Assembly (NCBI RefSeq): GCF_902826555.1
Contig: NZ_CADEFI010000008.1
Span: 33,696-97,695, forward strand
Reading direction: 5' to 3'
From: an uncultured Hyphomicrobium sp.
GTDB taxonomy: Bacteria; Pseudomonadota; Alphaproteobacteria; Rhizobiales; Hyphomicrobiaceae
DNA length: 64,000 nucleotides
A program made the position numbers and the translations under genes. The notes below the pieces were generated by a model. That model was not told the DNA's origin. It saw only the letters and a program-made list of their open reading frames with translations, and ran no database searches. This document shows, piece by piece, positions 1 through 64,000 of the stretch; the first letter of the stretch is position 1, and every line of letters starts with the position of its first letter.

Positions 1-138
1 ACGCTCGCCCTTCTTGCGCAAGAGTTCCCGACCGGTGCTCTCGTGGTCTTCTCGTTCGACATCGCGAGCTGGAAGGACCTGAAGCGCGCAAGTGGCCACC
101 TCGAGCATTTCACGACCCCACGCCGCCTAACCGGCTGA
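1..138 (+). CDS. 3' end of an unidentified protein
   Basis: The first 45 codons are open in frame 1 and end at a TGA at 136-138. The third codon positions are GC-rich, as in the neighbouring genes, so this looks like the C-terminus of a real gene that begins before the window. The tail contains a hydrophobic beta-strand-like stretch (ALVVFSFDI) and a basic end (TTPRRLTG). I do not recognise the family. It converges on the HWE kinase gene with 5 bases between the two stop codons. Confidence 0.5.
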   Translation, partial: TLALLAQEFPTGALVVFSFDIASWKDLKRASGHLEHFTTPRRLTG

Positions 139-143
139 GAGCG

Positions 144-1145
144 CTAGCCCGGAACGAGCACATCCTGCGAAAGCCGCATCCGGCACGCAAACCCTTCGCC
201 CTCGAAGAGAAGGTTTGGCGTTTGCGCGTGCGCTCCGGCGAACGATGAAACCAGCGTCAGCCCGAACCCGAACTCGACCGGCGCCTTGGGCGTCGTGCCT
301 CCACGCTCGCTCCAGGCCACCTCGAGATACCGATCGGTTCCGTATTCGAAAAAGGTCCAGCCGACGGCGACGGCCCCCTTCGGCGACAGAAGCGCCCCGT
401 GCTTGCTCGCGTTGGCCGCTAGCTCGTGGATGGCAAGTGCAAAAGTCTGCACCACCGAGCCTGAAAGCCGCACCGGCGGGCCGCTGACCGTGACACGATC
501 CATCACGTGCGCCAGCTCCGCCTCCACGACGTCGGCGATATCCGTCCCTGCCCCATTCGAAGCCGTCACAAGCTGGTAAGCCCGGGCGAGCGTCCCGAGA
601 CGGCCCATCAGCGCCTCCCGCGCATCGGACATCGCACGTCCCTCGTGCATCGTCCGTCGCGCGACGGACTGCAGGATCGCCAACAGGTTCTTGCCGCGAT
701 GGATCTGCTCGCCCATGCGCCGCCTGAGCGCGTCCGAAGTGCGCCGCTCCTCGTCGAGCTCGCCTTTCACCTTTGCAAGCTCGACGAGGCAGGAAACCTT
801 CGGCGGAAGCAGCTCGGTTGCATGAGCGGATGGCACAAACTCGGTAACGCGACCATGCGCACCAAACGCGCGAAGATCTGGCATCTGTGCCGACACCACG
901 ACCACGGGCGGGCCGGACGCCTCATCAACATCTGCAATATCTGCGAGCACGTCGGCCGCATCGTCATCCAGATGTACGATCACGGCCGCGAAAGCGCCCG
1001 ACAGAAGCTGCTGGCGTGCCGCATCCCCGGGCGCGACCGTCACAACCTTGCGGACAAAGCTGCCCAGCAAGCCGCGATAGCCGTCATGCCGGTCCGCGGT
1101 GGCATCGATGACAAGGAGATCAACCGGTGCGCGAGACCCGGTCAT
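144..1145 (-). CDS. HWE-family sensor histidine kinase with degenerate receiver-like N-terminus
   Basis: A 333-residue cytoplasmic protein with no membrane segment. Residues 1-125 look like a receiver fold (VDLLVIDA start) without a clear acidic pocket. A short coiled region leads to the phosphoacceptor block QIHRGKNLLAILQS (His149). The ATPase part has the N-box HELAANASKHGAL (240-252) and the WSERGG motif (278-283). These are the defining features of HWE/HisKA_2 kinases, which commonly feed PhyR. It is the last gene of a co-oriented nepR-ecfG-phyR-regulator-kinase series, so a role as the PhyR kinase (PhyK/PhyP type) is the natural inference. The input signal is not visible. Confidence 0.85.
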   Translation of the reverse strand: MTGSRAPVDLLVIDATADRHDGYRGLLGSFVRKVVTVAPGDAARQQLLSGAFAAVIVHLDDDAADVLADIADVDEASGPPVVVVSAQMPDLRAFGAHGRVTEFVPSAHATELLPPKVSCLVELAKVKGELDEERRTSDALRRRMGEQIHRGKNLLAILQSVARRTMHEGRAMSDAREALMGRLGTLARAYQLVTASNGAGTDIADVVEAELAHVMDRVTVSGPPVRLSGSVVQTFALAIHELAANASKHGALLSPKGAVAVGWTFFEYGTDRYLEVAWSERGGTTPKAPVEFGFGLTLVSSFAGAHAQTPNLLFEGEGFACRMRLSQDVLVPG

Positions 1146-1281
1146 GGAGTGGTCCTGCTATCGAACTTGGCACATACGCCCAACCAGGTAAGCCCGTCCC
1201 GAGACGTAGAGTTCCCCGCGCCATCCTCGATCTCACCGGAAGAAAACAGGAAAGGCTCGAACACGGGATGTCAGCCGACAC

Positions 1282-1635
1282 TCAGGCCGCAGGGGAAACC
1301 AGATCGTCGATGAGGCGCCGCACGACCTCAAAGTCGAAGGGCTTGGACACCGTCACGCGCGCCCGGAAGGCGTCAGGCATCGCCTGGGCACCATGTCCGG
1401 TTGCGAAGGCGAAGGGAATGCCGCGTTGACCGAGCGCTTCGGCGACCGCGAAACAATCGTGATCGCCGAGCGTCACATCGAGGATCGCCGCATCGATGGG
1501 GGTGGAGGCGACGAGTTCGAGCGCCTGCCCTTCGGAATGGGCGGGGCCAACGGTTTCATGGCCGTATTCCGCGAGCAAGTCGCTCAACATCATCGCGATG
1601 AGCGCCTCGTCGTCGACCACCAGCACACGCGCCAT
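1282..1635 (-). CDS. single-domain response regulator, FAT-GUY type
   Basis: A 117-residue stand-alone receiver with no output domain. The acidic pair is in VLVVDDEAL near the N-terminus, the phosphoacceptor Asp is in AAILDVTLGD, and the conserved Lys is in VSKPFDF. The block FAFATGHG replaces the usual alpha4-beta5 Thr region and resembles the FAT-GUY receivers that act with HWE kinases in alphaproteobacterial stress signalling. It lies between phyR and the HWE kinase, so it could be a phosphate sink or an alternative partner in the phosphorelay. Family assignment is firm; the role is inferred from position. Confidence 0.85.
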   Translation of the reverse strand: MARVLVVDDEALIAMMLSDLLAEYGHETVGPAHSEGQALELVASTPIDAAILDVTLGDHDCFAVAEALGQRGIPFAFATGHGAQAMPDAFRARVTVSKPFDFEVVRRLIDDLVSPAA

Positions 1636-1792
1636 CCAGATCCACCCTTGAGGCTCGCAGCCCCGGATTTGCCGGACCAGCCGGCTCGGCGTTCAACCAA
1701 CGCGCCTGAACGTGGATCAGGATGAGCCGCGATTCAAGACACGATCGGTTTTTTGCTTGTCACGAAAAGGCGATGACTCGTTCCCGAATGCC

Positions 1793-2653
1793 TCAGGTGC
1801 GCAAGGCGCGCGCTCCCGATGAGGCCGATGTTGCGAGCTTCGGACCGCGTGCACCGCCTAAGCCTGCCGAAGCATCGGGAACGCGCGCGTTCGTCCCGAA
1901 GAACAGCGCCTGGCTGACGAGCGCACGCACGGTATTCGGCTCGAACGGCTTCGTGATGAGGAACGTCGGCTCGGGCCGTTCGCCCGTCAACAACCGCTCC
2001 GGAAACGCCGTGATAAAAATGACAGGAAGATTGAAGCCGAGCAGGATCTCGTTGACGGCGTCGAGCCCCGAGCTGCCGTCGGCAAGATGGATATCGGCAA
2101 GCACGAGCCCCGGCTGCTTTTTCTTCACTTCGATGATGGCTTCGCGATGCGTACGGGCAATGCCGGAGACCCGATGGCCCAGTCCCTTGACCAACGCTTC
2201 GAGGTCCATCGAGATGAGCGGCTCGTCCTCGATAATCAGCACATCGGTGGCCGTTTGCTCGGCGATCTGCTCGCCCGCTTCCTCGATGAGCGCGCTGACC
2301 TCACGCGTCGAGCAGTCGAGGATCTCGGCGATCTGCTGCGTCGTGAAGCCTTCCACGGACGCCAGCAGGAAAGCCTGTCTCGGACGCGGCGTGATCGCCT
2401 CCAGGCTGAGGTCGACCCGGGTTTTCGGAGCGACGTCGTCCCGGTTGAGGCTGATGGAGTTCCAGACCTTGAGGAAGCACTTGTAGAGCCCCACACGCTT
2501 CATGTTGCTTTCGGGAAAGCTCTGCGGATCCGCGACCAGAGTTTCGAGCACCGCCACCACGTAAGCGTCGCCGCTCTCCTGGCTTCCGGTGAGCGCACGC
2601 GCAAACCGCCTCAGATATGGCAGCTGGGGCGCGATCGTTTCGGCAAGCGACAT
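1793..2653 (-). CDS. phyR: PhyR, anti-anti-sigma response regulator of the general stress response
   Basis: Encodes 286 residues. The N-terminal half is a sigma-factor-like domain (SLAETIAPQLPYLRRFARAL, then a sigma4-like QAFLLASVEGFTTQQIAEIL). The C-terminal half is a receiver (VLIIEDEPL, phosphoacceptor in LVLADIHLADG, Lys in LITKPF). In this family the phosphorylated protein binds NepR and frees EcfG. The start at 2653 is chosen because GGGAG lies seven bases upstream; an in-frame extension to 2725 has no such site and would run over the promoter. A perfect EcfG-type promoter lies at 2742-2717, so positive autoregulation is likely. Confidence 0.95.
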   Translation of the reverse strand: MSLAETIAPQLPYLRRFARALTGSQESGDAYVVAVLETLVADPQSFPESNMKRVGLYKCFLKVWNSISLNRDDVAPKTRVDLSLEAITPRPRQAFLLASVEGFTTQQIAEILDCSTREVSALIEEAGEQIAEQTATDVLIIEDEPLISMDLEALVKGLGHRVSGIARTHREAIIEVKKKQPGLVLADIHLADGSSGLDAVNEILLGFNLPVIFITAFPERLLTGERPEPTFLITKPFEPNTVRALVSQALFFGTNARVPDASAGLGGARGPKLATSASSGARALRT

Positions 2654-2716
2654 GATGTTCTCCCTACTGAGCAGACCTGCGATGAAAATCGCCAAGGGCC
2701 ACAACCCTCGGGTGCT

Positions 2717-2742
2717 AACGCACAACCCTATCGAAAGGTTCC
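2717..2742 (-). promoter_or_regulatory. EcfG-type promoter of phyR
   Basis: On the minus strand GGAAC (2742-2738) is followed by 17 bases and CGTT (2720-2717), the consensus for EcfG/RpoE2/SigT sigma factors. The expected transcription start near 2710 leaves a leader of about 55 bases before the phyR ATG. It sits in the short gap between ecfG and phyR, so phyR can be transcribed on its own. Confidence 0.8.
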
Positions 2743-2783
2743 TTCAGGCGATACCTCGCAACAAATCAATATCTTAGAATAAA

Positions 2784-3347
2784 CTAACCACGTGCAGCGT
2801 CTTTCACCAATCGCCCGCGTTGTCCAGCCTCCGCGGCGCTCTCAGAGGCGCCGCCCTTGAGGTCCGGATCATCGAGCAGCTCCACGAGCCGGTTGCGCGC
2901 CCTGTTGACGCGGCTTTTGATCGTGCCGACAGCACACCCGCAAATTTCGGCTGCTTCTTCATAGGAAAAGCCCTCGGCACCAACCAGCACCAACGCCTCA
3001 CGCTGATCCGGCGGCAGTTTGGCGAGCGCAGTGCGGAAGTCGGCAAGATCGAGATAGCCATACTGCTCCGGCTGCACGGCGAGCGAGTTCTGGTACTGCT
3101 CGTCCGGATCGTCCACCTCGCGTTTGAGCTTGCGGTGCTGTGAAAAATAGACGTTGCGCAGGATCGTGAACAGCCACGCGCGAAAATTGGTGCCGGGTGT
3201 GAAGGAATCCCGGCTGTTCCACGCTTTCACCAGCGTTTCCTGCACCAGATCGTCGGCACGTGCGGGATCGTTGGCAAAACTGCGCGCAAACGCGCGCAGA
3301 TGCGGGATCGCCGCGACAAGGGATTGCTCGAAGTCAGGCGCTGCCAT
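2784..3347 (-). CDS. ecfG: EcfG-family extracytoplasmic-function sigma factor
   Basis: A 187-residue sigma factor with region 2 (RADDLVQETLVKAWNSRDSF, then FRAWLFTILRN) and region 4 (LPPDQREALVLVGAEGFSYE, then CAVGTIKSRVNRARNRL). This arrangement and the location next to nepR and phyR identify the general stress sigma factor of alphaproteobacteria. Its start lies two bases past the nepR stop, so the two are translationally linked, as expected for a sigma factor and its anti-sigma factor. It should read the GGAAC-N17-CGTT promoters found at this locus. Confidence 0.95.
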   Translation of the reverse strand: MAAPDFEQSLVAAIPHLRAFARSFANDPARADDLVQETLVKAWNSRDSFTPGTNFRAWLFTILRNVYFSQHRKLKREVDDPDEQYQNSLAVQPEQYGYLDLADFRTALAKLPPDQREALVLVGAEGFSYEEAAEICGCAVGTIKSRVNRARNRLVELLDDPDLKGGASESAAEAGQRGRLVKDAARG

Positions 3348-3349
3348 CT

Positions 3350-3604
3350 TCAGTCTTGACGCTCCCCGCCATCGTTATCCGACCGGGCGAAACCCGAGCT
3401 ACTCGTCTCAGCTTGCTTGAGTTGCTCGAGAAGAACCGTGAATTTCTTCGGCACTTCCTCCTTCACGACCTCTTCCCAGCTCTCGCGCAACTTGCGACCG
3501 AGCGCACCTTGGATTGCCGCGTCGACGCTGCCAGTTGGCTCGATGTTCATACTGCTCTCCGGCGCGGTGCTCTGAGCCGGCTGAACGGATTTTTGAGTGG
3601 TCAT
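3350..3604 (-). CDS. nepR: NepR anti-sigma factor
   Basis: Encodes 84 residues from the ATG at 3604, or 66 from an alternative ATG at 3550 that has a better ribosome site (GGAGAG six bases upstream). The core GALGRKLRESWEEVVKEEVP, followed by KKFTVLLEQLKQAE, is the two-helix NepR signature that clamps EcfG and is titrated by PhyR. A flexible Ser/Gly/Asp-rich tail follows. It is the first gene of the nepR-ecfG pair. A perfect EcfG promoter lies 270 bases upstream, implying a long leader. Confidence 0.93.
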   Translation of the reverse strand: MTTQKSVQPAQSTAPESSMNIEPTGSVDAAIQGALGRKLRESWEEVVKEEVPKKFTVLLEQLKQAETSSSGFARSDNDGGERQD

Positions 3605-3873
3605 CTCTTGTAGATCCCTCGGAACCTTCCCGCACAATCGACCCGATTGGATGAAACGGCGGCCTATAACGGCCTGACCGCGGCCTCCACGGCCTTTCAG
3701 GCCCCGTCTGTTAGTGCACAGGAGCGGCTACGCTTTTGCAGCCCTCGCGCGGCTTTCCCATTATTGCTGAGCCGAGCGCCCCTGTATTGCCCTCTCTTTC
3801 GGGTTTAGCTCTGCACGATAGCCGAGCAATTATAAAGACATAACTGGAATTTGGCGTTTCGTGCACAACGGAT

Positions 3874-3899
3874 AACGCATGGCATCGAGCTTGGGTTCC
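3874..3899 (-). promoter_or_regulatory. EcfG-type promoter reading towards nepR-ecfG
   Basis: GGAAC (3899-3895), 17 bases, CGTT (3877-3874) on the minus strand. No closer EcfG-type site lies before nepR, so this is probably the autoregulatory promoter with a leader of about 260 bases. It is back to back with the plus-strand promoter at 3929-3954; the two GGAAC boxes are 29 bases apart. Confidence 0.75.
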
Positions 3900-3928
3900 A
3901 ACATCGATCGATTGGTCCGCTGGAGCGC

Positions 3929-3954
3929 GGAACTCCCCCGCCGACACCGGCGTT
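3929..3954 (+). promoter_or_regulatory. EcfG-type promoter reading away from nepR, towards a hairpin and eutB
   Basis: GGAAC (3929-3933), 17 bases, CGTT (3951-3954) on the plus strand, with the same spacing as the phyR and nepR promoters. No convincing ORF starts in the next 300 bases before eutB. The expected start is about 3961, directly at the foot of an inverted repeat (GACGCT 3962-3967 with AGCGTC 4000-4005). Confidence 0.7.
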
Positions 3955-3960
3955 AACGGC

Positions 3961-4130
3961 GGACGCTGGAAGCTTGGCCAAGATTTGAACGCGCAGCCGA
4001 GCGTCACGCACAGAGAAAGCTGGCGCCACCCGCACCCCTCCCCGACCCTAGAGCACGGGTGACGTCATGCTCGTGGTGCCGGCGGGCAGCTCCCTCCCGA
4101 TCATGCCGCCGGCACCACACCTTTCTTAGA
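3961..4130 (+). ncRNA. candidate EcfG-controlled small RNA with C-rich loops
   Basis: The stretch runs from the predicted start of the 3929-3954 promoter to the end of the hairpin at 4073-4118. It opens with a stem-loop (GACGCT/AGCGTC enclosing the palindrome CTTGGCCAAG at 3973-3982). A C-rich stretch at about 4027-4046 (CACCCCTCCCC) follows, then a 13-bp GC-rich hairpin whose loop carries CTCCCTCCC, complementary to Shine-Dalgarno sequences. C-rich accessible loops are known from the Caulobacter stress RNA GsrN and from other alphaproteobacterial small RNAs. No good ORF fits. Alternatively this is the leader of eutB. Ends are approximate. Confidence 0.45.
4073..4127 (+). terminator. strong hairpin, possible terminator or eutB leader attenuator
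   Basis: Perfect 13-bp arms GTGGTGCCGGCGG (4073-4085) and CCGCCGGCACCAC (4106-4118) enclose a 20-base loop and are followed by ACCTTTCTT. The T-rich tail is interrupted and starts three bases after the stem, so termination could be partial. Nothing T-rich follows it on the minus strand, so it acts on plus-strand transcription. It lies about 155 bases before the eutB start. Confidence 0.55.
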
Positions 4131-4272
4131 CTTTTGTCCAGTACCGTGGAAAACCGTGGAGGTCGCAGGCGTTGCGTGCCGCTTCGGTCGGCATGCCGCC
4201 CAACAACCGAGCTTTGATTGCCGCAAAACCTTTCCTATGATGAAAGGCATGTCCGTGAGACGGGAGCGGCCC

Positions 4273-5658
4273 ATGTATCAAGCGACGTGGCAGAAAACGA
4301 CTTACCGGTTCGCCGACTTGAAGACGCTCATGGCCAAGGCCACGCCGTTGCGATCCGGTGACGTTCTGGCCGGTGTCGCAGCGACAAGTGCCGAGGAGAA
4401 CGTCGCCGCCAAGATGGCCCTTGCCGAGGTCCCCCTGAAGCGGTTCCTCAACGAGGCGCTGATCCCCTACGAAAGCGATGACGTCACGCGCCTGATCATG
4501 GATCGGCATGACGCCAACGCGTTCGCACTCGTCGCGCACATGACGGTGGGTGAATTTCGCGACTGGCTGCTCTCCGACAAGGCCGACACCAAAGCGCTCG
4601 GCAAGCTCGCACCCGGCCTCACGCCGGAAATGGTGGCGGCCGTCTCCAAGCTCATGCGCAACCAGGACTTGGTGCTCGCAGCGCGCAAGGTTTCCGTCAT
4701 CACGCGCTTCCGCGACACCATCGGCCTCAAAGGGCACCTGTCCGTGCGCCTTCAGCCCAACCATCCGACCGACGATCCCAAGGGCATCGCCGCCTCCGTC
4801 ATCGACGGCCTGATGTTCGGCTGTGGCGACGCCGTGATCGGTATCAATCCCGCGACGGACAACGTCGGCGCCATCATCGACATGCTGTCGATGCTGGATC
4901 GCATGATCGAGCGCCTCGAGATCCCGACACAGAGTTGCGTCCTGACCCACGTCACGACCTCCATCGAAGCCATCTCGCGCGGCGCGCCCGTCGACCTTGT
5001 TTTCCAGTCCATCGGCGGCACGGAGGCACTCAACTCGTCATTCGGCGTCACTCTTCCCATCCTCAAGGAAGGCCGCGAGGCCGCGCTCTCTCTCAAACGA
5101 GGGACGGTCGGCGACAACGTCATGTACTTCGAGACCGGCCAGGGTGCGGCCCTCTCCGCCGACGCCCACCACGGCGTCGACCAGCAGACCTGCGAGGCTC
5201 GCGCTTACGCCGTGGCCCGCGAGTTCCACCCGCTGCTCGTCAACACCGTCGTCGGCTTTATCGGCCCCGAGTATCTCTACAGCGGCAAGGAGATCATCCG
5301 CGCCGGCCTCGAGGATCATTTCTGCGGCAAGATGCTCGGCGTGCCGATGGGCTGCGACGTTTGCTACACCAACCACGCAGAGGCCGATCAGGACGACATG
5401 GACACGCTGCTCACGCTGCTCGGCGCGGCGGGCGTGACGTTCGTCATGGGGATCCCCGGCGCCGATGACATCATGCTCAACTACCAGTCGACCTCCTTTC
5501 ACGACTCCCTTTACGTGCGCGAGGTGCTGGGCCTGAAGCGCGCCCCCGAGTTCGAGGAATGGCTCGAACGCATGGGCCTCGCCGACAAAAGCGGCAAGGT
5601 CATCAGCGAAAAGCCGACCAAAGCCCTGCTCGAGCACGCTGCGGGAGGTGTGGCATGA
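4273..5658 (+). CDS. eutB: ethanolamine ammonia-lyase, heavy subunit
   Basis: Encodes 461 residues, near the usual 453-465. EutB is the TIM-barrel catalytic subunit of the adenosylcobalamin-dependent enzyme that splits ethanolamine into acetaldehyde and ammonia. Family blocks seen include LSVRLQPNHPTDDPKGIAAS, GCGDAVIGINPATDN, FFQSIGG-like FQSIGGTEALN, MYFETGQGAALSADAHHGVD and MGCDVCYTNHAEADQDDMD. The start at 4273 has GGGAGC six bases upstream. The last codon overlaps the eutC start (ATGA). No EutA reactivase, shell proteins or EutR occur nearby, so this is a compartment-free version of the pathway. The permease gene follows two genes downstream. Confidence 0.97.
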   Translation: MYQATWQKTTYRFADLKTLMAKATPLRSGDVLAGVAATSAEENVAAKMALAEVPLKRFLNEALIPYESDDVTRLIMDRHDANAFALVAHMTVGEFRDWLLSDKADTKALGKLAPGLTPEMVAAVSKLMRNQDLVLAARKVSVITRFRDTIGLKGHLSVRLQPNHPTDDPKGIAASVIDGLMFGCGDAVIGINPATDNVGAIIDMLSMLDRMIERLEIPTQSCVLTHVTTSIEAISRGAPVDLVFQSIGGTEALNSSFGVTLPILKEGREAALSLKRGTVGDNVMYFETGQGAALSADAHHGVDQQTCEARAYAVAREFHPLLVNTVVGFIGPEYLYSGKEIIRAGLEDHFCGKMLGVPMGCDVCYTNHAEADQDDMDTLLTLLGAAGVTFVMGIPGADDIMLNYQSTSFHDSLYVREVLGLKRAPEFEEWLERMGLADKSGKVISEKPTKALLEHAAGGVA

Positions 5659-6434
5659 CGCCGGACGATCCCTGGATCGCGCTCAAGCGCTTTACCGACG
5701 CCCGCATCGGGCTCGGCCGTTCCGGCTCCGGGATGCCGACCCGCGAGGTTCTCAATTTTTCCATGGCGCACGCCCAGGCCCGCGACGCGGTCAAGACCCC
5801 GATCGAATGGCCGTCGATCGAAAAGGAAATCGCCGCCTTGGGGCTCGAGACGCAGCGCATCGCCAGCGCCGCGCCCGACCGCGATACCTATCTGCGTCGC
5901 CCGGACCTGGGACGCCGTCTCGGCCCTGAATCGCGCCAGGTGCTGTCGCAGCGCTCGCCGTCCGAAACCGACCTCCTAATCATCGTCGGCGATGGCCTGT
6001 CCTCGACCGCGGTGGCAGCCAATGCCATCCCAACCATCAAGGCGCTGCTGCCGCATGTTCGCAAGAATGAATGGCGTCTCGGCCCCGTTCTGCTCGCCAC
6101 CCAGGCTCGCGTCGCGCTCTCGGACGATGCCGGGGAGTTTCTGAAGGCCCGCGCAGCTGTCATGCTGATCGGAGAGCGCCCGGGGCTTTCATCCCCCGAC
6201 AGCCTCGGCGCCTACCTGACGTGGGAGCCGCGCGTCGGCCGCAAGGACGGCGAGCGCAACTGCATTTCCAACATCCGCATCGGCGGGCTATCCGCGGATG
6301 AGGCCGCCTTCAAGATCGCCTGGCTCCTGCGCGAGGCGTTTCGCAGGCAGCTGACCGGCGTCAACCTCAAGGACGAGAGCAACTACCAGCTCGGGGCCGG
6401 CAAGCGCCCCGACGCCCTCGCCCGCCCCTCCTAA
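5655..6434 (+). CDS. eutC: ethanolamine ammonia-lyase, light subunit
   Basis: Encodes 259 residues; EutC helps bind adenosylcobalamin next to EutB. The family pattern is clear: WIALKRFTDARIGLGRSG near the start, LNFSMAHAQARDAV, DLLIIVGDGLSSTAVAANA in the middle, and LTWEPRVGRKDGERNCISNI followed by a helical C-terminus. The ATG overlaps the eutB stop by four bases and has GGGAGGTG upstream, so the subunits are coupled in translation and made in similar amounts. Confidence 0.97.
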   Translation: MTPDDPWIALKRFTDARIGLGRSGSGMPTREVLNFSMAHAQARDAVKTPIEWPSIEKEIAALGLETQRIASAAPDRDTYLRRPDLGRRLGPESRQVLSQRSPSETDLLIIVGDGLSSTAVAANAIPTIKALLPHVRKNEWRLGPVLLATQARVALSDDAGEFLKARAAVMLIGERPGLSSPDSLGAYLTWEPRVGRKDGERNCISNIRIGGLSADEAAFKIAWLLREAFRRQLTGVNLKDESNYQLGAGKRPDALARPS

Positions 6435-6536
6435 AACGCCTGAAGACATTCCGAATACCCAGTGCTCCTGGTCGGTAAGGCCCTGTTCACCAACACGGCG
6501 TAAGTTGTCCGTGGTCTGTAAGCAGAAGCCTGAACC

Positions 6537-7418
6537 ATGCACATTGTCATCGTCGACCCCAGCCGGGTCGTGCAAGCGAAGCTCGCCTCGGAGCTTGAAG
6601 CAGCAGGATTGTACTCCGACTGCTTTTCGATGTCCGATCTCGCCCTCGACTATGTCGCGGCGACGCCGACCGTCGACGTAATCGTGACCAGCCTCGAGCT
6701 GGAACCGATCCCCGGTCTCGAGTTGTGCTGGAAGCTGCGCGCTCTGGCCGCCGAAAAACGCCCGCTGCACATCATTGTCATGTCGTCGAACACGAGCGAG
6801 CGCGCACTCGCCGAAGCGCTCGACTGCGGTGCCGACGACTTCATCGTGAAGCCCATTCGGCGCGAGGAGCTGATGGCGCGCCTGAGAGCCGCGAACCGCA
6901 TGATCACACTGCAGCGCCAGCTCGTCGAGCAGGCGGACACCGACTACCTGACCGGCGCCCTGAACCGCAGAGCCTTCATTGCCACCATGGAGACCAAGCG
7001 CCGCGAGCTCGACGCATCCGACAGCCTCGCTCTGTGCCTGATGGACGTCGACAAATTCAAACCCATCAATGACACCTACGGACACGAGGCCGGCGACACC
7101 GTGCTAAAGACGGTCGCCCGCATCGCCGGCGAGGAAGCCCCCGTCGTCGCGCGCCTGAGCGGCGCCGAGTTCGGCCTGGCGTTTCCCATTCTGGAAGCGA
7201 CGCAGGCGGCGCACTGGTGCGACGTGATTCGCCAGAACGTCGCCGCCCATGCGTTCGAGGGCGCCGCCGAGAACGTCCGCATGACCTGCAGCTTCGGCGT
7301 CACCGAATGGGCCGCGGGAGAGCCCCTGAATACCGCACTGCACCGTGCCGACCAGGCGCTCCGAGCAGCTAAGGCTGGCGGCCGCAATCAGATTTCCGAG
7401 CTTCTTGTCCCCGCCTGA
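6537..7418 (+). CDS. receiver-GGDEF protein with degenerate active sites
   Basis: A 293-residue protein built like PleD-type response regulators: receiver (about 1-120), then GGDEF domain (about 130-293). In the receiver the phosphoacceptor position reads VIVTSLEL, with Ser instead of Asp, and the N-terminal acidic pair is reduced to IVDPS. In the GGDEF domain the nucleotide-binding blocks DYLTGALNRRAF and MDVDKFKPINDTYGHEAGD are kept. The signature itself is RLSGAEF, lacking the metal-binding acidic residue, and no RxxD inhibitory site precedes it. It is therefore probably a c-di-GMP or GTP sensor rather than a cyclase. It lies between eutBC and the ethanolamine permease. Confidence 0.85.
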   Translation: MHIVIVDPSRVVQAKLASELEAAGLYSDCFSMSDLALDYVAATPTVDVIVTSLELEPIPGLELCWKLRALAAEKRPLHIIVMSSNTSERALAEALDCGADDFIVKPIRREELMARLRAANRMITLQRQLVEQADTDYLTGALNRRAFIATMETKRRELDASDSLALCLMDVDKFKPINDTYGHEAGDTVLKTVARIAGEEAPVVARLSGAEFGLAFPILEATQAAHWCDVIRQNVAAHAFEGAAENVRMTCSFGVTEWAAGEPLNTALHRADQALRAAKAGGRNQISELLVPA

Positions 7419-7440
7419 GCACCTGCACAAATGATTAAAA

Positions 7441-7503
7441 GCAGGACACGGATCATCAGTCCTGCCCATCGGCCAGTAACGTCTTGTCCAAAAGAAGGAC
7501 AAG
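7441..7503. promoter_or_regulatory. two inverted repeats upstream of the ethanolamine permease
   Basis: GCAGGAC (7441-7447) pairs with GTCCTGC (7459-7465) across 11 bases, and CTTGTCC (7483-7489) pairs with GGACAAG (7497-7503) across 7 bases. Both repeats contain GTCC/GGAC. Neither is followed by a T-run, so operator sites or leader hairpins are more likely than a terminator. The regulator is unknown. Confidence 0.4.
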
Positions 7504-7565
7504 CCTTTCGTCTACCTTTGAGATATCCCTAAGGTGCCAAACGGCCGCAGGCAGGGGAGCTCACC

Positions 7566-9056
7566 ATGTCACAGTCCACTCAAGGCGTTACCTACGAGAA
7601 GGTCGACGACGCGTACTTCAAGGCAAGAGGTTTGAGACGCCACGCGGGCGTCTGGTCCCTATGGGCGCTAGGCGTCGGCGCCGTGATCTCGGGACATTTC
7701 TCGGGTTGGAACTTGGGACTGGCGCAAGGCGGCTGGGGCGGAATGTTCTTCGCCACCATCATCATCGCCATCATGTACCTTGGCCTCACCTACAGTCTCG
7801 CAGAGATGAGCCCGGCAATGCCGCACACGGGCGGCGCCTACTCGTTCGCGCGCACTGCGTTCGGCCCCTGGGGAGGCTTCCTGACGGGACTCGCCGAGAA
7901 CGTCGAGTACGTCATCACGCCGGCCGTCATCGTCTTTTTCATCGGCAGCTACGCGTCCGCCATTCTCGGTGCGCCTGCTGAGAGCCAGCCGCTGTTCTGG
8001 ATCGCGTTCTACATCATCTTCGTCGCGCTGAACTACGTCGGTGTCGAGCTGTCGTTCAAGTTCTCGCTCATCATCACGATCCTGGCCCTTCTCTGCCTCG
8101 CCGTCTTCTACATCAGCGCCATTCCGCACGTCGACTTCAGCCGCTGGGCCCTCAACATCGGTCCCGACGGCGCCGAGCTTCCGGAAGGCAACGGACCGTT
8201 CCTGCCCTTCGGCTCCTATGGCATCCTCGCTGGACTGCCGTTCGCCGTCTGGCTGTTCCTGGCCATCGAGCAGCTACCGCTCGCGGCCGAGGAATCGGTC
8301 GATCCGAAGCGCGACATGCCGAAGGGCATCCTGCTCGGCATGTTCACGCTCCTCCTGTCGGCGTTCCTTGTGTTGACGCTCAACCCGTCGGTGCATGACG
8401 TAGGCGCCCACAAGCTCGGAGCGTCGGGCGAGCCGCTTCTCGACGGCTTCCGCGCCATTTACGGCACGGAGATCGCCACGCTTCTTGCCGTCGTCGCCCT
8501 GACGGGCCTGATCGCGAGCTTCCACACCATCATCTTCGCCTACGGACGTCAGATCTACTCGCTGTCGCGCGCCGGCTACTTCCCGACCGCGCTTTCGGTG
8601 ACGCACGGCACGCGCAAGACGCCGCACATCGCCCTGTTCGCAGGCGCGTTGCTGGGCCTTGCCGTGATGCTGATCGTCTGGTTCGCCGAGGGCGCCGACA
8701 AGGGCGCGCAGCTGATCGGCGGCACGCTGCTCAACATGGCGGTCTTCGGCGCCATGTTCTCCTACGTCATGCAGGGCCTGACCTACATTCAGCTCAAGCG
8801 CGCCTTCCCGACCCTCGAGCGGCCTTACAAGAGCCCGCTCGGCGTGGTGGGCGCCAGCCTGACGGTGATCATCGCGCTGGTGACGATCTACATGCAGCTC
8901 CAGGATCCGGTCTATCGCGTCGGCGTCTACTGGGTGGCGGCATGGTTCGCGATCGGCATCGTTTATTTCGCGCTGATTGGGCGTCACAAGCTGATCCTCT
9001 CGCCGGAGGAAGAGTTCGCGCTGACCAAGGGCGAGAAGGCCTACGAGACCCACTAA
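7566..9056 (+). CDS. ethanolamine permease, APC superfamily
   Basis: A 496-residue inner-membrane transporter with about 12 hydrophobic segments. The N-terminal region GVWSLWALGVGAVISGHFSG, followed by GWNLGLAQGGWGGM, and the block SFARTAFGPWGGFLTGLAENVEYV are typical of the proteobacterial ethanolamine permease family (TIGR00908 type). Another hallmark is FAVWLFLAIEQLPLAAEESVDP. The start has GGGGAG seven bases upstream. A strong terminator follows at 9081. With eutBC it forms an uptake-and-cleavage pair; an amino acid substrate is the main alternative. Confidence 0.92.
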   Translation: MSQSTQGVTYEKVDDAYFKARGLRRHAGVWSLWALGVGAVISGHFSGWNLGLAQGGWGGMFFATIIIAIMYLGLTYSLAEMSPAMPHTGGAYSFARTAFGPWGGFLTGLAENVEYVITPAVIVFFIGSYASAILGAPAESQPLFWIAFYIIFVALNYVGVELSFKFSLIITILALLCLAVFYISAIPHVDFSRWALNIGPDGAELPEGNGPFLPFGSYGILAGLPFAVWLFLAIEQLPLAAEESVDPKRDMPKGILLGMFTLLLSAFLVLTLNPSVHDVGAHKLGASGEPLLDGFRAIYGTEIATLLAVVALTGLIASFHTIIFAYGRQIYSLSRAGYFPTALSVTHGTRKTPHIALFAGALLGLAVMLIVWFAEGADKGAQLIGGTLLNMAVFGAMFSYVMQGLTYIQLKRAFPTLERPYKSPLGVVGASLTVIIALVTIYMQLQDPVYRVGVYWVAAWFAIGIVYFALIGRHKLILSPEEEFALTKGEKAYETH

Positions 9057-9080
9057 CCGTTATCGTCTGAACAAACGACG

Positions 9081-9112
9081 AAGGGCCGGGCACAAAACGC
9101 CCGGCCCTTTTT
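9081..9112 (+). terminator. intrinsic terminator after the ethanolamine permease
   Basis: A perfect 9-bp GC stem, GGGCCGGGC (9083-9091) with GCCCGGCCC (9099-9107), has a 7-base loop and is followed at once by TTTTT (9108-9112). It ends the eut transcript. A second small hairpin, GGCTCCGC/GCGGAGCC (9118-9137), lies just beyond. Confidence 0.9.
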
Positions 9113-9221
9113 ATGTCGGCTCCGCCATTGCGGAGCCTACAGCCAACATCTTGCTTTCGACGGTTTCGCAACAACAAGACGACGCTGCCAAAGCTTGACA
9201 GACACGAGGCGTCCATGGCTC

Positions 9222-9243
9222 GTTATATCTGAATAGATACAGC
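9222..9243 (+). promoter_or_regulatory. candidate ModE operator (Mo-box) upstream of modA
   Basis: GTTATATCT (9222-9230), four bases, AGATACAGC (9235-9243): an imperfect dyad with seven of nine arm positions matching and the TATAT core of known Mo-boxes. It ends 14 bases before the modA start, where a bound repressor would block transcription or translation. modE is the next gene downstream of modA. Confidence 0.5.
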
Positions 9244-9257
9244 TTCAGGATCGCCCC

Positions 9258-10067
9258 ATGACCAAACCGACCCGCCTGCTGGCAGGCTCGCTCGCGCTCG
9301 CTCTCATGCTGCCGTTGATGGCCCGCGCACAGGAAGCGGCGAGTCCGGCGGCAGGCGCCGCTGCTGAGACGAAGCCGGTTGTCGTCTTTGCCGCCGCAAG
9401 CCTCAAGAACGCTCTCGATAAGATCGCCAAGGATTGGGAGGCCAAGTCCGGCAACAAGGTGACCTCCTCGTACGCAGCATCCTCTGCCATCGCAAAGCAG
9501 ATCGAAGCCGGCGCCCCCGTCGACCTCTTCATCTCCGCCGACTTGAAGTGGATGGACTGGCTCGCCGAGCGCAAGTTGATCAACGAGGCATCGCGCAAGA
9601 CGTTGCTCGGCAACACGCTGGTGCTGATCGCACCCAAGGACAGCGCCGTGGCACTCAAGATCGAGAAGGGCTTTAAGCTGGCCGAGGCGCTCGGCGAAGG
9701 CCGCCTCGCCATGGGAGATACCAAGTCCGTGCCGGCAGGCGTCTACGGTCAGGCGGCGCTTGCCAGCCTCGGTGTCTGGGATCAGGTCTCGGCCAAGGTT
9801 GCAGGCGCCGAGAACGTCCGCGTCGCGCTCACCTACGTTGCCCGCGGAGAAACGCCGCTCGGCATCGTCTATGGCACCGACGCCAAGAGCGAGCCGCAGG
9901 TCAAGGTCGTGGACACTTTCCCCGCCGACAGCCATCCGCCAATCATCTATCCGGCCGCCTTGACGGCCGCGTCGGCCAATGCGACAGCAAAAACCTTCCT
10001 CGAATTGCTCTCGTCGGGCGACGCCACCAGCATCTTCAAGGGCGAAGGATTCACCGTGCTGAAGTAG
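9258..10067 (+). CDS. modA: molybdate-binding periplasmic protein ModA
   Basis: A 269-residue substrate-binding protein of the molybdate/tungstate ABC importer. A signal peptide ends around ARAQEA (residue 24-26). The mature protein starts VVVFAAASLKNALDKIAKDW and has the oxyanion-binding blocks YAASSAIAKQIEAGAPVDLF and SADLKWMDWL, then GDTKSVPAGVYGQAAL and TYVARGETPLGIVYGTDA. modB and modC are not next to it, which is unusual; the gene stands tail to tail with modE. Confidence 0.93.
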   Translation: MTKPTRLLAGSLALALMLPLMARAQEAASPAAGAAAETKPVVVFAAASLKNALDKIAKDWEAKSGNKVTSSYAASSAIAKQIEAGAPVDLFISADLKWMDWLAERKLINEASRKTLLGNTLVLIAPKDSAVALKIEKGFKLAEALGEGRLAMGDTKSVPAGVYGQAALASLGVWDQVSAKVAGAENVRVALTYVARGETPLGIVYGTDAKSEPQVKVVDTFPADSHPPIIYPAALTAASANATAKTFLELLSSGDATSIFKGEGFTVLK

Positions 10068-10094
10068 AGGACAAACGGCTGCGCGGAGCGGTGC

Positions 10095-10508
10095 TCACAC
10101 GTCCACGAGATCGGATTCGAAGGCTACCAGCTCCGCGCGCGCCGCTTCCGCGGCCCGGTCCTCGATCCTGCGATAGGCGGCAATCAGAGCACGCCCAAAA
10201 TCCGTGAGCTCCGCACCGCCACCGTGCGCGCCGCCCGCCGCCGTGGTCAGGATGGGTCGCTTGAAGAGCTTCCCGAGCTCGTCCACGAGCAGCCACGCGC
10301 GCCGATAGGACATGCCGAGATCACGCGCCGCCGACGAGATCGACCCCGTCCGCCCGATGGCTTCCAGCAGATCGGCCTTTCCCGGGCCGATTTGCCGTTC
10401 ATCCGGAAAAACGATCCTCAATCTGAGCGAGGCGCGTGACAGCGGCCCCTGCTGAGCGAGCGTCTTCCGCCGCGCCGGCTTCGTGCCCGATTTTTCCTTG
10501 CTCTTCAT
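10095..10508 (-). CDS. modE: ModE-type molybdate-responsive regulator, DNA-binding domain only
   Basis: Encodes 137 residues from the ATG at 10508. The LysR-like winged helix (KADLLEAIGRTGSISSAARD, then LGMSYRRAWLLVDELGKLF) is the N-terminal half of ModE. The Gly-rich GGAHGGGAELTDFGRALIAAYR segment is characteristic of ModE-like regulators. The C-terminal molbindin domains that sense molybdate are missing, so signal sensing may differ. It converges on modA, and its target could be the dyad at 9222-9243. Longer in-frame extension would overlap the divergent kinase gene and is rejected. Confidence 0.85.
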   Translation of the reverse strand: MKSKEKSGTKPARRKTLAQQGPLSRASLRLRIVFPDERQIGPGKADLLEAIGRTGSISSAARDLGMSYRRAWLLVDELGKLFKRPILTTAAGGAHGGGAELTDFGRALIAAYRRIEDRAAEAARAELVAFESDLVDV

Positions 10509-10589
10509 CGTGACGGAATGCCTTCTGACCGGATCCGCGTCCGAGTCTACAGTGCGCGTGAGGGAGAAGCGAGGGGGAGGAAGACAGAG

Positions 10590-11579
10590 GTGACGGACAC
10601 GACGACTACGACCGAAGGCCTCGATCGCTTGGCCGCAAACGCCATTGCCCGCTACGCCCTCCCGGACCGCGTCCGGCCGGCCCTGATCAACATCTCGGAG
10701 AACGCCACCTACCGGCTGGACGACCCCGAGACCGGCGATCGCTGGGCGCTCCGCATCCATCGCGAAGGCTACCATTCCCCGGCCGCCATCGCCTCGGAGC
10801 TGGCCTGGCTCGCAGCCCTGAACGCGGCCGGCGCCGCCAATGTCCCCGCTCCCATCGCCGGCCGCGACGGCGAGCTGATCCAGGCCGTCACGTCGGATGG
10901 CCTTGCACGGCCGCGCAACGTCGTGGTCTTCGCCTGGGAGACCGGCGCGGAGCCGGCCGCCAACGACGCCGAAGGCTTCGAGAAGCTCGGCGAGACCACG
11001 GCCAAAATGCACGCCCATGTCAAATCATGGGTGCGCCCGCCCTGGTTCGAGCGCCACACCTGGAATTTCGCGACCAGCCTTGGCGACACACCCCACTGGG
11101 GCCGCTGGCGCGACGGCATGGGCATGACACCCGAAATCGAAGCCGTCCTCGCCGAGACGGTCGCGGTGATCGAGCGCCGCCTGGCCCGCTTCGGCACCGG
11201 ACCCGAGGTCTTCAACCTCGTTCACGGCGACATGCGCCTCGCCAACCTTCTGATGGACGGCGGCACCGTGAAGGTCATCGACTTCGACGACTGCGGCTTC
11301 TCGTGGTTCCTCTACGACTGTGCCACCACCGTCTCCTTCTTCGAGGACGCGCCCGAGGTCCCCGACCTGATCGCCGCCTGGGTGCGGGGTTACCGCCGCT
11401 TCGGCACCCTGAGCCCCGAGGAGGAGAGCGAGATCGCCACCTTCGTCATGCTGCGACGCATCCTTCTCGTGGCCTGGATCGGCTCCCATTCCGAGACCGA
11501 TCTCGCCCGCTCCATGGGCGTGGCCTACACCAAGGGCACGGTGCCGCTCTGCGAGCGCTATCTTTCCCGCTTCGGCTGA
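10590..11579 (+). CDS. APH-fold small-molecule kinase, possible amino-alcohol kinase
   Basis: About 329 residues from the GTG at 10590, which has GGGGGAGG nine bases upstream. It carries the aminoglycoside-phosphotransferase/choline-kinase fold signature: ENATYRL nucleotide loop, catalytic LVHGDMRLANLLM and metal site VIDFDDCGFSW, then a helical C-terminus. Such proteins phosphorylate hydroxyls of amino alcohols, hydroxylysine, choline or antibiotics. It lies in the same region as an AGXT2L-type phospho-lyase and an aldehyde dehydrogenase, so an ethanolamine or aminopropanol kinase is a reasonable inference. The substrate cannot be read from sequence. Confidence 0.8.
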   Translation: MTDTTTTTEGLDRLAANAIARYALPDRVRPALINISENATYRLDDPETGDRWALRIHREGYHSPAAIASELAWLAALNAAGAANVPAPIAGRDGELIQAVTSDGLARPRNVVVFAWETGAEPAANDAEGFEKLGETTAKMHAHVKSWVRPPWFERHTWNFATSLGDTPHWGRWRDGMGMTPEIEAVLAETVAVIERRLARFGTGPEVFNLVHGDMRLANLLMDGGTVKVIDFDDCGFSWFLYDCATTVSFFEDAPEVPDLIAAWVRGYRRFGTLSPEEESEIATFVMLRRILLVAWIGSHSETDLARSMGVAYTKGTVPLCERYLSRFG

Positions 11580-11582
11580 CCC

Positions 11583-12356
11583 CTAATTCAGCGCGTCGAG
11601 GCTTTCGGGCAGCGTCTGGCCGCCGTCGACGATGATCGTCTGTCCGGTGATGTAGGCCGCTTCCTTCGAGGCCAGGAACAACGCCGCGTAGCCGATATCC
11701 TCCACCGTGCCGAGTGCCTTGAGCGGGATCGAGGCCGCCATCGACTGCAGATAGTCGTCACCCATGGCGACGAGGCCTTCGGTCAGGATGTTGCCGGGCA
11801 GCACGGCGTTGACCGTAATCTTGTACTTGGCAAGCTCGAGGCACGCCGTGCGCATGAAGCCTAGCTGGCCGGCCTTGCTCGCGCCGTAGTGCGTCCATCC
11901 CGGAAATCCCGTCACCGGGCCGGTGATCGACGACGTGATGACGACGCGTCCCTGGTCCGATTGCGTGAGATAGGGAAGGCACGCTTTGAGAGCCAGGAAC
12001 GTGCCCTTGAGATTGACGCCGAGCACTTGGTCCCAGTCCTGCGCCGAGAGGTCCTCGATCCGCCCCTGCGGGAAGGCGCCGGCGTTGGCGCAGAGAACGT
12101 CGACTCCCCCGTGGCGCAGCTTGGCGGCATCGGCCATGGCCTGCATCTCGGCGGGCTGCGTGACGTCGGCGGCGAATGCCGAGGCGATACCACCGTCGGC
12201 AACCAGCTCCGCGGCCGCCGCTTCTGCTTCAGAAAGCGTACGCGAGACGACCAGCACTTTGGCGCCATTGCGCGCGAAGACCCGCCCGATCCCCTTGCCG
12301 ATGCCCTTGCTACCGCCCGTGACGACGACCGAACGCCCTGCAATCGAACTCAACAT
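11583..12356 (-). CDS. short-chain dehydrogenase/reductase, FabG-like
   Basis: A 257-residue classical SDR. It has the NAD(P) loop VTGGSKGIGKGIG, NAG motif (ANAGAFPQG), catalytic Ser in ITSSITGPV and the YGASK Tyr/Lys pair, and ends ITGQTIIVDGGQTLPESL. Annotated members are often called 3-oxoacyl-ACP reductase, but the substrate is open. It is placed head to head with the PLP-enzyme gene, about 210 bases apart, and converges on the kinase gene with only 3 bases between stops. Confidence 0.9.
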   Translation of the reverse strand: MLSSIAGRSVVVTGGSKGIGKGIGRVFARNGAKVLVVSRTLSEAEAAAAELVADGGIASAFAADVTQPAEMQAMADAAKLRHGGVDVLCANAGAFPQGRIEDLSAQDWDQVLGVNLKGTFLALKACLPYLTQSDQGRVVITSSITGPVTGFPGWTHYGASKAGQLGFMRTACLELAKYKITVNAVLPGNILTEGLVAMGDDYLQSMAASIPLKALGTVEDIGYAALFLASKEAAYITGQTIIVDGGQTLPESLDALN

Positions 12357-12567
12357 ACGCTTCTCGTCCCCTTAACTCGTTTATTCAGGAGAAAGGATTT
12401 TGATCACGATGTAGGATACGCGCAACCGTTGAAGCGGAATTTCGTGCGATGGAAATCGGCAAATCCACGCCCAACTCTTGAGCACCGAAGAGCCCCGCGA
12501 GACCACCCGAGACCTGCGCATTTCTCTTCGCTACCATGAGGCGAGCGAGCCCAACCTCGGAGACGCC

Positions 12568-13905
12568 GTGACCGGAACACAGAAGATCCTGGAGCTCAAC
12601 GCCTTCGACATGAAACAAGGCGCAGCAGGCCTCGCGCCCGTGACTGAAGCCCTGATCCGCCGCCGCCGCGCAACCTTCGGCCCCACATCCATGCTGTTCT
12701 ACAAGCGCCCGCTCCACGTCGTGCGGGCCGAAGGCGTATGGCTCTACGAGGCCGACGGGACCCGCTGCCTCGATGCGTACAACAACGTACCCTCGATCGG
12801 TCATTGCCACCCCGCCGTCACGGCCGCCGTAGCCAAGCAGATGGCAATTCTGAACACGCACACCCGCTATCTGCACGACGGCGTCTACGCTTACGCCGAA
12901 CGCCTGCTGGGGACCATGCCGGGCGCAATCTCGAACATCGTCTTCACGTGCACGGGCAGCGAGAGCGCCGATCTGGCGCTGCGCATCGCCAGAACAGTCA
13001 CCGGGCGCGCGGGCCTCATCGCCACCGAGAACGCCTACCACGGCAACACCACGGCCGTGACCCAGGTCTCGCCTTCGTCCGCCAGCACCGAAGAGCAGCC
13101 GCCGAACGTGATGCTCATACCGGCCCCGGACACCTACCGCGGCGGAGCGGACGCGCTCGGCCCACGGTTCGCGAAGGATGTGCAGCACGCCATCGCGACG
13201 CTGAAAGACCGCGGCTTCGCCCCGGCCGCCCTGATCGCCGACACGATTTTTTCGAGCGACGGCATCTTCCCGGGTGACGCGGGCTTTCTCGCCGACGCCG
13301 TGGACGCCGTCCGCGACGCAGGCGGCCTCTTCATCGCCGACGAGGTGCAGCCCGGGTTCGCACGCACCGGCGAGGCCATGTGGGGCTTTATGCGCCACGG
13401 TATCGTGCCGGACGTGGCCGTAATGGGAAAGCCCATGGGCAACGGCTTCCCGATGGGTGGCGTGGCAATCCGTCCCGATCTGCTGGCGGCCTTCGGATCG
13501 GAGAACGGTTACTTCAATACCTTCGGCGGCAACCCGGTCGCAGCGGCCGCAGGCATGGCAGTCCTGGACACGATCGCCGCAGAACGCTTGCAGGAGAATG
13601 CGCGAGAAACCGGCGCATACCTGCGCGATGGCATCGTCGCGCTCGGAAGCCCGGTCATCGGTGACGTGCGCGGCACCGGTCTCTACATCGGTGTCGAGTT
13701 GGTGCACGATTGCGAAAGCCGCACCCCGGACCGCAATGCCGCCGAGCGCCTGGTCAACGCCATGCGCGAGCGCAACGTCCTCATCGGCACCGCGGGCAAG
13801 TTCGGCAATGTTTTGAAGATCCGCCCGCCGCTCGCCTTCCGCCGCGAGCACGCCGACATCTTCCTCGAAGCCTTTGCCGCGGCCCTCACCGCAGCCACCC
13901 CATGA
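12568..13905 (+). CDS. class III PLP enzyme, AGXT2L type; probable amino-alcohol-phosphate phospho-lyase
   Basis: About 445 residues from the GTG at 12568 (GGAG upstream); a TTG at 12478 would add 30 residues but lacks a ribosome site. The fold is class III aminotransferase. Its diagnostic blocks match the AGXT2L1/2 phospho-lyases: LDAYNNVPSIGHCHP, NTHTRYLHD, FTCTGSESADLALRIAR, DEVQPGFARTG and the PLP lysine block VMGKPMGNGFPMG (Lys288). Family members split phosphoethanolamine or phosphohydroxylysine to aldehyde, phosphate and ammonia. Nearby genes encode an APH kinase and an aldehyde dehydrogenase, which together would complete a pathway. A plain transaminase remains possible. Confidence 0.82.
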   Translation: MTGTQKILELNAFDMKQGAAGLAPVTEALIRRRRATFGPTSMLFYKRPLHVVRAEGVWLYEADGTRCLDAYNNVPSIGHCHPAVTAAVAKQMAILNTHTRYLHDGVYAYAERLLGTMPGAISNIVFTCTGSESADLALRIARTVTGRAGLIATENAYHGNTTAVTQVSPSSASTEEQPPNVMLIPAPDTYRGGADALGPRFAKDVQHAIATLKDRGFAPAALIADTIFSSDGIFPGDAGFLADAVDAVRDAGGLFIADEVQPGFARTGEAMWGFMRHGIVPDVAVMGKPMGNGFPMGGVAIRPDLLAAFGSENGYFNTFGGNPVAAAAGMAVLDTIAAERLQENARETGAYLRDGIVALGSPVIGDVRGTGLYIGVELVHDCESRTPDRNAAERLVNAMRERNVLIGTAGKFGNVLKIRPPLAFRREHADIFLEAFAAALTAATP

Positions 13906-13919
13906 ACGAAAGGACACGC

Positions 13920-15401
13920 ATGGAGCCCAAGCTGTTCATCGATGGCGGCTGGACCGATGCCGCCGACGGCGGCCGCATCGACGTCATCGACCCCGCCAGC
14001 GAACGCGTGTTCGCAGCGCTGGCCGCAGGCACGTCGCGCGACATTGGCCGCGCCGTCGATGCCGCGAAGCGGGCCGGACAAGGAGCATGGGCGCACACCA
14101 CGGGTCGCGAGCGGGCGGCGATCCTGCGCGCCATTGCCGCCGGCATCGATGCTGAAAAGGACCGCCTCGCGCGGCTCGAGGTGCAGGACAACGGCAAGCC
14201 GCTGGCGGAAGCCCACGGCGACATCGCCGATACGATCTATTGCTTCAATCTCTACGCAACCTATGCCGAGGGGCTTGACGCCAGGCAGGGCGAAACCATC
14301 GTCGTTCCCGACGATCGCTTCGAAACGCGCGTGAAATATGTGCCGACCGGCGTCGTCGGACTGATCGTTCCGTGGAACTACCCGCTCCTCATGGCGGCCT
14401 GGAAAGTCGCGCCCGCCCTCGCCGCCGGCTGCACGCTGGTGCTGAAGCCCTCGGAGTTCACGTCTCTCACCGCCCTCGAGCTCGCGCGCATCTGTCACGA
14501 GGCCGGAGTGCCGCCCGGCGTCGTCAATGTCGTGACGGGATTGGGCCGCGACGCGGGAGCAGCCCTTTCGGCGCACCCCGACGTGAGAAAGCTCGCCTTC
14601 ACCGGATCCGTGCCGACCGGCATCGCCGTCGCTACCGCCGCCGCCAAGGACGTCAAGGGCCTGAGCCTGGAGCTCGGCGGCAAGTCGCCGATCGTCGTCT
14701 TCGACGACGCCGACCTCGAGCAGGTCGTCGAATGGGTGATGTTCGGCATTTTCTGGAACCAGGGCCAGGTCTGCAGCGCCACCTCGCGTCTCATCGCCCA
14801 ATCGGGCATCGCGGGCCGCCTCGTCGAGAGACTCGCCGAGGAGGCCGGGAAAATCAAAATCGGCGATGGCATGAGCGACGGCGTGCAGCTCGGCCCTCTG
14901 GTTAGCCGCACGCAATACGACAAAGTCCTGGACTACATCGAGACCGGCAAGCGCGAAGCCACGCTCGTCTCCGGCGGCGCGCGGCCTGCAGGCTTCAACG
15001 CCGGCTACTTTATCGAGCCCACCATCTTCACCGGCGTTTCGCCGGACACGCGCATCTGGAAGGAGGAGATCTTCGGCCCCGTCCTTTCCGTCGCCGCCTT
15101 CAAGACTGAGGACGAGGCACTAGCTCTCGCCAATGACAGCGAGTTCGGCCTCGCCGCTGCTGTCATGACCCGGGATCTCGACCGCGCACGTCGCGTCGCC
15201 GATCGCTTCGAGGCAGGCGTGGTGTGGATCAATTGCTCCCAACCGAACTTCCTCGAGCCGCCGTGGGGCGGCATGAAGAAAAGCGGCATCGGGCGCGAGC
15301 TCGGCACTTGGGGACTGATGAACTTCCTCGAGCCGAAGCAGATCACCGCCTACAAAAGCGCGGAGCCTTGGGGCTGGTACCTGAAGTCGTCGACCGATTG
15401 A
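13920..15401 (+). CDS. NAD(P)-dependent aldehyde dehydrogenase, betaine-aldehyde-dehydrogenase-like
   Basis: Encodes 493 residues. It shows VPWNYPLLMAAWKVAPALAA, the Glu block LELGGKSPIVVFDDAD and the catalytic Cys block WNQGQVCSATSRL, then EEIFGPVLSV, all typical of the superfamily. The ATG at 13920 has AAGGA upstream; a second ATG at 13902 overlaps the previous stop codon (ATGA) and would add six residues. The tight coupling to the PLP enzyme suggests that it oxidises the aldehyde that enzyme releases. Acetaldehyde from EutBC could be oxidised by it too. Confidence 0.93.
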   Translation: MEPKLFIDGGWTDAADGGRIDVIDPASERVFAALAAGTSRDIGRAVDAAKRAGQGAWAHTTGRERAAILRAIAAGIDAEKDRLARLEVQDNGKPLAEAHGDIADTIYCFNLYATYAEGLDARQGETIVVPDDRFETRVKYVPTGVVGLIVPWNYPLLMAAWKVAPALAAGCTLVLKPSEFTSLTALELARICHEAGVPPGVVNVVTGLGRDAGAALSAHPDVRKLAFTGSVPTGIAVATAAAKDVKGLSLELGGKSPIVVFDDADLEQVVEWVMFGIFWNQGQVCSATSRLIAQSGIAGRLVERLAEEAGKIKIGDGMSDGVQLGPLVSRTQYDKVLDYIETGKREATLVSGGARPAGFNAGYFIEPTIFTGVSPDTRIWKEEIFGPVLSVAAFKTEDEALALANDSEFGLAAAVMTRDLDRARRVADRFEAGVVWINCSQPNFLEPPWGGMKKSGIGRELGTWGLMNFLEPKQITAYKSAEPWGWYLKSSTD

Positions 15402-15460
15402 CCAACCTCAATGCGGCGATCCTGAATCCGGCAAGAACTCATCCAAGGTGAGGGGCCGCC

Positions 15461-17053
15461 ATGCCGAGAGAACGCGGAGCATTTCATCTCTCGGGATCGG
15501 ACCGCGAGTCCACGGCCGTACTCGCGTTTCTGAGCGATCCGACCACCCACGGCGACCCCGCAGGCCACGTCGAGATCATTGAGACGCATGCCGCACTCGT
15601 CGTTCTGGTCGGAAGCAAAGCCTTCAAGATCAAGAAGCGCATCAAGTTGCCCTTCCTCGATTTCACCACCTTCGAGCAGCGGCGCACGGCGCTCCACCGC
15701 GAGCTTGAGCTTAATCGGGATCACGCACCGGACATCTACCTGGGCCTCTCCACCATCGGCCGCCGACCGGACGGCACGCTCGCCTTTGACGACGGCGATC
15801 CCGTCGACGTTGCGCTGGTGATGAACCGCTTCGAGCAGAATGAGCTGCTGGCTCGCATCGCCGAGAAAGGACCCCTCCCGCACGAGATCTGCAAGGACCT
15901 GGCCGAAATGGCTGTACGCTACCATCGCGAGGCGCCGGTCGCCACCGGCGTGAAAGGCGCCGCCGTCATGCGCGATACGGTCGCGGCACTCGCATCTTCG
16001 CTCGTCGACGCCGCGCCCGCTTCCACGATGAGCCTGGCCGAAGAGTTCGCCCGGCGAAGCAGAGAACACGTCGAAAGGCTCGCTCCGATGCTTGACGCAC
16101 GCGCCGTGGCCGGCCTCGTGCGCCGTTGCCACGCAGACCTGCATCTCGGCAACATCGTCGTGCGGGCAGACCGTGTCGTCCCCTTCGATGCGCTGGAATT
16201 CGACGAGCGCCTTGCCACCATCGACGTCTGGTACGATCTCGCGTTTCTCTTGATGGACCTCGATGTCCGCGGCGACCGCAACGCCGCCTGCATCGTTCTC
16301 AATGCTTACGTTGCCGCGGAGCCCGTTGGCGGCGAGATCGATGGCCTGGCCGCGCTGCCGCTCTTTCTCGCCACCCGCGCCGCAGTCCGCGCGCTTGTCG
16401 CGTCGGAAAACGCACTTCAGAAACCGGACGCAGAGAATGCCGAGCACAGAGCCCGCGCCGTGTCCTACCTGACGGCAGCCAACGCCTATATGACCCCTCC
16501 CAAAGCCGCCCTGGTGGCCGTCGGCGGTCTCTCCGGAACGGGAAAGTCCACGTTGGCTGCCCACCTCGCGCCGTCGATCGGACCCGCACCCGGCGCCCTC
16601 GTCCTGCGCACCGACGTCGAGCGCAAGCGGATGTTCAACGTCGAAGAAACCGAGCGGCTGGCGCCGGAATACTACACAGAGCAGGCCTCCGACCAGGTCT
16701 ATGCGGCGCTCTATGACAAAGCGGAACGCGCGCTTGCCGCCGGCCACGGGGTGATCTTCGATGGCGTCTCGGCCAAACTGGAGGAACGGGAGAAGATCGC
16801 CGCCATAGCGCTGAGAAATGGCGCACTCTTCTCAGGCCTTTGGCTGGAAGCTCCCCTTGCGACGCAGATCGCACGCGTCGAAGCCCGCCGCGGCGACGCA
16901 TCGGACTCGGACGCCAACGTTGTGCACGCCCAAGCCATCCGCGACCTCGGGGCCATGACCTGGGCGCCGATTGATGCCGGCTACACACCGGAGCACACGC
17001 TCGAGCAGACCAAAGCGAGCCTCGCCGGCGCGGGCATCACCGGAAGGGTTTGA
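15461..17053 (+). CDS. APH-domain and P-loop kinase fusion
   Basis: A 530-residue two-domain protein. The first part (about 30-330) is an APH-like kinase with RCHADLHLGNIVV and FDALEFDERLATIDVWYDLA. The second (about 345-530) is a P-loop NTPase with VAVGGLSGTGKST and a Thr/Asp-rich LID-like region, resembling COG0645 kinases. Proteins of this architecture are widespread in proteobacteria and uncharacterised. It follows the aldehyde dehydrogenase in the same direction 59 bases later with GAGGGG before the ATG, so it may belong to the same transcript. Substrate unknown. Confidence 0.85.
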   Translation: MPRERGAFHLSGSDRESTAVLAFLSDPTTHGDPAGHVEIIETHAALVVLVGSKAFKIKKRIKLPFLDFTTFEQRRTALHRELELNRDHAPDIYLGLSTIGRRPDGTLAFDDGDPVDVALVMNRFEQNELLARIAEKGPLPHEICKDLAEMAVRYHREAPVATGVKGAAVMRDTVAALASSLVDAAPASTMSLAEEFARRSREHVERLAPMLDARAVAGLVRRCHADLHLGNIVVRADRVVPFDALEFDERLATIDVWYDLAFLLMDLDVRGDRNAACIVLNAYVAAEPVGGEIDGLAALPLFLATRAAVRALVASENALQKPDAENAEHRARAVSYLTAANAYMTPPKAALVAVGGLSGTGKSTLAAHLAPSIGPAPGALVLRTDVERKRMFNVEETERLAPEYYTEQASDQVYAALYDKAERALAAGHGVIFDGVSAKLEEREKIAAIALRNGALFSGLWLEAPLATQIARVEARRGDASDSDANVVHAQAIRDLGAMTWAPIDAGYTPEHTLEQTKASLAGAGITGRV

Positions 17054-17122
17054 TCTCCGCCCCCATTCGCACCCGGAACCAACCAGCCGCCGGATCTTCC
17101 GGCAAGACGATCGAGATTGACG

Positions 17123-18472
17123 TCACGCGGCCTTGCCCGACATCACGCTCTCCGCGGTCTTCTTGAGCTCCTCCGCCTGGCCGCCCAGCTTCTTGGCGGC
17201 AGCAAGCATCTGCGCCGCCGCCGTTCCGGTCGACGTCGCCGAATTCGAAAGCCCGATCGCGTTGGACGCCACCTCCGAGGTGCCGCGCGCCGCTTCCTGG
17301 ACGTTGCGGGCGATCTCGTTCGTCGCCGCACCCTGCTCCTCGACAGCCGAGGCGATGGTGTTGGCGATCTGATCGATGGACTTGATGATGCCGCCGATAT
17401 TTCCAATCGATCCGACCGCGTCGGCCGTCGAGCCTTGAATGGCGTTGATCTGCGCCCCGATCTCGGCTGTCGCCTTCGCCGTCTGGTTGGCGAGCGACTT
17501 CACCTCCTGCGCAACGACGGCAAAACCCTTGCCCGCTTCGCCGGCGCGCGCCGCCTCGATCGTGGCATTGAGCGCAAGCAGATTGGTTTGCCGCGCGATA
17601 TTGCTGATCAGCTCTACGACGTCACCGATCTTCTGCGAGGCCTGAGAAAGGTTGCGCACCTTGCCCGAGGCTTCATCGGCCGTCGCCACGGCACGCCCGG
17701 CGATCTCCGTAGAGCCCGCGACTTGCCGCGCGATCTCTTTGACGGAGGCCGAAAGCTCGTCTGCCGCCGACGCCACCGTCCGCACGTTGGCAGAGGCCTC
17801 TTCCGCAGCGGCCGCCACCGCCTGCGTCTGGTCGCTCGCCGTTCTGGCGGAGAACGCCACGGAATCGGCCGCCTTTTCGAGCTCGGTCGCCGTTTGCGCC
17901 ACGGCCCCCGCCATCGAGACGACCGACCCCGCAAGCTTGTCGAGGTCGCGCCGCCCGGCATCGAGATAGACGGAGATGGCGAGATCCATGTCGAGCATTG
18001 CGACCTTGAGAACCGCACTCTGCAGCGCCGTCTTGCGATCCAACGGCTGGCCCTTGCCCTTCCAGTCTCCGCTCGCTGCACCCGCCTTTGGCGGCGGCAT
18101 CTTTTGCGCGATCACCTGCAACAGGCCAGTGAGGAGCGCGTTGTAGCCTCCGATGTACCAGCGCGGATCGAGACCGATGCGATGGTGCGTCTCGCCGATC
18201 CGCATGATCGACGCTTCGTAGGTCCCGTCGAAATTCCCATCGAGAATGGTCTGCCAGTGGCGCACCTGCGCGCCTTTGGCGCCCATCATCATTTCGCGGT
18301 TCTTGAAAAAGGCTGCCGTTTCCGGATACTTGACGACGTGTTCATAGAAGCCGTCGAGCACACCGGAGAGTTCTCCGACCAGAAAATCCTTGTGCTCTCG
18401 GAGCAGGCGGCGCACTTCGTCGTCGATCTGGTTGAAGGACAAACGTGCCGACATCGACGTATTAGAGGCCAT
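17123..18472 (-). CDS. soluble globin-coupled chemotaxis transducer (HemAT-like)
   Basis: A 449-residue protein with no membrane segment. Residues 10-150 form a protoglobin-type heme domain: [15 protein letters not shown], then [20 protein letters not shown] with His96 as the likely proximal heme ligand. Residues 180-449 are a methyl-accepting signalling domain with the hairpin tip [20 protein letters not shown] followed by [20 protein letters not shown]. It should sense oxygen and signal to a CheA/CheW array, but no che genes are in the window. It stands alone and converges on the kinase-fusion gene. Confidence 0.92.
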
Positions 18473-18919
18473 CGTCGTTCTCTTTCCTCAAGATTGCCGC
18501 CGCCAGACGCGAAGCGCATCGATCAAACGCGCTTTTTCCCAGCATGCGCAAAACGGGCGCAAGCGCTCGGAGAAAGCTATAAGATATATATTTTCAACGC
18601 CTTACTCACACGATTCAACTTTAGAGAGCGATGAGTCGCGATCAAAAACAAGCGTAGCGAAATGCGCAAAAAACTCATCATCCGACCGCCGATCCAGCCG
18701 GTAGAGAAAAAACAGAATTCATTGCCAGCTCAAAAAAAGAAGCTAAATCCGAACAATAGGTCTAAGCGCGTGAGACGCGCTCTGCGCGTGCATTTGCGCC
18801 ATGCTGCCCGCGGCGCTCGCGCAACGGAGCGACAAAAATCCGCACGCCGCCAATCCGTGAAGACACGAAAGCGGACGCCACACGGTGGCGCCCGCTTTCG
18901 GTAACGGCGAATGAGACGG
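18473..18919. other. gene-free stretch between the globin sensor and the efflux operon
   Basis: These 447 bases are locally AT-richer than the neighbouring genes (18560-18770). They must hold the minus-strand promoter for the globin-coupled sensor. The only ORF of note (18662-18904, plus strand) encodes a Lys/Arg-rich low-complexity peptide that runs through the hairpin at 18866-18900 and is not convincing. I see no other feature. Confidence 0.5.
18866..18900 (-). terminator. long hairpin after the RND pump gene
   Basis: The arms 18866-18881 and 18885-18900 form a 16-bp stem with one A/C mismatch and a 3-base loop. It lies 20 bases past the RND gene stop. No T-run follows on either strand, so it may stabilise the 3' end or block read-through rather than act as a classical intrinsic terminator. 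Confidence 0.55.
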
Positions 18920-21900
18920 CTATTCGGCCGGTTGCGGCGCGCGTTTCGGCCTGCGCGCAATCAGACGCGCAAACACATCGCCGAGCCAACGGCAGATGAC
19001 ATAGAACACCGGCGTGAAGATGAGGCCGAACACCGTCACACCGATCATGCCGGCGAACACGGCCGTACCGAGAGCCTGCCGCAGCTCCGCGCCCGCGCCG
19101 ATCGCCCACACCAGCGGCACCACGCCGAGAATGAAGGCCAGCGACGTCATGAGAATGGGCCGCATGCGGAGCCGAGCCGCCTCCTTGGCAGCCTCGTACT
19201 TGTCCTTGCCCTGTTGCTCGAGCTGCGCCGCGAACTCCACGATCAGGATCGCATTCTTCGCCGCGAGGCCGATAAGGACGATGAAGCCCACCTGGGTCAG
19301 GATATTGTTGTCCATGCCGCGCAGGATCACGCCCGTGATCGAGGCAATGAGGCTCATCGGCACGATCAGGATCACCGCCAGAGGCAACGTGAGGCTTTCG
19401 AACTGCGCTGCAAGCACAAGAAACACGAACACGACACCGAGCGCGAACGCGAACGCCGCCGTGTTGCCGGCTCGGATCTGCTGAAACGCGAGGTCCGTCC
19501 ACTCGTAGCTGAAACCCTGTGGCAGCGTCTCCGCCGCGAGCTGCTGCATGAGGTCGATGGCCTGCCCCTGCGAGTAGCCGGGCGCCGCCGAACCGTCGAG
19601 CTCCGCCGCCGGATAGAGGTTGTAGCGCGGAACACGCGCTGGCGCCGACACGTCGCGCACGGTGGTGAAGGTTCCGAGCGGCACCGTATCGCCAGCCGAG
19701 TTGCGCACCCGGATCTTGAGCACGTCCTTGGTATTGACGCGGAAATCGCTATCCGCCTGCGCCGTGACGCGGAACGTGCGCCCCAGAAGGTTGAAGTCGT
19801 TGACGTACGACGACCCGAGATACGTCTGTAGCGCCGTAAAAACGTCCGCGACGTTGATGCCGAGCATCTGTGCCTTGACGCGGTCGATGTCGAGATAGAG
19901 CTGCGGCGTCGAGTTCTCGAACAGCGAGAACACCTGCATGAGGCCGGGTGTCTGGTTGGCCTTCTGCATCATCGCGCCGACGACTTGCTGGAGCGTACCC
20001 GCCCCCGCGCCACTCCGGTCCTGGATCATCATGCGGAAGCCGCCGGCCGAGCCGATGCCGCGCACCGGCGGCGGCGCGACCACGAGCACCATCGCATCCT
20101 GAATCGTCGAGAACTTGGCAAGCAGCGCCTTCTGGATCGCCTGCGCCGACTGGTTCGGATCCTTTGCCCGTTCCTCGAAGGGCTTCAGAACCACGAACAC
20201 CGCACCCGCATTGGGTGCGTTGGTACGCGTGGCACCCGAGAAGCCAACGATATTCACCGCATGCGCCACGCCCGGCGTCTCAAGCGCGAGCTCCACGGCG
20301 CGCCGGTTGACGGCATCCGTGCGCGACAGCGACGCCGCAGGCGGGAGCTGCGTAATCGTGATCAGGTAGCCGCCATCGACCGCGGGAATGAATCCGACCG
20401 GCGTCTTGCGGAATTCGTTCATGCCAAAAGCGATGATGCCCACGTAGACGACCAGCATGACCACGGCCAGCCGCACGATCTTGCCGACGAACCAGGCGTA
20501 GCCGGCGCTCATCTTGTCGAAGCTCCAGTTGAAGAGCCGGAAGAAGGCGTTGATGGGCCACATCAGGATGTTCTGACGCGTGTGCGCCTCGTGCTCGTGC
20601 GGCTTCAGGAGCATCGCGCACAGCGCCGGCGACAGCGTCAGCGAGACGATCAGCGAGATCACCGTCGCGCCTGCAATCGTGAGCGCGAACTGACGATAAA
20701 ACTGCCCCGAGATGCCGGTAATGAACGCCGACGGCACGAACACCGCCGAAAGCACGAGCGCGATGGCGACCAGCGCCGCGCCGACCTCTTCCATCGTCCG
20801 GTAGGCGGCCTCTCGCGGACTCATGCCCTGCGCCATGTTCCGCTCGACGTTCTCAACCACCACGATCGCGTCGTCCACCACGATGCCGATGGCGAGCACG
20901 AGGCCGAACAGCGACAGATTGTTGAGCGAGAACCCGAATGCGGCCAGGAGGAAGAATGTGCCGATCAGCGACACAGGAATGGCCACGATCGGGATAATTG
21001 CCGCGCGCCACGTCTGCAGGAAGACGATCACCACCAGCACGACGAGCACCACGGCTTCCAGGATCGTGCTCACCACGGCGTCGACCGACTGCTGGATGAA
21101 CTCGGTCGGATTGTAGATGATGTCGTACTTGAGCCCGGCCGGGAAGCTCTTGGAAAGCTCCGCCATCGTTTCCTTGATCTTTTCGGCCGTGGCGATCGCG
21201 TTCGAGCCCGGCAACTGGAAAACGCCGAGACCGGTCGCCGGGTTTTTGTCGAGATAGGAATTGACGCCGTAGTCCAGCGCGGCGAGCTCGACGCGCGCCA
21301 CATCCTTGAGCCGCACCACCGAGTCGCCGCTCTGCTTGACGACGATCTCTCCGAATTCGTTCGTGTCCGCGAGCCGCCCTTGCGTCTGGACCGAGATTTG
21401 GAACGCCCCCGGTCGTTCCAATGGCGGTTGATTGAGAATACCGGCCGCCACCTGCACGTTTTGCCGCTGCAGGGCAGTCACAACATCGTTAGCCGTCAAG
21501 GCAAGCGACTGCAGTCGGTCCGGATCGAGCCAGACACGCATCGAATAGTCGCGGCTACCGAACACGGTGATCGAGCCCACGCCCTCGATGCGGCTGAGGA
21601 CATCGACGACGTTGACGCTCGCATAGTTGGAGATGAAAAGCGTATCGCGCGACTGGTCGGGAGACAGCAGGTGCACGACCATCATCAAGTCGGGCGAGGC
21701 CTTGGCAACCGTGACGCCAATGTTGCGCACGTCGGACGGGAGTCGCGGCTGCGCCACCGCCACTCGGTTCTGCACCTGCACCTGCGCCACATCGAGATTG
21801 GTGCCGAGATCGAACGTCACTGAGATCGAGAAACGCCCGTCACCCGTCGAGTTCGACGAGATGAAAAGCATACGTTCGACGCCGTTGATCTGCTGCTCGA

Positions 21901-22099
21901 GGGGTGCCACGACGGTATTCGCCACCACTTCGGCGCTCGCGCCAGGATATTGACCGGTCACGTTGACGACCGGTGGCGCGATGTCGGGATACTGGGCGAC
22001 GGGGAGCCGGCCGAGCGACACCCCGCCGACGATCACGAACACGATCGAGATCACGGCCGCGAAAATCGGACGGTCGATGAAGAAATGCGAGATGCGCAT
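18920..22099 (-). CDS. RND efflux pump, HAE1 family (AcrB/MexB-like)
   Basis: A 1059-residue inner-membrane proton-driven drug exporter. It shows the full RND layout: TM1 (FAAVISIVFVIVGGVSLGRL), two large periplasmic loops, and TM4 with the proton-relay Asp pair in GIVVDDAIVVVENVERNM. The AGFLGNDxx-like docking loops and the C-terminal block LRMRPILMTSLAFILGVVPL are also present. It follows the membrane-fusion gene by 127 bases. No outer-membrane channel gene is next to it, so a TolC-like partner must be encoded elsewhere. Confidence 0.96.
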   Translation of the reverse strand: MRISHFFIDRPIFAAVISIVFVIVGGVSLGRLPVAQYPDIAPPVVNVTGQYPGASAEVVANTVVAPLEQQINGVERMLFISSNSTGDGRFSISVTFDLGTNLDVAQVQVQNRVAVAQPRLPSDVRNIGVTVAKASPDLMMVVHLLSPDQSRDTLFISNYASVNVVDVLSRIEGVGSITVFGSRDYSMRVWLDPDRLQSLALTANDVVTALQRQNVQVAAGILNQPPLERPGAFQISVQTQGRLADTNEFGEIVVKQSGDSVVRLKDVARVELAALDYGVNSYLDKNPATGLGVFQLPGSNAIATAEKIKETMAELSKSFPAGLKYDIIYNPTEFIQQSVDAVVSTILEAVVLVVLVVIVFLQTWRAAIIPIVAIPVSLIGTFFLLAAFGFSLNNLSLFGLVLAIGIVVDDAIVVVENVERNMAQGMSPREAAYRTMEEVGAALVAIALVLSAVFVPSAFITGISGQFYRQFALTIAGATVISLIVSLTLSPALCAMLLKPHEHEAHTRQNILMWPINAFFRLFNWSFDKMSAGYAWFVGKIVRLAVVMLVVYVGIIAFGMNEFRKTPVGFIPAVDGGYLITITQLPPAASLSRTDAVNRRAVELALETPGVAHAVNIVGFSGATRTNAPNAGAVFVVLKPFEERAKDPNQSAQAIQKALLAKFSTIQDAMVLVVAPPPVRGIGSAGGFRMMIQDRSGAGAGTLQQVVGAMMQKANQTPGLMQVFSLFENSTPQLYLDIDRVKAQMLGINVADVFTALQTYLGSSYVNDFNLLGRTFRVTAQADSDFRVNTKDVLKIRVRNSAGDTVPLGTFTTVRDVSAPARVPRYNLYPAAELDGSAAPGYSQGQAIDLMQQLAAETLPQGFSYEWTDLAFQQIRAGNTAAFAFALGVVFVFLVLAAQFESLTLPLAVILIVPMSLIASITGVILRGMDNNILTQVGFIVLIGLAAKNAILIVEFAAQLEQQGKDKYEAAKEAARLRMRPILMTSLAFILGVVPLVWAIGAGAELRQALGTAVFAGMIGVTVFGLIFTPVFYVICRWLGDVFARLIARRPKRAPQPAE

Positions 22100-22226
22100 G
22101 GGTCAGCCCTGCCGCCTGAACAAAAGCGACGCTCCGTGCCTCGTTAGCGCGAAGCGTCCGCTCTGAGTTTCACGAATGCATTCCGCTCCGGCACCTTGCT
22201 TGACGGCACGGGAATGCGGGGGATCG

Positions 22227-23420
22227 TCAGTTGGTACTGACCACCGCTTCCTTGGAGTCGCCCGTGGCGTTCGCCTGCTCGGCATCGACCTTGATGCCCG
22301 GGCGCACCCTGAGCAGGCCGTTGACGACGAGGGTGTCGTTTGCATCGATGCCCGAGGCGATGACGCGCAGTCCATCGACAAGCGGCCCGAGCGTCACGTA
22401 TTTCGGGTTCGCAATGCCATCCGGCGACACCGCGTAGACGAACTTGCGCACTTGCTCCGTCGCAATGGCGCTGTCTGGGACCAGGAGCGCCATCGCCGGC
22501 GGCGAGGTCGTAATCTGGACCCGTCCGAACATGCCGGGCGTCAGCTTGCCGTCGGGATTGTTGAACTCGGCGCGCCCGCGGATGGTGCCGGACGAGCGGT
22601 CGATGACGTTGTCGACGAAGTCGATCCGCCCTTCATGCTTGAACTCGTCCTCATCGATGAGCTTCAGCCTGACCGGGAGCGACATGCCACGGTTGGCAGC
22701 CGATGCCGCCTGCTTGCTGGCCGCATTGAGATAGCGAAGATAGGACGCCTCATCCATCGTGAACTCGAAGCGGATCGGATTGACGGTGGCAACCGTTGCC
22801 AGCAGCGTCGTCGATCCGGCCGTACCGCCGGCCACCAGATTGCCGATCGACACGCGCCTGTCACCGATGCGCCCCGAAACGGGTGACTTCAGTTCGGTGA
22901 ATTGCAGGTCGAGTTCGGCCTGCCGCACAGCGGCTTCCTGCGCCGTCACCGACGCCTGCGCGACGCGCTTCGCTTGCGTCCGTTGGTCAAGGGTTTGCTG
23001 GGTAATCGAAGTGCCGGGAACAAGGTTCGAACCGCGTTTGAGATCCGCTTCCGCGAACGCGAGGTTGGCCTTGGCCTGCTCCAGCGCCGCCTTGGCCTGA
23101 TCGAGGGACGCCTCGAACGGCCGCCGGTCGATGGTGAAAAGATCGTCGCCCGCCTTCACCAGCTGCCCATCCGTGAAGTGAATCTTGTCGAGATAGCCCG
23201 AGACGCGGGCACGCACCTCGACGAAATCGTAAGCCACGAAGCGGCCGACATATTCGTCGTAATCGGAGACGAGTTTCTGGCTCGGCTTCGCGACCGTGAC
23301 CTTGGGCGGCGGAGGAGCCGCCGCACCGGGCGCGGCGCTCTGATTGTCCCCGCATGCCGCGAGCGGCAACACGAGAAGCAGGGCCGCAGCAAGAGTGGAA
23401 CGTATGCGACGAGGCGACAT
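22227..23420 (-). CDS. RND efflux periplasmic adaptor (AcrA/MexA-like lipoprotein)
   Basis: Encodes 397 residues from the ATG at 23420, which has GGAGG four bases upstream. The signal peptide ends in the lipobox LAAC (about residue 20), so it is anchored to the inner membrane by lipid. Barrel-sandwich halves (RVSGYLDKIHFTDGQLVKAG and LKSPVSGRIGDRRVSIGNLV) flank an alpha-hairpin. Beta-barrel and membrane-proximal domains follow. It bridges the RND pump to an outer-membrane channel. The gene is divergent from the TetR regulator. Confidence 0.95.
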   Translation of the reverse strand: MSPRRIRSTLAAALLLVLPLAACGDNQSAAPGAAAPPPPKVTVAKPSQKLVSDYDEYVGRFVAYDFVEVRARVSGYLDKIHFTDGQLVKAGDDLFTIDRRPFEASLDQAKAALEQAKANLAFAEADLKRGSNLVPGTSITQQTLDQRTQAKRVAQASVTAQEAAVRQAELDLQFTELKSPVSGRIGDRRVSIGNLVAGGTAGSTTLLATVATVNPIRFEFTMDEASYLRYLNAASKQAASAANRGMSLPVRLKLIDEDEFKHEGRIDFVDNVIDRSSGTIRGRAEFNNPDGKLTPGMFGRVQITTSPPAMALLVPDSAIATEQVRKFVYAVSPDGIANPKYVTLGPLVDGLRVIASGIDANDTLVVNGLLRVRPGIKVDAEQANATGDSKEAVVSTN

Positions 23421-23614
23421 GGGCCCTCCAGCGCAGAAATTTAGAATAACGTCTTTCGTCCGGCCGATAAGCAGTCGGCAAAACAAGTTGCACGGGGGTC
23501 GAAAATCCGAGAATCAGACTACGAACGACACGGGTGCGATTGATCCGACGACAAAGTTGCCTTAAATAGGGTGGCGGTACTGACCGGTAACACCCGTTCG
23601 TACTGAGAGCGGGC
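23421..23614. promoter_or_regulatory. divergent promoter/operator region of the efflux operon and tetR
   Basis: 194 bases between the adaptor start and the regulator. GTACTGA occurs twice as a direct repeat (23577-23583 and 23600-23606), 23 bases apart start to start, just before the regulator gene, with ACCGGT between them. This is a candidate operator, although TetR proteins more often bind inverted repeats. Confidence 0.35.
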
Positions 23615-24247
23615 TTGGCAGTCAAGAGTGTGGTGAGCAAGACCTTGGTTCAAACTCGGCGAAAAACTGCCGCAGGCGACGCACCCCTGCCCCCTCCGCG
23701 AGAGCGAATTCTGGCCGTCGCACGAGACTTGTTCTATCGCCACGGGCTTCACACCGTCGGTGTCGAGCTGATCGCCGAAGCAGCTCAAACAAATAAAATG
23801 ACGCTCTACCGGCACTTCAAGTCGAAGGACGAGCTGGTCGTGGAGTATGCGCGCGGCCTTGCCGCCGAAGGCGATGCCGTTTGGGAGCGCTTGGCAGAAG
23901 CCCATCCGGACAATCCCGGAAAGCGCCTGGACGCATGGGTGGACCACGTCGAGCAGGTCCTGACCAGCAACGTCGAGCGCGGGTGCGCACTAGCCAACGC
24001 CGCCGTCGAGCTGCAACCGGATCATCCGGCGCGCGCCGTGATCGAAGCCTACAAGCAGCGCAAGCGCGAACATCTGGTCAAGCTGTTCGCGGACTCCCAC
24101 TACCGGGATCCCGAGTTGCTCGCCGACGAGGTCTTCCTGCTCTTCGAAGGTGCACGCATCTCGATCCAGTGTGGCGGTCGCGGACCGGCACTGCGGGTGG
24201 TGAAGATGCTGCGCGATCTGCTCGCGCGCGCGGCTCGCGACGGCTGA
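23615..24247 (+). CDS. TetR/AcrR-family repressor of the efflux operon
   Basis: About 210 residues from a TTG at 23615; GTG codons at 23630 and 23633 are alternatives. The N-terminal HTH reads ILAVARDLFYRHGLHTVGVE, then IAEAAQTNKMTLYRHFKSKD, typical of TetR proteins. The rest is an all-helical ligand and dimer domain with RGCALANAAVEL. Divergent placement next to acrA-like and acrB-like genes suggests local repression of the pump. The inducer is unknown. Confidence 0.9.
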   Translation: MAVKSVVSKTLVQTRRKTAAGDAPLPPPRERILAVARDLFYRHGLHTVGVELIAEAAQTNKMTLYRHFKSKDELVVEYARGLAAEGDAVWERLAEAHPDNPGKRLDAWVDHVEQVLTSNVERGCALANAAVELQPDHPARAVIEAYKQRKREHLVKLFADSHYRDPELLADEVFLLFEGARISIQCGGRGPALRVVKMLRDLLARAARDG

Positions 24248-24253
24248 TCCGGC

Positions 24254-24667
24254 TCATTGCCAGAGGCCGACTTCTTCCCATGTTTCAGGCGGAATCTCGT
24301 TGCCGAGTTTGAAGGTGAACGCGAGCGCCTTCATCTGGTCGTCCGACACCTGGCATTCGAACGAGAGCGCATACCAATGCTTGTTGGCGCGCACGGCCGC
24401 GCCTTTTGCCGTCACCACGCTGCCATCGAACTGCGCGCGCTTGAACGTATCGGGCTGGATGCGATCCGCCTTCGCCAGACGCTTGTCGCCACCGCGGCGC
24501 ACCATCTCGAGACCCTTGATGACACACGCTTGATGGGCCCGCTCCACGGGATCGAGCTTCATGAGGGATTTGTCGAGTGAGCCCGCCGCCACCGCTCGAC
24601 CGACATCCGAGAAAACCACGGTCGCAATGACCAGAGCCCATACTGTACGCAGCACGCGATCCCCCAT
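24254..24667 (-). CDS. exported DUF930-type protein
   Basis: Encodes 137 residues from the ATG at 24667. A signal peptide is followed by the conserved DUF930-like pattern: LDPVERAHQACVIKGLEMV, KADRIQPDTFKRAQFDG, AAVRANKHWYALSFECQVS and FKLGNEIPPETWEEVGLW. The two Cys residues (CVIK, FECQ) could form a disulfide in the periplasm. Function is unknown. It converges on the TetR gene with a 6-base gap and lies just downstream of the second nepR-like gene on the same strand. Confidence 0.75.
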   Translation of the reverse strand: MGDRVLRTVWALVIATVVFSDVGRAVAAGSLDKSLMKLDPVERAHQACVIKGLEMVRRGGDKRLAKADRIQPDTFKRAQFDGSVVTAKGAAVRANKHWYALSFECQVSDDQMKALAFTFKLGNEIPPETWEEVGLWQ

Positions 24668-24763
24668 CCCCAAAGTTGATGGAGAACGTCAGATCAAGCA
24701 AATGTGGCAGCAATCGCGCGGCGCATCGTCCGTCAGCGGATGGGCTTTGCGGTATGGGTCATA

Positions 24764-24985
24764 TCAATGCCGGGGATCGCCTGTGCAGTCGGGCTTCGAC
24801 TGCGTGAGTGCGTCGTTAACGCCTTGCGCCGCATCGGAGCCATTGGACGGCTCGCGCCGCTCGCAAGCCTCGTCCAGCGTCGCGAGCTTGTCGATCATGC
24901 GCCAAGGCATCGGCTTTAGGACTACGGAATTGTACGCACGCCGCAGCGCATCGCCGAGAGATTTCAAAACCTCGTTCATGCTCAT
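24764..24985 (-). CDS. second NepR-like anti-sigma protein
   Basis: Encodes 73 residues from ATG 24985 (or 71 from ATG 24979). The core SLGDALRRAYNSVVLKPMP, followed by WRMIDKLATLDEA, has the NepR two-helix pattern (LG-LR-Y-VV-P-P-LL-L) seen in the canonical copy at 3350-3604. The downstream tail is hydrophilic with two Cys. No sigma-factor gene is adjacent. An EcfG-like promoter overlaps the start region (25012-24988). Similarity is judged by eye over about 33 residues, so a chance match is possible but unlikely. Confidence 0.65.
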   Translation of the reverse strand: MSMNEVLKSLGDALRRAYNSVVLKPMPWRMIDKLATLDEACERREPSNGSDAAQGVNDALTQSKPDCTGDPRH

Positions 24986-24987
24986 AA

Positions 24988-25012
24988 AACCGGATTGGCC
25001 AGCCAGAGTTCC
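24988..25012 (-). promoter_or_regulatory. EcfG-like promoter at the second nepR-like gene
   Basis: GGAAC (25012-25008), 16 bases, GGTT (24991-24988) on the minus strand; one mismatch to CGTT. The predicted start falls at about 24981, next to the ATG at 24979, so the message would be leaderless or nearly so. Confidence 0.45.
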
Positions 25013-25080
25013 CCTGCCGTCCGAGCATTTTCGCAGGACTTTGTATAAGGTCCTCGCGGGGTTAAGGGGGGCATGTCCAG

Positions 25081-26595
25081 ATGAGAGACACGGCATGGCC
25101 GGCCGGGACACGGATCCGGCAGAAGATCGAAGCGGCTCTTCTGACGCCGATCCGCGCCTTCCGTCTGCGCTATCTCCCGCTCCTGATGGTCTACTTCGCC
25201 TATGGCGCCCTCGGCCTCGTCACCATCGCTGAAAGCTTCTGGATCAAGTCCGCTCTCACTCTGACACCGTCCGAGCTTGCGGCTCTCGGCGTCTGGCTGA
25301 CCTTGCCCTGGACCATCAAGATGGTGTTCGGTGAATTGGTCGATGCGGTGCCGATCCTCGGCTCCCAGCGCCGCGCCTACGTCCTGATCGGCGGCACGTT
25401 GGTCGCCCTCGGTTTGATCACGTTGGCCGGGGCAGCCGGTGGCTGGCTCACCTTCGCTCCACCGCCCGACCTCTATCGCATCGGCTCGTTCCTGAGCGTT
25501 GTCGGCGTCGTGCTGCAGGACGTAGCCGCCGATGCCATGAGCACCGAGGTCGTCGAGCGCGAGACACCGGACGGGGCTCCCCGCGCGCCGCAGGAGATCA
25601 ATCGCGACCTCGCCATGGTGCAGGTGCTGGGCCGCCTCGCCCTGTCGCTCGGCCTCGTCGTCGTGGCAGGCCTCGGCGGATGGCTCGCGAGCCTGTTCTC
25701 CTACGAAACCGTTTTTCTTTGCGCTCTCGTCATTCCGCTCATCTCCGTATCCGGCGCGCTTCTGATCGATATCGAGAGCAGCGCGTCGCGGCCGATCGAT
25801 TGGCGCATCCTCGGCGGCGGCCTGGCCTTCGGCGCCACCGTCATGGTGATGGCCGTTACCGGTGTCCCTTACGCCCAGGAGATCGTCTTCGTCGTCTCCG
25901 TGGCCGTCGTCTCGGCCATGCTCTGGCGCGTCGTCGGCGACCTCGACCGGAAAACGCAGGAGACGATCCTCTACGCCGCCATCATCATCTTCGCCTTCCG
26001 GGCCACGCCCCTCGTCGGCCAGGGCTACACCTGGTTCACCATCGACGTGCTTGGCTTCGACGAAGCCTTTCAGGGCACGCTGAACCAGATCGGTGCGCTG
26101 CTCGCGCTCACCGGCACTTGGCTGTTCTCGGACGCCATCACCGGACGGCCGATCCCCGTCGTGCTGTTCTGGCTGACCATCATCGCCACCGTGCTTTCGC
26201 TGCCGAGCTTGGCGCTCACCCTTGGCATCAGCGGCTGGACGGAGACGACGTTCGGTTTCGGCGCCCGTACCATCGCCGTGATCGACACGGCGGCGTCATC
26301 GCCATTTCTGCAGCTCAGCATGATCCCGCTTCTGACCCTCTGCGCGATCTACGCACCTGAGCAACGCCGCGCCACATGGTTCGCCCTCATGGGGTCCCTC
26401 ATGAATCTGGCTCTGGTCGCGTCGGCGCTCCAGACCAAGTACCTGAACCAGATCTTCGTCGTCGATCGCGGCGCCTACGAAAGCCTGCCCCTGCTCCTGG
26501 GTGTCGTCATGGCGCTCGGTCTTGTCGTGCCGCTCGCAGCGATCGTGCTGTTTGGCTCAAGACTCAGCGGTGCCGAGGTGGCCCGCAACAGCTAG
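25081..26595 (+). CDS. MFS-type transporter of the BT1 (folate/biopterin) group
   Basis: A 504-residue membrane protein with about 12 hydrophobic segments. The motif LPWTIKMVFGELVDAVPILG followed by SQRRAYVLIGG resembles the BT1 family's loop 2-3 signature. SFLSVVGVVLQDVAADAMSTE and QGYTWFTIDVLGFDEAFQGT also fit that group. The substrate (pteridines, folates or other) is unknown. AAGGGGGG precedes the ATG. It is transcribed divergently from the nepR-like gene with a 95-base gap. Confidence 0.75.
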   Translation: MRDTAWPAGTRIRQKIEAALLTPIRAFRLRYLPLLMVYFAYGALGLVTIAESFWIKSALTLTPSELAALGVWLTLPWTIKMVFGELVDAVPILGSQRRAYVLIGGTLVALGLITLAGAAGGWLTFAPPPDLYRIGSFLSVVGVVLQDVAADAMSTEVVERETPDGAPRAPQEINRDLAMVQVLGRLALSLGLVVVAGLGGWLASLFSYETVFLCALVIPLISVSGALLIDIESSASRPIDWRILGGGLAFGATVMVMAVTGVPYAQEIVFVVSVAVVSAMLWRVVGDLDRKTQETILYAAIIIFAFRATPLVGQGYTWFTIDVLGFDEAFQGTLNQIGALLALTGTWLFSDAITGRPIPVVLFWLTIIATVLSLPSLALTLGISGWTETTFGFGARTIAVIDTAASSPFLQLSMIPLLTLCAIYAPEQRRATWFALMGSLMNLALVASALQTKYLNQIFVVDRGAYESLPLLLGVVMALGLVVPLAAIVLFGSRLSGAEVARNS

Positions 26596-26659
26596 AGAGG
26601 CGAGCCCCCGTTTGGGCACAGGAAATACAGGAAGAAGAATTGACAGGAGCGCGTGGGGC

Positions 26660-27892
26660 TCAGCGGCTGAAGTTGGAAGCCCCGCTCCACTGCTCCTCGC
26701 GTGAGCCCTCTTCGGCCAGATAGTAGCGGTTCACCCAGCCCGTGATTCCGCCATACCGGATCGGACACCAGGCCTCGCGGCACTGCCCTGTGATCTCAAC
26801 CCGCCGTCCGGTCGGCGGAATGGACGCGATCGACACGTGCTCCTCGGAGGGCCCGCGCCGCACGTTGAGGACGTCGTACCCGGCCACGCCCGTGACCCGG
26901 TAAAGCGCCACCGACCGGCTCGACGACGTTGCGGCCGCGTCCCGGGCCTGAGCCTTCCCGACACGCTTTTGAGGCACGCGCCTGGCGGCACCGCCGGCAT
27001 CCAGCGAGGCCTGGCGCTGAACGGCCGGCTTCTTGGTCTCGGGACCCGAAGCGACGGAATACGCAGGGGGCTTGGCTGCTGGCAGCATGGCCTTCGGTTC
27101 GTCTGACGACGCCGGAACGACGGGAGCAGCCGAAGCGGCCTCCTTTGGCTCGGTTACATGCGTCGCCGCCAGCGATGTACCGACATTGGAAAACGTTGAG
27201 GAATCCATGAGGCCGGCGCTGCCGAAACGCATCGCGGGCCGTTCGTCACCATCTGGTTCGGGTTGTTTGGTTTCGGCCGACGCAACGGCTGCGGGAGCTG
27301 CGGGCGCGGTGTCCGCTTTGGGAGCTTGTGCCGCGGCCACTGGCCCGTCCGCAACCTCGCGAGGTGGCCCCGCAAGACGCGTAGCGCGCTTCTCTTGGGT
27401 GGTCGACGCGATGGTCACCGGAGATGGCGTCTCTTGCGTCGATGGCTTGGCCTGCGGTGTCGGATCCGCCTTTGCGACAACGGTCGCCGCCGGCGTCTCC
27501 TTCGGCGCGGCAGCCGCGATCAGCGTGCCCGTCCCCTTCTCACCGTCATCGATCTTGTGCCAGTAGACGCGCGTGCCTTCCAGGCTGATCGTCAGACAAC
27601 GCACGCCGGCATCGAACCAACGGAACCACTTGGTGCAGAGCTTTTCGCCGTCCACCCACCAGCGCCCGCGATCTTTCGCCGAGCCGAGCACCGGGGCCAG
27701 CACGCCAGCCTCTGCCGAGACGAGCCCGTCGCGTCCAAATCTCATGGGAACGGTGGTTCCGAGGGGCGTATCGATCTCGACGGTGGCGCCGGAGACGGTC
27801 TGCTTCAGCTCATCGTTCGCGAGCTGCACCGGATCCGCGAACGCGCCCGTTGCCGCTGACAAAAAACCAATGACGATGAACGGTCTCAGCAA
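26660..27892 (-). CDS. exported protein with C-terminal bacterial SH3 domain
   Basis: About 410 residues from a TTG at 27892. A signal peptide (to about residue 19) is followed by a 110-residue domain rich in aromatic and Cys positions (GRWWVDGEKLCTKWFRWFDA), like small periplasmic domains of unknown function in Hyphomicrobiales. A long Ala/Pro/Lys-rich linker (about 130-320) leads to an SH3b domain: VLNVRRGPSEEHVSIASIPP, then WCPIRYGGITGWVNRYYLAE. SH3b domains often bind peptidoglycan. Function is otherwise unknown. It converges on the transporter gene. Confidence 0.75.
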   Translation of the reverse strand: MLRPFIVIGFLSAATGAFADPVQLANDELKQTVSGATVEIDTPLGTTVPMRFGRDGLVSAEAGVLAPVLGSAKDRGRWWVDGEKLCTKWFRWFDAGVRCLTISLEGTRVYWHKIDDGEKGTGTLIAAAAPKETPAATVVAKADPTPQAKPSTQETPSPVTIASTTQEKRATRLAGPPREVADGPVAAAQAPKADTAPAAPAAVASAETKQPEPDGDERPAMRFGSAGLMDSSTFSNVGTSLAATHVTEPKEAASAAPVVPASSDEPKAMLPAAKPPAYSVASGPETKKPAVQRQASLDAGGAARRVPQKRVGKAQARDAAATSSSRSVALYRVTGVAGYDVLNVRRGPSEEHVSIASIPPTGRRVEITGQCREAWCPIRYGGITGWVNRYYLAEEGSREEQWSGASNFSR

Positions 27893-28156
27893 AGAACCGA
27901 TCCCAACGCTAGTCTACCCGCCCGGTTGAACCCCTTTCCTCCACCATGAGTGTGGCAGGAACAAGGGTCGCGCCCGACCTTCGGCACCAAAAAACCTCGG
28001 CACGACAGAAATCTAGCGTGCCCGGCCCACCTCAAGCGGAAGCTTCGGCGGGCGAGCCTAATCATTAGACTGCGAGGCGTTACCGGAAGGTTAAGGAGTC
28101 CTTAGCGCAAAGCTCGAGACATGGACGCAGCGGCGGCTTGCGTGCGAACTGTGCCG

Positions 28157-29443
28157 TCAAACCTGCTCCGACACCAGCGACGAGCCCATCATGCGGCCGA
28201 GCGCGTCAAATGCACCGTCCAGATCCGCAAGCGTCAGCACGATGGCGCGCGCGGCCTGATACTCGGCACGAACCGTCGGATCCGTGAACGACGAATGCCC
28301 CGAGAGCATACGCAGGAGCCCGGTAAGATCCGACGCCAGCGTTTGCACGAGGCGTGCGGCAGCCGTGGTCTGCCTCGGCCACCGGACCGGCGCCGCGAGT
28401 GCACGCGAGGCCGTGGCCGAAATGGTGTCGTCGCCACGCACGACTCCCGGCCGCAGCTTCTCCGCATAGACCGCATAGGCGGCCAGCAGTGCCTCGATCG
28501 CCTCGGGAACGGTCGTCTGCTCCTGCTGCAGCAGCTCCAGCAGGCGCCGCGTGTGCGCCTCCCATCGCAACAGCAGCTCCACCGCCTCGGGCCGCACCTC
28601 ATCGACAGCGAACTGATGGAACGTCAGCCGGGCCAGGCGGCGCACGATCTTTTCGGCCTTCTGCGATCGGCGGTCCATGATGTCGGACGCCAGGCGGCTT
28701 ACGGCCGCGCGAAGATCGTCGGCACCGCTCCAGCCTGGATCCGACGGAGCGTCCTGATCGCTGGCACTTTCCCCATCGACGAGCACCACGTCGCGAAATT
28801 GCCCTGCGGTCAGGCTCTTGAGCCGCTGCGTCACGAAGGAAATGTCGTCCTCGGTGTCGAGCCCGTCCTTGTGGGTCGCAACAAGAAGGGCATTGCGGCT
28901 GCACCGCGCCGGGAGAGCGGCCCATACCGCCCGTTCGCTTTCCGTCCAAGCCCGCGTTGAGACCGTGCACCAGATAACGATATCGGCGTCGTCGACGAAC
29001 ATGGCGGGGGAGACCGACGGCGGCGTATCGAGAACCTGAAACCCGCGCAGCCAGGCGATCGGAAGGAACACCTGCAACGCGCGGTAGGAGAGGTCTGTCA
29101 AGGCGTCGTCGTCATCGTCGCCGTCGATCCTGATCCGTGTTCCTTCATAGTTTATGCCGTAAACCGCTGCCTGCTCGGCGTGCGCGATCATCACCGGAAC
29201 ATGCGTATTGGACACCACGCTTGTGGGAAGCAGCCCTTGCCCGATCAGGAGATCGGCGACGGACGTCTTGCCGGAGTTGTTTTCTCCGAGAATGACGACC
29301 CGGAGCGGCTTGCGCAGCGCCTCCTCGAGGCGCCCGAGCCCGGAGATGCAGACGGCGAGCGCCGCGTCGTTGATGTTCGTGGCGACAAGGCGCTCCCGGG
29401 CTGCCTTCAATCGCTCGGCGAACTCTACCGATTCCCTACTCAT
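28157..29443 (-). CDS. dynamin-like GTPase, short partner
   Basis: A 428-residue GTPase. The P-loop is ILGENNSGKTS (residues 51-61), with switch region SVVSNTHVPVM, G3 motif QVLDTPPSVSP and G4-like ATHKD. A helical C-terminal half follows, with no obvious membrane segment. Asn-Asn in the P-loop and DTPP instead of DTPG are unusual, so GTP turnover may be altered. Its ATG overlaps the stop of the upstream, larger dynamin-like gene by four bases, which argues for equal synthesis and a heteromeric complex. Confidence 0.82.
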   Translation of the reverse strand: MSRESVEFAERLKAARERLVATNINDAALAVCISGLGRLEEALRKPLRVVILGENNSGKTSVADLLIGQGLLPTSVVSNTHVPVMIAHAEQAAVYGINYEGTRIRIDGDDDDDALTDLSYRALQVFLPIAWLRGFQVLDTPPSVSPAMFVDDADIVIWCTVSTRAWTESERAVWAALPARCSRNALLVATHKDGLDTEDDISFVTQRLKSLTAGQFRDVVLVDGESASDQDAPSDPGWSGADDLRAAVSRLASDIMDRRSQKAEKIVRRLARLTFHQFAVDEVRPEAVELLLRWEAHTRRLLELLQQEQTTVPEAIEALLAAYAVYAEKLRPGVVRGDDTISATASRALAAPVRWPRQTTAAARLVQTLASDLTGLLRMLSGHSSFTDPTVRAEYQAARAIVLTLADLDGAFDALGRMMGSSLVSEQV

Positions 29444-31656
29444 GGCACTTGAACGCTTTCGGTTTTCAGAACCGTGTCGATGTACTGGGCCAGATTTTCG
29501 AGATGTTGGGTCAGAGTTTCGTTATCTTTGAGGCGCTGTGCCTGGGTCCGGAGCCGATCCTCCCGATCCTGCACCGCTTTCTTGGCCTCCGGACGCTGCG
29601 ACTGGTCGTAGTCCGCCATCAGGAGCTCGAGCCGCCGCTTCAACGCGTGCTGAATGTTGCGGCAAGCGCCGAACGACCACCGAATGGTCGTCGTGCTGAA
29701 ATGATGGAACTCGTTGCCGGCCAGTTGCACGAGCTCGTCGGCGATGGGAGCGAACTCCGCCAGGATCAGTGCCTCGATCTTCGCCCCTGAGACGTCTGCC
29801 GACGGCTGCCGGCTCCAGAACGCCTTCCACCACTTGCTGGTCTTGAGGTCGAGCACCAGCATACGGCTCAACGGCGCGATGGTCGGCGTGGGAATGGCCA
29901 GTGTCTCGCCATGGGGATCGACCAGATCGGGCTCTGGCACCAGCGAGTTCATGAGCTTGTGCAGTTCGGGAATGACGCGCGCATGGAACGAAGTCAGCCG
30001 ATGCGCCGCCTTCTCGAACCCCGACCGGAACTCGTTCGCCAGCGCGCGCCGAAGCTCGACCCCTTCGTGTGTCCAGACCCGCGGCGGACGCCCGCGCGAG
30101 AGCGTATCGATCAGAACGTCGCGCTCCCGTTTGGCATGCGTCTCGATCGTTGCCTGCAGAACCGCGCGCAGCCGCTCCTTCTCCTCCTGGATGATCCGTG
30201 CGAGCTGTGCCTCGATGCCCGCGGCGGAGGCTTCGATGTTGGTCGCCACTCCTGCAAGCAGCTCGCGCTCCTGCGCGTAGATGGCGAGCTTCTCGTGCGT
30301 CAGCGGCTCGGCTTCGCGCTTGCCGCCCCCAGAGGCGAGCAGGATCTGCAGTTCGCTTCGCGCGCCGCTCTCGCACGCACGCGCCATCTCGGCGAACGAG
30401 CGCGTGATCTGGCGCAGGATGTAAGTCGGATGCGACATGCCCATCAGCGTATCGACGGCCTGATTGACCGCCGGTAATCCCGACATGGCGAACAGCGACT
30501 GGCGGATGCGCTCGCGGGCATCCGCCGACGCGAGCCCGGCGGCACCGAGCTCGTTGGGCTGCAGGAGACCCGCCCGCAACAGGTATCCCGACGACTTGCG
30601 CCTCAGGATGCGGGCCGCCGCCTGCTCGTCGAACGTCACCGCCTGATTGGCCCACCAGGCGCTGCCGTAGACAACGGGAATGTTGGAGCCCGGGAACTCG
30701 AGCGCGAGCTTGTCGCGCACGTAGGAGACGACCTGCGGCAGCTCGGTATCGAGATCCGCGAGGTCATCGATACGGTTGATGAGAACCACGATGCGGTCCT
30801 TGTTGAGACCGCGCATGATGCGGAGCAGCGCTACATCGTTGTCGGAGAGCGGCTGCCGGGCCGTCAGCACGACGATATAGACGTCGGCGGAGCCCAGACT
30901 GCGCCGGGTTATCTCGTCACGAATGAGGAACGGATCGTTTGTGCCCGGCGTGTCGATGATCGTGCACGGGAAATCGAACGGGCCCTGCTGGCAGTAGATG
31001 TCCGCCGATTTCGTGATGTCGGAATATTTGCCGATCGCCGGCGAGCCCGCGAAATCACCGGAGCAGACATAGTGCTCGAGCGTTCCCGGCTCGAGATTGA
31101 CGAAGAAATGCGCTTGTCCGAGCAACTGCTCGAACTCGTTGCCGAGCCGTTGCTTGGCGCGCGTTCTCAACATCTCCGCATGCTGCTGCAAAAGTTCGGG
31201 CTCGAAATCGGGCACCAGCCGTTCGGTAAGCTCGCGGATCTTGCCGCTGCCTTCCGCCAGTTGATCCCATTCCATCCTTTGCAGGAACGTGAACACGGCG
31301 GCGTATCCGCCCGGCGAGGGTTGGCCGAAATGCAGGTTGGTGATCGCCGTCGTCCACGGCGTGACGCTGGTCGGCAGGAATCGCGGATTGCGCACGAGCG
31401 CGTTGATGAACGAGCTTTTTCCGGATTTGATCTGGCCGACGACGGCAATCCGGCACTCGAGCTGTCGCAGATTATGGAGAGCGTCCGCGATCAGAGGGCG
31501 CGATGACGGCTCGACGAGCCCCGCAAGCACGTCGCCGCAGCTCAAGAGCTGCTGGCGCAGGCCCTCCAACCGGGCGCCGATGCGCCCCGCATAAACATCC
31601 TCTCCGGATCGAGCAGCGCGCAACCCAAAAGCCTCCCCGGCAATCGCGGCGTTCAA
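29440..31656 (-). CDS. bacterial dynamin-like GTPase, long partner
   Basis: A 738-residue protein with a classical dynamin-family G domain: AVVGQIKSGKSS (71-82), Thr in LPTSVTPWTTA, IIDTPGTNDPF and VVLINRIDDL. Long helical middle and C-terminal regions contain heptad-like stretches, as expected for a stalk (about 450-738). Members remodel or fuse membranes. The start is a TTG without a good ribosome site; a GTG near 31533 is possible. It forms a translationally coupled pair with the short GTPase, and a membrane-anchored Sel1-type gene lies just upstream. Confidence 0.85.
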   Translation of the reverse strand: MNAAIAGEAFGLRAARSGEDVYAGRIGARLEGLRQQLLSCGDVLAGLVEPSSRPLIADALHNLRQLECRIAVVGQIKSGKSSFINALVRNPRFLPTSVTPWTTAITNLHFGQPSPGGYAAVFTFLQRMEWDQLAEGSGKIRELTERLVPDFEPELLQQHAEMLRTRAKQRLGNEFEQLLGQAHFFVNLEPGTLEHYVCSGDFAGSPAIGKYSDITKSADIYCQQGPFDFPCTIIDTPGTNDPFLIRDEITRRSLGSADVYIVVLTARQPLSDNDVALLRIMRGLNKDRIVVLINRIDDLADLDTELPQVVSYVRDKLALEFPGSNIPVVYGSAWWANQAVTFDEQAAARILRRKSSGYLLRAGLLQPNELGAAGLASADARERIRQSLFAMSGLPAVNQAVDTLMGMSHPTYILRQITRSFAEMARACESGARSELQILLASGGGKREAEPLTHEKLAIYAQERELLAGVATNIEASAAGIEAQLARIIQEEKERLRAVLQATIETHAKRERDVLIDTLSRGRPPRVWTHEGVELRRALANEFRSGFEKAAHRLTSFHARVIPELHKLMNSLVPEPDLVDPHGETLAIPTPTIAPLSRMLVLDLKTSKWWKAFWSRQPSADVSGAKIEALILAEFAPIADELVQLAGNEFHHFSTTTIRWSFGACRNIQHALKRRLELLMADYDQSQRPEAKKAVQDREDRLRTQAQRLKDNETLTQHLENLAQYIDTVLKTESVQVP

Positions 31657-31739
31657 CGACCACAGTGCAAAATCACGAAAGACGTGGCCGAAACGTGTCC
31701 AATCGTGCCGGGCGTGTTCACCAGTGACTTATAGCAGCG

Positions 31740-32417
31740 CTATCTGGCACTTGGATCCGCGATGTAGCCGGCGGCCTCCTGCGTGCCGAGGGCCAGCGCG
31801 CGTTCGTACCAGGCTTTCGCTAGGGCAGGGTTAGTCTGGCTATCGGCATAACGCAACGTCCCAGTCTGAGCCGGGTCGTAGCTGCGCGCGAGCTTCAGCG
31901 CAGCGACCCCCGAGCCAAGCTCGGCCGCCTGTTGCAGAAGAATGCGTGCCGTGACGACGTCGCCGCCCTGAAGAAGCTGTTCGGCCCGCCGCACCAGCCC
32001 GTCGGCCGTGTCCGACTGTCTCTGTTGCCCTGCCCCGCCCGGTTCGGGCGCTTTGAAATCGAGTTTGCTCGGAACTGCGGACGAGGGCAGAGGTCCGCGC
32101 CCCTGCTCGACGTTGGACGCCTGCCAGGACATGATCAGATAGACTGTCGCCGTGGAAATCGCCGCGGCCATTGCGGCCGCGATGAGGACCGCAGAGCTCG
32201 AGTTCTTCTTTTCCGCGACCGGGAGCGGTATGGAAGCGCCGTCCTCCTCCTCGGAGACCGGGGCGCCGCGCAGAGCACCTACATAGCCACGCTGCTCGGC
32301 TTCTTCCTCTTGCGCGCTCTTAGCGACGCTCTTGCTTCCATCGAGACCGTCGAGACGCCGAAGCAGCCTCTTGAGCTCGTCCATCTTGGGTTCGACGCTG
32401 TGTGCCATCGCTGCCAT
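31740..32417 (-). CDS. membrane-anchored protein with Sel1/TPR-like repeats
   Basis: Encodes 225 residues. A cytosolic N-terminus (about 1-75) with charged helices precedes one membrane segment (SSAVLIAAAMAAAISTATVY, about 75-96). The outer part contains helix pairs like Sel1 repeats (AEQLLQGGDVVTARILLQQA, LGSGVAALKLARSYDPAQ, ALAKAWYERALALGTQEAAG). It lies 83 bases upstream of the dynamin pair on the same strand, so it may anchor or recruit that complex. No known function. Confidence 0.7.
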   Translation of the reverse strand: MAAMAHSVEPKMDELKRLLRRLDGLDGSKSVAKSAQEEEAEQRGYVGALRGAPVSEEEDGASIPLPVAEKKNSSSAVLIAAAMAAAISTATVYLIMSWQASNVEQGRGPLPSSAVPSKLDFKAPEPGGAGQQRQSDTADGLVRRAEQLLQGGDVVTARILLQQAAELGSGVAALKLARSYDPAQTGTLRYADSQTNPALAKAWYERALALGTQEAAGYIADPSAR

Positions 32418-32760
32418 CCATACAGGTGCTCACACGCACTTGCTTTTGCTTGCACACTAATTCGGCCACCTTGCCGGGAGACCAAATTATCCCGCGTAAG
32501 ATTAACTCAATACAGCGAGACCTCGTAGGTCTCTACTGCACTTGGACCAGAATGTCGCATGGTAGTCTTTTGAGCAGGACGCCTAAAGCTGCGGCAAGCA
32601 CCACCACGCGCGCCTGACGAAACCGAGGATCGTTAACAAACAAATCAACCATGTCCGCCATACCCTGAGATCCGGCACATGGCTTGCTGTGAGCCAGCTC
32701 TGTATAGGAATGCGACACGGGCCACACCGCCCGGAGTTCTCGAATTGGGAGCCACACGCC
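32418..32760. other. intergenic region between the Sel1-type gene and the ammonium transporter
   Basis: 343 bases between divergent genes. It holds the sigma-54-type promoter at 32673-32688 for the ammonium transporter and must hold a minus-strand promoter for the Sel1-dynamin genes, which I could not identify. No small gene is convincing here. Confidence 0.5.
32673..32688 (+). promoter_or_regulatory. sigma-54 (RpoN)-type promoter of the ammonium transporter
   Basis: CGGCAC-N5-TTGCT, with GG at 32674-32675 and GC at 32686-32687 exactly ten bases apart, matches the TGGCAC-N5-TTGC(A/T) consensus with one mismatch. The expected start near 32698 leaves a 63-base leader. NtrC-type control by nitrogen status is the usual case for amt genes. 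Confidence 0.65.
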
Positions 32761-34206
32761 ATGACGAAGCCGAGAGCCGCTGGGCTTGCCGCGTTGCTTG
32801 CGACGGCGACATGGACGGCCCCGGCAATGGCGGCCGCGGATAAGGGCGACGCCGCCTTTCTCATGATCTCGACCGTCCTTGTGCTCCTCATGACTGTACC
32901 GGGCCTGGCGCTCTTCTACTGCGGCCTCGTACGCACCAAGAATGTCCTCGCGACTTTGATGCAGGTCTATGCCACCGTGTGCCTGGTCTGCGTTTTGTGG
33001 ATGCTTTACGGCTACAGCCTTGCGTTTACGGACGACCCGCGGTCGGCCCCGTTCGTCGGCGGCCTGTCCAAGGCATTCCTCTCCGGCATCACCGTGGACT
33101 CGCTCGCCGCGACATTCTCCCATGGCGTCCACGTGCCCGAGTACGCTTACGTCTGGTTCCAGATGACGTTCGCCGCCATCACGCCCGCGCTGATCGTCGG
33201 CGCGTTCGCCGAGCGCATGCGCTTCTCCGCGATGCTGCTGTTCATGGCCCTGTGGCTGACCATCGTCTATTGCCCGATCGCGCATATGGTCTGGTACTGG
33301 CCCGGCCCGGACGCCTTGAGCGATGCTGCACGCGCCGCCGCGACCGCGGTCGGTGAAGCCAAGGTTGCCGCCGACGCGCACCTGCGCGGCTTGCTGGCGA
33401 ACTCCGGCCTTGCCTTCCAATGGGGCGCCATCGATTTCGCCGGCGGAACCGTCGTCCATACCAACGCCGGCATCGCCGGCCTTGCCGCCGCACTGATGCT
33501 CGGCCCGCGCTCGGGTTATGGCCGCGAGCCCATGCCTCCGCATTCGCTGACGCTCAGCATGGTTGGCGCTGCCCTCCTCTGGGTCGGCTGGTTCGGGTTC
33601 AATTGCGGCTCGAACCTCGAGGCGAACGGCGTCGCTGCGTTGGCCATGGGAAATACGTTCGGCGCGACGGCCGCCTCCGCCCTGACCTGGGTCTTCGTTG
33701 AATGGGCCATCAAGGGCAAGCCGACCACGCTCGGCCTGATCACGGGCATGGTCATCGGTCTTGTCGCCGTCACGCCGGCTGCGGGCTTCGCCGGCCCGAT
33801 CGGCGCCATCGCGCTTGGCATCGCAAGCGGCATCGTCGGCTACGGCGCCTGCACATGGATGAAGAGTCGCCTCGGCTACGACGACAGCCTCGACGTTTTC
33901 GGCGTCCACTGCATCGGAGGCATCTTGGGCGCCCTGGCGACCGGAATCCTCGTCGATCCGCGCTTCGGCGGAACGGGTGTCGCCGACTACATCGCTCAAC
34001 CGGGGCAGATTACCATCGGCTATGACATGGCCACCCAGATGGCCGCCCAGGTGAAGGCTGTGACACTGACCCTCGCCTGGTCCGGTGTGCTGTCGGTCGT
34101 GCTCTTCAAGTTCGTCGATCTCGTCATCGGTCTGCGCCCGCCCAAGGACAAGGAGCGCGCCGGCCTCGACATCACCGACCACGGCGAGCGCGGCTACCAC
34201 TTCTAG
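32761..34206 (+). CDS. amtB: ammonium transporter, Amt/Mep/Rh family
   Basis: Encodes 481 residues. A cleavable signal peptide (ends near APAMAAADKG) is followed by 11 membrane segments. Family blocks are VPGLALFYCGLVRTKN, the pore region MVWYWPGP and FAGGTVVHTNAGIAGLAAAL, and LGWFGFNCGS-like VGWFGFNCGSNLEANG, then FGVHCIGGILGALATGI with the second pore His. It takes up ammonium. No glnK lies next to it, which is unusual in proteobacteria. GGGAG precedes the ATG, and a sigma-54-type promoter lies upstream. Confidence 0.95.
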   Translation: MTKPRAAGLAALLATATWTAPAMAAADKGDAAFLMISTVLVLLMTVPGLALFYCGLVRTKNVLATLMQVYATVCLVCVLWMLYGYSLAFTDDPRSAPFVGGLSKAFLSGITVDSLAATFSHGVHVPEYAYVWFQMTFAAITPALIVGAFAERMRFSAMLLFMALWLTIVYCPIAHMVWYWPGPDALSDAARAAATAVGEAKVAADAHLRGLLANSGLAFQWGAIDFAGGTVVHTNAGIAGLAAALMLGPRSGYGREPMPPHSLTLSMVGAALLWVGWFGFNCGSNLEANGVAALAMGNTFGATAASALTWVFVEWAIKGKPTTLGLITGMVIGLVAVTPAAGFAGPIGAIALGIASGIVGYGACTWMKSRLGYDDSLDVFGVHCIGGILGALATGILVDPRFGGTGVADYIAQPGQITIGYDMATQMAAQVKAVTLTLAWSGVLSVVLFKFVDLVIGLRPPKDKERAGLDITDHGERGYHF

Positions 34207-34384
34207 CGGTCGCACGAGGCGCCGCTCCCTCGGCCATCCGGCAGTCCCCGCGTCATCCCGAGGTAACACTCGTGGAGACATCACCCCGTGGGCCCAAACG
34301 GAGCCTGCGCGATCATCCGTCCCGTGCTAATTTGCAGTCTTATTGCTAGCCGCCGTGTTGGGATTGTCGCGTTGTGGGGGTCTC

Positions 34385-36262
34385 ATGTTCGATCGTGTAA
34401 TTTTACCGTTCGTTTTCATCGCTCTAGCGTTCAGCGCTGCATTCTCCCAAACGCCGCCGGCCCCTGAGATCCCCCTTATCAAGCTGGGCACCATCGAGGT
34501 GTCACCCGGCACGAAATCCAATCGCACGGATCTCAGCGCCGCCAAGGGCCGCTCGAGCGCCGTTCAGTTGCGAATGGCAAGCGGAACCGTGACCCTGTCA
34601 CGCATCGCCGTCCAATACTCCAACGGCCAGGTTTTCACTGATGACGCGGAGCGCAAGCTCAACCCCAAGGACCGCACCAAGCTTGTCGCCGAGCGGCCTG
34701 AAGCCCGCTTCATCGACTCCGTCGAGATAGCTTATCCGGACACCGCACTGCCGACGGCGCCTGCCGTTCTGGAAGTGTGGGCCCGCCAGACCGCCCAGGA
34801 CGCGGAGGCCACCCGTGGTGCCGAGCTTCCATCGACGGGCGCCGAGCAGATGGAACAGATCGCCGTTCCCACGCTCTCGCTGCTGCTCGATCGCGACGTG
34901 ATCACCCTCGCGGCCCCGAAGGCCGTCGGTGGCCGCATAAGATTTCACGCAGTGGATCACGATATCTGGATTGTGAGCGCCGTCGTCGTCTCTGTAAGCG
35001 GCCTCAGTCAGACCGTGGACGTCAACGCAAATCTGAAAAAAGGCGACCTGTCGCCCTGGATCCCGGTGTCCGAAGAAGGCATCCGCGAGATTCGACTCAA
35101 CTATCGCCCGCAACCGGCGCAAGGCGGCACGGCCACCGTCGAGATCTACGGCGGCGCAACCGTCGTTTCGCGCAGCACCGATGAACCCGCAGAGCCCGAG
35201 AAGCCGTTCGTCGCCGTGCCGGTGTTCTATGGCACCGATCGGGCCCGCGGCGTCGATCTGGTCAAGGCAGGCCGAAAAATCGCCGTCTATACCAACGAGA
35301 GCCAGAAGGATATGGCCCTCGGCATGGCCGTCGTGACCGTGCCGACCCGCAAGGATCGCGAGCGCGGCGCCATCACCCGGCCCGGATGGAACCTGCTCTT
35401 CACAACTATCGCCTTCCGCGACGAGGACATGGCGCTCGACTTCACGATCGATAGCGTCGAGGAGCTCTCGGAGGACGCGTTCGTGGCCAAGGCCAAGGAA
35501 CGCATCGCCAGCGCCAAGGATTTCAAGGATCAGGCGTTTGTTTTCATCCACGGCTACAACGTCGTCTTCGACGATGCCCTGTTCCGCACCGCCCAAATCT
35601 CCTACGACACCGGCTTCGACGGCGGCGCGTTTCTCTATTCATGGCCGTCGAGCGGCAAGTTCCTCGGCTACGCGCACGATTTGAAGCGGGTCGACGTGGC
35701 GCGCGAGCACCTCATCGAGTTTCTCGACATCGTCCGCAAAAAGACTGGCGCAACCAAAGTGCACCTGATGGCCCACAGCATGGGCGGAGAGCTGCTGACC
35801 GACACGCTGCGCGAGATTGCTGCAACGGGGCAGGCGGGCACAACGACTCCGCCCTTCGGCGAGATCATCCTCGCATCCCCCGATGTCACCCGCGACAGCT
35901 TCGAAAATCGGGCCAAGCGCATCGCGCACCTCGGCACCGGGATCACGCTCTACGCCTCGGAGAAGGATCTGGCCTTGCGCGTGTCTAACCAGGTCGCTCT
36001 CGGTGAGATGCCGGCCGGCTTCATTCCGAGAGCCGGCGTGCCGATCATTGTACCCGGCATCGACTCCATCGACGCTTCCGCCGTGAGCACCGACGTCTTC
36101 TCGCTCAATCATTCGGAGTTTGCCGATCGATCGCAGCTTCTCGACGACATCGCCCGCATCTTCAAGACCGGGACCCACCCGCCGAAGCTGCGTTACGAGC
36201 CGTTTGAGGAGATCGCCGGGCGGGCTGGCAAGTACTGGAAATATCCGAAGCTCGCGCCGTGA
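34385..36262 (+). CDS. exported DUF900-type alpha/beta hydrolase
   Basis: Encodes 625 residues from the ATG at 34385, which has a GGGGG ribosome site. A signal peptide (PFVFIALAFSAAFSQTPP) leads to a beta-rich N-terminal region (about 30-280). The hydrolase domain begins AVPVFYGTDRAR and shows QAFVFIHGYNVVFDDAL (oxyanion region), FLYSWPSSGKFLGYAHDL and nucleophile elbow LMAHSMGGELL (Ser465). A late His in SLNHSEFAD is the probable third triad member. Substrate is unknown. It lies in a neighbourhood rich in exported hydrolases. Confidence 0.85.
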   Translation: MFDRVILPFVFIALAFSAAFSQTPPAPEIPLIKLGTIEVSPGTKSNRTDLSAAKGRSSAVQLRMASGTVTLSRIAVQYSNGQVFTDDAERKLNPKDRTKLVAERPEARFIDSVEIAYPDTALPTAPAVLEVWARQTAQDAEATRGAELPSTGAEQMEQIAVPTLSLLLDRDVITLAAPKAVGGRIRFHAVDHDIWIVSAVVVSVSGLSQTVDVNANLKKGDLSPWIPVSEEGIREIRLNYRPQPAQGGTATVEIYGGATVVSRSTDEPAEPEKPFVAVPVFYGTDRARGVDLVKAGRKIAVYTNESQKDMALGMAVVTVPTRKDRERGAITRPGWNLLFTTIAFRDEDMALDFTIDSVEELSEDAFVAKAKERIASAKDFKDQAFVFIHGYNVVFDDALFRTAQISYDTGFDGGAFLYSWPSSGKFLGYAHDLKRVDVAREHLIEFLDIVRKKTGATKVHLMAHSMGGELLTDTLREIAATGQAGTTTPPFGEIILASPDVTRDSFENRAKRIAHLGTGITLYASEKDLALRVSNQVALGEMPAGFIPRAGVPIIVPGIDSIDASAVSTDVFSLNHSEFADRSQLLDDIARIFKTGTHPPKLRYEPFEEIAGRAGKYWKYPKLAP

Positions 36263-36344
36263 CGGCGCTCGTGACGGCTCGGCGAAACACGTCTGCGTCC
36301 TGCGTCCGGATCGTCCCTTGGGTGGTGCTTGCCGTCGAGCGGTC

Positions 36345-37532
36345 CTAAGGCAGATACGGCTCGATGACCGCCGACTTGGTCACGCCCTCCGAGCAGCGCT
36401 GACCGTTGCACATGCCGTTTGCCAGATAGACTTGCGGACGCACGCAATCGTTCTTGGTATCGGGCAGAAAATCGTTCTGGCCGTTGACGAGAATGCCGGC
36501 CACCACGTCCGGCGCGTCATAGAACAGCACCGGCGAGCCAGAGTTGCCGTGGAAAGCATTGAGCTGGGCACGGAACTGCGTCGCGTTTCCGTCTTCCATG
36601 GCCACGCTCATGCCGTTGAAGCTCAGCTTCTTGGGCAGCCCCGACGGATGTCCGACCAGGGCGAGACGCGAACCTTCCTTGACGGAAAGACCAGCCGCAC
36701 CTGCAAGACGCAAGGGCACGGCGATGTTGCTCGGCACGGGCCGATCGAGCTGAAGCAGCGCGAAATCTGCCGAAGGCGGGTTCTGGCCGGGCTTCGAAAG
36801 CCCGCGCACGTGCACGACATCGAACACCTCTTCAGCGGAAACCGTGCTCCGGAACGCGCCGTCCCGCCGCTCGAACCCGAACACCACCGAAAAGGTGTTG
36901 CGCGACGCATCCTGCTCGTCGACGTCGTCGAAATCCACGCAATGGCCTGCCGTCGCGACGATGTCCGGGCCAACCAGGAAGGCCGTGCAGAACCCGCCCG
37001 TTTGTTGCTCGCGGAAACGCTCTCCCTCGCAGAGAAGCACCTCGCCCAGCGGGAACTGTTTGATTTTGTACGGCTCGAGAAGGATCTCCCTCTCGGACGC
37101 CTTCGATTTGACGTTACGCTTCTTGGAGAGAATCGCCGTGGCCGCGACGGCGCGCCGGACCGCGTCGAGCTTCACGTCGCCCGGAATCGCATCGATCTGG
37201 TCGGCTTCGAGCCTGTCGTCCTCGACGTAGATGGACCGCGGGTTCTCCGATGACGAGCCGTAGCTCTCCTCCACGCGCTCCTTGACGTCCTCGTCATGAG
37301 CCGCGCTCTTGTCGTCATCGAGCCCGCGCTCCACGAACGGACCGGATGATTTGGCCTTGCAATGCTCGACCACCGCGCTTGTGCTTTTGAAGCGTTCGAG
37401 CCCGAACTGTTGAACCAGTTGGCACGCATCGGAGCCGCCGAGCGCAGCCGTCGCCGAAAGCGCGAACGCCACCATCGAGATAGCAGCCAGCGCCTCGGAT
37501 CGATCCAGTTTATGCCGTCGCATGTTTCGCAT
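36345..37532 (-). CDS. exported trypsin-like serine protease with long N-terminal region
   Basis: About 395 residues from the ATG at 37532. After the signal peptide come about 150 charged residues, possibly a propeptide or partner-binding part. The S1 protease domain has all three catalytic residues: His197 (ATAGHCV), Asp256 (SADFALLQL) and Ser331 (FHGNSGSPV). Cys pairs suggest disulfides (FCTAFL/GHC). It is the last of four co-oriented exported-protein genes (41980 to 36345). Confidence 0.88.
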   Translation of the reverse strand: MRNMRRHKLDRSEALAAISMVAFALSATAALGGSDACQLVQQFGLERFKSTSAVVEHCKAKSSGPFVERGLDDDKSAAHDEDVKERVEESYGSSSENPRSIYVEDDRLEADQIDAIPGDVKLDAVRRAVAATAILSKKRNVKSKASEREILLEPYKIKQFPLGEVLLCEGERFREQQTGGFCTAFLVGPDIVATAGHCVDFDDVDEQDASRNTFSVVFGFERRDGAFRSTVSAEEVFDVVHVRGLSKPGQNPPSADFALLQLDRPVPSNIAVPLRLAGAAGLSVKEGSRLALVGHPSGLPKKLSFNGMSVAMEDGNATQFRAQLNAFHGNSGSPVLFYDAPDVVAGILVNGQNDFLPDTKNDCVRPQVYLANGMCNGQRCSEGVTKSAVIEPYLP

Positions 37533-37567
37533 TCCGATAGCCTTCGCATTCACCGCCGGCCATCGGC

Positions 37568-38209
37568 TCAGGGTGCACAATCAGCAGCCTCCTGGGGCGT
37601 GGAAACCGTCGGTCGAAGCTGGATCGACAGGATGCTCTTGCCGGTCACGGCTCCACTCGCGTCGATCTCCTGGTAGCGGTTCGTGATCGGCCGATAGAGC
37701 CCGCGCGCGCGAAATTTCACCGCGCTGCCCGTTTCATCGAAGACGCACGCCACATCATTGATGATGTGCTCCGTACGCGAGCCGGGAAACACCGAAAGAT
37801 CGATGCGATTGCCGGCGGCGCCTTGCGTGATGAGATAGTACTGCAGGCCCGGCCCCATTGTGAGCTGGCCGGTCTTCCCCGGACCGCACTGTACATCCGT
37901 TCGGATCGTGAGGTCCGGATTGTCTTCTTCGGCCGCGCGCGTCAGGGCATTCTCTGTCTTGCCGTCCATGACCGCGGAAAGGTCGAGGCAGATCAGCGGC
38001 GTTGTCGCGAGCTTCTCCACCTGGGCGGCCGTCGCAGCGCTTGGCGCAGTCGCCGCCGCCGAGAGATCGAGTTCGATCGCGATCTTATCTGCCGCAGCTA
38101 TTGCAGGGAGCGGCACCGACAGCCCGACCCCCACCACCGCTGCGCAGACCGTGCCGCTCGCGATCCGCCCCCACCGTCTTGCAACGCATCCAATCGGTTG
38201 TGCACGCAT
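37568..38209 (-). CDS. exported protein of unknown function
   Basis: Encodes 213 residues from the ATG at 38209, with AAGGA seven bases upstream. A signal peptide (VVGVGLSVPLPAIAAADK) precedes a domain with three Cys (PLICLDL, DVQCGPG, DVACVFDE) and strand-like repeats. I recognise no family. It lies between the M23-GH19 gene and the protease, with gaps of 19 and 35 bases, so it is probably co-transcribed and may act with them in the periplasm. Confidence 0.7.
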   Translation of the reverse strand: MRAQPIGCVARRWGRIASGTVCAAVVGVGLSVPLPAIAAADKIAIELDLSAAATAPSAATAAQVEKLATTPLICLDLSAVMDGKTENALTRAAEEDNPDLTIRTDVQCGPGKTGQLTMGPGLQYYLITQGAAGNRIDLSVFPGSRTEHIINDVACVFDETGSAVKFRARGLYRPITNRYQEIDASGAVTGKSILSIQLRPTVSTPQEAADCAP

Positions 38210-38228
38210 GGTCGTACGTCCTTTTTTC

Positions 38229-41222
38229 TCAGAGGCGCTTCGAGGGCGCGGATTCGACAATTGCAGGCGCAAGTGGCGCGATCTTCCCGATTGTCACGGA
38301 GCGGGGCATCCGCGGCAACGTCCACCACGTCCCCGGCGCTGAGTCGCTCGACTTGATTTGCCGGCCCGCTCCCGCGACAGCCGGCACGAGCGGCGGAGCC
38401 CTGAGCACGAGCTTTTCCGTGTCCTCGCCCGATTTGACCGCAGAGCCTCCTACCGGCAAAGGCGGAAGCGCGCTGAGGCTGTCCGACCCATAGTGCGAGA
38501 ACAGCCCCTCCTCGTCCCCATCGAACGCCTTGTCGTCCGCGACCGACTTGTCACCCGGAGCCTTGCACCACGCATGCGGCTTGTGATCCGGCGGCCAGCG
38601 GGTGATGAAATCGACCAGCGGATCGATAGCCCCCAGCACACCGAGCACGGTCAGAACGGACTTGTTCGATGCCGCCACCGGCAGATCTGTTGACTTCACC
38701 TCGTCGAATGCCGAGCGCGTTGCGACGGCGGCGGGCACCTGTGCGCCCCCGGCAAGCACCTCCAGCGCTGCTCTGAGCGCGACGATTTCCTTACTCAGAT
38801 CGCGCGCGCGGCTCTCCACGTCTCCGACGTTCTCCTCGAGGCGGCGCGCGTCGGCAGCAAGCTTGGCGATGGCCGCACGGTCGGGACCGGGCACGGGCGC
38901 GGGAACAGGAGCGGGCGGAGGCACAGGAGGCGGCTGCTCGGCCACGGGCGCGGGAGCGGGCTTCGGTGGCGGAGGCGGCGTGGTATCGGCGACGGGAGCT
39001 GGCGGCTCGCTCGGCGGCGGCATGGGCGGCGATCCGGTTCCGGCAACCGGCGGCGGCTCGGCCGGGGGCTGCTCGCTCGGCTGCGGCAGCTGCATCGCAT
39101 CGGTCCCGTATTTGCGGTCGAACTCGGCGCGCGAGATGAACTTCAGGAGCTTGGCGATCTGCTTTCCATGCTCGGCCACGCGATCGGAATGGCGGCGCTG
39201 CGAGATCAGCACGTCACGCGCCGCCAGCCAATCGAAGTCGGAGAGGAATGGGATGTTCTTGAGCCCCAGCCAGCACCCCTTGCAGTAGGAGTTGCGCGGC
39301 GCGCGGTACCAGCCCTCGTAGAGACCCAGCACGGCATTGCGCGCCGAGACGTCGAGCCTCAACGCCTCGTCCGGATTGGCGACGATATCGACCGGCAATC
39401 CCAGGTTTCTCCCAATACGCAGGAAGTTGTCCTTGAGCGTGAGCTGTGTTTGCCCGCGCCCGTAGTAGGACTGGTGAGTCTTCCTGTCCCGGAGATGATA
39501 AGCCGACGCCTTTCCCTTGTCGTAGAGACGCTTCACGCACGCGATCGAACCGGCGTCGCTCGTGCATTTGCATTCGCGGATCGGATAGATGAGATGGAAG
39601 GACTCGTGATAGACGGTCGCGAGAATATAGGCGAGGCGCAGCGGATTTTTCAGCGCATCGACCGTATCCCACACATTGAGCAAACTGTTCAGTGCCGCGA
39701 CCTGATACGCGTTGAGCTCTTTGCCCTGCAGCTTCTTGTAAAGCAGGCCATAGCCGGCCATGAACGCAGCCCGGTCCACGCACTCCAAACGCTTGCATTG
39801 CGACGCCGCAATGAGCGTGAGCGCCGTGCTTTGCAGGCTCGCTGCGCCGGACGCGATATCGGAGGAAGTCTCGGGCTCCGCCGGATTGGACGATACGGTC
39901 GCATCGGGCGGCGGGACATCAGGTGCCGGAATCTGTCCTTGTCCCTGTGCTTGCTCGGGTGCCTCCGCGCCGCCGCCAGCATCGCCGGAGAACTGGAACA
40001 CGAGCGTATCGTTGTACTGCCGGGCGACCTTGCAGGAATCGTCCGGAATGAGCCGCACGCCGCGCAGCACCACGGTCTTGCCTTCGTTCTGGACAGGCCC
40101 CTTGACCTCATAGGGCGTCGGCTCGCAGCCGCTCTTGAAAACCTTGGCCTTGCCTTCGTAGCTGTCACCGACTTTGCGTCCGGAGAAGAGCACCGTTCCC
40201 GGTTGCACCAGCGAACCGAGACTGGAGCGCGGTTTGAGGTAGACGAATTCCCGTTCATCCCCCTTGGAAACGAGCCCCATCTCGGAGCCGTTGTGCATCC
40301 ACCGGCTCGCGATCGCCGGCTCCGTCGTCCCGGACCCGGAGGTAGGTGGCGGCTGCTTGGGCTCCGGCTTGGGACCCTCCGCGACCTCGTCCGTTGCCGG
40401 CTGCGGAGGCTGCGAATCCGTCGGCACGCTCTCGACGGGATCGACACCGCCGTCGCAACGGCGTCCTCCCCCCACCATGACCGCCTTCTTGCCGCGATCG
40501 CGCTCGTAGGCAAGCACCATGTCACAATAGAGCGGAACGGGGACGGTGCCCTTCCCCGCCAGCGTAATCCTGTGCTCGAGATGCAGGTGATAAGTTGTGC
40601 TGACTTTCCCGAAGTCGTTGTCCATGTAGCCGATCAGCTGTCCGGCCTTGACCGCGAGGGGAAGATCGCTTTTCCGGAACGCCAGACCGTTCATGTTGAG
40701 ATGCAGGTAGCTGAATACGCCGCGGTCGGTCCGCAGCTTCACCGTGTAGCCGCTGGCGTCGAAGATATCCCCGTCGTAGACGGCGACGACGGGCACCAGG
40801 TTTGTCTTGCCCCGTTTCATGGCCGCGCACGTCTCGGCGCTGCCGCCACGAATATCGAGCCCTTGATGGATCGCATTGCTCTTGCAGAGCGAGGCCCGGT
40901 TCTTGCCGCTCCGTTTCTCGCAGTAGGTATCCCACCACGTCTCGTCGTAGTTGCCCCCGCTGCACTCACTGCCGGCATAAAACATACCGCCGGGATTGCG
41001 CAGTTGGGAGTTGAGCGTGGTCGTCGGCGCATCGATCGGGAATCGCGCTCCCGGAGCATACAGGGTGTAATCCTGGACACCCTCGCCGTAGCCGTCTTTC
41101 AGCACGCCGGGGGGATTGACGCGGAATGTGCCGCCGGACTGCGCCAGCGCTGCCGAAGCGAGGCCGAGCAATGCACCCGTCAGCACAAGAACGAGACTCG
41201 CAAAGGTACGGCAGATCCTCAT
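38229..41222 (-). CDS. exported peptidoglycan hydrolase: M23 endopeptidase fused to GH19-like domain
   Basis: A 997-residue protein. The signal peptide ends near residue 28. Residues 115-225 are an M23 (LytM) domain with HQGLDI (His119, Asp123) and YHLHLEH (His212, His214), the zinc and catalytic residues. A linker with SH3-like strands follows. Residues about 480-700 match GH19 chitinase/lysozyme domains: YHESFHLIYPIRE (catalytic Glu), YYGRGQTQLTLKDNFLRIG and DVSARNAVLGLYEGWY. Then come a Pro-rich stretch (about 705-780), a coiled coil (about 790-835) and an unknown tail. It could cut both peptide and glycan bonds of the wall. Confidence 0.85.
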   Translation of the reverse strand: MRICRTFASLVLVLTGALLGLASAALAQSGGTFRVNPPGVLKDGYGEGVQDYTLYAPGARFPIDAPTTTLNSQLRNPGGMFYAGSECSGGNYDETWWDTYCEKRSGKNRASLCKSNAIHQGLDIRGGSAETCAAMKRGKTNLVPVVAVYDGDIFDASGYTVKLRTDRGVFSYLHLNMNGLAFRKSDLPLAVKAGQLIGYMDNDFGKVSTTYHLHLEHRITLAGKGTVPVPLYCDMVLAYERDRGKKAVMVGGGRRCDGGVDPVESVPTDSQPPQPATDEVAEGPKPEPKQPPPTSGSGTTEPAIASRWMHNGSEMGLVSKGDEREFVYLKPRSSLGSLVQPGTVLFSGRKVGDSYEGKAKVFKSGCEPTPYEVKGPVQNEGKTVVLRGVRLIPDDSCKVARQYNDTLVFQFSGDAGGGAEAPEQAQGQGQIPAPDVPPPDATVSSNPAEPETSSDIASGAASLQSTALTLIAASQCKRLECVDRAAFMAGYGLLYKKLQGKELNAYQVAALNSLLNVWDTVDALKNPLRLAYILATVYHESFHLIYPIRECKCTSDAGSIACVKRLYDKGKASAYHLRDRKTHQSYYGRGQTQLTLKDNFLRIGRNLGLPVDIVANPDEALRLDVSARNAVLGLYEGWYRAPRNSYCKGCWLGLKNIPFLSDFDWLAARDVLISQRRHSDRVAEHGKQIAKLLKFISRAEFDRKYGTDAMQLPQPSEQPPAEPPPVAGTGSPPMPPPSEPPAPVADTTPPPPPKPAPAPVAEQPPPVPPPAPVPAPVPGPDRAAIAKLAADARRLEENVGDVESRARDLSKEIVALRAALEVLAGGAQVPAAVATRSAFDEVKSTDLPVAASNKSVLTVLGVLGAIDPLVDFITRWPPDHKPHAWCKAPGDKSVADDKAFDGDEEGLFSHYGSDSLSALPPLPVGGSAVKSGEDTEKLVLRAPPLVPAVAGAGRQIKSSDSAPGTWWTLPRMPRSVTIGKIAPLAPAIVESAPSKRL

Positions 41223-41980
41223 TTTTTTATCAGCCCCGTACCGTTATCGATGCACCGTCCGTCCGCACCGCAAAGCGCGAGCTGCCGCACCACCTTGACC
41301 GCTTCCTCCTCCGAGATGCATCCCGGAACGGCGTCGGGACATTCGAACTCCGCGGTATAATCGGCGCCTGCGTAGCCGAAGTTTATTTGTCCACCCGCGT
41401 AGGTCGCCGTGAAGCCGGTATCGTAGTCGGGAGTCGCCGTCGTTTGCGCCTTTCGCGACGCCACGTCGCCATCGGTCGTGAAGGCCTGTCGCGTACCGTG
41501 GATCGTCAGGCGATAGTCCTTGAACTGGCGGATGACGAAATACTCGTTCGCGAAAACCATGATGCGGCTTTCGCTCTCTTCCTCGCCGCTTTGTTTGAGA
41601 ACGCCGCCCTTCTTTTCCGAACCACCGGCAAGGTCGGACACAACCTCGGTTGGCAGGAACAGCGGCACCGGCGTCGCATCCAAGGTCGACTTCGAGCGCT
41701 CGTTGAACGACCAGATCTGTGTCGTACCCTTGTCGCGCTGCACCGCATCGAGATCGGCAGCGACACGGCTCTGATCGATGACGGAGGGCGCGAGCTGGGA
41801 CGCCGTCACGCTCTCCTGCGCGAAGGCCAACCGCGAAAAGAGGAGAGGGAAAGACAGAGAGAGGCTCGCAACCGAAAGCGAGCAGCACAAAAGGCGTCGC
41901 AGCACGGCCAAGCGCAACCCCCAATTCGGTCGCTCGGCTATGGCACGCAAACCGCCGACGCTAAACCCGCGCTCCGGCAC
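41219..41980 (-). CDS. exported protein of unknown function upstream of the M23-GH19 gene
   Basis: About 253 residues from a GTG at 41980; a GTG at 41905 would give 228 residues and still keep the signal peptide (LLCCSLSVASLSLSFPLLFS). The mature part has FVIRQFKDYRLTIHGTRQAF and Cys residues near the end (EFECPDAVPGCIS, LALCGADGRCID). No family is recognised. Its stop overlaps the start of the M23-GH19 gene (ATGA), so the two are made together. It could be a chaperone, inhibitor or partner of that hydrolase. Confidence 0.65.
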   Translation of the reverse strand: MPERGFSVGGLRAIAERPNWGLRLAVLRRLLCCSLSVASLSLSFPLLFSRLAFAQESVTASQLAPSVIDQSRVAADLDAVQRDKGTTQIWSFNERSKSTLDATPVPLFLPTEVVSDLAGGSEKKGGVLKQSGEEESESRIMVFANEYFVIRQFKDYRLTIHGTRQAFTTDGDVASRKAQTTATPDYDTGFTATYAGGQINFGYAGADYTAEFECPDAVPGCISEEEAVKVVRQLALCGADGRCIDNGTGLIKK

Positions 41981-42354
41981 GAGCGCCCCCCGAAAACTGA
42001 CTGATTACACATAGATCGAGTATCGAAAAAACGTATACTCCCTGCACGGACCGGTCAACGCGAAAGCATGAGCAAAAGTCCGACCCGTGGCCTTCCGGTC
42101 ACTCCGCACGCGGCTTGCTACTCGGCCGGCCGCAAGTTGAGCATGATCATTCCGAATTTCGCGGAACTGTGCACTTTCACCGATGCCGCCTCAAGACGGT
42201 TACACGGCGCGCGTATGTCGACGACCGAAGGAAGCAAGCGCCCTTGACAACGTTTCCATGCGGCAGGATTGATGGAGCTGATCGAATTTGTTCGAGCCTC
42301 CTTTCTTTGTTTCATCGACGTTTTGTTCTGCCTCGTTATCCGGGAGCATTATGC
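41981..42354. other. divergent intergenic region of the exported-hydrolase cluster
   Basis: 374 bases between the minus-strand exported-protein operon and the plus-strand small exported protein. It should hold both promoters. A GGAAC at 42163 has no matching CGTT at the right distance. I see no small gene, terminator or clear operator. Confidence 0.45.
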
Positions 42355-42687
42355 ATGTTCAAGCAATACGCGATTGCGCTTTGTGCGTTCGCAATTCTCT
42401 CCAGCGCAGGTTCCTATGGTGCCTTCGCCTACACGGAGGAGGAGATCGGCAAGGCAAAGCAGTTCATCGAAGAAAAGTTCACGCCCGAGAAAAAGGCGTT
42501 GCTGGATGAACTGGCCAAGAAGGCAGGCAAGAGTCCCGAGGAGCTGTTCCTCGACATCTCCAAGATCGGCGGCGGGAACTTCCTTGGCGAGAACCCTGAC
42601 GACCCCGGTGACTCGGACGACGAGCCGCCGCCCAGCGGCACCAAGAAGGATAGCGATAGCTCGGGCGGAAGCGGAGAAAAGAAGTAG
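42355..42687 (+). CDS. small exported protein with acidic, Ser/Gly-rich tail
   Basis: Encodes 110 residues. A signal peptide ends near GAFAYTEE; a helical, charged region (KFTPEKKALLDELAKKAGKS) follows. The C-terminal 40 residues are low-complexity (DDPGDSDDEPPPSG, KKDSDSSGGSGEKK). GGGAG lies nine bases before the ATG. No known family. It sits directly upstream of the caspase-WD40 gene on the same strand, and that gene's candidate promoter begins at the last base of this stop codon. Confidence 0.7.
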   Translation: MFKQYAIALCAFAILSSAGSYGAFAYTEEEIGKAKQFIEEKFTPEKKALLDELAKKAGKSPEELFLDISKIGGGNFLGENPDDPGDSDDEPPPSGTKKDSDSSGGSGEKK

Positions 42688-42712
42688 GAACCGGACGCGG
42701 GCGACCCTGGTT
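42687..42712 (+). promoter_or_regulatory. EcfG-like promoter upstream of the caspase-WD40 gene
   Basis: GGAAC (42687-42691), 17 bases, GGTT (42709-42712). Only the first base of CGTT differs, and the spacing equals that of the perfect promoters at the phyR locus. The expected start is about 42719, some 86 bases before the chosen ATG. Confidence 0.5.
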
Positions 42713-42804
42713 GGGTATCCCGCGCTCTCGGAGCACGAGCCACGAAGCGTTGGCGGATGAAGGTCGGCGCCGAATTCTCAGGTGTATGCGTCATCGGTGA
42801 CCGA

Positions 42805-45800
42805 ATGGTCGTAGCTCAGAACAGATACCGGTTAGGCTGGTCCACAGTTTGCGCGGTGGCGTGCGCCGTCGTGCTCATGCTGTGTTCAATCTCGCCGGCG
42901 ACCGCTGGCGGGGGCGACTCGCCGCCGGCCGCGCCGGCAGCCGACGCCAAGCCTGTGCCGGACACCGACCCGGGCGGGCACCGCGCCTTGATCTGGGCAC
43001 ATGCCTTCACGCCCACCGGCCAATCGATTGTCTCGGTCTCCTCCGACAGGACGATGCGGATCTGGTCCACGGAGACAGGAGAGCAGCGCGTCGTCCGCGG
43101 CATGCGCGGAGAGGGCAACGTCGGCAAGCTGTTCGCGCTGGCAGTGTCTCCCGATGGCGCGCTCGCCGCTGTCGGTGGCGCTCTGGGGCCGACCGTCGCC
43201 GACCGTGGAGATATCAGGCTGATCGATCTCACCAGCGGCGACCAGATCGGCCGTCTCACGGGCCACACGGGCTGGGTGAGGAGCCTGACCATGTCCAAGG
43301 ACGGTCAATGGCTGGCGTCGGGCGACGACAAGGGGGCCGTGAAGATCTGGAGTATGACCACGCGCCGCGAGGTCGCCCACATCGACAACGCCATCGAAGG
43401 GACGAGCAAAGCCATCTGGCGGCTGGCGTTCCCTGATCCGGATCATCTCGTCGCCACCGCCTATGACGGACTACGCGTGTTCAAGCGCGCCCCGCTCACC
43501 CTCGAACGCTTCGTGAAGTCGGAGAAGCCAGAGACGGCGCTCGCCGTATCGGGTGACGGAACACGTATTGCAACGGCGGGCGACGATGGCATCGTTCGCA
43601 TACGCGCGTGGCCGGCCGTCGACGAGCTACAATGGACGATCCCGACCTGGCGCAGGGTGGCCGATCTTGCATTCGGCGCGGGACCCAGCGCCACCCGCTT
43701 GGCCGTCGCCTCCGGCAAAGAGCCCTATGTCGTCACGGTCTGGGACGTCGCGAGCAAGACCCAGACGGCAGCCTACGAAGGCCATGACAACGTCGTGCAG
43801 GGCGTCGCCGTCTCGCCGGACGGGACGCAAATCGCCTCCGTCGGCGGCAACGCCAATGCCATTCATCTCTGGTCGCTGACCGAAGCCGAGCAGAAGAAGG
43901 CACCGATCAAGGCCTCGCGGTTGCTGCAGGGCGGCGGACGCACGGTCTGGAGCGTCGGCTTCCTGCAAACGCCGGACAACGCCAAGGCAGCCGGCACCTA
44001 TCTCGCCTGGGGATACAGCGACCCTTGCGTCGGCACTCAAGCCTGCCCCGATGTCATGGGACCCTTGAGCCACGCCATCCGCCTGCCGGACGAACGGCTG
44101 CCGACCCTCGGCGACCCGTTCCCGCTCAAGCAGGCCCCATGGCTGGACGAGAAGGGAACAGGCATCACGCCCATCGAGACACGCGCGCTCCTGCGCACCC
44201 CGACCGGCTCTCTGCGCAGCGAGAAGCAGGCGACCACCAGGGACAACCTGTCTCGCTTGCTCGTCGAGCGTAACGGCGAGTCGACCGAGATCTCGAAGCG
44301 CAGCAACAAGAACGGCACCGAGTACTACAGCTTCTCCTTCGATCCGTCGGGGTCCTGGATCGTCTCCGGCGGCCGCAATAACATGCTCGAAACGCTGACG
44401 CTCGACGGCAAACAGATAAAGAAGCTCGACGGCCATGACGGCGACGTTCCCGCCGTTGCCGTCTCTCCCGACGGCCGCTTCATCGCCTCCGGCAGCATCG
44501 ACCAGACGGTCCGCCTCTGGAACAGCAAGACCGGCGAGTTGATCGTCTCTCTTCTTCACCTGCCGGACGACGACCGCTGGATCATGTGGACCCCGCAGGG
44601 TTATTTCGGCGCCGCACCGGCCGGCGAGAATCTGATCGGCTGGCATATCGACCGCGGACCGGACAAGAGCGCCGACTTCGTCACCGCCGGCGAAGTGCGG
44701 ACCTTCTTTCACAATCGCGAGCTGGTGGCGCGCGCAATCGTGCTCGCCAGTTCGGAGGCCGCTGTCTCCGAGTTCCGCGCCGCCGGAAGCCTCCCCGACT
44801 TCTCACTGGAGGACCTCCGAAGTCGCAGCCCTCCAGACCTTCGCGTAAGGGAACCTCGAAGCCCTTTCGACCCAAACGCGCCCGTGCGGACGAAAAACGG
44901 GCGCGTGAATGTTGTCCTAGATCTGCTGGACAACACCGCGGACATCGAGAGGTTCGAGGTCTGGGTGAACGGAAATCAGGTCGTCGACATACCGACAGCG
45001 GATGCAACCGACGCAGCACGTCGGCGTGCGACGCTCGAGGTTCCTCTGTTCGCCGGCTACAACAACGTCATCATTATTCCGATCACCAAGACTCGCCCTC
45101 AGCGCGATTGGCGCGTCCCCGTGATCCTCGATGCCAGCACCGGCCCTCTCGACTTCCGCGAAAAGGCTTACATCGTGGCGATCGGTGTGAACGGGTACAA
45201 GCCGCCGACCCGCGCTCTCCAGTTTGCACGAGACGATGCCACAGAGTTTGCGCTCGCCATGGAAGGCCTGCTCAGAAACAATCACAAGAGCGTCCACCCC
45301 ATCGTGCTCGTGGACAATCCTCGCCTCGACAAGCTCGATGTCAGACGCTTCGATGTCCGCGAACCGACGCACGACAACATCGTCAAGGCGCTTGGCGCTT
45401 TCAGTCAAGCTGGGCCAAATGACACGATTGTCTTGTTCCTCGCCGGCCACGGCACCAATCGCACCGCTCACGCTCCCGGATTCGTCTTTCTTCCTCTCGA
45501 CGCCAACAAGGACGCCAACGGCTATACGGAGGCGAGCACCGTGCCGTGGAGCACGTTCCAGAGCGCTCTCGACGCCGGCAATGGGCGAAAAATCGTGTTT
45601 TTGGACGCGTGTCGTTCTTCCCACGTATTCGATTACGGCGTCACGAACTACATGGTCTCGAGGAACCTCGCGGTCTATTCATCGACCGGCCCCCAGCAGG
45701 ACGCACGCGAATCTCCGCCTCACGGCTATTTCACAGAAGCGGTCTTGCTCGGCCTGTCGGGCAAGGCAAACCGTCGAAATCCCGCTGTGCTCCAGTTCGA

Positions 45801-45945
45801 GGAGCTCGGGCGGTTTGTGGCCGATCAGGTAATAGAACGAACCGGCAATCAACAGACGCCTCGGCACTTCATGCCGCCCGCCATGCCGGAATTCGCGGTC
45901 GTCCGCTACTGCACCCCCGCCTTGCCCTGCGCTACCTCCCAATGA
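42805..45945 (+). CDS. exported WD40-repeat caspase-family peptidase
   Basis: About 1046 residues from the ATG at 42805. A signal peptide (VCAVACAVVLMLCSISPATA) is followed by WD40 repeats over about 55-590 (for example IVSVSSDRTMRIWSTETGE, WLASGDDKGAVKIWSM, FIASGSIDQTVRLWNSKTGE). A linker precedes a C14 caspase-like domain from about residue 787 (KAYIVAIGVNGYKPP). The catalytic dyad is intact: His882 in FLAGHGTN and Cys936 in FLDACRSSH. It should be a periplasmic, probably Arg- or Lys-specific protease with a beta-propeller sensor or adaptor. An EcfG-like promoter precedes it. Confidence 0.9.
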   Translation: MVVAQNRYRLGWSTVCAVACAVVLMLCSISPATAGGGDSPPAAPAADAKPVPDTDPGGHRALIWAHAFTPTGQSIVSVSSDRTMRIWSTETGEQRVVRGMRGEGNVGKLFALAVSPDGALAAVGGALGPTVADRGDIRLIDLTSGDQIGRLTGHTGWVRSLTMSKDGQWLASGDDKGAVKIWSMTTRREVAHIDNAIEGTSKAIWRLAFPDPDHLVATAYDGLRVFKRAPLTLERFVKSEKPETALAVSGDGTRIATAGDDGIVRIRAWPAVDELQWTIPTWRRVADLAFGAGPSATRLAVASGKEPYVVTVWDVASKTQTAAYEGHDNVVQGVAVSPDGTQIASVGGNANAIHLWSLTEAEQKKAPIKASRLLQGGGRTVWSVGFLQTPDNAKAAGTYLAWGYSDPCVGTQACPDVMGPLSHAIRLPDERLPTLGDPFPLKQAPWLDEKGTGITPIETRALLRTPTGSLRSEKQATTRDNLSRLLVERNGESTEISKRSNKNGTEYYSFSFDPSGSWIVSGGRNNMLETLTLDGKQIKKLDGHDGDVPAVAVSPDGRFIASGSIDQTVRLWNSKTGELIVSLLHLPDDDRWIMWTPQGYFGAAPAGENLIGWHIDRGPDKSADFVTAGEVRTFFHNRELVARAIVLASSEAAVSEFRAAGSLPDFSLEDLRSRSPPDLRVREPRSPFDPNAPVRTKNGRVNVVLDLLDNTADIERFEVWVNGNQVVDIPTADATDAARRRATLEVPLFAGYNNVIIIPITKTRPQRDWRVPVILDASTGPLDFREKAYIVAIGVNGYKPPTRALQFARDDATEFALAMEGLLRNNHKSVHPIVLVDNPRLDKLDVRRFDVREPTHDNIVKALGAFSQAGPNDTIVLFLAGHGTNRTAHAPGFVFLPLDANKDANGYTEASTVPWSTFQSALDAGNGRKIVFLDACRSSHVFDYGVTNYMVSRNLAVYSSTGPQQDARESPPHGYFTEAVLLGLSGKANRRNPAVLQFEELGRFVADQVIERTGNQQTPRHFMPPAMPEFAVVRYCTPALPCATSQ

Positions 45946-46048
45946 AGAAACGCGGTCACCATGATGTGATGCCCACGCGTTGACGGCAATCAAACGCGGC
46001 CCCACGCACCACTCGCAGGGTGTGCTCCTCATATCCGGAGACACACCC

Positions 46049-46807
46049 ATGACCGAGCTTGCACCGCTGAAATTCGCCACCGAGCCGCCGTTGAGCGAAG
46101 CCGACTTCGAAGCGGCGATCCGTGCCGTCGGAGCCGAGCGCTATCACGACAAGCACCCCTTTCATAAGCTCTTGCACGGCGGCAAGCTGACCAAGGGACA
46201 GGTCCAGGCCTGGGCGCTCAATCGCTACTGCTATCAGGCCGGAGTGCCACGCAAGGACGCCGCACTGATGAGCCGCGTCCACGACCGCGAGCTGCGCCGC
46301 GAATGGATCCATCGTATTCATGACCACGATGGCCTCGGCGAGGAGCCCGGCGGCATCGAGCGCTGGCTGGTGTTGACAGACGGCCTCGGGCTCGATCGCG
46401 ACGACGTGACGAGCATGGCCCGCGCCCTGCCCGCGACCCGTTTCGCCGTCGAGGCTTACGTCCGCTTCGTGGTCGAGCAGCCCCTCGTCGTGGCCGTCGC
46501 CTCGTCGCTGACCGAGCTGTTTGCCCCGTCCATCCATCGTGAGCGCATCGCCGGCATGCTCGAAAACTACGACTTTATCGATGATACCGTGTTGGCATAC
46601 TTCAAGCGGCGTCTGACGCAAGCGCCGCGCGACGCCGACTTCGCCCTGGAATTTGTCAAGAAGAATGCGCGCACCCGCGCCGAGCAGGAAGCCTGCGTAG
46701 CCGCCGTCCGTTTCAAGTGCAATACGCTCTGGGCGCAACTCGACGCGCTGCACCACGCCTACGTCACGCCCGGCCTCGTGCCGCACGGCGCTTTCGTTCC
46801 GGCTTGA
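46049..46807 (+). CDS. pqqC: pyrroloquinoline-quinone synthase PqqC
   Basis: Encodes 252 residues. It matches the cofactor-free oxidase that performs the last step of PQQ synthesis: YHDKHPFHKLLHGGKLTKGQ, WALNRYCYQAGVPRKDAALM, AVEAYVRFVVEQPLVVAVAS and SSLTELFAPSIHRERIAGML are present, with the His/Tyr/Arg active-site positions. GGAG precedes the ATG at 46049. No pqqA, B, D or E is in the window. PQQ would serve quinoprotein alcohol dehydrogenases in the periplasm. Confidence 0.95.
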   Translation: MTELAPLKFATEPPLSEADFEAAIRAVGAERYHDKHPFHKLLHGGKLTKGQVQAWALNRYCYQAGVPRKDAALMSRVHDRELRREWIHRIHDHDGLGEEPGGIERWLVLTDGLGLDRDDVTSMARALPATRFAVEAYVRFVVEQPLVVAVASSLTELFAPSIHRERIAGMLENYDFIDDTVLAYFKRRLTQAPRDADFALEFVKKNARTRAEQEACVAAVRFKCNTLWAQLDALHHAYVTPGLVPHGAFVPA

Positions 46808-46936
46808 CGGGAGCAGTGTACAAAAAAGAGAGACCGGCCCCACCCGCCATAGCCGCCCTTCGGCGAGGGCAGCACGTTTGCGGGCTTGGAGCCGGCCAGT
46901 CCAACGCGGCGAGAGAGCCTGCCGCGATCTCGATCG

Positions 46937-47626
46937 TTACTCGTTGGCGAGGTCGGCAAGCCGCGGAACGTCCCGAAGCTTCACCGTCGTTCCTCCCTGT
47001 TCGACATCGATGACCTGCATCTCCCGCAGCTTGGTCAGCGTACGGCTGACCGTCTCGATGGTAAGACCCAGAAGATCGGCGATGTCGCTGCGCCGCATGG
47101 CGAGCTTGACCACGCCCTTCGAACCTTCACCGCCGCGGCGATGCAGTGCGAGCAGGAACGCAGCAACACGCTCGATAGCGCTACGCTGCCCGACGGTGAC
47201 GAGAAGGCTCCGTGCCGCCACCAGGTCCTGGCACACGGACTTATAGAGTTTGAGCGCCAGCGACGCGTCGGTTTCTGCAAGGCTCTCGAGGGCCGACGCC
47301 GAGAAGCAGCGCACCTTCGACGCACACGTCGCCTGCGCGCTCATAATGTGTTCGCCGAGCACACCAAGCCCGATATAGTCGCCCGGATAGGCAAAATCGA
47401 TGATCCGCCGCCGGCCGTCGAAGAGCGTCTTGTAGATGGCGATGACGCCATCCTCGACCCGGTACACATGCGTCCGCTGATCGCCCTCGCAGAACACGTG
47501 CTCCTTGGCCTCGAGCCTGCGTTCCGATGCCTGTTGCAGGCGGTCATCGAGCGCCCGCCCCCCTCGGGACTCCTGGCGGAACGACTGCATGTAGGGGCTT
47601 GTCTCAGACGTGTTGATCGCGAGCAT
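46937..47626 (-). CDS. Crp/Fnr-family regulator, FixK-like
   Basis: Encodes 229 residues from the ATG at 47626 (GAGGAGAG upstream). The N-terminal cyclic-nucleotide-type barrel is FCEGDQRTHVYRVEDGVIAI. The HTH is RRSDIADLLGLTIETVSRTL, with the Glu-x-x-Ser-Arg recognition pattern of FNR and FixK. The N-terminal Cys cluster of FNR is absent, so oxygen sensing is probably indirect. Crp/FNR-type palindromes lie at 47774 and 48754 among respiration genes, and an OmpR-type repeat lies upstream of this gene. Confidence 0.9.
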   Translation of the reverse strand: MLAINTSETSPYMQSFRQESRGGRALDDRLQQASERRLEAKEHVFCEGDQRTHVYRVEDGVIAIYKTLFDGRRRIIDFAYPGDYIGLGVLGEHIMSAQATCASKVRCFSASALESLAETDASLALKLYKSVCQDLVAARSLLVTVGQRSAIERVAAFLLALHRRGGEGSKGVVKLAMRRSDIADLLGLTIETVSRTLTKLREMQVIDVEQGGTTVKLRDVPRLADLANE

Positions 47627-47715
47627 CGTCTCTCCTCGGCCGCTAGATCGTGCGGATTGCCGCTGGTGCGATGCTGGGATTAAAGGTGCGTTGCGAACCA
47701 ACCGTATGCAGAGCG

Positions 47716-47740
47716 CGTAACGAATTGTGAGAGTTTGTAA
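47716..47740 (-). promoter_or_regulatory. triple 10-bp-spaced repeat upstream of the FixK-like gene
   Basis: On the minus strand TTACA, TCACA and TTACG start exactly ten bases apart (47740, 47730 and 47720). The pattern matches the triple TCACA repeat upstream of the OmpR-type regulator gene at 53302-53326. It would suit tandem binding of an OmpR-family dimer about 90-115 bases before the FixK-like start codon. Confidence 0.45.
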
Positions 47741-47773
47741 CAGGGCCTCTAATCCGACGCCCACGCTCGCCCT

Positions 47774-47787
47774 ATGATCTCAATCAA
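47774..47787 (+). promoter_or_regulatory. Crp/FNR-type binding site
   Basis: ATGAT-CTCA-ATCAA matches TTGAT-N4-ATCAA at nine of ten positions. Its centre (47780.5) would place a class II start near 47822, 20 bases before the hemerythrin-like gene. It also lies upstream of the divergent FixK-like gene. Confidence 0.6.
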
Positions 47788-47841
47788 GGGGCTCCTTAGC
47801 CTGCGACGTTATGTTCGGCCGTCCGATCTTGGAAGGCTGAC

Positions 47842-48387
47842 ATGCGATCTCGAAAAGCCACATCCACCCGCCTCGCGCTGGAGCAGAGGCACGCCGCGGA
47901 TCGCCTGCTGCAGGGCGAGATCGACCTCGCGCTGGAAAGTCTCGCCGCCGGAGTGCCGTCCCGGGTCGGGTCGCATCTCGTGCGGGTTCTGTGCGCCGTG
48001 CTGGAGCCGAGCTGGGAAGAGCACGCGAGCTTCCAGGAAGACGTCCTGTTTGAGATTATGGCCGCAAACGGCACGCCGGCAGCCGAGCTGCGCACCCTGC
48101 TCGAACACCTCCGCCGCGAGCACGTGGAGATCGGCAAGCGCAATCGCGAAACGGCCGCCATCCTGGGAACCCTGGCCGGGGGCAGGCAGATCGCGGGCAC
48201 CGCCGTCATGGTGAGCATCGAGGAAACGCTGACTCTGCGGCGCCGCCACGCGAGCGCGGAGAGTACGCTGGAGCATCTGCTTCCGGCCGAGCTCGAGCCG
48301 CACGATTGCGACAGATTCGACCGATGGGCCGCGGCGCGAACCACGCCCGCTTTCCCGGTCAACCTGATCCTGGATGTTTGGGAATAG
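47842..48387 (+). CDS. hemerythrin-like helical protein
   Basis: A 181-residue, all-helical, cytoplasmic protein. It has His/Glu patterns resembling hemerythrin HHE domains (EEHASFQEDVLFEIM, EHLRREHVEIGKRN, RRRHASAESTLEHLLP), which bind a di-iron centre and sense or store oxygen or nitric oxide. GGAAGG lies five bases before the ATG, and a Crp/FNR-type site lies 55-68 bases upstream, which fits a microaerobic role. The assignment is by residue pattern only; a plain helical protein remains possible. Confidence 0.55.
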   Translation: MRSRKATSTRLALEQRHAADRLLQGEIDLALESLAAGVPSRVGSHLVRVLCAVLEPSWEEHASFQEDVLFEIMAANGTPAAELRTLLEHLRREHVEIGKRNRETAAILGTLAGGRQIAGTAVMVSIEETLTLRRRHASAESTLEHLLPAELEPHDCDRFDRWAAARTTPAFPVNLILDVWE

Positions 48388-48389
48388 CG

Positions 48390-48695
48390 CTAGCACACGC
48401 TCGGAGCGCAAACCTCGAGTGAAAATTTCTGATGCGCGCCCTTGCGCGTGAACGTGAATTCGCGACCGTCGAAACAGGAAATGCGCCCGTCCACGCCCGT
48501 GTCCTCGCCCAGCGGAATTTCCTGGTAGGTCAGCACCTCGTTGAGCGCACAGTCCTTCTCCGCCTTGAGCTGCTCCTTGAGCACGATCCGCCATGGCCCT
48601 TCATTGGGCCCGAGCGGGTCGTCCGCCGCCACGGCGGCCAGCCCACCCACGACGACAACAGTCGAAAACGCGGCCGCGAAGAGCACCGTGCGCAT
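48390..48695 (-). CDS. small exported Cys-containing protein
   Basis: Encodes 101 residues from the ATG at 48695 (GGAGG four bases upstream). A signal peptide (LFAAAFSTVVVVGGLAAVAA) precedes a small domain with four Cys (EKDCALNE, GRISCFDG, EVCAPSVC). No family is recognised. It converges on the hemerythrin-like gene with 2 bases between stops and diverges from the DUF805 gene. The TTGAC-N4-GTCAA palindrome between them is well placed for its promoter (centre 65 bases upstream). Confidence 0.7.
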   Translation of the reverse strand: MRTVLFAAAFSTVVVVGGLAAVAADDPLGPNEGPWRIVLKEQLKAEKDCALNEVLTYQEIPLGEDTGVDGRISCFDGREFTFTRKGAHQKFSLEVCAPSVC

Positions 48696-48753
48696 AATGC
48701 CTCCAGACAATCCAGGCGATGACCGACATTTGCACGCCGGCAAGCGCCGAACC

Positions 48754-48767
48754 TTGACGCCGGTCAA
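48754..48767. promoter_or_regulatory. perfect Crp/FNR/FixK-type palindrome
   Basis: TTGAC-GCCG-GTCAA, a perfect dyad of the FixK type (TTGA-N6-TCAA). Its centre (48760.5) is about -41.5 from a start near 48802 (plus, DUF805) or 48719 (minus, small exported protein). Both fit class II activation. Confidence 0.6.
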
Positions 48768-48823
48768 ACCGCACCCCTCGGTTCGTGTCTAAGGCTATGG
48801 GGCAAAAGCATCGGAGCGCCAAC

Positions 48824-49252
48824 GTGAGCGGCTACGTCATCGACCTGTTCTTCTCCTTTTCCGATCGGGCGAACCGCCGGGAATGGCTGCTGGGAACGCT
48901 GGTTCTGGCCCTCGCCGCCTTTGGCGGCATCGCCCTTTTCAATGACAACAGCTTCGACGAAAGCGCCTACGCCAATCCCGACATCCCGACCATGGCGGCC
49001 TTCCTGTGGATGTCGCTCGTCCTCTTCGCCTTCGTGGCACTTTCTGCCAAGCGCCTCCGCGAGGCCGGACGGCCCGCTTGGATGCTTTACACCATCGCAA
49101 TCCCGGCGTTCATCGCCCTCTGTGCCTGGGGATCGGGGCTTTTCGCGCATCCTTTCGTCCCGAGCCTGGAGACGCTCGGCCTCGGCGCGCTGCTCGCCGT
49201 CATGATCCCTGCCGTGATCGGATGCGCGACGCGTCCGGCAAAGCAAGGATGA
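48824..49252 (+). CDS. DUF805-family membrane protein
   Basis: About 142 residues from the GTG at 48824 (GGAG seven bases upstream); starts at 48785 (GTG) and 48797 (ATG) would add 13 and 9 residues but have poorer ribosome sites. It begins with the DUF805 pattern VIDLFFSFSDRANRREWLLG and has four hydrophobic segments, with LSAKRLREAGRPAWMLY in the loop. Function unknown. It probably starts an operon with the SafE-like protein and two cytochromes c, behind a Crp/FNR-type site. Confidence 0.8.
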   Translation: MSGYVIDLFFSFSDRANRREWLLGTLVLALAAFGGIALFNDNSFDESAYANPDIPTMAAFLWMSLVLFAFVALSAKRLREAGRPAWMLYTIAIPAFIALCAWGSGLFAHPFVPSLETLGLGALLAVMIPAVIGCATRPAKQG

Positions 49253-49256
49253 GGCC

Positions 49257-49991
49257 GTGCAATCGCTAGCCCTCACGCTCGCTGGCGGTTTCGCCCTCGG
49301 TCTTGCGAGCACCCTCCACTGCGCCGGCATGTGTGGCAGCATCGCTGCCGGCTTGCTCCACCTCGGCGCGCCGCGCAATGCCGCAGAGGGGATTCGCCTC
49401 GCCGCACTGACCCATGCCGGCCGCATCGTCTCGTATGTTCTCGCAGGCACTCTCGTCGGCGCGCTTGGTGCACCGGCCATCGGCTGGCTCGACCGGGAAA
49501 TCGCATTCCGCTTCATACAATGGGCGGGCGCCGCGGCGTTGATGTGGATCGGGCTCTCGACCGCGGGGCTCCTTCCACCGATATCCGCCATGGATCGCGT
49601 GATGGCCCCGATGGCCAACCGTCTCGCGCGCCTCGCGTCTCCCCTGCCGGGCCGCGGCGCGACCGCTCTCGCCGGAGGCCTCACTTGGGGTTTGATGCCG
49701 TGCGCCATGGTCTACGGGGCACTTTTCACGGCCATGCTGAGCGGATCGGCGCTCGGCGGCGGCACCGTCATGGCGGCGTTCGGCCTCGGTACGTTGCCCG
49801 GTTTGCTCGCCACGACAGTGGGAATTCGCACCCTCGTTGCCGCGGCGCGGCGTCGGGCATTGCGCGTCACCGCCGGCCTCGCAATCGCGATCCTTGGGTT
49901 TCTGACGGTCTGGCTGCCCCAGGGCCGGAACGAAGCCATCTGCGCCCCTAGCGCGAACGCAACGTTGACCCAGATCAAGATCGGGTCCTGA
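49257..49991 (+). CDS. SafE/UreH_2-type membrane transporter, possibly copper related
   Basis: A 244-residue protein with six or seven membrane segments. It has the conserved blocks GLASTLHCAGMCGSI (His-Cys and Met-Cys motifs) and LTWGLMPCAMVYGAL. These are typical of COG2836 TauE/SafE-like proteins, often found with cbb3 oxidase assembly genes. The metal-binding pattern suggests heavy-metal (copper) handling. The GTG start is five bases past the DUF805 stop, and cytochrome c genes follow, so a role in supplying a respiratory enzyme is likely but unproven. Confidence 0.8.
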   Translation: MQSLALTLAGGFALGLASTLHCAGMCGSIAAGLLHLGAPRNAAEGIRLAALTHAGRIVSYVLAGTLVGALGAPAIGWLDREIAFRFIQWAGAAALMWIGLSTAGLLPPISAMDRVMAPMANRLARLASPLPGRGATALAGGLTWGLMPCAMVYGALFTAMLSGSALGGGTVMAAFGLGTLPGLLATTVGIRTLVAAARRRALRVTAGLAIAILGFLTVWLPQGRNEAICAPSANATLTQIKIGS

Positions 49992-50033
49992 TCCCGGCGA
50001 TAGCATCGTTAACGGATACTGGAGAACCGATTC

Positions 50034-50366
50034 ATGCGAACGATACTGATCGCGGTCGCGCTCACGATGCAACTCATGGCGCACACCGCAGCGGCCGAGC
50101 AACTCGGCAACGTCGACGCCGGCCGCGAATACGCGCGAGCCCATTGCGGCGAATGCCACGGCGTCGAAGCCGCGCGCGAGGACTTCTCACCCAACGTTGA
50201 CGCCCCCGACTTCTCGGTCGTGGCCAACACCCCGGGCATCACCGAACGCGCACTCGCCGTGTGGCTGCAGACGTCGCACCCGACCATGCCCGACTTCATC
50301 ATTCCGGCGGAGGCGCGCGACAACCTCATCGCCTACATCATGAGCCTGCGAGTGGCCAAGAAATGA
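50034..50366 (+). CDS. small periplasmic cytochrome c
   Basis: Encodes 110 residues. The signal peptide ends near TAAAEQL. One heme c site (CGECH, about residue 38-42) and a later Met ligand candidate (HPTMPDFIIP) make a class I cytochrome c. The stop overlaps the start of a second, related cytochrome gene, so the two may be arranged as a pair in electron transfer. The likely partner is a terminal oxidase or a periplasmic dehydrogenase. Confidence 0.9.
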   Translation: MRTILIAVALTMQLMAHTAAAEQLGNVDAGREYARAHCGECHGVEAAREDFSPNVDAPDFSVVANTPGITERALAVWLQTSHPTMPDFIIPAEARDNLIAYIMSLRVAKK

Positions 50367-50698
50367 CGGGCACGAACGCATTGTCCACCTTGGCCGCGTT
50401 ATTCGCAGTGACAACCTGCTGCAGTGCCGCCCTGGCCGAGCCGACCTTGGATGACAAAGGCCGCCACGCACTCGAGACGCGCTGCGCCCGCTGCCATGCA
50501 ATAGGCCCCGAGGGCAAGAGCCCGCGCTCCGATGCCCCGCCCTTCCGCGACATCGTCAAGCGCTATCCGCCGGAGGACCTGGCCGAGTCGCTGGCCGAAG
50601 GCATCATGTCGGGGCATCCCGACATGCCAGAATTCGTTCTCGCGCCGGAGGAGATCGATGGGGTCGTAGCCTACCTGCGCAGCCTCCTCGCACAGTGA
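50363..50698 (+). CDS. second small periplasmic cytochrome c
   Basis: Encodes 111 residues, starting with the ATGA overlap to the previous gene. The signal peptide (STLAALFAVTTCCSAALA) precedes one heme site (CARCH) and a Met ligand candidate (SGHPDMPEFVLAP). It resembles its neighbour in the HP-x-MP-[DE]-F segment, so a local duplication is likely. It is the last gene of the DUF805-SafE-cytochrome group. Confidence 0.9.
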   Translation: MTGTNALSTLAALFAVTTCCSAALAEPTLDDKGRHALETRCARCHAIGPEGKSPRSDAPPFRDIVKRYPPEDLAESLAEGIMSGHPDMPEFVLAPEEIDGVVAYLRSLLAQ

Positions 50699-50849
50699 GG
50701 GACCATCACGAGCTGCAACGGACACAGATCGCCGCGCCGCTTCGATCCATCACAACGTGCACGTCCTTTCAAACGCGGCGCAAAGTTCCTTGTCCCCCGT
50801 TTTCGATTGATCTAAGGCTCGGACAACACGACGTTGATCCGGATTTGCC

Positions 50850-52487
50850 ATGGCTGATGACGTACCGCCAACTGACGACGCAGCGGCAAGCAGCGCCGCA
50901 CTGGCCCAGTCTCAGATTTCGGCCATTCTGGCCATCGCGGCGGACGCAATCATCTCCCTCGACGAGAAGCTGCACATCACGCTGTTCAATGACGGCGCGG
51001 CTGCCATTTTCGGCTATGCGCCGGACGAGATCGTCGGCCAGCCGCTGGATCTGCTGATCCCGGAGCGCATGCGATCCAACCACAGGCACCACGTCGCCGA
51101 CTTTTCCACTTCACCCGTCGCAGCGCGCAAGATGGGAGAGCGTCAGGCGATCTTCGCGCGCCGCAAGGACGGCTCGGAGTTTCCGGCCGAAGCCTCAATC
51201 GCCAAGCAGGTGATCTCCGGCCGCAAAGCCTACATGGTCGTGCTCCGCGACGTGACGGACAGAAAAGCGGCAGAGGCCGCGCTGGCCGCCGCCAACAGCC
51301 AGCTCGAAGCCCGTGTTGCGGATCGCACGCGCGCGCTCGAAGCCGAGATCAAGCGCCGTGAGGAAGCGCACGCAGCGCTGATCCAAGCCCAGCGCATGGA
51401 AGCATTCGGCCAGTTGACCGGCGGCGTCGCACACGATTTCAACAATCTTCTGACGATCATCACCGGCAACCTGGAGCTGCTCGGCAACGAGCTGGACGAA
51501 ACCAAACAGACCGCGCTGCTGAAACGGGCCGCCGACGCCGCCGACATGGGTGCGGCACTGACCAAACGCCTCCTGACGTTCGCGCGCCGCCGCCGGCTCA
51601 CGCCGCAGATCCTCGACGTCAACGAGATGATCCTCAACCTGACCGAAATCCTGCAGCGCTCGCTCGGAGAGCCCGTCGCTCTGACGACCGTGCTCGCAGG
51701 AAATCTATGGCGCACGCGCGCCGATGCGAGCGAGCTCGAAAATGCGATTCTGAACCTCGCCATCAACGCGCGCGACGCCATGCCGAGCGGCGGTGACCTG
51801 GTCATCGAGAGCCGCAATGTATCCGCTGAGGACGCCGGCATCGCCGGAGGCGGGGAATTCGTATTGATCTCCGTCAGCGACACCGGTCACGGCATGCCAC
51901 CGGACGTGCTTGAGCGCGCATTCGAACCCTTCTTCACCACCAAGGAAACCGGACGCGGCACCGGCCTTGGCCTCAGCACGGTGTATGGATTCGCGGAGCA
52001 GTCCGGCGGGCACGCGACGATCGCCAGCACCGCTGGGCAGGGCACGACAGTCAACATCTATCTGCCGCGCGCAACCGAGGCTTCCGCAGAGAACACCGGA
52101 CCGGCCGAGCCTGTACCCCTCTCCGAGAACAGCGAAGCGGTGCTCGTCGTCGAGGACAATCCCGAGGTGCGCGAGCTGACCATGCAGCGCGTCGAGGGAT
52201 TGGGTTATGTCGCGCTCGAAGCCGAGAGCGGGGCAGCAGCCATCCGCATGCTGGAGCAGGGCGCCGACGTTCAGGTCGTGCTGAGCGACATCGTCATGGC
52301 AGGCGGCGTATCGGGTTACGACGTCGCCCGCTGGGTCGCCGAGCATGCGCCGCGCGTTAAAGTTCTGCTCACCACGGGCTACGCGGCCGAGGAGGCAAAG
52401 CCCGAGACAGCGGAGATGGCGATCCTGCGTAAACCGTACAAGCGGGCGGACCTCGCCATCGCCCTGCGCGACGCACTGCGGCGCTAG
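50850..52487 (+). CDS. PAS-domain hybrid histidine kinase with C-terminal receiver
   Basis: Encodes 545 residues, cytoplasmic. The PAS domain (about 20-140) ends RDVTDRKAAE and contains LIPERMRSNHRHHVADF. A His at this place is the heme ligand in FixL but also occurs in non-heme PAS domains. A coiled coil is followed by the kinase: GGVAHDFNNLLTIITGNLEL (phospho-His), NLAINARDAM, DTGHGMPP and GTGLGLSTVYGF. A receiver follows (VLVVEDNPEV, Asp in VVLSDIVMAGG, Lys in LRKPY). It converges on the OmpR-type regulator gene. Confidence 0.92.
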   Translation: MADDVPPTDDAAASSAALAQSQISAILAIAADAIISLDEKLHITLFNDGAAAIFGYAPDEIVGQPLDLLIPERMRSNHRHHVADFSTSPVAARKMGERQAIFARRKDGSEFPAEASIAKQVISGRKAYMVVLRDVTDRKAAEAALAAANSQLEARVADRTRALEAEIKRREEAHAALIQAQRMEAFGQLTGGVAHDFNNLLTIITGNLELLGNELDETKQTALLKRAADAADMGAALTKRLLTFARRRRLTPQILDVNEMILNLTEILQRSLGEPVALTTVLAGNLWRTRADASELENAILNLAINARDAMPSGGDLVIESRNVSAEDAGIAGGGEFVLISVSDTGHGMPPDVLERAFEPFFTTKETGRGTGLGLSTVYGFAEQSGGHATIASTAGQGTTVNIYLPRATEASAENTGPAEPVPLSENSEAVLVVEDNPEVRELTMQRVEGLGYVALEAESGAAAIRMLEQGADVQVVLSDIVMAGGVSGYDVARWVAEHAPRVKVLLTTGYAAEEAKPETAEMAILRKPYKRADLAIALRDALRR

Positions 52488-52513
52488 CTTCCCATTTAGG
52501 AGCAAAGGGCTTT

Positions 52514-53245
52514 CTAGAGCCGCTTCACGGCTCCGGCGAAAACATAGCCCACGCCGCGTACCGTTTTGATGAGTTGCGGACGCTCGCTCTCCGGCTCGAT
52601 CTTCTTGCGCAGCCGTGCGACCAGCCCGTCGATCGAGCGGTCCATGGGCGTCCAATCATGCCCCTTGAGCAGATCCATTAGCTCGTCCCGCGACAGGACG
52701 CGGCCTGGCCGCTGGATCAAGGTCGCAAGCAGGTTGAACTCGCCCGTGGTCAGATCGCATATCACGCCTTCGGGGTTGCGCACCTCCCGGCGGAGCGTGT
52801 CCATGCTCCAGCCATCGAAGACATACCGCATCCCGTCCGCAACGGCCGCGTCAGGCGACATAACCTGCGCCTCGACTTTCTGATAGCGGCGCAGCACGGC
52901 GCGCACCCGCGCCACCACCTCGCGCATGAGGAACGGCTTGGCGATATAGTCGTCCGCCCCCAGCTCGAGACCGACGACACGATCGATGGCGTCGCCCTTG
53001 CCCGTGATCATGATGATCGGCGTATTGCGTCTGGTCCTGAGATCGCGCGCGAGCTTGAGGCCATCCTCGCCCCCGAGCTTGAGATCCAGCGTCAACAGGC
53101 TGATCGGATGCGCCGCGAGTTGCGCCTCCGCCTCGGCACCGTTGCCCGCTTCCGCGACCACGAAGCCTTCGGCCTCGAGCCCCGTACGCAGGAGCGCCCT
53201 CACCTCGGGCTCGTCGTCCACGATCAGAATGTTTTCGGCCATCAT
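52514..53245 (-). CDS. OmpR-family response regulator
   Basis: Encodes 243 residues from the ATG at 53245. The receiver has ILIVDDEPEV, phosphoacceptor LLTLDLKLGGEDG and Lys in IAKPF. The winged helix has DLTTGEFNLLATLIQRPGRV, DLLKGHDWTPMDRSIDGLVA and LIKTVRGVGYVF. It lies tail to tail with the hybrid kinase, 26 bases apart, and is its likely partner. A triple TCACA repeat with a 10-bp period lies 57-81 bases upstream of its start and may be its own binding site. Confidence 0.93.
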   Translation of the reverse strand: MMAENILIVDDEPEVRALLRTGLEAEGFVVAEAGNGAEAEAQLAAHPISLLTLDLKLGGEDGLKLARDLRTRRNTPIIMITGKGDAIDRVVGLELGADDYIAKPFLMREVVARVRAVLRRYQKVEAQVMSPDAAVADGMRYVFDGWSMDTLRREVRNPEGVICDLTTGEFNLLATLIQRPGRVLSRDELMDLLKGHDWTPMDRSIDGLVARLRKKIEPESERPQLIKTVRGVGYVFAGAVKRL

Positions 53246-53301
53246 CGAAAGGCTTCGTTGGATCGCGAGTTCTCTAGCAGCCCGATCCCCCGGGGCCGCT
53301 G

Positions 53302-53326
53302 TCACATCATGTCACACAATCTCACA
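53302..53326. repeat. three TCACA repeats with exact 10-bp period
   Basis: TCACA begins at 53302, 53312 and 53322. A helical-turn period is the usual form of OmpR-family operators. The site lies between the regulator gene (minus) and the gene at 53436 (plus) and could control both. Confidence 0.5.
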
Positions 53327-53435
53327 ATCACGGCATACGCCGGATACGCAAGCAGGCTTTGCTCACAACGGAAAATCTCCGGGTTAGCCCGTCCCGCGGC
53401 CGCCGGAGGAGACCATTGCGAGAGGGTGGGCAAGT

Positions 53436-54095
53436 TTGACATTGCCAGAGGGCGCCGAGACACGAGCTTCCCTTCCAGCCGGCGCGGCGGCGGGATCGGT
53501 TGTGGCTGCCGCATCCCAGCCTCCGCTGGGGCTCCCTTCGACGGATGGCACGCGCAACCGATACGTCGTCGGAATATTCAAGGAACCGGCGGAGGCATAT
53601 GCGGCGGTGTCCCGGCTGGATACCGCAACCTGCGAGGTGCTGGTGACCTCCGACACCGACAAGGCCAGGGCAGCGTCCTTTGGCTTTGGCCACGTGATCA
53701 CGCGCTATCTCGACACGTCCGCAACCCTGCCATCGAGAGTAGCCGAGGCGCTGAGCACGTCGGCGGTCTTCGCCGTGTTGGGAGCCGATTCGGCCGCACG
53801 GGTGGGCAAACCACACCCGGCGGGTTCGCAAGCACTATTCCAGAACCTCGTTCATCACCTTGCAACCGGGGCGACCGTCGTTATCGTTTACGCTCCCGGG
53901 GCCGAGCAATTGCTCAGAGTTTCGCGCACCCTTCTCGACGCAAAATGCGACCTCCTGCTCACGCACGACGTTGTCCAGCCGAAACAGCGCGCCTTTGACC
54001 AGCCGCCGCCCGACGACGACTGCTGCCAGAGTTGCACGACGAGAGCGTGCGAGCGCGTCCGCCTCCCCTCCGGCGACGAAACGGCGCAAGGTTGA
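53436..54095 (+). CDS. protein of unknown function with Cys-rich C-terminus
   Basis: About 219 residues from a TTG at 53436 (GAGAGGG nine bases upstream). The centre (RYVVGIFKEPAEAYAAVSRL) looks like an alternating strand-helix fold, with a faint resemblance to YflT-like stress proteins, and ATVVIVYAPGAEQLLRVSRT later. The end carries DDDCCQSCTTRAC, a possible metal site. There is no signal peptide. It lies between the triple TCACA repeat and the Pat-type gene. Confidence 0.55.
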   Translation: MTLPEGAETRASLPAGAAAGSVVAAASQPPLGLPSTDGTRNRYVVGIFKEPAEAYAAVSRLDTATCEVLVTSDTDKARAASFGFGHVITRYLDTSATLPSRVAEALSTSAVFAVLGADSAARVGKPHPAGSQALFQNLVHHLATGATVVIVYAPGAEQLLRVSRTLLDAKCDLLLTHDVVQPKQRAFDQPPPDDDCCQSCTTRACERVRLPSGDETAQG

Positions 54096-54221
54096 TCGGC
54101 CGCAACGCCGAGACCCGATCGCGCAAGAAATATTCCGTATAACCCGGCTAGAAAACTTCCGCGTTGAACGTGCGCGCAGGCGCGACGTCGCGAGCCAGAA
54201 TGCTTCGAAGGATAGGTCTCA

Positions 54222-56903
54222 ATGTCGGTTCGAAACCTCGATCCCCTCTTTGCGCCTTCGTCTGTCGCCCTCGTCGGCGCCAGTCCGCAGGCAGGCAGCG
54301 TAGGCCGGATCGTGGCGTCGAACCTTCGCAGCGGCGGATTTGCCGGCGACATTTGGTTGGTCAACCCTCGGCACACCTCGATCGACGGGGCACCTTGCTA
54401 TGCCTCGGCTTCGAAGTTGCCGCGCGCACCCGATCTCGCCGTGATCACGACCCCGCCGTCGACCGTGCCCGGCGTGATTGCGGAGCTGGCGGCGCACGGC
54501 ACCAAGGCCGCCGTCGTCATCACCGCCGGCATCGACGCGGACCTGCGCACGCGGATGCTCGAAGCGGCCCGGCCGTCCTGCCTGCGCGTTCTCGGACCCA
54601 ACTGCGTCGGCCTCATTCTCCCGCGACTGGGCATCAACGCCAGCTTCGCCCAGCTCATGCCTCTCAAGGGCGATCTCGCATTCCTTTCGCAGTCGGGCGC
54701 GCTCGTGACGGCTGTGATCGATTGGGCGCACGCTCGCGGCATCGGCTTCTCCAAGGTTGCATCCATGGGCGAGATGGCGGACGTCGATCTCGGCGATGCC
54801 CTCGACTATCTCGCCGGTGATCCCGAAACCCGCGCCATCCTGCTCTACATCGAGCAGGTGACGCACGCGGCGAAGTTCATGTCGGCGGCGCGACGCGCGG
54901 CGCGCGCCAAGCCGGTGATCGTCCTCAAATCGGGCCGCCACGCGGCCGGTGCCAAAGCCGCGCGTTCCCACACCGGAGCGCTGTCAGGCTCGGACGCCGT
55001 CTACGATGCCGCTTTCCGCCGCGCCGGCCTCGTCCGCGTCGGGGACCTCGACGGACTGTTCGAGGCCGCCGAGATACTCTCCTTCACGCCGCGCCTCGAA
55101 GGCGAGCGCCTCGCCATCCTCACTAACGGCGGCGGCGCGGGCGTTCTCGCGGCAGATCGGCTGGAGGACTACCGCGGCACGCTCGCAGAACTCGATCCGG
55201 CGACCGTCGCCGCGCTCGATACCGTGCTCCCGCCGACCTGGTCCAAGGGCAATCCCGTCGACATCATCGGCGATGCCGGTCCCGATCGTTACGAGGCGGC
55301 AATGAGCGCGCTGCTTGCCGATCCGGCCTCGGACGCGGTTCTCGTCATCAACTGCCCGACGGCGCTGGCCTCGAGCGAGAGCGCCGCCGCAGCCGTGCTC
55401 AAGGCGATTTCCGGCGCCTCCGGCCGCTGCCGGACGAAACCCGTGATCACCAACTGGCTCGGCGATGGCGCGGCGACGGAAAGCCGTCGCCAGTTCAGGA
55501 CCGCGCGCATCCCCACATTCGAGACCCCCGCTTCGGCCATCGACGGCTTCATGCAGCTCGTCCGCTATCGCCGCTCGCAGGACGAGCTGATGTCCACGCC
55601 GACGGTCCAGCCTTCCGGATCGGATGTCGACCGCGCCAAGGCGCGCAACGTCATCGGCGGCGCTCTGGCGCGAGGGCGATCGATGCTGACCGAAGCCGAA
55701 GCCAAGGCGGTGCTCGCCGCCTACGGTATTCCTGTCGCCGAGACGATCATTTGCGCCGATCCCGACGCCGTCGCCGAGACCGCAAAGAACATCCTTACCC
55801 GATACCGAGCCTGCGTCGTCAAGATCCATTCCGAGGAGATCTCCCACAAGTCCGACGTCGGCGGCGTTCGCCTCGGCATCACGAGCGCGGACGAAGCCCG
55901 CGAGACGGCGCGCGCGATGGCAGCTACGGTCGCGAAGGTGATGCCCCACGCCCACATCGAGGGCTGGGCGGTCGAGCCGATGATCGAACGGCCGGAAGCG
56001 CACGAGTTGATCGTCGGCATGAGCGAGGATCAGACCTTCGGACCGACGCTTCTGTTCGGCGCAGGCGGAACGGCGGTCGAGGTCATCAAGGATACGGCGC
56101 ACGCCCTGCCGCCGCTCGATCACAAGCTCGCGCGCGATATGATGGCCCAGACGCGCATCTACCGGCTGCTCGAAGGCTATCGCAATCGTCCCCGCGCCGA
56201 CCTCGACGCCATCGCCGACGTGCTCGTGCGCGCGAGCAGCCTCGTTGCGGATTTGCCCGAGCTGCGCGAGCTCGACATCAACCCCCTGCTCGCCGACGAC
56301 AAGGGTTGCATCGCCCTGGACGCACGCATGCGCGTTGCCGACGCCGCGGCCTCACCGCGCCAGCCGCTGTCCATCCGCCCATATCCGGCACAGTGGCTGA
56401 AGAACGTGCACCTCGCTGAGGTCGGCACGGTGACCATTCGCCCCGTCCGGCCGGAGGACGAAACGCTCTACGAGCGCTTCTTTTCCGAAATCGACCCCGA
56501 CGATTTGCGCCTGCGCTTTTTCACCGCCGCGCCGGACCGCTCCCATCGCTTTCTCGCGCGCCTCACGCAGATCGACTATGCGCGAGAAATGGCCTTCGTC
56601 GCACTTTCGGAAGCGGGCAACTTGCTCGGCTCTTCGCGTCTCGCAGCCGATCCCGACTACGCGCGCGCCGAGTTCGCCGTCATCGTGCGCTCCGACCTCA
56701 AAGGCAAAGGCCTGGGCTGGCTGATCATGCAGCAGCTTATCGATTACGCGCGCACGGAAGGCTTGCGCGAGCTTCACGGCGAGGTGCTGGCCGAGAATAC
56801 GGCCATGCTCGACATGTGCCGCGATCTGGGTTTCCGCACAGAGACCGACCCGTCCGACGCCACGCTCCGCCACGTGACGCTGCCGGTCGAGCCCATTCCC
56901 TAG
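54222..56903 (+). CDS. Pat/YfiQ-type acyl-CoA synthetase-like GNAT acetyltransferase
   Basis: An 893-residue protein. Order: NDP-forming acyl-CoA synthetase CoA-binding domain (SVALVGASPQAGSVGRIVAS), ligase domain (FLSQSGALVTAVIDWA, SHTGALSGSDAVYDAA), ATP-grasp-like domain (about 480-700; VVKIHSEEISHKSDVGGV) and a GNAT domain (about 725-893; RSDLKGKGLGWLIMQQLI). This is the architecture of protein lysine acetyltransferases that silence acetyl-CoA synthetase. The His in SHTGALSG is kept, so some ligase activity cannot be excluded. Its TAG stop overlaps the ccoS stop on the other strand at the shared CTAG. Confidence 0.9.
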   Translation: MSVRNLDPLFAPSSVALVGASPQAGSVGRIVASNLRSGGFAGDIWLVNPRHTSIDGAPCYASASKLPRAPDLAVITTPPSTVPGVIAELAAHGTKAAVVITAGIDADLRTRMLEAARPSCLRVLGPNCVGLILPRLGINASFAQLMPLKGDLAFLSQSGALVTAVIDWAHARGIGFSKVASMGEMADVDLGDALDYLAGDPETRAILLYIEQVTHAAKFMSAARRAARAKPVIVLKSGRHAAGAKAARSHTGALSGSDAVYDAAFRRAGLVRVGDLDGLFEAAEILSFTPRLEGERLAILTNGGGAGVLAADRLEDYRGTLAELDPATVAALDTVLPPTWSKGNPVDIIGDAGPDRYEAAMSALLADPASDAVLVINCPTALASSESAAAAVLKAISGASGRCRTKPVITNWLGDGAATESRRQFRTARIPTFETPASAIDGFMQLVRYRRSQDELMSTPTVQPSGSDVDRAKARNVIGGALARGRSMLTEAEAKAVLAAYGIPVAETIICADPDAVAETAKNILTRYRACVVKIHSEEISHKSDVGGVRLGITSADEARETARAMAATVAKVMPHAHIEGWAVEPMIERPEAHELIVGMSEDQTFGPTLLFGAGGTAVEVIKDTAHALPPLDHKLARDMMAQTRIYRLLEGYRNRPRADLDAIADVLVRASSLVADLPELRELDINPLLADDKGCIALDARMRVADAAASPRQPLSIRPYPAQWLKNVHLAEVGTVTIRPVRPEDETLYERFFSEIDPDDLRLRFFTAAPDRSHRFLARLTQIDYAREMAFVALSEAGNLLGSSRLAADPDYARAEFAVIVRSDLKGKGLGWLIMQQLIDYARTEGLRELHGEVLAENTAMLDMCRDLGFRTETDPSDATLRHVTLPVEPIP

Positions 56904-57085
56904 CGTGCATCCGGGCGCCCGCGCGGGCCCTCTGCCCGATCCGCATCCTCGTCGTCCTGGATCGCGCGCCAGCCCGCTCCTTCGAGATCCGAGAACTGGC
57001 CGGAGTTGAGGGCCCACAGGAAAGCGGCGAGCCCCAATCCGCCGAGAGCCAGCGCGCACGGAATGAGCCAGATGAGTGCGCTCAT
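56900..57085 (-). CDS. ccoS: cbb3 oxidase assembly protein CcoS
   Basis: Encodes 61 residues with one N-terminal membrane segment (LIWLIPCALALGGLGLAAFL) and the family signature FLWALNSGQFSDLEGAGWRA, then acidic residues. It is needed for insertion of cofactors (heme b and copper) into CcoN. Its ATG overlaps the ccoI stop (ATGA), and its own stop codon overlaps that of the convergent Pat-type gene. Confidence 0.93.
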   Translation of the reverse strand: MSALIWLIPCALALGGLGLAAFLWALNSGQFSDLEGAGWRAIQDDEDADRAEGPRGRPDAR

Positions 57086-59310
57086 GTGGGCCTCCTCACC
57101 GGCGCAAGAGCGAGCGCACGCGTCCTGAGCCGCAGCGCGTTGACGGTCACCGCTATCGAGGACAGCGACATGGCCAAGGCTGCGATCAGCGGCGTCACAT
57201 GTCCGGCGACCGCCAGCGGCACAAAGACGATGTTGTAGCCGATCGCGATTCCGAAGTTTTCAAGCGACATCCGTTGCGATGCTCGCGCCACGGCCATGGT
57301 TTCGAGCACAGGCGCCAGCGGAACGCCCTGGAACACCGCGTCGGCCGCGGTCTGGCTGATGTCGGCAGCGGTCGATGGCGAAAGGGACGCATGTGCCGCG
57401 GCAAGAGCCGGAGCGTCGTTGAGCCCATCGCCGACCATCAACACCTTCTTGCCGCGGGCCTTCATATCCGCGATCACGTCGATCTTCCCGTCCGGCTTCA
57501 CACCCGCCCACCATTGCGCGATGCCGGCCCGTTCCGCCACATCGGAAACAGCCGCGGGACGATCTCCCGACAACAAGCAGACCTCGTAGCCGGCCGCCGT
57601 CAGGACGGAAACGACATCGGACGCATCCGGCCGAACCGCATCCTCGAAACGCAACGCAAACCGCCGACTTTCCGCATCCAGGAACCACAGCGATCCGGCT
57701 TGACCTTGCGACGGCAGATCCGTGCCGCTCACCCATTCCTCGGAGCCGAGCCTCAGCTCACCCGCCGCAAGGGGTGCGATCAGCCCCGAACCCGGCACCT
57801 CGAGCACGCCCGGCGCGGCAACGACCGCCAATCCACGGTCACGCGCCGCCCGGGCGACGGCCACCGAATAGGGATGGCGGCTCGCGACCGCGAGGGACGC
57901 CGCCGCGGCAAGGGTTTCGTCGGAAATTTCCGCCCCGTTCTTGAGCACGGGCTCGCCGCGCGTCAGCGTACCCGTCTTGTCGAACACCACCGTATCGACC
58001 TCGGCAAGGCGCTCGAGACCGTCGGCCGCCTTGACGATCACGCCCTTTCCGAACAACCGGCTGGTTGCAGCGACCTGCACGGCCGGCACCGCAAGCGCCA
58101 GCGCACACGGGCAGGTGATGATCAGCACGGCGATGGCGGTGGTGAGCGCCGTTTCCCAACCGGCGCCCGCGATCATCCAGCCGATGAAGGTCGCCGCGCC
58201 GAGAACATGCACGGCCGGCGCATAGACCCGCGCGGCGCGGTCGGCAAGGCGCACATACTGTCCCCGCCCCTGCTCGGCCGCCTGCATGAGACGCGCGATC
58301 TCGGCGAGCAGCGTATTGTCGTCCGTCGCCGTCGCCTCGATCTTGATGGCGCGCGTCATGTTGAGCGTGCCGGCATGCACATCGGCTCCAGCAGCCGCCC
58401 AGCGGGGCATGGTCTCCCCCGTGATCAGACTCTCGTCGATGTCGGTCGTCCCCGAAACGACGCGTCCGTCGACCGGAATGCGCTCGCCCGCCGCCACCTG
58501 GATTTTCATTCCGGGAACAAGGGCGCGTGCCGGCATGCGCTCCACGCGTCCGTCTCCATCCACCACCGTCGCCGTCAGCGATTTGAGGCCGATCAGATTC
58601 TCGACCGCCCCGCGCGCCTTGATGCGCACCTGCTCGTCCAGGAGACGCCCGATGAGAAGGAAGAACGTCAGCATGATCGCGGCATCTAAATAGACTTGAT
58701 GGCTGCCACGGATGGTCTGAAACAGGCTCATGGCCGTTGCCAGCGTGATGCCGAGCGAGATCGGAACGTCCATGTTGAGGCGCCGCACTCGGAGAGCAGA
58801 CGACGCAGAACGGAAGAACGGCTGCGCCGCATAGGCGATCGCCGGCATGGCAATCAAAGCCGATAGCCAATGGAACAGCGACGCCACCGTCTGGTCCATG
58901 TCGCTCACCGCACCAGCCCACACCGAGACCGAGAGCAGCATCACATTCGCCGCCGCAAAGCCAGCGACCCCGAGGCGGCGCAGGAGATCGTCGGCGCGAC
59001 GGCTGTCGAGCTCGCTCGCCGTCTCCACGGATTCGGCCGCGCGATAGCCTTCCCGATCCAGCGCGTCGATCATCGGCTGCGTTCCTGTGAGCGCCGCATC
59101 GTAGGTGACGGTCGCGCGCTTGGCGGAGAGATTGACGCGCGCGTCCCTGACCCCCGCCATGTGTCGCAACGCCCGCTCGACGGTCACGATACAAGCGCCG
59201 CAGTGCATGTTCTCGACCACGAGCGAAACCGTCTGCGGGCGAGCCGCCTCACCGAGGCGCCCGCCATCGGTATCCGGCGGAGCAACGCTTGCGGTCAGGG
59301 CGCGACCCAC
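57082..59310 (-). CDS. ccoI: copper-transporting P1B-type ATPase CcoI/FixI
   Basis: Encodes 742 residues from the GTG at 59310 (GGAGG five bases upstream). One heavy-metal domain (MHCGAC) precedes eight membrane segments with the CPC motif (IITCPCALALAVPA). Catalytic blocks are TGETM, FDKTGTLT, the SRHPYS motif and MVGDGLNDAPAL. It is the exporter type that loads periplasmic copper for the CuB site of cbb3 oxidase. It overlaps ccoH by 16 bases and ccoS by four. Confidence 0.95.
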   Translation of the reverse strand: MGRALTASVAPPDTDGGRLGEAARPQTVSLVVENMHCGACIVTVERALRHMAGVRDARVNLSAKRATVTYDAALTGTQPMIDALDREGYRAAESVETASELDSRRADDLLRRLGVAGFAAANVMLLSVSVWAGAVSDMDQTVASLFHWLSALIAMPAIAYAAQPFFRSASSALRVRRLNMDVPISLGITLATAMSLFQTIRGSHQVYLDAAIMLTFFLLIGRLLDEQVRIKARGAVENLIGLKSLTATVVDGDGRVERMPARALVPGMKIQVAAGERIPVDGRVVSGTTDIDESLITGETMPRWAAAGADVHAGTLNMTRAIKIEATATDDNTLLAEIARLMQAAEQGRGQYVRLADRAARVYAPAVHVLGAATFIGWMIAGAGWETALTTAIAVLIITCPCALALAVPAVQVAATSRLFGKGVIVKAADGLERLAEVDTVVFDKTGTLTRGEPVLKNGAEISDETLAAAASLAVASRHPYSVAVARAARDRGLAVVAAPGVLEVPGSGLIAPLAAGELRLGSEEWVSGTDLPSQGQAGSLWFLDAESRRFALRFEDAVRPDASDVVSVLTAAGYEVCLLSGDRPAAVSDVAERAGIAQWWAGVKPDGKIDVIADMKARGKKVLMVGDGLNDAPALAAAHASLSPSTAADISQTAADAVFQGVPLAPVLETMAVARASQRMSLENFGIAIGYNIVFVPLAVAGHVTPLIAALAMSLSSIAVTVNALRLRTRALALAPVRRPT

Positions 59311-59819
59311 AGGCGCCTCCGGTTCCGATAGAGGGGCTCTCCTTCCGCTGTCGTCGCGTCGGCCGGGAGCACCCTGACGGTCACGATCCAGGTACCTGGC
59401 GCGAGATCGCGCCCCACCGGCGCCTCGAACTGGCCAGGCTGGACTTCGGCGAGCTGCAGAACGGCATCCGCGCTGTTGGTGGCCGGCCGGCCCAGCGTTG
59501 CCTCCACCTTCACGGAGTCCGGCGCATGACCGCTTGCTGTCGCGAGCGAAACCTTGAGACGCGCCGGATCGGCAAGCATCGCCACCTTGTCGCGCCACCC
59601 CTGCGCGGACTGGCGCGCCTCGCTCGCGATGCGTGCATTGTAAGCGAGACCGTCGCGATAGGCGTTGGCGTTGTCCACGCCGCCGAAGGTCGAGACCGCC
59701 TTGTAGATCATGGTCGCGTCCGCGACGATGATGACCGCGAAGAAGCCGAGCATGACTGAGAGCACATGCCAGCCGGAAAGGCCGCCCGGTCTCGGATCAT
59801 TGGCGCTCGAAGTTCTCAT
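59295..59819 (-). CDS. ccoH: cbb3 oxidase assembly protein CcoH/FixH
   Basis: Encodes 174 residues. One membrane segment (WHVLSVMLGFFAVIIVADAT) leads into a periplasmic domain: AVSTFGGVDNANAYRDGLAY, then a beta-rich part ending PGTWIVTVRVLPADATTAEG. This is the FixH family pattern. Its ATG overlaps the ccoG stop (ATGA), so the assembly genes ccoGHIS form a tight chain. Confidence 0.93.
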   Translation of the reverse strand: MRTSSANDPRPGGLSGWHVLSVMLGFFAVIIVADATMIYKAVSTFGGVDNANAYRDGLAYNARIASEARQSAQGWRDKVAMLADPARLKVSLATASGHAPDSVKVEATLGRPATNSADAVLQLAEVQPGQFEAPVGRDLAPGTWIVTVRVLPADATTAEGEPLYRNRRRLWVAP

Positions 59820-61327
59820 GGACCCGGACTCCTGAAAGCAGTGTCGCGGACCACGTGTTCGCCCGTCGCGAGGTCCGTGACCACGAATTTGAGCGGTGTC
59901 GAGGCACCGCCGAGATGACCCTTTGCGCCCGCGGGCACGGTGACGTAGACCTTGAGAGCACGCACGACATCGGCATCCACGGCGATCTCCGCGTCGCCGC
60001 GCGCGAGCCCGACGATCGAGGTTTCCGTTTCCGCGATGCCCTCGACGCCAACGCGGAAGCGCAGCGGCTCGTGCGCTTTGTTGAGAATCTTGATCGTATA
60101 TCCATTCCGGATTCCGCCGTCGGAAAGCTTGACGAACAGCGGGTTCCTGTCCTCGATGACGCTGATCTCGACCGGCGAGCGCGTCACCCATGCCCAGCCC
60201 ATGATGCCGAGCACGAGGGTGATCAGAACGGAATAGAGCACCGTACGCGGCCGCACGACGCGCACCGGCCTGCGGTCGGCCTCCGCTACCGCGTCCATGT
60301 TGCGGAAAGTCTCGTAGGCGATCAGCCCCTGAGGACGCCCGACCTTGTCCATGATGTCGTCGCAGGCATCGATGCAGAGCGCACACTGGATGCACTCGAG
60401 CTGCGCCCCGTCGCGGATATCGATCCCCATCGGACAAACGGCGACACACGCCTTGCAATCGACGCAGTCGCCTCGGTTGAGCCAGGGCTGCCCCTTCTTG
60501 TGCGGGCCGCGCGGCTCGCCACGGAAGCCGCGGTAGGAGACGAGCAGCGACTCGGAATCGAACATGGCGGCCTGGATGCGCGGCCATGGGCACATGTAGA
60601 TGCAGACCTGCTCGCGCGCGATGCCGCCGAGCAGATAGGTCGTGAACGCGAAGATACCCATGAAGACATAGGCGACGAGCGGAGCATCGCCCTGCACCAG
60701 CTCGGCAGCCAACGTCGGCGCGTCGCGGAAATAGAACACAAGCACGCCACCGGTCGCGATGCCGATCAGGAGCCACGTCACATGCGTCGCTGTCTTCTTC
60801 CAGATCTTCTCAAAGGTCCACGCCGATTGATCGAGACGCATGCGCGCGTTGCGATCGCCCTGCCAGAACCGCTCGACGGCGATCATGAGATCGGTCCACA
60901 CCGTCTGCGGACAGGCATACCCGCACCACATGCGCCCGGCGATCGACGTGACGAGAAACAGCCCCAGCGCCGACACGATCAGGATGCCGGTGATGAAGTA
61001 GAGTTCCTGCGGCCAGATTTCTATCGGCCCGAAGTAGAGGCGCTGATGCTCGAAATCGAGCAGGAATGCCTGATCCGGACGCCCCTCGCCGCGATCCCAG
61101 CGGATCCACGGCAGGAGGTAGTAGATGCCGAGCGTCACCACCATCACCGCCCATTTGATGGAGCGGAAACGGCCCTTCGCGCGCTTCGGATAGATGGTTT
61201 GCCGCGACGCGTAGAGACTGCGCGCGCCCTTGGAGGACACAGCCTCGACGTCGATCCGCGCCACACCCGGCGCGGCCTCCGCGGCCTCGGTGTGAATGAA
61301 CTTCGAGATGGGCTCCATCTGGGTCAC
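59816..61327 (-). CDS. ccoG: cbb3 oxidase accessory ferredoxin-like protein CcoG/FixG
   Basis: Encodes 503 residues from the GTG at 61327 (GGAGG upstream). It has five or six membrane segments, including GRMWCGYACPQTVWTDLM and CIYMCPWPRIQAAMFD, two 4Fe-4S sites (CVDCKACVAVCPMG and CIQCALCIDACDD) and a C-terminal Ig-like domain. CcoG reduces Cu(II) for oxidase assembly in studied bacteria. It follows ccoP after 19 bases. Confidence 0.95.
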   Translation of the reverse strand: MTQMEPISKFIHTEAAEAAPGVARIDVEAVSSKGARSLYASRQTIYPKRAKGRFRSIKWAVMVVTLGIYYLLPWIRWDRGEGRPDQAFLLDFEHQRLYFGPIEIWPQELYFITGILIVSALGLFLVTSIAGRMWCGYACPQTVWTDLMIAVERFWQGDRNARMRLDQSAWTFEKIWKKTATHVTWLLIGIATGGVLVFYFRDAPTLAAELVQGDAPLVAYVFMGIFAFTTYLLGGIAREQVCIYMCPWPRIQAAMFDSESLLVSYRGFRGEPRGPHKKGQPWLNRGDCVDCKACVAVCPMGIDIRDGAQLECIQCALCIDACDDIMDKVGRPQGLIAYETFRNMDAVAEADRRPVRVVRPRTVLYSVLITLVLGIMGWAWVTRSPVEISVIEDRNPLFVKLSDGGIRNGYTIKILNKAHEPLRFRVGVEGIAETETSIVGLARGDAEIAVDADVVRALKVYVTVPAGAKGHLGGASTPLKFVVTDLATGEHVVRDTAFRSPGP

Positions 61328-61346
61328 GGCCGCCTCCGACGGCTAG

Positions 61347-62219
61347 CTACTTTCCGCCACCCAACGCGTGCACATAGATGGCGAGCATCTTGATCGTCGC
61401 GGGATCGAGCTTGCCCTCCCAGGCCGGCATCACACCCGAGCGGCCGCCCCGGATCGTTTCCTCGACCTCAGACTTGCTGCCGCCATAGAGCCAGATCCCG
61501 TCCGTGAGGTTCGGCGCCCCCATCTCCACCATGCCCTTCCCCTCGGCGCCGTGGCAGGCAACGCACTGTTCGCCAAACACCGCTTTTCCACGCTCGATAG
61601 CGGCAGCATCGCCCTGCGCGCCCGAGAGCGAGAGGACAAACGAGGCCACGTCGACGATCTGCGCACTGGTCAGCACCTGGTCGATTCCGAAGCGCGGCAT
61701 GTCGCCGACATGCGCCTCCGCATGCCCCGAGCGCACACCATGCTGGATGGTCTTCTCGATGCCGTCGATCGTGCCGCCCCACAGCCAGTCGTCGTCGTTG
61801 AGATTGGGATAGCCCTTGAAGCCCTGTGCGCCGCGGCCATGGCAAGGTGCGCAGTTGTTGGCAAACTGGGTCGCACCGCCCCTGAGGACGAACTCCATCA
61901 GATCGGCGTTCTTTTCGATTTCGGCCGGCGGGCTGGTGGCGATGGCCTGCACGAAGCGCGCCTGGCTATCCTTCGCCGCGGCGACGTCTCTCGTCACCTC
62001 GCTACGCTGGCTGTACCCCAGCATGCCGCGCGTATAGCCGTCGACGAGCGGCCAGGCCGGATAGGCGACCCAGTATCCGATCGACCAGACGATGGTGACG
62101 TAGAGCACGTAGAGCCACCACTTCGGCAGCGGCTTGTTCAGCTCCTTGAGGTCGCCGTCCCAGACGTGCCCGGTCGTCTCGACGCCGGTGACCGCATCGA
62201 GCTCCTTATGTCCGGCCAT
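61347..62219 (-). CDS. ccoP: cbb3 oxidase subunit CcoP, diheme cytochrome c
   Basis: Encodes 290 residues from the ATG at 62219. One membrane anchor (WWLYVLYVTIVWSIGYWVAY) is followed by two cytochrome c domains with CAPCH and CVACH, each with a downstream Met candidate (GDMPRFG, GVMPAWEG). It passes electrons to CcoO. Its start lies inside the ccoQ gene (14-base overlap). Confidence 0.95.
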   Translation of the reverse strand: MAGHKELDAVTGVETTGHVWDGDLKELNKPLPKWWLYVLYVTIVWSIGYWVAYPAWPLVDGYTRGMLGYSQRSEVTRDVAAAKDSQARFVQAIATSPPAEIEKNADLMEFVLRGGATQFANNCAPCHGRGAQGFKGYPNLNDDDWLWGGTIDGIEKTIQHGVRSGHAEAHVGDMPRFGIDQVLTSAQIVDVASFVLSLSGAQGDAAAIERGKAVFGEQCVACHGAEGKGMVEMGAPNLTDGIWLYGGSKSEVEETIRGGRSGVMPAWEGKLDPATIKMLAIYVHALGGGK

Positions 62220-62394
62220 TGTGCTTGCCTCCCTCATCTTCATCTTCGTCGTGCACGAGGGGAAGCCGCGCCGCGGCGTCGAACCGTGCCTTGTTTCCCG
62301 GGCGAAGCGCATAAACGAGCACGCCCGCCATCACCGTTCCGAAGATGGTCATCGCCACGATCTGCGCACATCCGGCAATTGCTTCGTACGTCAT
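62206..62394 (-). CDS. ccoQ: cbb3 oxidase subunit CcoQ
   Basis: Encodes 62 residues with a single membrane segment (AMTIFGTVMAGVLVYALRPG) and an acidic His-containing tail. Position between ccoO and ccoP and size identify CcoQ, which stabilises the complex. GAGGGA precedes the ATG; the stop overlaps the ccoP start. Confidence 0.9.
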   Translation of the reverse strand: MTYEAIAGCAQIVAMTIFGTVMAGVLVYALRPGNKARFDAAARLPLVHDEDEDEGGKHNGRT

Positions 62395-62404
62395 CGTTTG
62401 TCCC

Positions 62405-63139
62405 TCACCGCAGGTTGGGGCCGGCCGCATCGAAGGTCGTGAAGTCGACCAGCGTGCCGAGCATCTGCAGATAAGCAATCAGCGCGTCCATCTCCGTCAC
62501 CGGACCTTCCGGATTGCCGTCGAACTTGCGCACCTGAGCTTTCGGATAGCGTTCGAGTACGGCCTTCCCGGCCTTCGAGTCGGGACTGACCTGCCCCGCG
62601 AAGTCCGCGCTCGCGTTGGCAATCATATCGTCGGTGTAGGGCACGCCCGCGAGCTTGAGCGCGCTCATGTCTGCAGCGATGTTGCCCGCATCGATCTTGC
62701 GCGCGGCAAGGAACGGATAGCCTGGCATCACCGAGCCCGGCACCACCTCGCGCGGAGCCTTCATATGGTCTACGTGCCAGGCGTCCGAGTACTTGCCGCC
62801 GACACGAGCCAGATCCGGCCCCGTGCGCTTTGAGCCCCATTGAAACGGATGGTCGTACATGCTCTCAGCCGCGAGGCTGTAGTGCCCGTAGCGCTCCACC
62901 TCGTCGCGCAGGGACCGGATCATCTGGCTGTGGCAGTTGTAGCAACCCTCGCGGATGTAGATGTTGCGTCCCGCGAGCTCCAAAGGCGCATAGGGGCGCA
63001 TCCCCTGCACTTTCTCGATGGTCGATCCGAGGAAGAAGAGCGGCGCAATCTCCACCAGGCCGCCGACCGAAACGACGATCAGGATGCCGATCAGGAGCAC
63101 CAGCGAGTTCTTCTCGAAGAACGCGTGCGATAGTTTCAT
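62405..63139 (-). CDS. ccoO: cbb3 oxidase subunit CcoO, monoheme cytochrome c
   Basis: Encodes 244 residues from the ATG at 63139 (GGAG upstream). An N-terminal anchor ([20 protein letters not shown]) precedes the heme site in [13 protein letters not shown], with [20 protein letters not shown] and the Met region of [13 protein letters not shown]. It follows ccoN after 13 bases. Confidence 0.96.
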
Positions 63140-63152
63140 TTTACGTTCTCCG

Positions 63153-64000
63153 TCACTCAGCGGGAGTAGCGATGACGCCGGGGCGTAGCTCGGGCGCGGC
63201 CGCGACACGCGGCTGGGATTTGAGGTCGACCGGCTGGTCACCGCGCACGGTTTTCCAGACGTTCCAGGCCATCAGCAGCGAGCCGATCACGAACAGAAGG
63301 CCGCCCGTCGCCCGGATCACGTAGGGCCAGTGCATCGCCTCGACCGTCTCGACGAACGAGTAGGTGAGGAAGCCGAGGTGATCGTAGGCGCGCCACATGA
63401 GGCCCTGCATGATGCCCGACACCCACATCGACGAGATGTAGAGCACGATGCCGATGGTCGCGATCCAGAAGTGCCACTCGACGAGACGCAGAGAATAGAG
63501 CCCCTCGCGCTTCCAGAGCCACGGCACCAGGCAGTAGATGGCGCCGAACGACACCATGCCGACCCAGCCCAGCGCACCGGAATGCACATGCCCGATGGTC
63601 CAGTCCGTATAGTGGGAGAGCGAGTTGACGGCCTTGATCGACATCAGCGGCCCTTCGAAGGTCGACATGCCGTAGAAGGCCACCGACACCACGAGAAGAC
63701 GCACCACCGGATCCGTCCTGAGCCGGTCCCAAGCGCCTGAAAGCGTCATCAGGCCGTTGATCATGCCGCCCCACGACGGCATCCACAGCATGATCGAGAA
63801 CGTCATGCCGAGCGTCTGCGCCCAGTCCGGCAGCGCCGTGTAATGGAGATGATGCGGTCCGGCCCAGATGTAGAGGAAGATCAGGCTCCAGAAATGGATG
63901 ATCGAGAGCCGATACGAATAGACGGGGCGCTCCACCCGCTTCGGGATGAAGTAGTACATGATGCCGAGGAAGCCGGCCGTAAGGAAGAAGCCGACCGCGT
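63153..64000 (-). CDS. ccoN: cbb3 oxidase catalytic subunit CcoN, C-terminal part
   Basis: The C-terminal 282 residues or so; the reading frame stays open to the window edge, so the N-terminus lies outside. Visible are the CuB His pair in [14 protein letters not shown], the heme-binding region [20 protein letters not shown] and the last membrane segments. This is the oxygen-reducing, proton-pumping subunit of the high-affinity oxidase. Its promoter, where FixK/FNR control would be expected, is not in the window. Confidence 0.96.

Follow-up and report, generated by a model that had tools for sequence, protein, structure and literature searches.

The window, by which we mean the whole 64,000-nt stretch of DNA that was analysed, comes from the genome of an uncultured Hyphomicrobium sp. 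(contig NZ_CADEFI010000008.1; assembly of 81 contigs, 3.72 Mb). It carries the genes of the general stress switch, phyR, ecfG and nepR, on the minus strand, and a putative small RNA gene followed by eutB on the plus strand. The features that are used in the following analysis are listed below (coordinates in the window; strand; description).

1793-2653; minus; phyR, anti-anti-sigma response regulator (PhyR_sigma2, PhyR_sigma-like and Response_reg domains)
2717-2742; minus; GGAAC-N17-CGTT motif match facing phyR
2784-3347; minus; ecfG, general stress sigma factor (Sigma70_r2 and Sigma70_r4_2 domains)
3350-3604; minus; nepR, anti-sigma factor (Pfam PF18557, E 6.9e-10)
3874-3899; minus; divergent EcfG-type promoter facing nepR-ecfG (motif match)
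3929-3954; plus; EcfG-type promoter of the putative RNA gene (motif; boxes invariant in 8/8 genomes)
3961-4018; plus; predicted start (about 3961) and variable leader (30% mean pairwise identity)
4019-4070; plus; hairpin H1 (stem of 14 pairs and a single bulge; in the window copy, one pair is a C-A mismatch)
4033-4055; plus; apical C-rich loop of H1, CACCCCTCCCCGACCCTAGAGCA, putative seed (99% mean identity)
4073-4118; plus; hairpin H2 (from the fold; 13-bp GC stem), at which the RNA may end
4090-4098; plus; CTCCCTCCC in the loop of H2, putative second seed (kept in 6/8 genomes)
4201-4242; plus; promoter-like block of eutB, CAACAAC..AGCTTTGAT...AACC.TTT.CTAT (common to the three eutB genomes)
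4273-5658; plus; eutB, the variable downstream neighbour (PF06751, E 1.2e-220)

The comparisons within the genus were performed with eight genomes (the H. zavarzinii group), namely the genome of the window and seven relatives (G001-G007). The first-pass annotation of this DNA had proposed a plus-strand promoter of the form GGAAC-N17-CGTT, and this motif is indeed present at 3929-3954, upstream of the non-coding block at 4019-4120. By itself, the motif is not rare in the window: there are six matches (1.4 expected), and at least six were obtained in 2 of 100 shuffles. Three of these six are at the stress locus (3929-3954 on the plus strand, 3874-3899 and 2717-2742 on the minus strand). The RNA promoter is separated by 29 bp from the promoter facing nepR, and the latter was likewise found in all seven relatives. 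Each of the eight copies of the block has a GGAAC-N16/17-CGTTA promoter 54-97 nt upstream, and its GGAAC and CGTTA boxes are invariant in all eight genomes (mean pairwise identity, 100%), as against a mean pairwise identity of 45% for the spacer between them. The RNA promoter is thus convincing because of the conservation of its boxes relative to the spacer, and not because of the rarity of the motif. The three other GGAAC-N-CGTT matches are located at 46965-46993 and 62314-62340, two of them overlapping on opposite strands; these stretches are coding-like by eye, and the matches look like chance.

When the DNA sequence of 3861-4150 was searched against 60 genomes, a match was obtained in eight, that is, the genome of the window and 7/7 relatives of the genus, and in none of the 52 genomes from other genera. 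The matched part in the relatives was only about 4013-4126, with 85-95% identity to the window copy. The search was repeated over the genus and gave a single copy in each of the 8/8 genomes, and the block adjoins nepR and ecfG in every one of them. EcfG is 84-91% identical in the seven relatives, and phyR lies behind ecfG in the window and in five of the seven (the stretches of G003 and G006 ended short of phyR). In the genus, the RNA takes the divergent slot beside nepR-ecfG, with phyR behind ecfG. The mean pairwise identity is 30% for the leader, 92% for H1, 99% for the H1 loop, 86% for H2, and 24% for the 3' flank (the segment borders for these figures are one base off from the coordinates in the list above). 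Given the low identity of the spacer, the leader and the flank, the flanks have had time to drift, and the boxes and the block were held.

The same two hairpins fold in all eight blocks (z values from -3.75 to -6.53), and for each of the eight all 200 shuffles were less stable. Standard pairs occupy 97.6% of the 255 cells, versus 28.6-51.2% when the partners were slid. In the strand test, 249 of the 255 cells pair on the plus strand versus 234 on the minus strand (18 G-U versus 3 A-C cells), and the G-U changes point to the plus strand for the RNA. The stem cells of H1 are paired at 97.3% over the eight genomes. Two pairs of H1 are altered on both sides, a number which was reached by 39 of 500 letter shuffles, with three such pairs seen in the +1 and +3 slides; this covariation signal is weak, because the block is too conserved and offers little variation. 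The conservation next to nepR-ecfG that was to be sought in related genomes was found, the hairpins and the promoter being kept in 8/8 with the covariation weak as described.

The loop of H1 is the best conserved part of the block, ahead of the CTCCCTCCC loop. Across the genomes it can be written as CACCCC(C)UCCCCGACCCUAGAGCA, since the other seven carry one extra C compared with the window copy. A C-rich stretch had been noticed here previously; it is present at 4033-4055, but it is actually the apical loop of H1, a hairpin which the earlier reading had missed. The 13-bp GC hairpin with CTCCCTCCC in its loop is as had been described, with the stem arms at 4073-4085 and 4106-4118 and the loop letters at 4090-4098. 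The loop of H2 contains CUCCCUCCC; CTCCCTCCC is kept in 6/8 genomes and is replaced by CTTCCCTCCC in G004 and AACCTCCCA in G001, and CCUCCC, which is common to the H1 and H2 loops, is retained in this second loop in 8/8 genomes despite the changes in detail. The upper stem of H2 is divergent in G001, G002, and G004, and the long stem still folds in all three.

An open frame spans the block in several genomes, and the translations are partly similar, which would fit a small protein encoded by the block. However, the starts are not conserved, and the frame is shifted in the window by the loss of one base (the missing C) and in other genomes by single-base indels, so that no reading frame is conserved among the eight; the earlier statement that no ORF fits agrees with this, and we give a small protein next to no probability. 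The stem-loop that had been placed at the predicted start does appear in the fold of the window (leader z = -1.04), but it is conserved in neither sequence nor structure: the leader z values range from -4.4 to +1.1 over the eight genomes, and no common sequence and, by eye, no common fold were seen among them. Counted from the predicted start to 8 nt past the end of the block, the RNA would measure 168 nt in the window (159-201 nt across the eight genomes), in keeping with the 165-175 bases suggested by the first-pass annotation. Note that no consistent U-tract was found 3' of H2 in the eight genomes; thus, the 3' end of the RNA is unproven.

Since a consistent U-tract is missing after H2 and a coding start lies about 113-231 nt past the block in 8/8 genomes, read-through is possible. 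The block might then be an EcfG-driven structured 5' leader (or give a leader-derived RNA) with eutB or the GGDEF regulator as its target in cis, and both the nearby coding start and the lack of a convincing terminator after H2 are consistent with such a leader. However, the next gene is eutB in only three of the eight genomes (the window, G001, and G005) and a response-regulator GGDEF gene in the other five (G002, G003, G004, G006, and G007), and the identity drops to 24% directly after H2. Moreover, each of these genes has its own conserved upstream element. The promoter-like block of eutB contains a weak sigma-70-like match at 4214-4241, and a GTAA-N7-TTCAC box, probably the GGDEF gene's own promoter or operator, is kept upstream of the GGDEF gene in 7/7 aligned genes with or without eutBC (seven genes were aligned, as the stretch of G005 ends before the GGDEF gene). 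A stand-alone RNA is favoured by the difference in downstream genes and by the conserved element that each of them keeps upstream, and we consider the leader explanation unlikely. A leader of eutBC in particular, such as an ethanolamine switch, was rejected, because eutBC is missing at this place in five of the eight RNA-bearing genomes.

The GTAA-N7-TTCAC box lies within 6435-6536 in the window, and also in the gaps between the block and the GGDEF gene or between eutC and the GGDEF gene in loci L003-L007 and L091. The eutB(C) genes (4273-6434 in the window) separate the RNA gene from the GGDEF gene in 3/8 genomes and are absent there in 5/8. As the GGDEF box is kept regardless, eutBC can be viewed as having been inserted or deleted between two conserved units, namely the RNA gene and the upstream element of the GGDEF gene.

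The distribution of the RNA was then compared with known families. No Rfam family reached the gathering score in the whole window, and the search of 3600-4300 up to E 10 gave four chance-level matches, none of which was alpha-r14, for which Rfam contains a model. Genome searches with a covariance model of the block (R1) were performed with the strict filters of Infernal, which lose weak matches; under these conditions, the genomes with a match numbered 8 out of 103 for the family and 4 out of 397 for the order. Every one belongs to the own genus, and none of the 95 family genomes outside it gave a match. The scores in the genus members were 108-126 bits, and with the filters off the best match on 20 loci was 17.6 bits (E 0.21). 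When 84,980 species genomes were searched for the 20-mer core of the H1 loop, it was found in five stretches, each with Hyphomicrobium or Hyphomicrobiales in its title; this collection may omit near relatives, the genome of the window, G006, and G007 being outside the match list. The core is present in H. zavarzinii ATCC 27496. In the open-licence PMC literature, no paper on a Hyphomicrobium small RNA at nepR-ecfG was seen among the matches listed (Hyphomicrobium and sRNA were never jointly required as search terms). Unmatched in the Rfam release that was used, the RNA is in our view a new family whose kind of role is already known.

The nearest model for this role is GsrN of Caulobacter; the comparisons with it and with the rhizobial RNAs below refer to excerpts of the cited papers. 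GsrN is an EcfG/sigma-T-dependent RNA of about 100 nt that pairs with the leader of katG via a C-rich 5' loop and thereby activates katG (PMC5869019). GsrN-like RNAs were also predicted in other Alphaproteobacteria (Rhizobiaceae, Brucella, Rhodopseudomonas, and Bradyrhizobium) from the promoter and a position close to the stress locus, and some of these predictions are accompanied by transcript data (PMC5869019). The Hyphomicrobium RNA has both of these properties, an EcfG site and the proximity to the stress locus; unlike those predictions, as excerpted, it comes in addition with conservation over eight species genomes and a defined two-hairpin structure. As in GsrN (PMC5869019), the EcfG-type promoter is near the consensus, here with boxes invariant in 8/8, and the RNA is non-coding, has a C-rich loop, and lies near ecfG-nepR-phyR (EcfG and NepR adjacent in 8/8 here). 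The layout is different. In contrast to GsrN as described in the excerpts, whose C-rich loop is near the 5' end, the Hyphomicrobium RNA has two C-rich hairpin loops, in H1 and H2, behind a leader of 48-91 nt, the first beginning 62-105 nt into the predicted transcript, and its predicted length is 159-201 nt versus about 100 nt. It also differs in that no consistent U-tract is present and in that pairing of H1 with katG gets no support (see below).

Homology to GsrN was examined with a single comparator, L163, instead of the C. crescentus sequence. L163 is a putative GsrN-type RNA of another alphaproteobacterium (G754, near 1500) with an EcfG promoter, the loop CGCCCCCCCGACTTGAG, and a U-tract hairpin near phyR; from its promoter, its C-run loop and the nearby phyR, it looks like a true GsrN-type RNA. 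The local alignment of L163 with the Hyphomicrobium RNA scored 16.0; shuffles averaged 16.2, and 575 of 1,000 scored as high. R1 on L163 gave 12.7 bits (E 1.6). Only a C-run followed by GAC (CCCCGAC) is common to the two. The parallel with GsrN that had been drawn earlier thus stands for the regulation, the position and the C-rich loop, but is not accompanied by detectable homology to L163, the alignment being at the level of shuffles. Judged from sequence, the RNA would work like GsrN in its control, membership in the GsrN family being unsupported by the alignment, and by analogy it is probably like GsrN in pairing with mRNA as well. That the RNA and GsrN of Caulobacter descend from one ancestral RNA, now unrecognisable save for the seed, would concern the origin only and is compatible with the mechanism proposed below. 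The same regulator, the same genomic neighbourhood and the CCCCGAC stretch shared with the C-rich loop of L163 near phyR agree with such a descent; however, the shuffle-level alignment, the score of R1 in L163 compared with that in the members (12.7 versus 108-126 bits), the different layout and terminator of L163, and the lack of an R1 match in the 95 family genomes outside the genus (strict filters) make it very unlikely.

Patterns for GsrN-type RNAs were also searched directly. When the pattern made from the target letters given in PMC5869019 was run over 385 genomes, 27 of them gave 30 matches in total. A promoter-like site, though imperfect, lay 111 nt upstream of one match and was discounted. 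With the promoter-plus-C-run pattern, three matches were obtained in 2 of the 385 genomes, one being L163. A looser pattern matched in 10 of 397 order genomes, and the sole match beside stress-switch genes was set aside, as it resembles a phyR promoter.

The other RNA to be compared is NfeR1/alpha-r14 (SmelA075), which, according to excerpts of PMC10746234 and PMC3927594, has three CCUCCUCCC loops and is under RpoD-type, LsrB/NtrC control. The Hyphomicrobium RNA resembles it in having several hairpins, each with a similar anti-Shine-Dalgarno-like C-rich loop motif, and differs, as far as these excerpts go, in having two conserved hairpins, with the loops CCCCCUCCCCGACCCUAGAG and CUCCCUCCC, behind an EcfG-type promoter.

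Pairing with the ribosome sites of targets had been suggested as well. For the H1 loop, a 14-base loop complement was searched with at most one mismatch, and no orthologous site was found among the 17 off-locus matches. The katG gene was found in 6/8 genomes, and in each of the six most of the 20 background genes were better partners of H1 than the katG start region. For H2, the number of the 20 background genes that paired better than katG was at most two in the window, G003, and G007, five in G006, 13 in G004, and 17 in G001. The nepR ribosome site is GAGGGA in 8/8 genus genomes, in 5/8 inside GGTTCCGAGGGA (window 3605-3626, minus strand); this may reflect targeting by the C-rich loops or something else. 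The pairing at nepR was clearly better than that of shuffled loops only in G001 (H1, 2 of 500) and G002 (19 and 24 of 500), and no clear gain was seen in the other 6/8. L046, one locus from the RNA-less genus whose EcfG is the most similar, has a different nepR site, and a locus of genus g24 without the RNA (L047) has GAGGGA as well. Note that these target tests are of low power, because the backgrounds were only 20-25 start regions of the window. Neither katG nor nepR received support from them as a specific target, and we infer the pairing with mRNA from the loops and from the known RNAs.

The RNA might instead act mainly by binding a protein via the near-invariant H1 loop, as a sponge or scaffold. 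The about 24 near-invariant loop bases exceed the need of a single seed, and the target tests turned up no mRNA. Yet CCUCCC is in both loops, the second of which varies and keeps CCUCCC in 8/8, and the known C-rich-loop RNAs of this class act by pairing, according to excerpts of PMC5869019 and PMC10746234; we think protein binding improbable.

The proposal of an EcfG-dependent RNA encoded back to back with nepR-ecfG is borne out in the eight genomes by the invariant boxes, the synteny, the structure and the absence of a conserved frame. From the sequences, we have great confidence that the RNA gene is real and high confidence that it is EcfG-driven. It is likely that the locus is a stand-alone small non-coding RNA gene, driven by EcfG, whose RNA pairs through C-rich loop seeds with G-rich mRNA sites; for the mode of action as such, C-rich seeds on mRNAs are the best reading, in which we have moderate confidence. 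A plus-strand RNA with a length of about 160-200 nt, in the window near 165 nt, would be transcribed by RNA polymerase with sigma-EcfG, and because of this sigma factor it would be made together with nepR-ecfG upon firing of the PhyR-NepR-EcfG switch. The two stems would display the C-rich loops ACCCCCUCCCCGACCCUAGAG and CUCCCUCCC as seeds, which may base-pair with several mRNAs at G-rich sites that resemble Shine-Dalgarno sequences and most likely lower the translation of the targets under stress, possibly with assistance by Hfq (encoded in 8/8 genomes). Such a mode would be GsrN-like (EcfG-driven, with a C-rich seed) and would include repeated anti-Shine-Dalgarno-like loops as in the rhizobial NfeR1.

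In an extended form, the RNA would be a genus-specific family that arose beside nepR-ecfG with two different C-rich seeds, as a post-transcriptional arm and perhaps a feedback on the switch; in the feedback version, the loops would pair with the nepR ribosome site, less NepR would be made, and the response would be locked on. The different nepR site of L046 (one locus) is in line with such a feedback. However, GAGGGA is also at nepR of L047 without the RNA, and the pairing energies do not single out nepR; we consider this extension quite unlikely.

The alphaproteobacterial general stress response is well understood at the level of transcription, and GsrN is, to our knowledge, the only example of an RNA arm of it worked out in detail. 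If the locus in Hyphomicrobium encodes a second RNA in this control slot, seemingly unrelated to the first, this would point to repeated recruitment of C-rich small RNAs by EcfG systems; the gene offers a predicted transcript, a promoter and two seed loops for testing.

Among the 67 nepR loci from other genera of the family, 61 were examined, and a loose outward promoter motif was found at 26 of them. By eye, many of these promoters face phyR, and others face CsbD-like, ferritin-like, or kinase-like genes, with some ambiguous cases. A divergent EcfG-type promoter faces a CsbD-like gene in L046 (about 2061-2368) and L081, and a ferritin-like gene in L029 (all by eye).
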